Shown here one piece after another: positions 1 to 13,772 of a stretch of DNA of 13,772 nt (positions are counted from its first letter, which is position 1; every line of letters begins with the position of its first letter). Under the pieces are notes generated by a model, which did no database searches, was not told the origin of the DNA, and saw only the letters and a list, made by a program, of their open reading frames with translations. A program made the translations under genes and the position numbers. Source of the stretch: Chloroflexota bacterium (lineage in GTDB: Bacteria; Desulfobacterota; Desulfuromonadia; Desulfuromonadales; Geopsychrobacteraceae); assembly GCA_015222355.1 (NCBI GenBank), contig JADFVC010000120.1, positions 1 through 13,772 on the forward strand, given 5' to 3'.

Positions 1-492
1 GCCGACAACCGATCATTACCGACTGACCAGGTGCGCCTGCTGGAAACCCACATCGATGATAGCTCCCCGGAACAGCTCGGTTACCTGCTGGAACAACTGC
101 TGGAGGCCGGTGCGCTGGATGTCGGTTATGCCCCTTTGCAGATGAAGAAAAATCGTCCCGGGGTGCGTTTGACGGTGGTTTGCGAGCCACAACAGGCAGA
201 GCGGTTGGCGAAACTGATCATGCGTGAAAGCAGCGCCATCGGGGTACGCGGCAACCTCTGCGATCGCTACACGTTGCAGCGCCGCGGTATCAGCATCACC
301 ACCGAGCTCGGCGAAGCCAGGATCAAGCTGCTTTATGATGGAGAGCAATTCCTGCGCCTGTCCGCCGAATACGATGACTGCCGCAAGCTGGCACTGACGC
401 ACGGAATGCCCCTGCCGGAGGTTTTCCGATTGGTTGAAAATACGGCCTACCAACAATTGAATCTGACCACAGACAGGACGAAACATGAGTGA
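1..492 (+). CDS. larC: LarC, nickel-pincer cofactor synthesis protein, C-terminal part (5' cut by window edge)
   Basis: The frame is open from base 1 to the TGA at 490-492, giving about 163 residues. It contains LETHIDDSSPEQLGYLLEQL and then LLEAGALDVGYAPLQMKKNR, the conserved C-terminal half of the LarC (DUF111) family. Known role of the family: CTP-dependent insertion of nickel into the pincer cofactor of lactate racemase and related enzymes, a cytoplasmic step after LarB and LarE. In-frame GTG codons, for example at 31, are internal and should not be taken as the start, because homology runs continuously to the edge. The 3' end overlaps pgpA by 8 bases, which suggests translational coupling. 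No larB, larE or larA is visible here, so the client enzyme is unknown. Some LarC genes are split by a frameshift; the present part is uninterrupted, but the N-terminal half cannot be judged. Confidence 0.88.
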   Translation, partial: ADNRSLPTDQVRLLETHIDDSSPEQLGYLLEQLLEAGALDVGYAPLQMKKNRPGVRLTVVCEPQQAERLAKLIMRESSAIGVRGNLCDRYTLQRRGISITTELGEARIKLLYDGEQFLRLSAEYDDCRKLALTHGMPLPEVFRLVENTAYQQLNLTTDRTKHE

Positions 493-967
493 CAAAAATC
501 AACCACAGGGACTGCAGAGAAAGTTGATCCTGCTGATCGCCAGCAATGCCGGCCTCGGCTATGCGCCGATTGCCTCCGGCACCTTCGGCACCTTGGCCGG
601 CATCCCTTTTTTCTATTACCTTTCCAGTTTCAGTTGGCCCCTGCAATTGTTGACCCTGCTGGCGTTGCTCTTTCTCAGCTTTTGGGCCGCTGACGAAGCG
701 GGCAAAATTTACGGCGAGGCGGATGATGGCCGGATCGTCATTGATGAGCTGGTCGGCTATCTGATAACCGTGGCTTTTCTCCCCTTTTCCTGGCCAACAG
801 CCCTGGTCGGTTTTTTCTGGTTCCGTCTGTTCGACATTGTCAAACCACCTCCGGCCAAATGGTTCGACCGAGAGATGAAAAATGGTGCCGGGGTCACCCT
901 TGACGACCTGATAGCAGGCATCTATGCAGCCCTGGCCTTGCGCCTCTGCTTAGCCATCTTTTCCTGA
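485..967 (+). CDS. pgpA: Phosphatidylglycerophosphatase A
   Basis: A 160-residue membrane enzyme that removes the phosphate from phosphatidylglycerophosphate to give phosphatidylglycerol in the inner membrane. The family signatures are in order: GYAPIASGTFGTLAGIP (about residues 26-42), GRIVIDELVGY (about 78-88), FRLFDIVKPPPAKWFD (about 113-128) and GAGVTLDDLIAG (about 134-145). The acidic residues of the VIDE and LDDL motifs are the expected metal-binding and catalytic groups. Hydrophobic stretches near 43-67, 86-112 and 143-160 fit membrane segments. The ATG at 485 overlaps the end of larC by 8 bases, and the sequence starts close to the conserved region, so this start is favoured although the ribosome site (AGGA at 475-478) is modest. 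The length matches the family. cinA follows after 22 bases, a pgpA-cinA order seen in many bacteria. Confidence 0.95.
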   Translation: MSDKNQPQGLQRKLILLIASNAGLGYAPIASGTFGTLAGIPFFYYLSSFSWPLQLLTLLALLFLSFWAADEAGKIYGEADDGRIVIDELVGYLITVAFLPFSWPTALVGFFWFRLFDIVKPPPAKWFDREMKNGAGVTLDDLIAGIYAALALRLCLAIFS

Positions 968-989
968 AATTTGTCATCTGGAGAGAAGC

Positions 990-2249
990 ATGTCCACCTT
1001 CGATATTGCGGTTCTGACCACCGGAGATGAGCTGCTCAACGGTGAACTGGCCGACACCAACACCGGCACCATCGCCGCAATTCTGACCCGCCATGGCTAC
1101 CGGCTGCGCTGCTCTTTGTCGGCTCCGGATCAGGAAAAAGAAATCGAAGCGGCGCTGCGTTATCTCACCCAGCATGTCCAGGCCGTCATTGTCACCGGCG
1201 GCCTGGGACCAACCGGCGATGATCTCACCGCCCGAGCGGCAGCCCGGGCCCTCGGACAATCACTGGCGATCAACGATGAAGCCTTGGAGATGGTACGGGC
1301 CTGGTTCAGAAACCGCAATCGGCAGATGGAACCGACCAACGAACGGCAGGCGCTCTTGCCGATCAAGGCGATTCCTTTACCCAACTCTCTCGGCACGGCC
1401 CCCGGCTTCCGTCTGCAACAGGGAGACTGCCAGCTGTTTTTTTTGCCCGGGGTGCCGAGTGAGATGAAAGCCATGTTCGAACAGTCGGTGCTACCCGCCC
1501 TGCAGGCCCTTAATCCGGGGAGGAGCGCTCTCCAGCAACGAACCTTCAAGCTGTTCGGCCTGCCGGAATCCAGAATCGACGCCATGATCCCTTACCGGGA
1601 GTTACCCGCAGGGGTTAAGGTTGCCTTTGCGCTGGACTATCCGCTGGTCGTTGTTAAACTTCGTGTTGCTGGTGATGATGCCGGCCGGCAACTTGACCGC
1701 GCAGAGGCACTGCTGCAAAAAGTGCTGGGCGAATACATCATGACTCGCAACGAGGAAACGCCGGAAGGAAACGTCGGCAGGCTGTTAACGGCGGCCGGAT
1801 TGACCTTATCACTGGCAGAATCCTGTACCGGCGGCCTGCTGGCCAGCATGCTGACCAGTCAACCGGGTGCATCAGCTTTTCTCGAACGAGCGGCGGTCAC
1901 TTACGCCAATTCGGCCAAGCTCGACTGGTTGCGGGTACCGCTCTCGCTCCTGCAACAGTATGGTGCAGTCAGCGAGCAGTGTGCACGGGCCATGGCCATC
2001 GGTCTGCGTCAGGCGTCTGACACCGATCTGGCTCTGGCGATCACCGGTATTGCCGGTCCTGACGGCGGCACGCCGGAAAGACCGGTCGGAACGGTCTTTC
2101 TGGCCCTGGCCAGCCCGGATGGAGTCCATGTCAAAGGTTATCGTTTTAACGGCGGGCGCCAGAAAGTCCAACGGATGAGTGCCTATATGGCGCTGGAGTG
2201 GCTCAGACGTTTTGCCCTGCGTCAACAACAGGAACCGCTCAAAGGATAA
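990..2249 (+). CDS. cinA: CinA: molybdopterin-binding-like domain plus nicotinamide-nucleotide amidase
   Basis: A 419-residue two-domain protein of normal CinA length. The N-terminal part (about 4-170) is the MoCF/COG1058 domain, opening with IAVLTTGDELLNGELADTNT and containing VIVTGGLGPTGDDLTARA and LPGVPSEMKAMF; in CinA this domain is linked to ADP-ribose pyrophosphatase activity. The C-terminal part (about 255-415) is a PncC-type NMN deamidase with LAESCTGGLLASMLTSQPGA, VTYANSAK, GAVSEQCA and ITGIAGPDGGTPERPVGTVF; the catalytic serine should be Ser278 of ESCTGG. Together they point to recycling of damaged pyridine nucleotides, including NMN released by DNA ligase. GGAGAG at 980-985 precedes the ATG by 4 bases. 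In streptococci cinA is co-transcribed with recA and induced in competence; here recA lies two genes downstream. The stop is 7 bases before the kinase ATG. Confidence 0.95.
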   Translation: MSTFDIAVLTTGDELLNGELADTNTGTIAAILTRHGYRLRCSLSAPDQEKEIEAALRYLTQHVQAVIVTGGLGPTGDDLTARAAARALGQSLAINDEALEMVRAWFRNRNRQMEPTNERQALLPIKAIPLPNSLGTAPGFRLQQGDCQLFFLPGVPSEMKAMFEQSVLPALQALNPGRSALQQRTFKLFGLPESRIDAMIPYRELPAGVKVAFALDYPLVVVKLRVAGDDAGRQLDRAEALLQKVLGEYIMTRNEETPEGNVGRLLTAAGLTLSLAESCTGGLLASMLTSQPGASAFLERAAVTYANSAKLDWLRVPLSLLQQYGAVSEQCARAMAIGLRQASDTDLALAITGIAGPDGGTPERPVGTVFLALASPDGVHVKGYRFNGGRQKVQRMSAYMALEWLRRFALRQQQEPLKG

Positions 2250-2256
2250 AGATTTG

Positions 2257-3738
2257 ATGACTCACAAAGCTACGCCAGATACATTGCCTGACGGGGAGGG
2301 GGCGCGTACGCAACGGGAAGTTGCCCGACTGCGGCTACTCAGTCGGCTGGCCTTCCTTACGGCGACAATTCGCGATCGCGGTTTGCTGCTCAATAAGGTA
2401 TTGCAGCAGTTGCATGAGTTCTATGCTGTCGACAGCTGTGGCATCTATCAGCTGCACGGCCTGGCTTCACCCTTACACCTGATCGCGTCTCTCGGGATCA
2501 GCACAGAGCTGGCCCGTGAATTACAAAAAGTGCCTACCGGCAAAGGCCTGATCGCAGAAGTGGTTAAAACCGGGACGACAAAAAGTTGGCTCGACTTGCA
2601 GCAGGAACCACAGCTCTATTGTCATACCGTTCTGGACGCCGGTTGGCGCGGCTTTCTGGCCCATCCTTTAATCGCCCATGAGCGCCTGCTGGGGGTCATC
2701 TTTTTTTTCCAAAACCACCCACGGCAATTCTCTCTTGAAGAGATTGAACTTCTCGGTCACTGCTGCCAACTCATTGCCGCAGCAATCGATACTGCCGATC
2801 TGGTTGAAAAGCTTGAATGGCAACACCGCCTGACGCATGCTAGTCAACGCGAACTCGATCGTTCCCGCCAACAGTTGCGTGAGCACGTCCACCGCCTCGA
2901 AGAGAGCAACCGCTCACTTGAGCAAGCCAGCCAGATGAAGGACCGCTTCCTGTCTCTGGCTTCCCACGAATTGCGGACCCCCCTGACCTGGATCATGACG
3001 GCAACGGAAATGCTGGAAACCTCCCTGCCCGACCTGCCCGAGGGCTCCCAGTCGCTCTTGGAAACGATTCACAAGGGGAGCAATCGCCTCAACAATCTGG
3101 TCGAAGACTTGTTGGAAATGGCCCGAATTGAGGCACGGGTCATCTACTTGGCCCGCGAAAGTATCGATCTGCAGATGTTCTTGGGGGATCTCGCCAGCCG
3201 GTATGCCGAGGAAACTCTGCGCCGCCGGCTAACCCTCGAAATCGGCAGCATTCCGGAACACATTTCGCCGATTGGCGATCACCATCACCTGCGCCAGGCA
3301 CTGGAAAGAATCCTCAAGAACGCCCTGAAATTTACCCCTCCCGGCGGCGTCATCAAGCTTGAAGCCGTGCACCGAACCAGTGAAGAACTGCGTCAACAAC
3401 AACCGGAGATGGAACCTTTCTGCCCGGAGTTTTTTTGCCGGGAACCCTTACGTGATCATATCGATGTCTGCATTAGCGACAATGGTATCGGCATCGCGGA
3501 ACAGGATCGGCTACAGATTTTCGACAAATTTCATGGTGCGGGGAGTATCAATTTGCACGGCAAACATTATCACTCGGTAGAAGGGCCCAGTGCCGGGCTC
3601 GGCTTGCCGCTGGCCAAGGGGATGATCGAAGCCCATAACGGCATGGTCTGGGTCAGCAGTCCTGCGGACCACCAGAGAGGCAGTTGTTTTCATGTGCTCT
3701 TGCCTCTCTACCTGCCGAATCGACCATCCATTGACTGA
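2257..3738 (+). CDS. Soluble GAF-domain sensor histidine kinase (orphan)
   Basis: A 493-residue cytoplasmic histidine kinase with no signal peptide, membrane segment or receiver domain. Order: a GAF sensor domain (about 42-175), a charged coiled-coil linker (about 178-225), a HisKA domain with SLASHELRTPL in which His237 is the expected phospho-acceptor, and a HATPase_c domain with N box LKNALKFTPPGG (Asn355), G1 box DNGIGI (Asp408), F box IFDKF and G2 box GLGLP (447-451). All catalytic boxes are intact. The frame is open further upstream to an ATG at 2179 inside cinA, but that would add 26 non-conserved residues overlapping cinA; ATG 2257, with AAAGGA at 2241-2246 and a 7-base gap from the cinA stop, is preferred. 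No response regulator is present in the window, so the partner and the GAF ligand are unknown. The stop codon lies in a duplicated 12-bp sequence created by a small insertion. Confidence 0.9.
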   Translation: MTHKATPDTLPDGEGARTQREVARLRLLSRLAFLTATIRDRGLLLNKVLQQLHEFYAVDSCGIYQLHGLASPLHLIASLGISTELARELQKVPTGKGLIAEVVKTGTTKSWLDLQQEPQLYCHTVLDAGWRGFLAHPLIAHERLLGVIFFFQNHPRQFSLEEIELLGHCCQLIAAAIDTADLVEKLEWQHRLTHASQRELDRSRQQLREHVHRLEESNRSLEQASQMKDRFLSLASHELRTPLTWIMTATEMLETSLPDLPEGSQSLLETIHKGSNRLNNLVEDLLEMARIEARVIYLARESIDLQMFLGDLASRYAEETLRRRLTLEIGSIPEHISPIGDHHHLRQALERILKNALKFTPPGGVIKLEAVHRTSEELRQQQPEMEPFCPEFFCREPLRDHIDVCISDNGIGIAEQDRLQIFDKFHGAGSINLHGKHYHSVEGPSAGLGLPLAKGMIEAHNGMVWVSSPADHQRGSCFHVLLPLYLPNRPSID

Positions 3739-3785
3739 TGGCGTCGCCATCGTATTCTTTTTTGCGAGACCATTCCATTGACTGA
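3727..3785 (-). repeat. Short mobile-looking repeat, copy 1, with 10-12 bp flanking duplication (kinase/thpR junction)
   Basis: A core of about 37 bp (3737-3773) is bracketed by a perfect direct repeat TCCATTGACTGA at 3727-3738 and 3774-3785; the final GA on the left may belong to the element, so the duplication is 10-12 bp. Read on the - strand the core contains CTCGCAAAAAAGAATA and then CGATGGCGACGCCATC, which matches the left end of the copy at 5457 (CTCACAAAAAAGAATA then TGATGGC) and the whole copy at 7360. On the + strand the palindrome GATGGCG-T-CGCCATC at 3737-3751 is followed by TATTCTTTTTT, which resembles a weak intrinsic terminator facing thpR and recA. The duplicated sequence holds both the kinase TGA and the thpR TTG. 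The repeat and duplication are read directly; mobility is inferred. Confidence 0.8.
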
Positions 3786-4365
3786 GCCAGAACAAAAACG
3801 CCTACGCTCTTTTATTGCCATTCCCCTGCCGGAGCAGCTGCGGCAAGAGCTTGCCGTCCTGTCACAACAGCTCAGCAGCAGGGTTCCGGAACTGAAACCG
3901 GCTAACATGGAAAACCTGCACCTGACCCTGAATTTTCTTGGCGATCAACCAGCTCAGCTGCTTGCGAAAATCGGTCAAAGCATGCTATCGATAGGACGAA
4001 ACAAAAGAATTTTTAATGTCACGCTGGAGGGGTTGGGGGTTTTTCCACACCGTCGTCGACCCAGGGTTCTCTGGATCGGACTCGAACCACAGCGAGAATT
4101 AATCCAATTGTCCCGGCAACTGGCAAAAGAATTGGAACTTCTGGGGGCACAAATTGACGTACGCCCCTATCACCCGCATCTGACCATTGGCCGATTCAAA
4201 CAACAGCCAAAACAGCTCAAGCTATTGTGTCCTTTTCTGTCACACAGCTGTGGTACCTTAAAAGTCGACAGGATGATCCTGTTCAGCAGCGAACTGACAC
4301 CAAGGGGCGCCATCCACACCCCATTGACTACGGCACATTTTGCCGGCCAATGTTTACTGATTTAG
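3778..4365 (+). CDS. thpR: RNA 2',3'-cyclic phosphodiesterase / 2'-5' RNA ligase (ThpR)
   Basis: A 195-residue member of the 2H phosphoesterase family (LigT/ThpR). The two diagnostic HxT motifs are present: HLTLNFLG with His48 and HLTIGRFK with His134, and the N-terminal FIAIPLPEQL strand is typical. Known activity of the family is hydrolysis of 2',3'-cyclic phosphate RNA ends and, in vitro, 2'-5' ligation of tRNA halves; the physiological substrate is unsettled. The only usable start ahead of the conserved FIAIPL strand is TTG 3778: the frame is closed by the kinase TGA at 3736, no ATG, GTG or other TTG lies between, and the next ATG (codon 44) would remove that strand. The ribosome site is poor (GCGAG at 3764-3768). 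The gene is in the same frame as the kinase, separated by one stop and 13 sense codons. It ends 39 bases before recA, so co-transcription is likely. Confidence 0.9.
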   Translation: MTEPEQKRLRSFIAIPLPEQLRQELAVLSQQLSSRVPELKPANMENLHLTLNFLGDQPAQLLAKIGQSMLSIGRNKRIFNVTLEGLGVFPHRRRPRVLWIGLEPQRELIQLSRQLAKELELLGAQIDVRPYHPHLTIGRFKQQPKQLKLLCPFLSHSCGTLKVDRMILFSSELTPRGAIHTPLTTAHFAGQCLLI

Positions 4366-4404
4366 CAATGCTCATGAGATTCTACAACGCCAAGGGAGAC
4401 AGGC

Positions 4405-5430
4405 ATGTCCGATGAAAACCGCAACCGCGCACTTGAACTGGCCATGGGCCAGATTGAAAAACAGTTTGGAAAAGGGAGCATCATGCGCCTTGGCTCCGAC
4501 TACCAGATGCCGTCAATTGAACGCATTCCGACCGGTGCCTTAAGCCTTGATCTGGCCCTCGGCATCGGCGGTGTTCCCAAGGGACGAATCATCGAGATTT
4601 TCGGCCCGGAATCTTCCGGTAAAACCACCCTGGCCTTGCACATCATTGCCGAAGCACAGAAGCAAGGTGGAATTGCCGCTTTTGTCGATGCCGAACACGC
4701 CCTTGACATCCAGTATGCCGGGCACCTCGGGGTTAAGTCCGATGACCTGCTGGTCAGCCAGCCGGATACCGGTGAACAGGCCTTGGAAATCACCGAGATG
4801 CTGGTCCGCAGCGGTGCCATCGACGTGCTGGTGATCGACTCGGTCGCCGCCCTGACCCCACGTGCCGAGATCGAAGGCGAAATGGGAGATTCACACATGG
4901 GACTCCAGGCCCGGCTGATGTCACAAGCACTGCGTAAACTGACGGCAACCGTCGCCAAATCAAACTGCTGCATCATCTTTATCAACCAGCTGCGCATGAA
5001 GATCGGCGTCATGTTCGGCAACCCGGAGACCACCACCGGTGGCAATGCCTTGAAATTCTACGCCACGATGCGGATGGACATCCGCCGGATTGCTTCACTG
5101 AAATCGGGTCAGGACATTATTGGTGGCCGTACCCGGGTCAAAGTCGTAAAAAACAAGGTGGCCCCACCCTTTAAACAAGCAGAATTTGATATCATGTACG
5201 GAACCGGGATTTCCCGCGAAGGGGATATCCTTGATCTTGGTGTCGATAACGACATCATCGAAAAAAGCGGAGCCTGGTTCTCCTACAACGGAGAACGGGT
5301 TGGCCAGGGCCGGGAAAACGCCAAGCAGTTTCTGAAAGAACACCCGGAAATGACCAACGAAGTCGAAGCTCGCCTCCGTGAACTTTACGGTCTGGGCGAA
5401 GAAGAATCGGTCAGTACTGATGAAAGCTGA
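4405..5430 (+). CDS. recA: RecA recombinase
   Basis: 341 residues, typical RecA length. Role: ATP-dependent strand exchange, and co-protease activity on LexA in the SOS response. Visible features: Walker [10 protein letters not shown] with Gly67 and Lys73, Walker [10 protein letters not shown], the L1 region [20 protein letters not shown], the L2 region [17 protein letters not shown], and an acidic C-terminal tail ending [11 protein letters not shown] strong ribosome site AAGGGAG at 4392-4398 sets the ATG at 4405. Only 39 bases separate it from thpR; I see neither the E. coli CTGT-N8-ACAG LexA box nor a GGTT/ACC-type box of the kind reported for Geobacter in that gap, so any SOS control would have to act further upstream. 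Downstream, a repeat element of about 150 bp separates it from pilT. With recX and alaS it keeps the widespread recA-recX-alaS neighbourhood. Confidence 0.98.
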
Positions 5431-5448
5431 TCACCATATCAGTAACTG
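5412..5448 (+). other. Stem-loop spanning the recA stop codon
   Basis: CAGTACTGAT at 5412-5421 pairs with ATCAGTAACTG at 5438-5448, giving a 10-bp stem with one bulged base and a 16-base loop that contains the recA TGA (5428-5430). There is no T-run after it, so it is not a standard intrinsic terminator. It could affect mRNA decay or processing between recA and pilT, but half of it is coding sequence and it may be fortuitous. Confidence 0.35.
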
Positions 5449-5449
5449 T

Positions 5450-5615
5450 AAAGTCTGATGCACTCACAAAAAAGAATATGATGGCTAAGCAAAAATTTCG
5501 ACCTACAAGGCATAGTGGTTTTTCAGGGGCGAAGGCATACATATGGTATGTCGAGATCCTGAAAAACTGCTGCAACGCCGGAGGACGGACTTTTTGCAAC
5601 GCCATCAAAGTCTGA
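5450..5615 (+). mobile_element. MITE-like repeat, long copy 2 (core 5457-5606) with AAAGTCT(GA) flanking duplication
   Basis: A non-coding core of about 150 bp fills most of the recA-pilT gap. AAAGTCTGA occurs at 5450-5458 and again at 5607-5615, directly abutting the core (7 to 9 bp depending on how the shared GA is assigned). The ends are imperfect inverted repeats: GATGCACTCACAAAAA on the left, and TTTTTGCAACGCCATC on the right, whose reverse complement is GATGGCGTTGCAAAAA; 11 of 16 positions match. The first 29 bp match the copy at 7360-7388 with 5 differences, and the reverse complement of the copy at 3739-3768. The core contains a strong hairpin (5518-5567) and no credible ORF, so it would need a transposase supplied elsewhere. 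Removing the core and one duplication leaves recA and pilT about 40 bases apart with the pilT ribosome site intact. Sequence relations are read directly; transposition is inferred. Confidence 0.8.
5518..5567. repeat. Perfect 10-bp inverted repeat and nested hairpin inside the long element
   Basis: GTTTTTCAGG at 5518-5527 is perfectly complementary to CCTGAAAAAC at 5558-5567. Nested inside is a second perfect pair, CATAC at 5536-5540 and GTATG at 5546-5550, around a 5-base loop ATATG. Together they can form a two-stage hairpin or cruciform at the centre of the element. No T-run follows on the + strand. Confidence 0.7.
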
Positions 5616-5627
5616 CAGGATGGACCT

Positions 5628-6809
5628 ATGAATCTGAACGATATTCTCGGCCTGGCCCTAAAGTCAAATACCTCGGATATCCACCTGAAGGCGGGACTCC
5701 CCCCGGTATTCCGGATTGACGGCAACCTGCGGCCATTACCGAAAACCCCGCGACTCACCGCTGAATCGGTCCGCGACATGTGTCAAGGCATCATGAATGA
5801 GCGCCAACGCGCAACCTTCGATGACCGTTATGAGGTCGATCTGGCTTACGGGGTTCCGGGCCTGGGGCGCTTTCGCGTCAACGTCTTCTCCCAGCGCAAC
5901 TCAGTCTCAGCAGTGTTTCGCGCCATCCCCTACAAGATTGCCACCCTCGATGAACTGTTGATGCCGCCGATTCTGAAAAAAATCTGTACAGAACAACGTG
6001 GTCTGGTGCTGGTCACCGGGGCGACCGGGACCGGGAAATCGACAACTCTGGCGGCGATGATCGATTATATCAACAGCACCCGGACGGCCCACATTGTCAC
6101 CATTGAGGATCCCATTGAATACCTGCACCGCGACCGCAAATGTATCATCAACCAGCGTGAAGTCGGTTTCGACACGGCCGGTTTTGCCCCGGCCCTGAAA
6201 AGCGCCCTGCGGCAGGATCCGGATGTCATCCTGGTCGGAGAAATGCGCGATGTCGAAACCGCGGAAACCGCCCTGGCCGCCGCGGAAACCGGCCACCTGG
6301 TGCTGTCAACCCTGCACACCATCGATGCCCCGGAAACCATCACCCGGATCGTTTCCATGTTTCCGCCGCACCAGCAACGACATATCAGGCTGCAACTTTC
6401 CGGTGTCCTTAAAGGGGTCGTTTCGCAACGCCTGCTCCCCCGCGCGGAAGGCAAAGGACGCGTTGCCGCCGTCGAAGTCATGATTTCAACCGCCCGAATC
6501 CGCGGTCTGATCGATGATCGCGAGAAAACGGCTCAACTCAAAGACGCGATTGCCCAAGGCTACACGACCTACGGGATGCAAACGTTTGACCAGGCACTGA
6601 TGACCCTGGTGAAAAAAGAGGCCATCACCTTCGAAGAAGCCTTGCGGCAGAGTTCCAACCCGGACGATTTCAAGCTCAAGTTCTCCGGAATTGACTCCAC
6701 GTCCGATACCTCATGGAGCGATTTTGAACGCGGCAAGGAACAGGAAAAACTGGCTGAAGAGAATGAAGGTCTGGACACTGATGGGCAAGTCAAAATCGAC
6801 CGCTTCTGA
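5628..6809 (+). CDS. pilT: PilT-family type IV pilus retraction ATPase
   Basis: A 393-residue hexameric secretion-type ATPase of the PilT/PilU branch; in the family it powers pilus retraction from the cytoplasmic side of the membrane, and hence twitching or DNA uptake. Features: an N-terminal PAS-like region starting LNDILGLALKSNTSDIHLKA, Walker A GATGTGKST with Lys137, Asp box VTIEDPIEYLH, Walker B DVILVGEMRD with catalytic Glu205, and His box TGHLVLSTLHT. The helix that is AIRNLIRE in typical PilT reads RIRGLIDD here, and a polar, acidic tail of about 40 residues follows the ATPase fold, making the protein longer than the common 344-residue PilT. This suggests one of several paralogues rather than the main retraction motor. 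AGGA at 5617-5620 sets the ATG at 5628. The 3' end overlaps recX by 29 bases. Confidence 0.92.
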   Translation: MNLNDILGLALKSNTSDIHLKAGLPPVFRIDGNLRPLPKTPRLTAESVRDMCQGIMNERQRATFDDRYEVDLAYGVPGLGRFRVNVFSQRNSVSAVFRAIPYKIATLDELLMPPILKKICTEQRGLVLVTGATGTGKSTTLAAMIDYINSTRTAHIVTIEDPIEYLHRDRKCIINQREVGFDTAGFAPALKSALRQDPDVILVGEMRDVETAETALAAAETGHLVLSTLHTIDAPETITRIVSMFPPHQQRHIRLQLSGVLKGVVSQRLLPRAEGKGRVAAVEVMISTARIRGLIDDREKTAQLKDAIAQGYTTYGMQTFDQALMTLVKKEAITFEEALRQSSNPDDFKLKFSGIDSTSDTSWSDFERGKEQEKLAEENEGLDTDGQVKIDRF

Positions 6810-7257
6810 CCCTTTTGCCGCAGCCCTGCGGCTGCTCACCCGGCGCGACCGGAGCGAAGCCGAACTGCGCGATAAGCTCAACCAGTTCGGCTTTTCTGCA
6901 TCTCAAGTCGCTGCGGCCATCAAAAAATGTCACGACTATAACTATCTGGATGACCGCCGATTCGCCCAAGAAAGAGCCCGCGCCCTGATGCGCAGTGGCC
7001 GCGGGATCGGCCCAAAAGTCCTGCTCGACTTGCGTAGACGGGGCATTGACGAATCTCTGGCCAGGCAAACCCTGGAAACAGTCAGCCGCGAATTTGACCC
7101 CCGGCAGTTGTTACGCAAAAAGCTGACAAGTCGCTACCCCGGTTTCAGCTACCAGGGTGCCGATGAAAAGGAACGCCGCCGCGTGATCGGCTATTTTCAG
7201 CGCCGGGGATTTCCCCTGGAATCGATCTTCGCAGTCCTGAAAGAATCTCCGCAATAG
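6781..7257 (+). CDS. recX: RecX, regulator of RecA
   Basis: 158 residues with the three-helix repeats of RecX: FAAALRLLTRRDRSEAELRD, then a YLDDRRFAQERARALM segment and GIGPKVLLDLRRRGID, and a basic C-terminal repeat with RRRVIGYFQRRGF. Known role: binds RecA filaments and limits or caps their growth and ATPase activity. The frame is open upstream to 6691, but those 30 codons lie inside pilT and are not RecX-like. ATG 6781 begins just before the first conserved helix and has GAAGG at 6765-6769, so it is preferred; ATG 6763 is the alternative. The 29-base overlap with pilT implies coupled translation. The recA-recX pair is split here by pilT. A gap of 158 bases to alaS holds a short repeat and no visible terminator. 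Confidence 0.9.
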   Translation: MGKSKSTASDPFAAALRLLTRRDRSEAELRDKLNQFGFSASQVAAAIKKCHDYNYLDDRRFAQERARALMRSGRGIGPKVLLDLRRRGIDESLARQTLETVSREFDPRQLLRKKLTSRYPGFSYQGADEKERRRVIGYFQRRGFPLESIFAVLKESPQ

Positions 7258-7352
7258 GCGGGTGACCGAAAATCCTTTTCAATCTCGGCATCTTCAATTA
7301 TTATCCCACATTCAATCACGCAAAACTCAACGGTTAGCCGTTTCAATAGAAC

Positions 7353-7403
7353 CACAGAAGATGCACTCGCAAAAAGCCATAAGATGGCGTCGCCAGCACA
7401 GAA
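7353..7403 (+). repeat. Short mobile-looking repeat, copy 3, with CACAGAA flanking duplication (recX/alaS junction)
   Basis: A 37-bp core at 7360-7396, beginning GATGCACTCGCAAAAAGC and ending with GATGGCG-T-CGCCAG, is bracketed by CACAGAA at 7353-7359 and 7397-7403 (6 or 7 bp, because the first C may be the last base of the element). The core matches copy 2 over its first 29 bp, and the reverse complement of copy 1 over 37 bp without gaps. Removing the core and one repeat restores a continuous GAACCACAGAAAGG before the alaS start. The palindrome lies at 7383-7395. Repeat and duplication are read directly; mobility is inferred. Confidence 0.75.
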
Positions 7404-7406
7404 AGG
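7401..7406 (+). promoter_or_regulatory. alaS ribosome binding site touching the insertion duplication
   Basis: GAAAGG lies 9 bases ahead of the alaS ATG. Its first three bases belong to the right CACAGAA duplication, so the small element inserted only a few bases upstream of the translation signal and left it functional. Confidence 0.6.
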
Positions 7407-7415
7407 TCGTTACAG

Positions 7416-10058
7416 ATGATCACCGGAAATGAAATCCGTGCCCGTTTTCTGAAATATTTCGAAGACCGGGGACACCGTATTGTCTCTTCTTCATCGCTGG
7501 TTCCGCACAACGACCCGACCCTGTTGTTTACCAACGCCGGGATGAATCAGTTCAAGGACTGTTTCCTCGGTGCCGAAAAACGCGATTATGTCCGGGCGGC
7601 CTCCTCGCAAAAATGCGTTCGCGCCGGTGGCAAACACAACGACCTGGAAAACGTCGGCCGCACCGCCCGTCATCACACCTTCTTCGAAATGCTCGGCAAT
7701 TTCTCTTTCGGTGACTACTTCAAAAAAGAAGCGATCGCTTATGCCTGGGAATTCCTGACCAAGGATCTTGGCCTCGACATCAACCGGCTCTACGTTTCGG
7801 TTTATATCGACGACGACGAAGCAGCCGATATCTGGCACAATCAGGAAGGGGTTCCGCGCGCGCGGATCTTCCGCTTTGAAGAGGACAACTTCTGGTCGAT
7901 GGGTGACACCGGCCCCTGCGGGCCCTGCTCGGAAATTTTCTACGATAACGGCCCGGAAATCGGTTGCGATTCGCCCGATTGCACCGTCGGCTGCGATTGC
8001 GATCGCTACATGGAAATCTGGAACAATGTCTTCATGCAGTTCGACCGTCAACCGGACGGCACCCTGCTACCGTTGCCGAAACCGGCGGTCGATACCGGCA
8101 TGGGTCTGGAACGCATCACCACAGTCGCGCAGGGCGTACAATCGAACTACGACACTGATCTGATACGCAAGATCATCGCTTATATCGAAAAACTTTCCGG
8201 AAAAACCTATGGAGACAACGAAGACAATGATGTTTCCATGCGCGTCATGACGGATCACAGTCGTGCCACCGCCTACCTGATTGCCGATGGAGTCCTCCCT
8301 TCCAACGAGGGGCGTGGTTATGTTCTGCGCCGGATCATGCGACGCGCCATGCGTCATGCAAAAATGCTTGGCCTGGAAGATCCGGTGCTGTTCAAAACCG
8401 CTGTTTTTGTTCTCGAATTGATGGCCGAAGCCTATCCGGAAGAGGCCAGGCGGAAAGACTTTGTCGCCAAAGTGGTGGAAAATGAGGAAGAACGTTTTAT
8501 CCAGACTCTCGGCAACGGCCTGCGGATTCTGCAGGATGAAATCGCCAGCCTGAAAGAGGCCGATCAAAACATTATTCCCGGTGAAACCGTTTTCAAGCTC
8601 TACGATACTTACGGTTTCCCGGTCGATTTGACGGCTGACATCGTTGAAAAGGATGGCTTCAGCCTCGACGAAGCAGGCTTTGAAACCTGCATGGAAGCCC
8701 AGCGCAGCAAAGCCCGCAAACACTGGAAAGGTTCGGGTGAAGAGGCGGTTTTGGCCATCTACAAGCAGCTGGTCGACCAGGGGATCAAATCCAACTTCAG
8801 TGGTTACCTGAAACAGGAAGACCGGGGCGAAGTCCTGGCCCTGATCCGCAACGGCGAACTGATCGACGAGGCGGTCTGCGGCGAAACCGTTGAGGTGATC
8901 ACTTCCAGCACCCCCTGCTACGGTGAATCGGGTGGTCAGGTTGGTGATACCGGTGAGATGAGCACGAGCGAAGCAACCCTGAGGGTTGTCGACACCAAGA
9001 AACCGCTGCCGGACCTGCACGTGCAGGTCTGTGAAGTGGTGACCGGGGCGATCAAAGTCGGTGACGAGGCAACCATCAAGGTTGCTGGCGTACGCCGTCA
9101 GCAGATCGTCTGCAACCATACGGCGACTCACCTGCTGCAGGCAGCGCTGCAAAAGATCCTCGGCGATCACGTCAAACAGGCCGGCTCGCTGGTCACTCCG
9201 GATCGGCTACGTTTTGACTTTACCCATTTTTCCCCGGTTTCGACTGATGAGCTGATCAAAATTGAAGAAGAGGTCAACCGGCAGATCCGCGTCAACGCAC
9301 AGGTTCAAAGTCGGGAGATGGCCGCTGATGCCGCTCAGGATGCGGGTGCCATGGCCCTGTTTGGTGAGAAGTACGGGGACCTGGTCCGAGTGATCAGTAT
9401 CGGCGATTACAGCATGGAACTCTGCGGCGGCACCCACGTTGACGCTGCCGGAGATATCGGCCTGTTTCGGATTCTCAGTGAAGGCGGCATCGCTGCCGGC
9501 GTGCGCCGGATCGAAGCGGTCACCGGCGCTGGCGCCCTGGCCCAGGTTCACCAGCAACAGCAGATCCTGCAACGCTTGGCCTCGCTGGTCAAGAGTGATC
9601 CGCAGCAACTGGAACTACGTGTCCAGAAACTGCTTGAACAACAGAAAGAGCTGGAAAAGGAACTCGGGCAGTTGCAGGCCAAGGCGAATGCCGAGCGCAG
9701 TGGCGAACTGATCGATCAAGTCCAGGAGGTTGCCGGCATCAAGCTGTTGGCAGTCAAAGTTGCCGGCGTCGACGGCAAAGGGCTGCGCGAATTTTCCGAC
9801 CAGTTGCGAGACAAACTTGGTTCCGGCGTGCTGGTGCTGGTATCAACAGCAGGAGGCAAGGTTGCTCTGCTGGTTGCCGTCAGCAAAGATCTGACCGGCA
9901 AAGTCAAAGCCGGGGAGCTGATCAAGCCGCTGGCAGAGATTGTCGGTGGTCGCGGTGGCGGCAAACCGGAATTGGCTCAGGCGGGTGGTGCCGAGGTTGA
10001 AAAAGTTGCGGCACTGCTGCAGGCAGCACCGGAAAAATTACAGCAACTGCTCGGCTGA
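7416..10058 (+). CDS. alaS: Alanyl-tRNA synthetase
   Basis: 880 residues, close to the usual 876. It charges tRNA-Ala with alanine and edits misloaded serine or glycine. The class II catalytic domain is at the N-terminus ([28 protein letters not shown], then [20 protein letters not shown] and [12 protein letters not shown]). The editing domain carries HTATH with His568 and His572, and CGGTH with Cys670 and His674, the four expected zinc ligands. A glutamine- and leucine-rich coiled region (about 715-760) leads to the C-terminal DHHA1-type domain with the glycine-rich [15 protein letters not shown]. No key motif is missing and there is no frameshift. ATG 7416 is the conserved start, with GAAAGG at 7401-7406. 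It lies downstream of recX as in many proteobacteria. The 163-base gap after it begins a new unit with hslV. Confidence 0.98.
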
Positions 10059-10163
10059 CTCCCAAGCCGGCGAAATCATTATTCTCAGCAATGTGATGAT
10101 GCTGCCCCTCAACAGTTCGGGGTCGTACGCTCCTCTAAGCCCTTTTTTTCCGTAACTTTTATG

Positions 10164-10172
10164 TGCTATATT
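10164..10172 (+). promoter_or_regulatory. Candidate extended -10 promoter element for hslVU
   Basis: TGCTATATT matches an extended -10 (TGn then TATAAT-like) about 50 bases ahead of the hslV ATG, in the 163-base alaS/hslV gap. The region 16-17 bases upstream is only a T-run (10143-10149), with no TTGACA-like -35 box. The gap length and strong ribosome site suggest hslV has its own promoter, but this exact site is a weak call. Confidence 0.25.
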
Positions 10173-10209
10173 TCGTCTTTCGTCATTTTGATGATTGAGC
10201 GGTTTTCTC

Positions 10210-10217
10210 AGGAGGAG
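10210..10217 (+). promoter_or_regulatory. Strong hslV ribosome binding site that fixes the start
   Basis: AGGAGGAG lies 4 bases ahead of ATG 10222 and downstream of the alternative TTG at 10195, which rules out the longer reading of HslV. Confidence 0.85.
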
Positions 10218-10221
10218 ATTG

Positions 10222-10752
10222 ATGTTTAAAGGAACCACGATCTGCTGCGTACGACGGGGAGCGGAAGTCGCCCTGGCTGGTGACGGTCAGGTCAGCCTCG
10301 GCAACACTGTGATGAAACACGGCGCCCGTAAAATCCGCTGGCTTCATCAGGATCAGGTACTGGCCGGATTTGCCGGCAGTACCGCCGATGCTTTCACCCT
10401 GTTCGAAAAATTTGAAATCAAGCTGCAGGAGTTTCACGGCAACCTGCCACGTGCCGCTGTGGCCCTGGCCAAGGACTGGCGCACCGACCGGGTTCTGCGC
10501 CGCCTCGAAGCATTGCTGATCGTCGCTGACAAAGATGTCTCGCTGGTGATTTCCGGTGCCGGAGATGTAATCGAATCGGATGACGGTGTCACCGCCATCG
10601 GTTCCGGCGGTAGTTTTGCCCAGGCAGCGGCGCGGGCCATGCTGGCCCATTCTGAGCTGGATGCGGAAAAAATTGCCACCGAGGCTCTGCGGATAGCTTC
10701 GGAAATCTGCATCTACACCAACGACAATATTTCTGTTGAGGTTCTGAAGTGA
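10222..10752 (+). CDS. hslV: HslV (ClpQ), peptidase subunit of the HslUV protease
   Basis: 176 residues, the same length as E. coli HslV. It forms the double hexameric proteolytic core that works with HslU on unfolded and heat-damaged cytoplasmic proteins. The N-terminus reads [20 protein letters not shown] followed by [19 protein letters not shown]. By alignment with TTIVSVRR of E. coli, the catalytic N-terminal threonine is Thr5, so a four-residue MFKG leader must be removed, unlike the single Met in E. coli. Further family segments: [35 protein letters not shown] and [19 protein letters not shown] 10222 is chosen over TTG 10195 because AGGAGGAG lies between them and the upstream residues are not family-like. 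The stop overlaps the hslU GTG by 4 bases (GTGA), typical of a coupled pair. Confidence 0.96.
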
Positions 10753-12077
10753 CCAATTTTACCCCCAGAGAGATCGTTTCCGAACTGGATCGTTATATCA
10801 TCGGCCAGCACGATGCCAAACGCGCCGTGGCAGTCGCCCTGCGCAATCGCTGGCGACGGCAGCAGGTGCAAAGTGATCTGCGAGACGAAATCGTGCCGAA
10901 AAACATCATCATGATCGGCCCGACCGGGGTCGGTAAAACCGAGATCGCCCGACGTCTCGCCAAGCTGGCTCAAGCCCCCTTTATCAAGGTCGAGGCAAGC
11001 AAGTTTACCGAGGTCGGCTATGTCGGTCGCGATGTTGAAAGCATGGTGCGCGACCTTCTGGAACTGGCCATCATCATGGTCAAGGAAGAGGAAGCGAAGG
11101 AGATACGTGTCAAGGCCGAGGATAACGCTGAGGAAAGACTCCTCGACACGCTGCTGCCCGGCGATGCTGACCACTCCCCCGATAAGCTGGAACAGCAACA
11201 GCACACCCGTGACAAGCTCCGCAAACTGCTGCGCATGGGCGAACTGGACGAGCGCTTCGTCGAACTGGAAACCGAGGTCAGCGGCATGCCGTCGATGGGC
11301 ATTTTCACCCCGCAGGGGAATGAGGATATGGGAATGAACATCCAGGAGATGTTCGGCAGCATGTTCCCGAAAAAAACCAAGCGTAAGCGGATCAAGGTCA
11401 GTGAGGCGCGCAAGACGCTCATCGAGAGCGAAGCGGAAAAACTGGTCGACATGGAAAATGTCACCACCTTGGCCCGCGAGCGGACCGAGCAGACCGGCAT
11501 CATCTTTATCGACGAGATCGACAAAATTGCCAGCCGTGAAGGGGTGGGTGGCCCGGAAGTTTCCCGCGAAGGGGTCCAGCGTGACATCCTGCCGATCGTT
11601 GAAGGAAGCACGGTCAACACCAAGCACGGCCCGGTAAAGACCGATCACGTATTGTTCATTGCCGCCGGGGCCTTTCATGTCAGCAAACCATCCGACCTGA
11701 TCCCGGAACTTCAGGGACGTTTCCCGATTCGGGTCGAGTTGAGCAGTCTTGGCGAAGAGGAGTTTTACCGCATCCTCACTGAGCCGAAAAACGCCCTGAT
11801 CCGCCAGTACCGAGAACTGATGAAAACCGAAACGATCGAACTTGAATTCAGCGACGAGTCAATCCACGAGATCGCCCGGATGGCCAAATCGGTCAATGAT
11901 CGCACCGAAGATATCGGTGCCCGACGCCTGTATACCATCATGGAAAAGCTGCTCGAAGAGCTGTCCTTCAGTGCGCCGGAGTTGACTGAGCAGCAGGTCA
12001 AGATTGACGAAGAAGAAGTCCGACGATGCTTAGCCGACATCACCCAAGACGAAGATCTGTCCCGTTACATTCTATAA
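10749..12077 (+). CDS. hslU: HslU (ClpY), AAA+ unfoldase subunit of the HslUV protease
   Basis: 442 residues, against 443 in E. coli. It unfolds substrates with ATP and feeds them into HslV. Walker A GPTGVGKT has Lys63, Walker [11 protein letters not shown] has Asp255 and Glu256, the sensor/arginine-finger region is [14 protein letters not shown], and sensor 2 lies in [20 protein letters not shown]. The inserted I domain spans about residues 110-240 and includes [16 protein letters not shown] and a lysine-rich KKTKRKRIK stretch. The pore loop is in the [10 protein letters not shown] segment. The C-terminus ends DLSRYIL, the conserved tail that docks into HslV pockets. The GTG start at 10749 overlaps hslV by 4 bases and has GAGG at 10738-10741. 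The stop codon directly abuts a palindromic element. Confidence 0.97.

Positions 12078-13772
<1,695 letters not shown>

Follow-up and report, generated by a model that had tools for sequence, protein, structure and literature searches.

Three gene junctions in the window, the 13,772-nucleotide stretch of DNA analysed here, each hold one copy of the same small element, flanked by direct repeats. We consider it likely that this element is a non-autonomous, MITE-like DNA transposon, served by a trans-acting DDE transposase with a 6–7-bp stagger and prone to losing its hairpin in place to leave stubs. An earlier note on this DNA had described three related copies with their own flanking repeats, all of which are present. 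It attributed them to insertion with target duplication, and proposed searching the genome for the core, tabulating the flanking duplications and looking for a full-length IS with the same ends.

Copies in the window

The window contains one full copy and two stubs (Table 1). Some details of the earlier description are corrected here. The third copy, at 7360-7397, is 38 bp long and does not end at 7396, and the extra GA assigned to the duplications of the first two sites consists of the element's own first bases. The left end described as shared holds with one modification, in that the minus-strand copy at 3737-3773 has the variant ATGGTCTCGCAAAAA instead of GATGCACTC.

The ORF at 3778-4365 corresponds to thpR, the RNA 2',3'-cyclic phosphodiesterase. 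At the histidine kinase-thpR junction, the duplication lies across overlapping stop and start codons, so that the insertion hit overlapping genes yet left both frames intact. In the relative G002, the right copy of this duplication differs by one base and eight bases match. It may be that the 10-bp duplication at 3727-3783 is really 7 bp long, extended by an accidental resemblance between flank and element end, and the eight matching bases in G002 do not decide between the two.

Table 1. Coordinates of the three copies and their flanking duplications in the window
Feature	Position	Strand	Remarks
Left flanking duplication TCCATTGACT (10 bp), end of histidine-kinase-like gene	3727..3736	.	
Short copy, 37 bp, end variant ATGGTCTCGCAAAAA, stub GATGGCGACGCCATC	3737..3773	-	Same copy in G002
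Right flanking duplication TCCATTGACT, holds TTG start of ORF 3778-4365	3774..3783	.	
Left target duplication AAAGTCT (7 bp)	5450..5456	.	
Full-length element, 150 bp, between recA and pilT	5457..5606	+	
Outer left end GATGCACTCACAAAAA, end used in transposition	5457..5472	+	Duplications near outer, not inner, boundary
Hairpin, 127 bp, 3' arm bears right end	5480..5606	+	Folding compared with shuffles; covariation
Right end, inverted, GATGGCGTTGCAAAAA	5591..5606	-	
Right target duplication AAAGTCT	5607..5613	.	
Left target duplication ACAGAA (6 bp)	7354..7359	.	
Short copy, 38 bp, stub GATGGCGTCGCCAGC, between recX-like gene and alaS	7360..7397	+	Same copy in G008; diverged in G002
Right target duplication ACAGAA	7398..7403	.	

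Structure and distribution of the family

The full 150-bp form consists of a 16-bp end, a linker of about 7 nt and a 127-bp imperfect palindrome whose far arm contains the right end. Ends of the GATGNNNTCGCAAAAA type are thus found, inverted, at both outer boundaries. The hairpin is considerably more stable than shuffled sequences (z of -5.0, with 0 of 200 shuffles equally stable), and 10 of its pairs show double changes, versus at most 7 in 200 shuffles. Of 69 cores, 44 have a duplication of at least 6 bp close to the outer boundary, and none has one at the inner boundary. We rejected movement of the 127-bp hairpin alone, as no inner-boundary duplication of even 3 bp was seen in the 69 cores.

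The proposed genome-wide search, run with the 150-bp core, revealed a large family, with at least 41 BLAST matches in the element's own draft genome (40 of 82 candidates were scored). At least 14 of the 41 listed matches end no more than one base from a contig end, which explains contig breaks in this draft. The three genomes that we compared are fragmented drafts of 445, 260 and 360 contigs. The end motif is present in 25 of the 41 genomes examined, the own genome included. Plasmid and phage collections gave no match to the 150-bp core, and no Rfam family matched the window at gathering thresholds. Two cyanobacterial matches of a 19-mer are probably due to chance, with the rest of the element absent. 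Our literature search found neither the core sequence strings nor a MITE with inverted repeats for Desulfuromonas.

Target-site duplications and empty sites

An exact 6- or 7-bp duplication flanks 66 of the 91 scored copies, where about two would be expected; 47 are 6 bp and 19 are 7 bp long. The excess is seen in long copies (45 of 62, with 1.1 expected from re-paired flanks) and in short ones (21 of 29, with 1.2 expected). The remaining 25 copies have no exact duplication of either length, and 16 of them score 0. The first base of the target is A in 59 of the 66 duplications, and the last is T in 60. The duplication length is therefore 6 or 7 bp and the target is symmetric, A...T. The earlier note found the varying lengths in the window unusual, a concern that is resolved at the level of the family, where a 10-bp duplication occurs in one of the 91 scored copies (in G034). 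The window's first copy, also with 10 bp, is an outlier; A is the first base of its end, which placed it outside the scored set.

We searched for 20 sites of the own genome in relatives; 16 were aligned and C404a was compared separately, while C404b, C442 and C368 were left out. Among nine further sites, seven were aligned and two had no usable orthologue. C187, C315 and C155 are too rearranged or decayed to be scored as empty, long or short. At C315, a rearrangement lies inside or beside the copies. At 11 of 12 sites, which were picked for an apparently empty relative, that relative has a single target copy. Across 15 comparisons, the join with one target copy outscores those with two or none 14 times, twice by a margin of only 2 points (C400 against G008, and C345). 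Together with the 66 of 91 duplications, these empty sites confirm for the family the insertion with target duplication that the earlier note had proposed. Two flank copies without a core, the arrangement that it had set against insertion, were seen at none of the 12 sites. For the window's own sites, evidence of this kind is weak, consisting of one distant relative at the recX-alaS junction; relatives are too divergent at the other two.

Presence and absence conflict at some sites, as read without a tree. C98 and C345 are empty in G008 and filled in G002, and C418 and C227 show the reverse; at C227, the copy of G008 also points the other way. These conflicts may stem from precise excision or from exchange between species.

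Short copies and probable loss of the hairpin

Copies of 37-38 bp have no hairpin. At five sites (C113, C404a, C345, C19 and recA-pilT), the own genome (G000) has the long form and a sister a shortened one. At a further site, C321a, all three species have short forms, each with its own centre (GAC, TAA and CGA). Given these differences at the same sites, we infer that the hairpin has been lost in place repeatedly. A search whose pattern is itself biased to 15-nt stubs gave 47 short copies in eight of nine genomes, with the centre GAC in 28, TAA in 7 and others in 12. GAC and TAA are the centres predicted from a GC-to-GC deletion; the other centres require further mutation or other junctions. 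For six short copies (C41 in G000; C69, C302 and C349 in G008; C68 and C117 in G002), the site is empty in one relative or more and has no known long form, so these may have moved as stubs. Both relatives are empty at C41 and C349.

The mechanism that we favour would start from the full 150-bp form, with its outer left end GATGNNNTCGCAAAAA, linker of about 7 nt and 127-bp palindrome carrying the right end. A DDE-type transposase, presumably supplied in trans, would make cuts staggered by 6 or 7 bp in a symmetric target, A A/T N N (N) A/T T, and this would produce the 6- or 7-bp duplication observed at each insertion. After insertion, the hairpin would often be lost in place, most simply when replication slips from one to another of the short GC repeats at the foot of the hairpin, to give a stub of about 38 bp with a 15-nt palindrome.

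Search for a putative helper transposase

We did not find a full-length IS with the same ends, as the earlier note had envisaged, in the loci and genomes examined. No transposase-encoding parent was found among the 284 distinct ends in the examined loci, and the end positions of G009, G012, G021, G034 and G039 (all) and of G026 (16 of 31) revealed no parent IS. Such a parent may be lost, unassembled or divergent at its ends. Inward-facing end pairs 0.6-3.5 kb apart occur in five loci. Four of them (L072, L221, L079 and L167) were rejected as parents, since they contain ordinary genes or separate mini-elements. At L114, no transposase was found in the ORFs beside its two unpaired ends; its two pairs were left out.

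Clustering of 667 ORFs near ends gave no transposase in the 40 largest clusters, judged by eye on the first 60 residues. Of the 158 partnerless ends, 62 are followed by neither a hairpin nor a stub, and an ORF of at least 150 aa is present at 33 of the 62. A Pfam scan of 30 of the 32 distinct ORFs (omitting L045, at pilT, and L076, which overlaps the L066 cluster) assigned families to 19 and none to 11, with no transposase. The sole recombinase was an integrase-family protein in L167, which we read as XerC. We also rejected the idea of a MITE of an ISNCY-type IS (NF033593). Four of eight carrier genomes match this model, all below the family cut-off, and the end motif is in none of the five loci fetched.

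Alternative explanations

It is hardly credible that the flanking repeats pre-existed and that short repeats recombined, homologously or illegitimately, to create or spread the cores, with no transposition. A clean empty relative is missing for all three window sites, and rearrangement in or beside copies does occur (C315), but the single flank copy at 11 of 12 empty sites, the 66 of 91 duplications of exactly 6 or 7 bp and the constant target pattern all speak against this. It is very improbable that the element is of the REP or REPIN type and is mobilised as a single-stranded hairpin by a RAYT (Y1, HUH) transposase. REPINs have inverted end motifs around a hairpin, lie between genes and are moved in trans, and our element shares the hairpin architecture, the end motif on both sides and the intergenic position. 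Moreover, Y1 genes were matched in 37 of the 41 genomes, the own one counted. However, Y1 enzymes are not expected to make target duplications, and REPINs are not known to have any, whereas 6-7-bp duplications are present here. In addition, Y1 genes are equally common in repeat-free genomes (G003 has nine Y1 matches and no repeat), and the end motif is absent from the flanks of all 30 Y1 loci examined, of 146 matches, leaving no linked Y1 gene among them.

A rather doubtful but serious possibility is that the 38-bp stubs, besides arising by hairpin loss, are themselves mobile, with a helper that recognises GATGNNNTCGCAAAAA and, at the other end, GATGGCGWCGC. The exact duplications around 21 of 29 short copies fit this, as do the six short copies with at least one empty relative, two of them with both empty, and one identical 38-mer at three sites (C69 and C302 in G008, C321 in G000). 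On the other hand, the A-run present in the right end of the full-length form is missing from that of the stub (it was also part of the motif with which the long copies were selected), comparison points to shortening in place at five sites, and the private short copies could be long insertions with fast hairpin loss. We think it quite unlikely that the element has a two-state life cycle, in which the 150-bp form inserts and then collapses in place to a still-mobile 38-bp stub, with junctions that recur across many species. If true, few DNA transposons would be smaller, and the driving transposase would come from a family to which no MITE has so far been assigned. Under the reading that we prefer, a MITE-like transposon with in-place hairpin loss, movement would presumably be in trans.

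Relation to known elements and significance

The element is best filed as MITE-like. It is short (150 bp) and multi-copy, its core is too short for a transposase gene, it has terminal inverted repeats (GATGNNNTCGCAAAAA-type ends) and its duplications are of a constant length class (6 or 7 bp). As described in passages of a review (PMC10969869), Chunjie, a MITE of Geobacter uraniireducens, is 178-235 bp long; the title of its original report speaks of operon insertion without disturbing structure, and the review text of Chunjie-1 disrupting an operon. Like Chunjie and MITEs as characterised there, our element is short and multi-copy, lies mostly between genes, has terminal inverted repeats as well as direct repeats, and comes in size variants and partial copies. 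It differs in size (150 bp, with stubs of about 38 bp), a comparison by description alone.

"Multicopy nucleotide sequences" are reported in Pelobacter carbinolicus (PMC3543383) and Geobacter bemidjiensis (PMC2996986), in the same wider bacterial group. According to sections of these papers, they are multi-copy and intergenic, and some in G. bemidjiensis are palindromic; a passage on the latter mentions insertion (PMC2996986). Unlike for our element, these sections do not describe target duplication or hairpin loss (PMC3543383, PMC2996986). The same family may be among these catalogued repeats. Direct repeats of the IS982 family vary in length, with 7 bp in one table row (PMC7335449), so a 6/7-bp mixture is not odd for one enzyme. 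By contrast, IS982 inverted repeats have conserved 5'-AC-3' ends (PMC7335449), and those of our element begin with GATG.

The family points to a putative transposase with a 6-7-bp stagger, and provides a high-copy marker for some genomes of the order. It is also a natural record of the loss of bacterial palindromes, in which the same insertion can appear among sisters as a long form, a stub, a remnant or an empty site. Since these states are readable per site in sister species, rates of insertion and hairpin loss could be measured from genomes.

Copies in the window

Three related repeats, each lying between its own perfect direct repeats, are all present in the window, as an earlier note had claimed from sequence. 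That note also gave three different duplication lengths; they do differ, but the values become 10, 7 and 6 bp after removal of the element's own first GA.

Copies of the element in the window, and shortened copies in the sister species G008 and G002 at sites where the own genome (G000) has the long form
Site	Genome	Position (strand)	Length	Perfect direct repeat	Remarks
HK-thpR (first copy)	G000	3737-3773 (-)		TCCATTGACT
recA-pilT (second copy)	G000	5457-5606 (+)		AAAGTCT
recX-alaS (third copy)	G000	7360-7397 (+)		ACAGAA
C113	G008		39 bp
C404a	G002		38 bp
C345	G002		~37 bp		adjoins another insertion; G008 empty
C19	G008 and G002		~49 bp
recA-pilT	G008		~114 bp shorter than own genome		lacks right end

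The flanking genes are a sensor histidine kinase gene (no model above its cut-off), thpR, recA, a pilT-family gene, a recX-like gene (match below cut-off) and alaS. At HK-thpR, the target covers the overlap of the upstream stop (TGA, 3736-3738) and the downstream TTG start (3778-3780). Because the insertion duplicated this target, both genes retain their own stop or start signal. The compared genome G004 reads ATGACTGAG at this place without interruption.

The 150-bp long form is also readable as an open frame that runs into the flanking DNA (window 5480-5606; loci L218 and L243) and that reads MAKQKFRPTR... in relatives. Such a frame may give rise to spurious gene calls.

Insertion with target duplication

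We scored duplications on every complete copy found by two end patterns in the loci examined. The resulting set comprises 62 long copies (140-160 bp) and 29 short copies, which lack the hairpin; these are distinct by 25+25 flanking bases but not all independent, because orthologues with slightly different flanks count separately. Two copies of 127-132 bp were excluded from the sums. An exact 6- or 7-bp duplication lies beside 45 of the 62 long copies and 21 of the 29 short ones, where re-paired flanks predict 1.1 and 1.2, respectively. The score was 0 in 16 copies (12 long, 4 short), 1 to 5 in eight, and 10 in one short copy of G034. The target is symmetric, with A as its first base in 59/66 and T as its last in 60/66; pyrimidines are commoner before it and purines after it.

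The varying length that had seemed unusual for one transposase is thus mostly 6 or 7 bp across the family, and the 10 bp at HK-thpR stand as an outlier. This copy is outside the scored set because its end starts with A. Its duplication is common to the G002 copy save for one base, with 8 matching there. Variation in direct-repeat length inside a single IS family has a precedent in IS982 (PMC7335449).

Orthologues were sought in G008 and G002 with the flanks of 20 own-genome and nine further sites, the second set also being searched in G000. A relative appeared empty at twelve sites. Insertion with target duplication, as the earlier note proposed, is upheld: in 14 of 15 comparisons, covering 11 of the 12 empty-looking sites, a join with one target copy scores higher than joins with two copies or with none. 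The lead is only 2 points for C345 and for C400 when compared with G008. At C345 and G008 C349 there is at least one base difference between the flank copies, C149 lies within an A-run, and three gaps are needed to align C227. The remaining site, G002 C117, is too rearranged to score. At recX-alaS, one copy fits slightly better than two in G007 (93 versus 91) and less well in G004 (64 versus 67). At recA-pilT and HK-thpR, the relatives that lack the element have diverged too far for target copies to be judged.

Structure of the long element

The long element consists of a 23-nt leader, containing the outer left end, and a 127-nt hairpin. The hairpin's DNA fold has a z of -5.0, and none of 200 shuffles was as stable. 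Among 50 distinct oriented long copies, standard pairs occupy 95.5% of paired cells versus 93.9% in shuffles. Double changes occur in 10 pairs versus a shuffle maximum of 7, and in 40 cells versus 16, although the shuffles ignore copy relatedness. With partners slid by 1-3 columns, 41-46% are paired and at most 7 pairs have double changes.

The inner left arm starts with GATGGCTAAGCAAAAA, resembling a second end, but none of 69 cores has an abutting duplication of at least 3 bp at this inner boundary (one offset). Near the outer boundary, 44/69 cores have a duplication of at least 6 bp (best over 14 offsets). Therefore, the mobile unit takes in the leader.

Probable hairpin loss

Five sites that hold the long form in the own genome hold a shorter form in a sister species at the same place (see table). 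G002 has a remnant at recA-pilT of the same kind as that of G008, and perhaps both stem from one event. C321a is short in all three species, each with a different centre (GAC, TAA, CGA). In nine genomes, 47 short copies fit CAAAAA-N5-12-GATGGCNNNGCCATC, a pattern that favours 15-nt stubs and leaves the recX-alaS copy (ending GCCAGC) outside the 47. Their centres are GAC (28), TAA (7), GTC (4), TAT (3), TGA (2), and TTA, TAC and GGC (1 each).

The hairpin base reads GATGGC-TAAGC-AAAAA...TTTTTGC-GACGC-CATC. A deletion between its first and third GC would yield GATGGCGACGCCATC, and one between its second and fourth would yield GATGGCTAAGCCATC; no other stubs are as common as these two. In bacteria, slippage at the base of a hairpin is an established process, and here it could have removed the hairpin in place. 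The long form might instead have arisen by a precise 112-bp gain at the same point, but this is less likely because the guiding bases would number only about 30 and 9. A simple history is at odds with conflicts between sites in presence versus absence and with the inversion of the C227 copy in G008. G000 C227 (L015) and G008 C75 (L100) share a T-rich target but have opposite orientations and different linkers, reflecting either two separate insertions into a hot spot or an inversion of the copy in place.

At the C155 site, G002 (L096, C70) has a unit of ~73 bp in total, with similar ends but an interior that is different and shorter. Other repeat-like insertions adjoin elements in G002 at L081/L094, L136 (C231) and L105 (C238); one starts with TGTCCTGTCATG and one has CATCCGGA...TCCGGATG.

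Copy number and distribution

The own genome is a 1.98-Mb draft in 445 contigs. It contains 71 matches to the end motif GATGCACTCRCAAAAA with at most 2 mismatches (4 for a reversed control) and at least 41 matches to the 150-bp core, a lower bound from 40 of 82 candidate places. The G000 assembly is fragmented by the family, since at least 14 of these 41 BLAST matches stop at most one base from the end of a contig. G002 C90 opens (1-280) with an inverted duplication that has a copy at its centre; the hairpin may have caused this as an artefact of assembly.

The exact end pattern occurs in 25 of 41 genomes, the own counted (at least 5 matches in 13, 1-4 in 12). Within the genus, there are 41 matches in G009, 97 in G002 and 122 in G008, and six members lack the pattern. 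A right-end string of 17 bases occurs in 3 of 118 genomes of the phylum, again counting the own. A 19-mer scan of named genomes found at least 113 stretches; the 80 titles listed are mostly Desulfuromonadales, Desulfobulbales and Desulfobacterales. In two cyanobacterial matches the rest of the element is absent, and 'Bacterium BMS3Bbin05' has the same layout by sequence with a divergent interior. Plasmid and phage collections gave no match, and one locus matches among viral contigs. In a divergent subfamily, the ends and the approximate hairpin length are retained, but the interior differs (L183, L189, L234) and the leader is longer (~28 nt in L170, L185, L234).

Putative helper transposase and relation to known families

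Inward pairs of otherwise unpaired ends 0.6-3.5 kb apart were sought in the full end lists of G009, G012, G021, G034 and G039 and in 16 of 31 ends in G026. The only one found is at G012 C72, where each end comes from a different copy. In the loci examined, 62 of 284 distinct ends have neither partner nor hairpin signs. A Pfam scan of 30 of the 32 distinct ORFs beside such ends revealed no transposase, and 11 of these 30 lack any Pfam family. The ISNCY model had no match above cut-off in 8 genomes, and Y1 (RAYT-type) transposase genes were unlinked to the element in all 30 matches examined, of 146 in total. Because a target duplication is present, we infer that the helper is a putative DDE enzyme.

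A review describes Chunjie of G. uraniireducens (PMC10969869), and papers on P. carbinolicus (PMC3543383) and G. bemidjiensis (PMC2996986) report multicopy sequences with alignments in their supplements. Four core strings of the element were not found in the literature searched, and the family may have been catalogued before. That it is a genuine mini-transposon family of a known kind is well supported. Its build is asymmetric, with an end plus a hairpin; the hairpin has probably been lost repeatedly, leaving a stub, and movement would depend on a putative helper.
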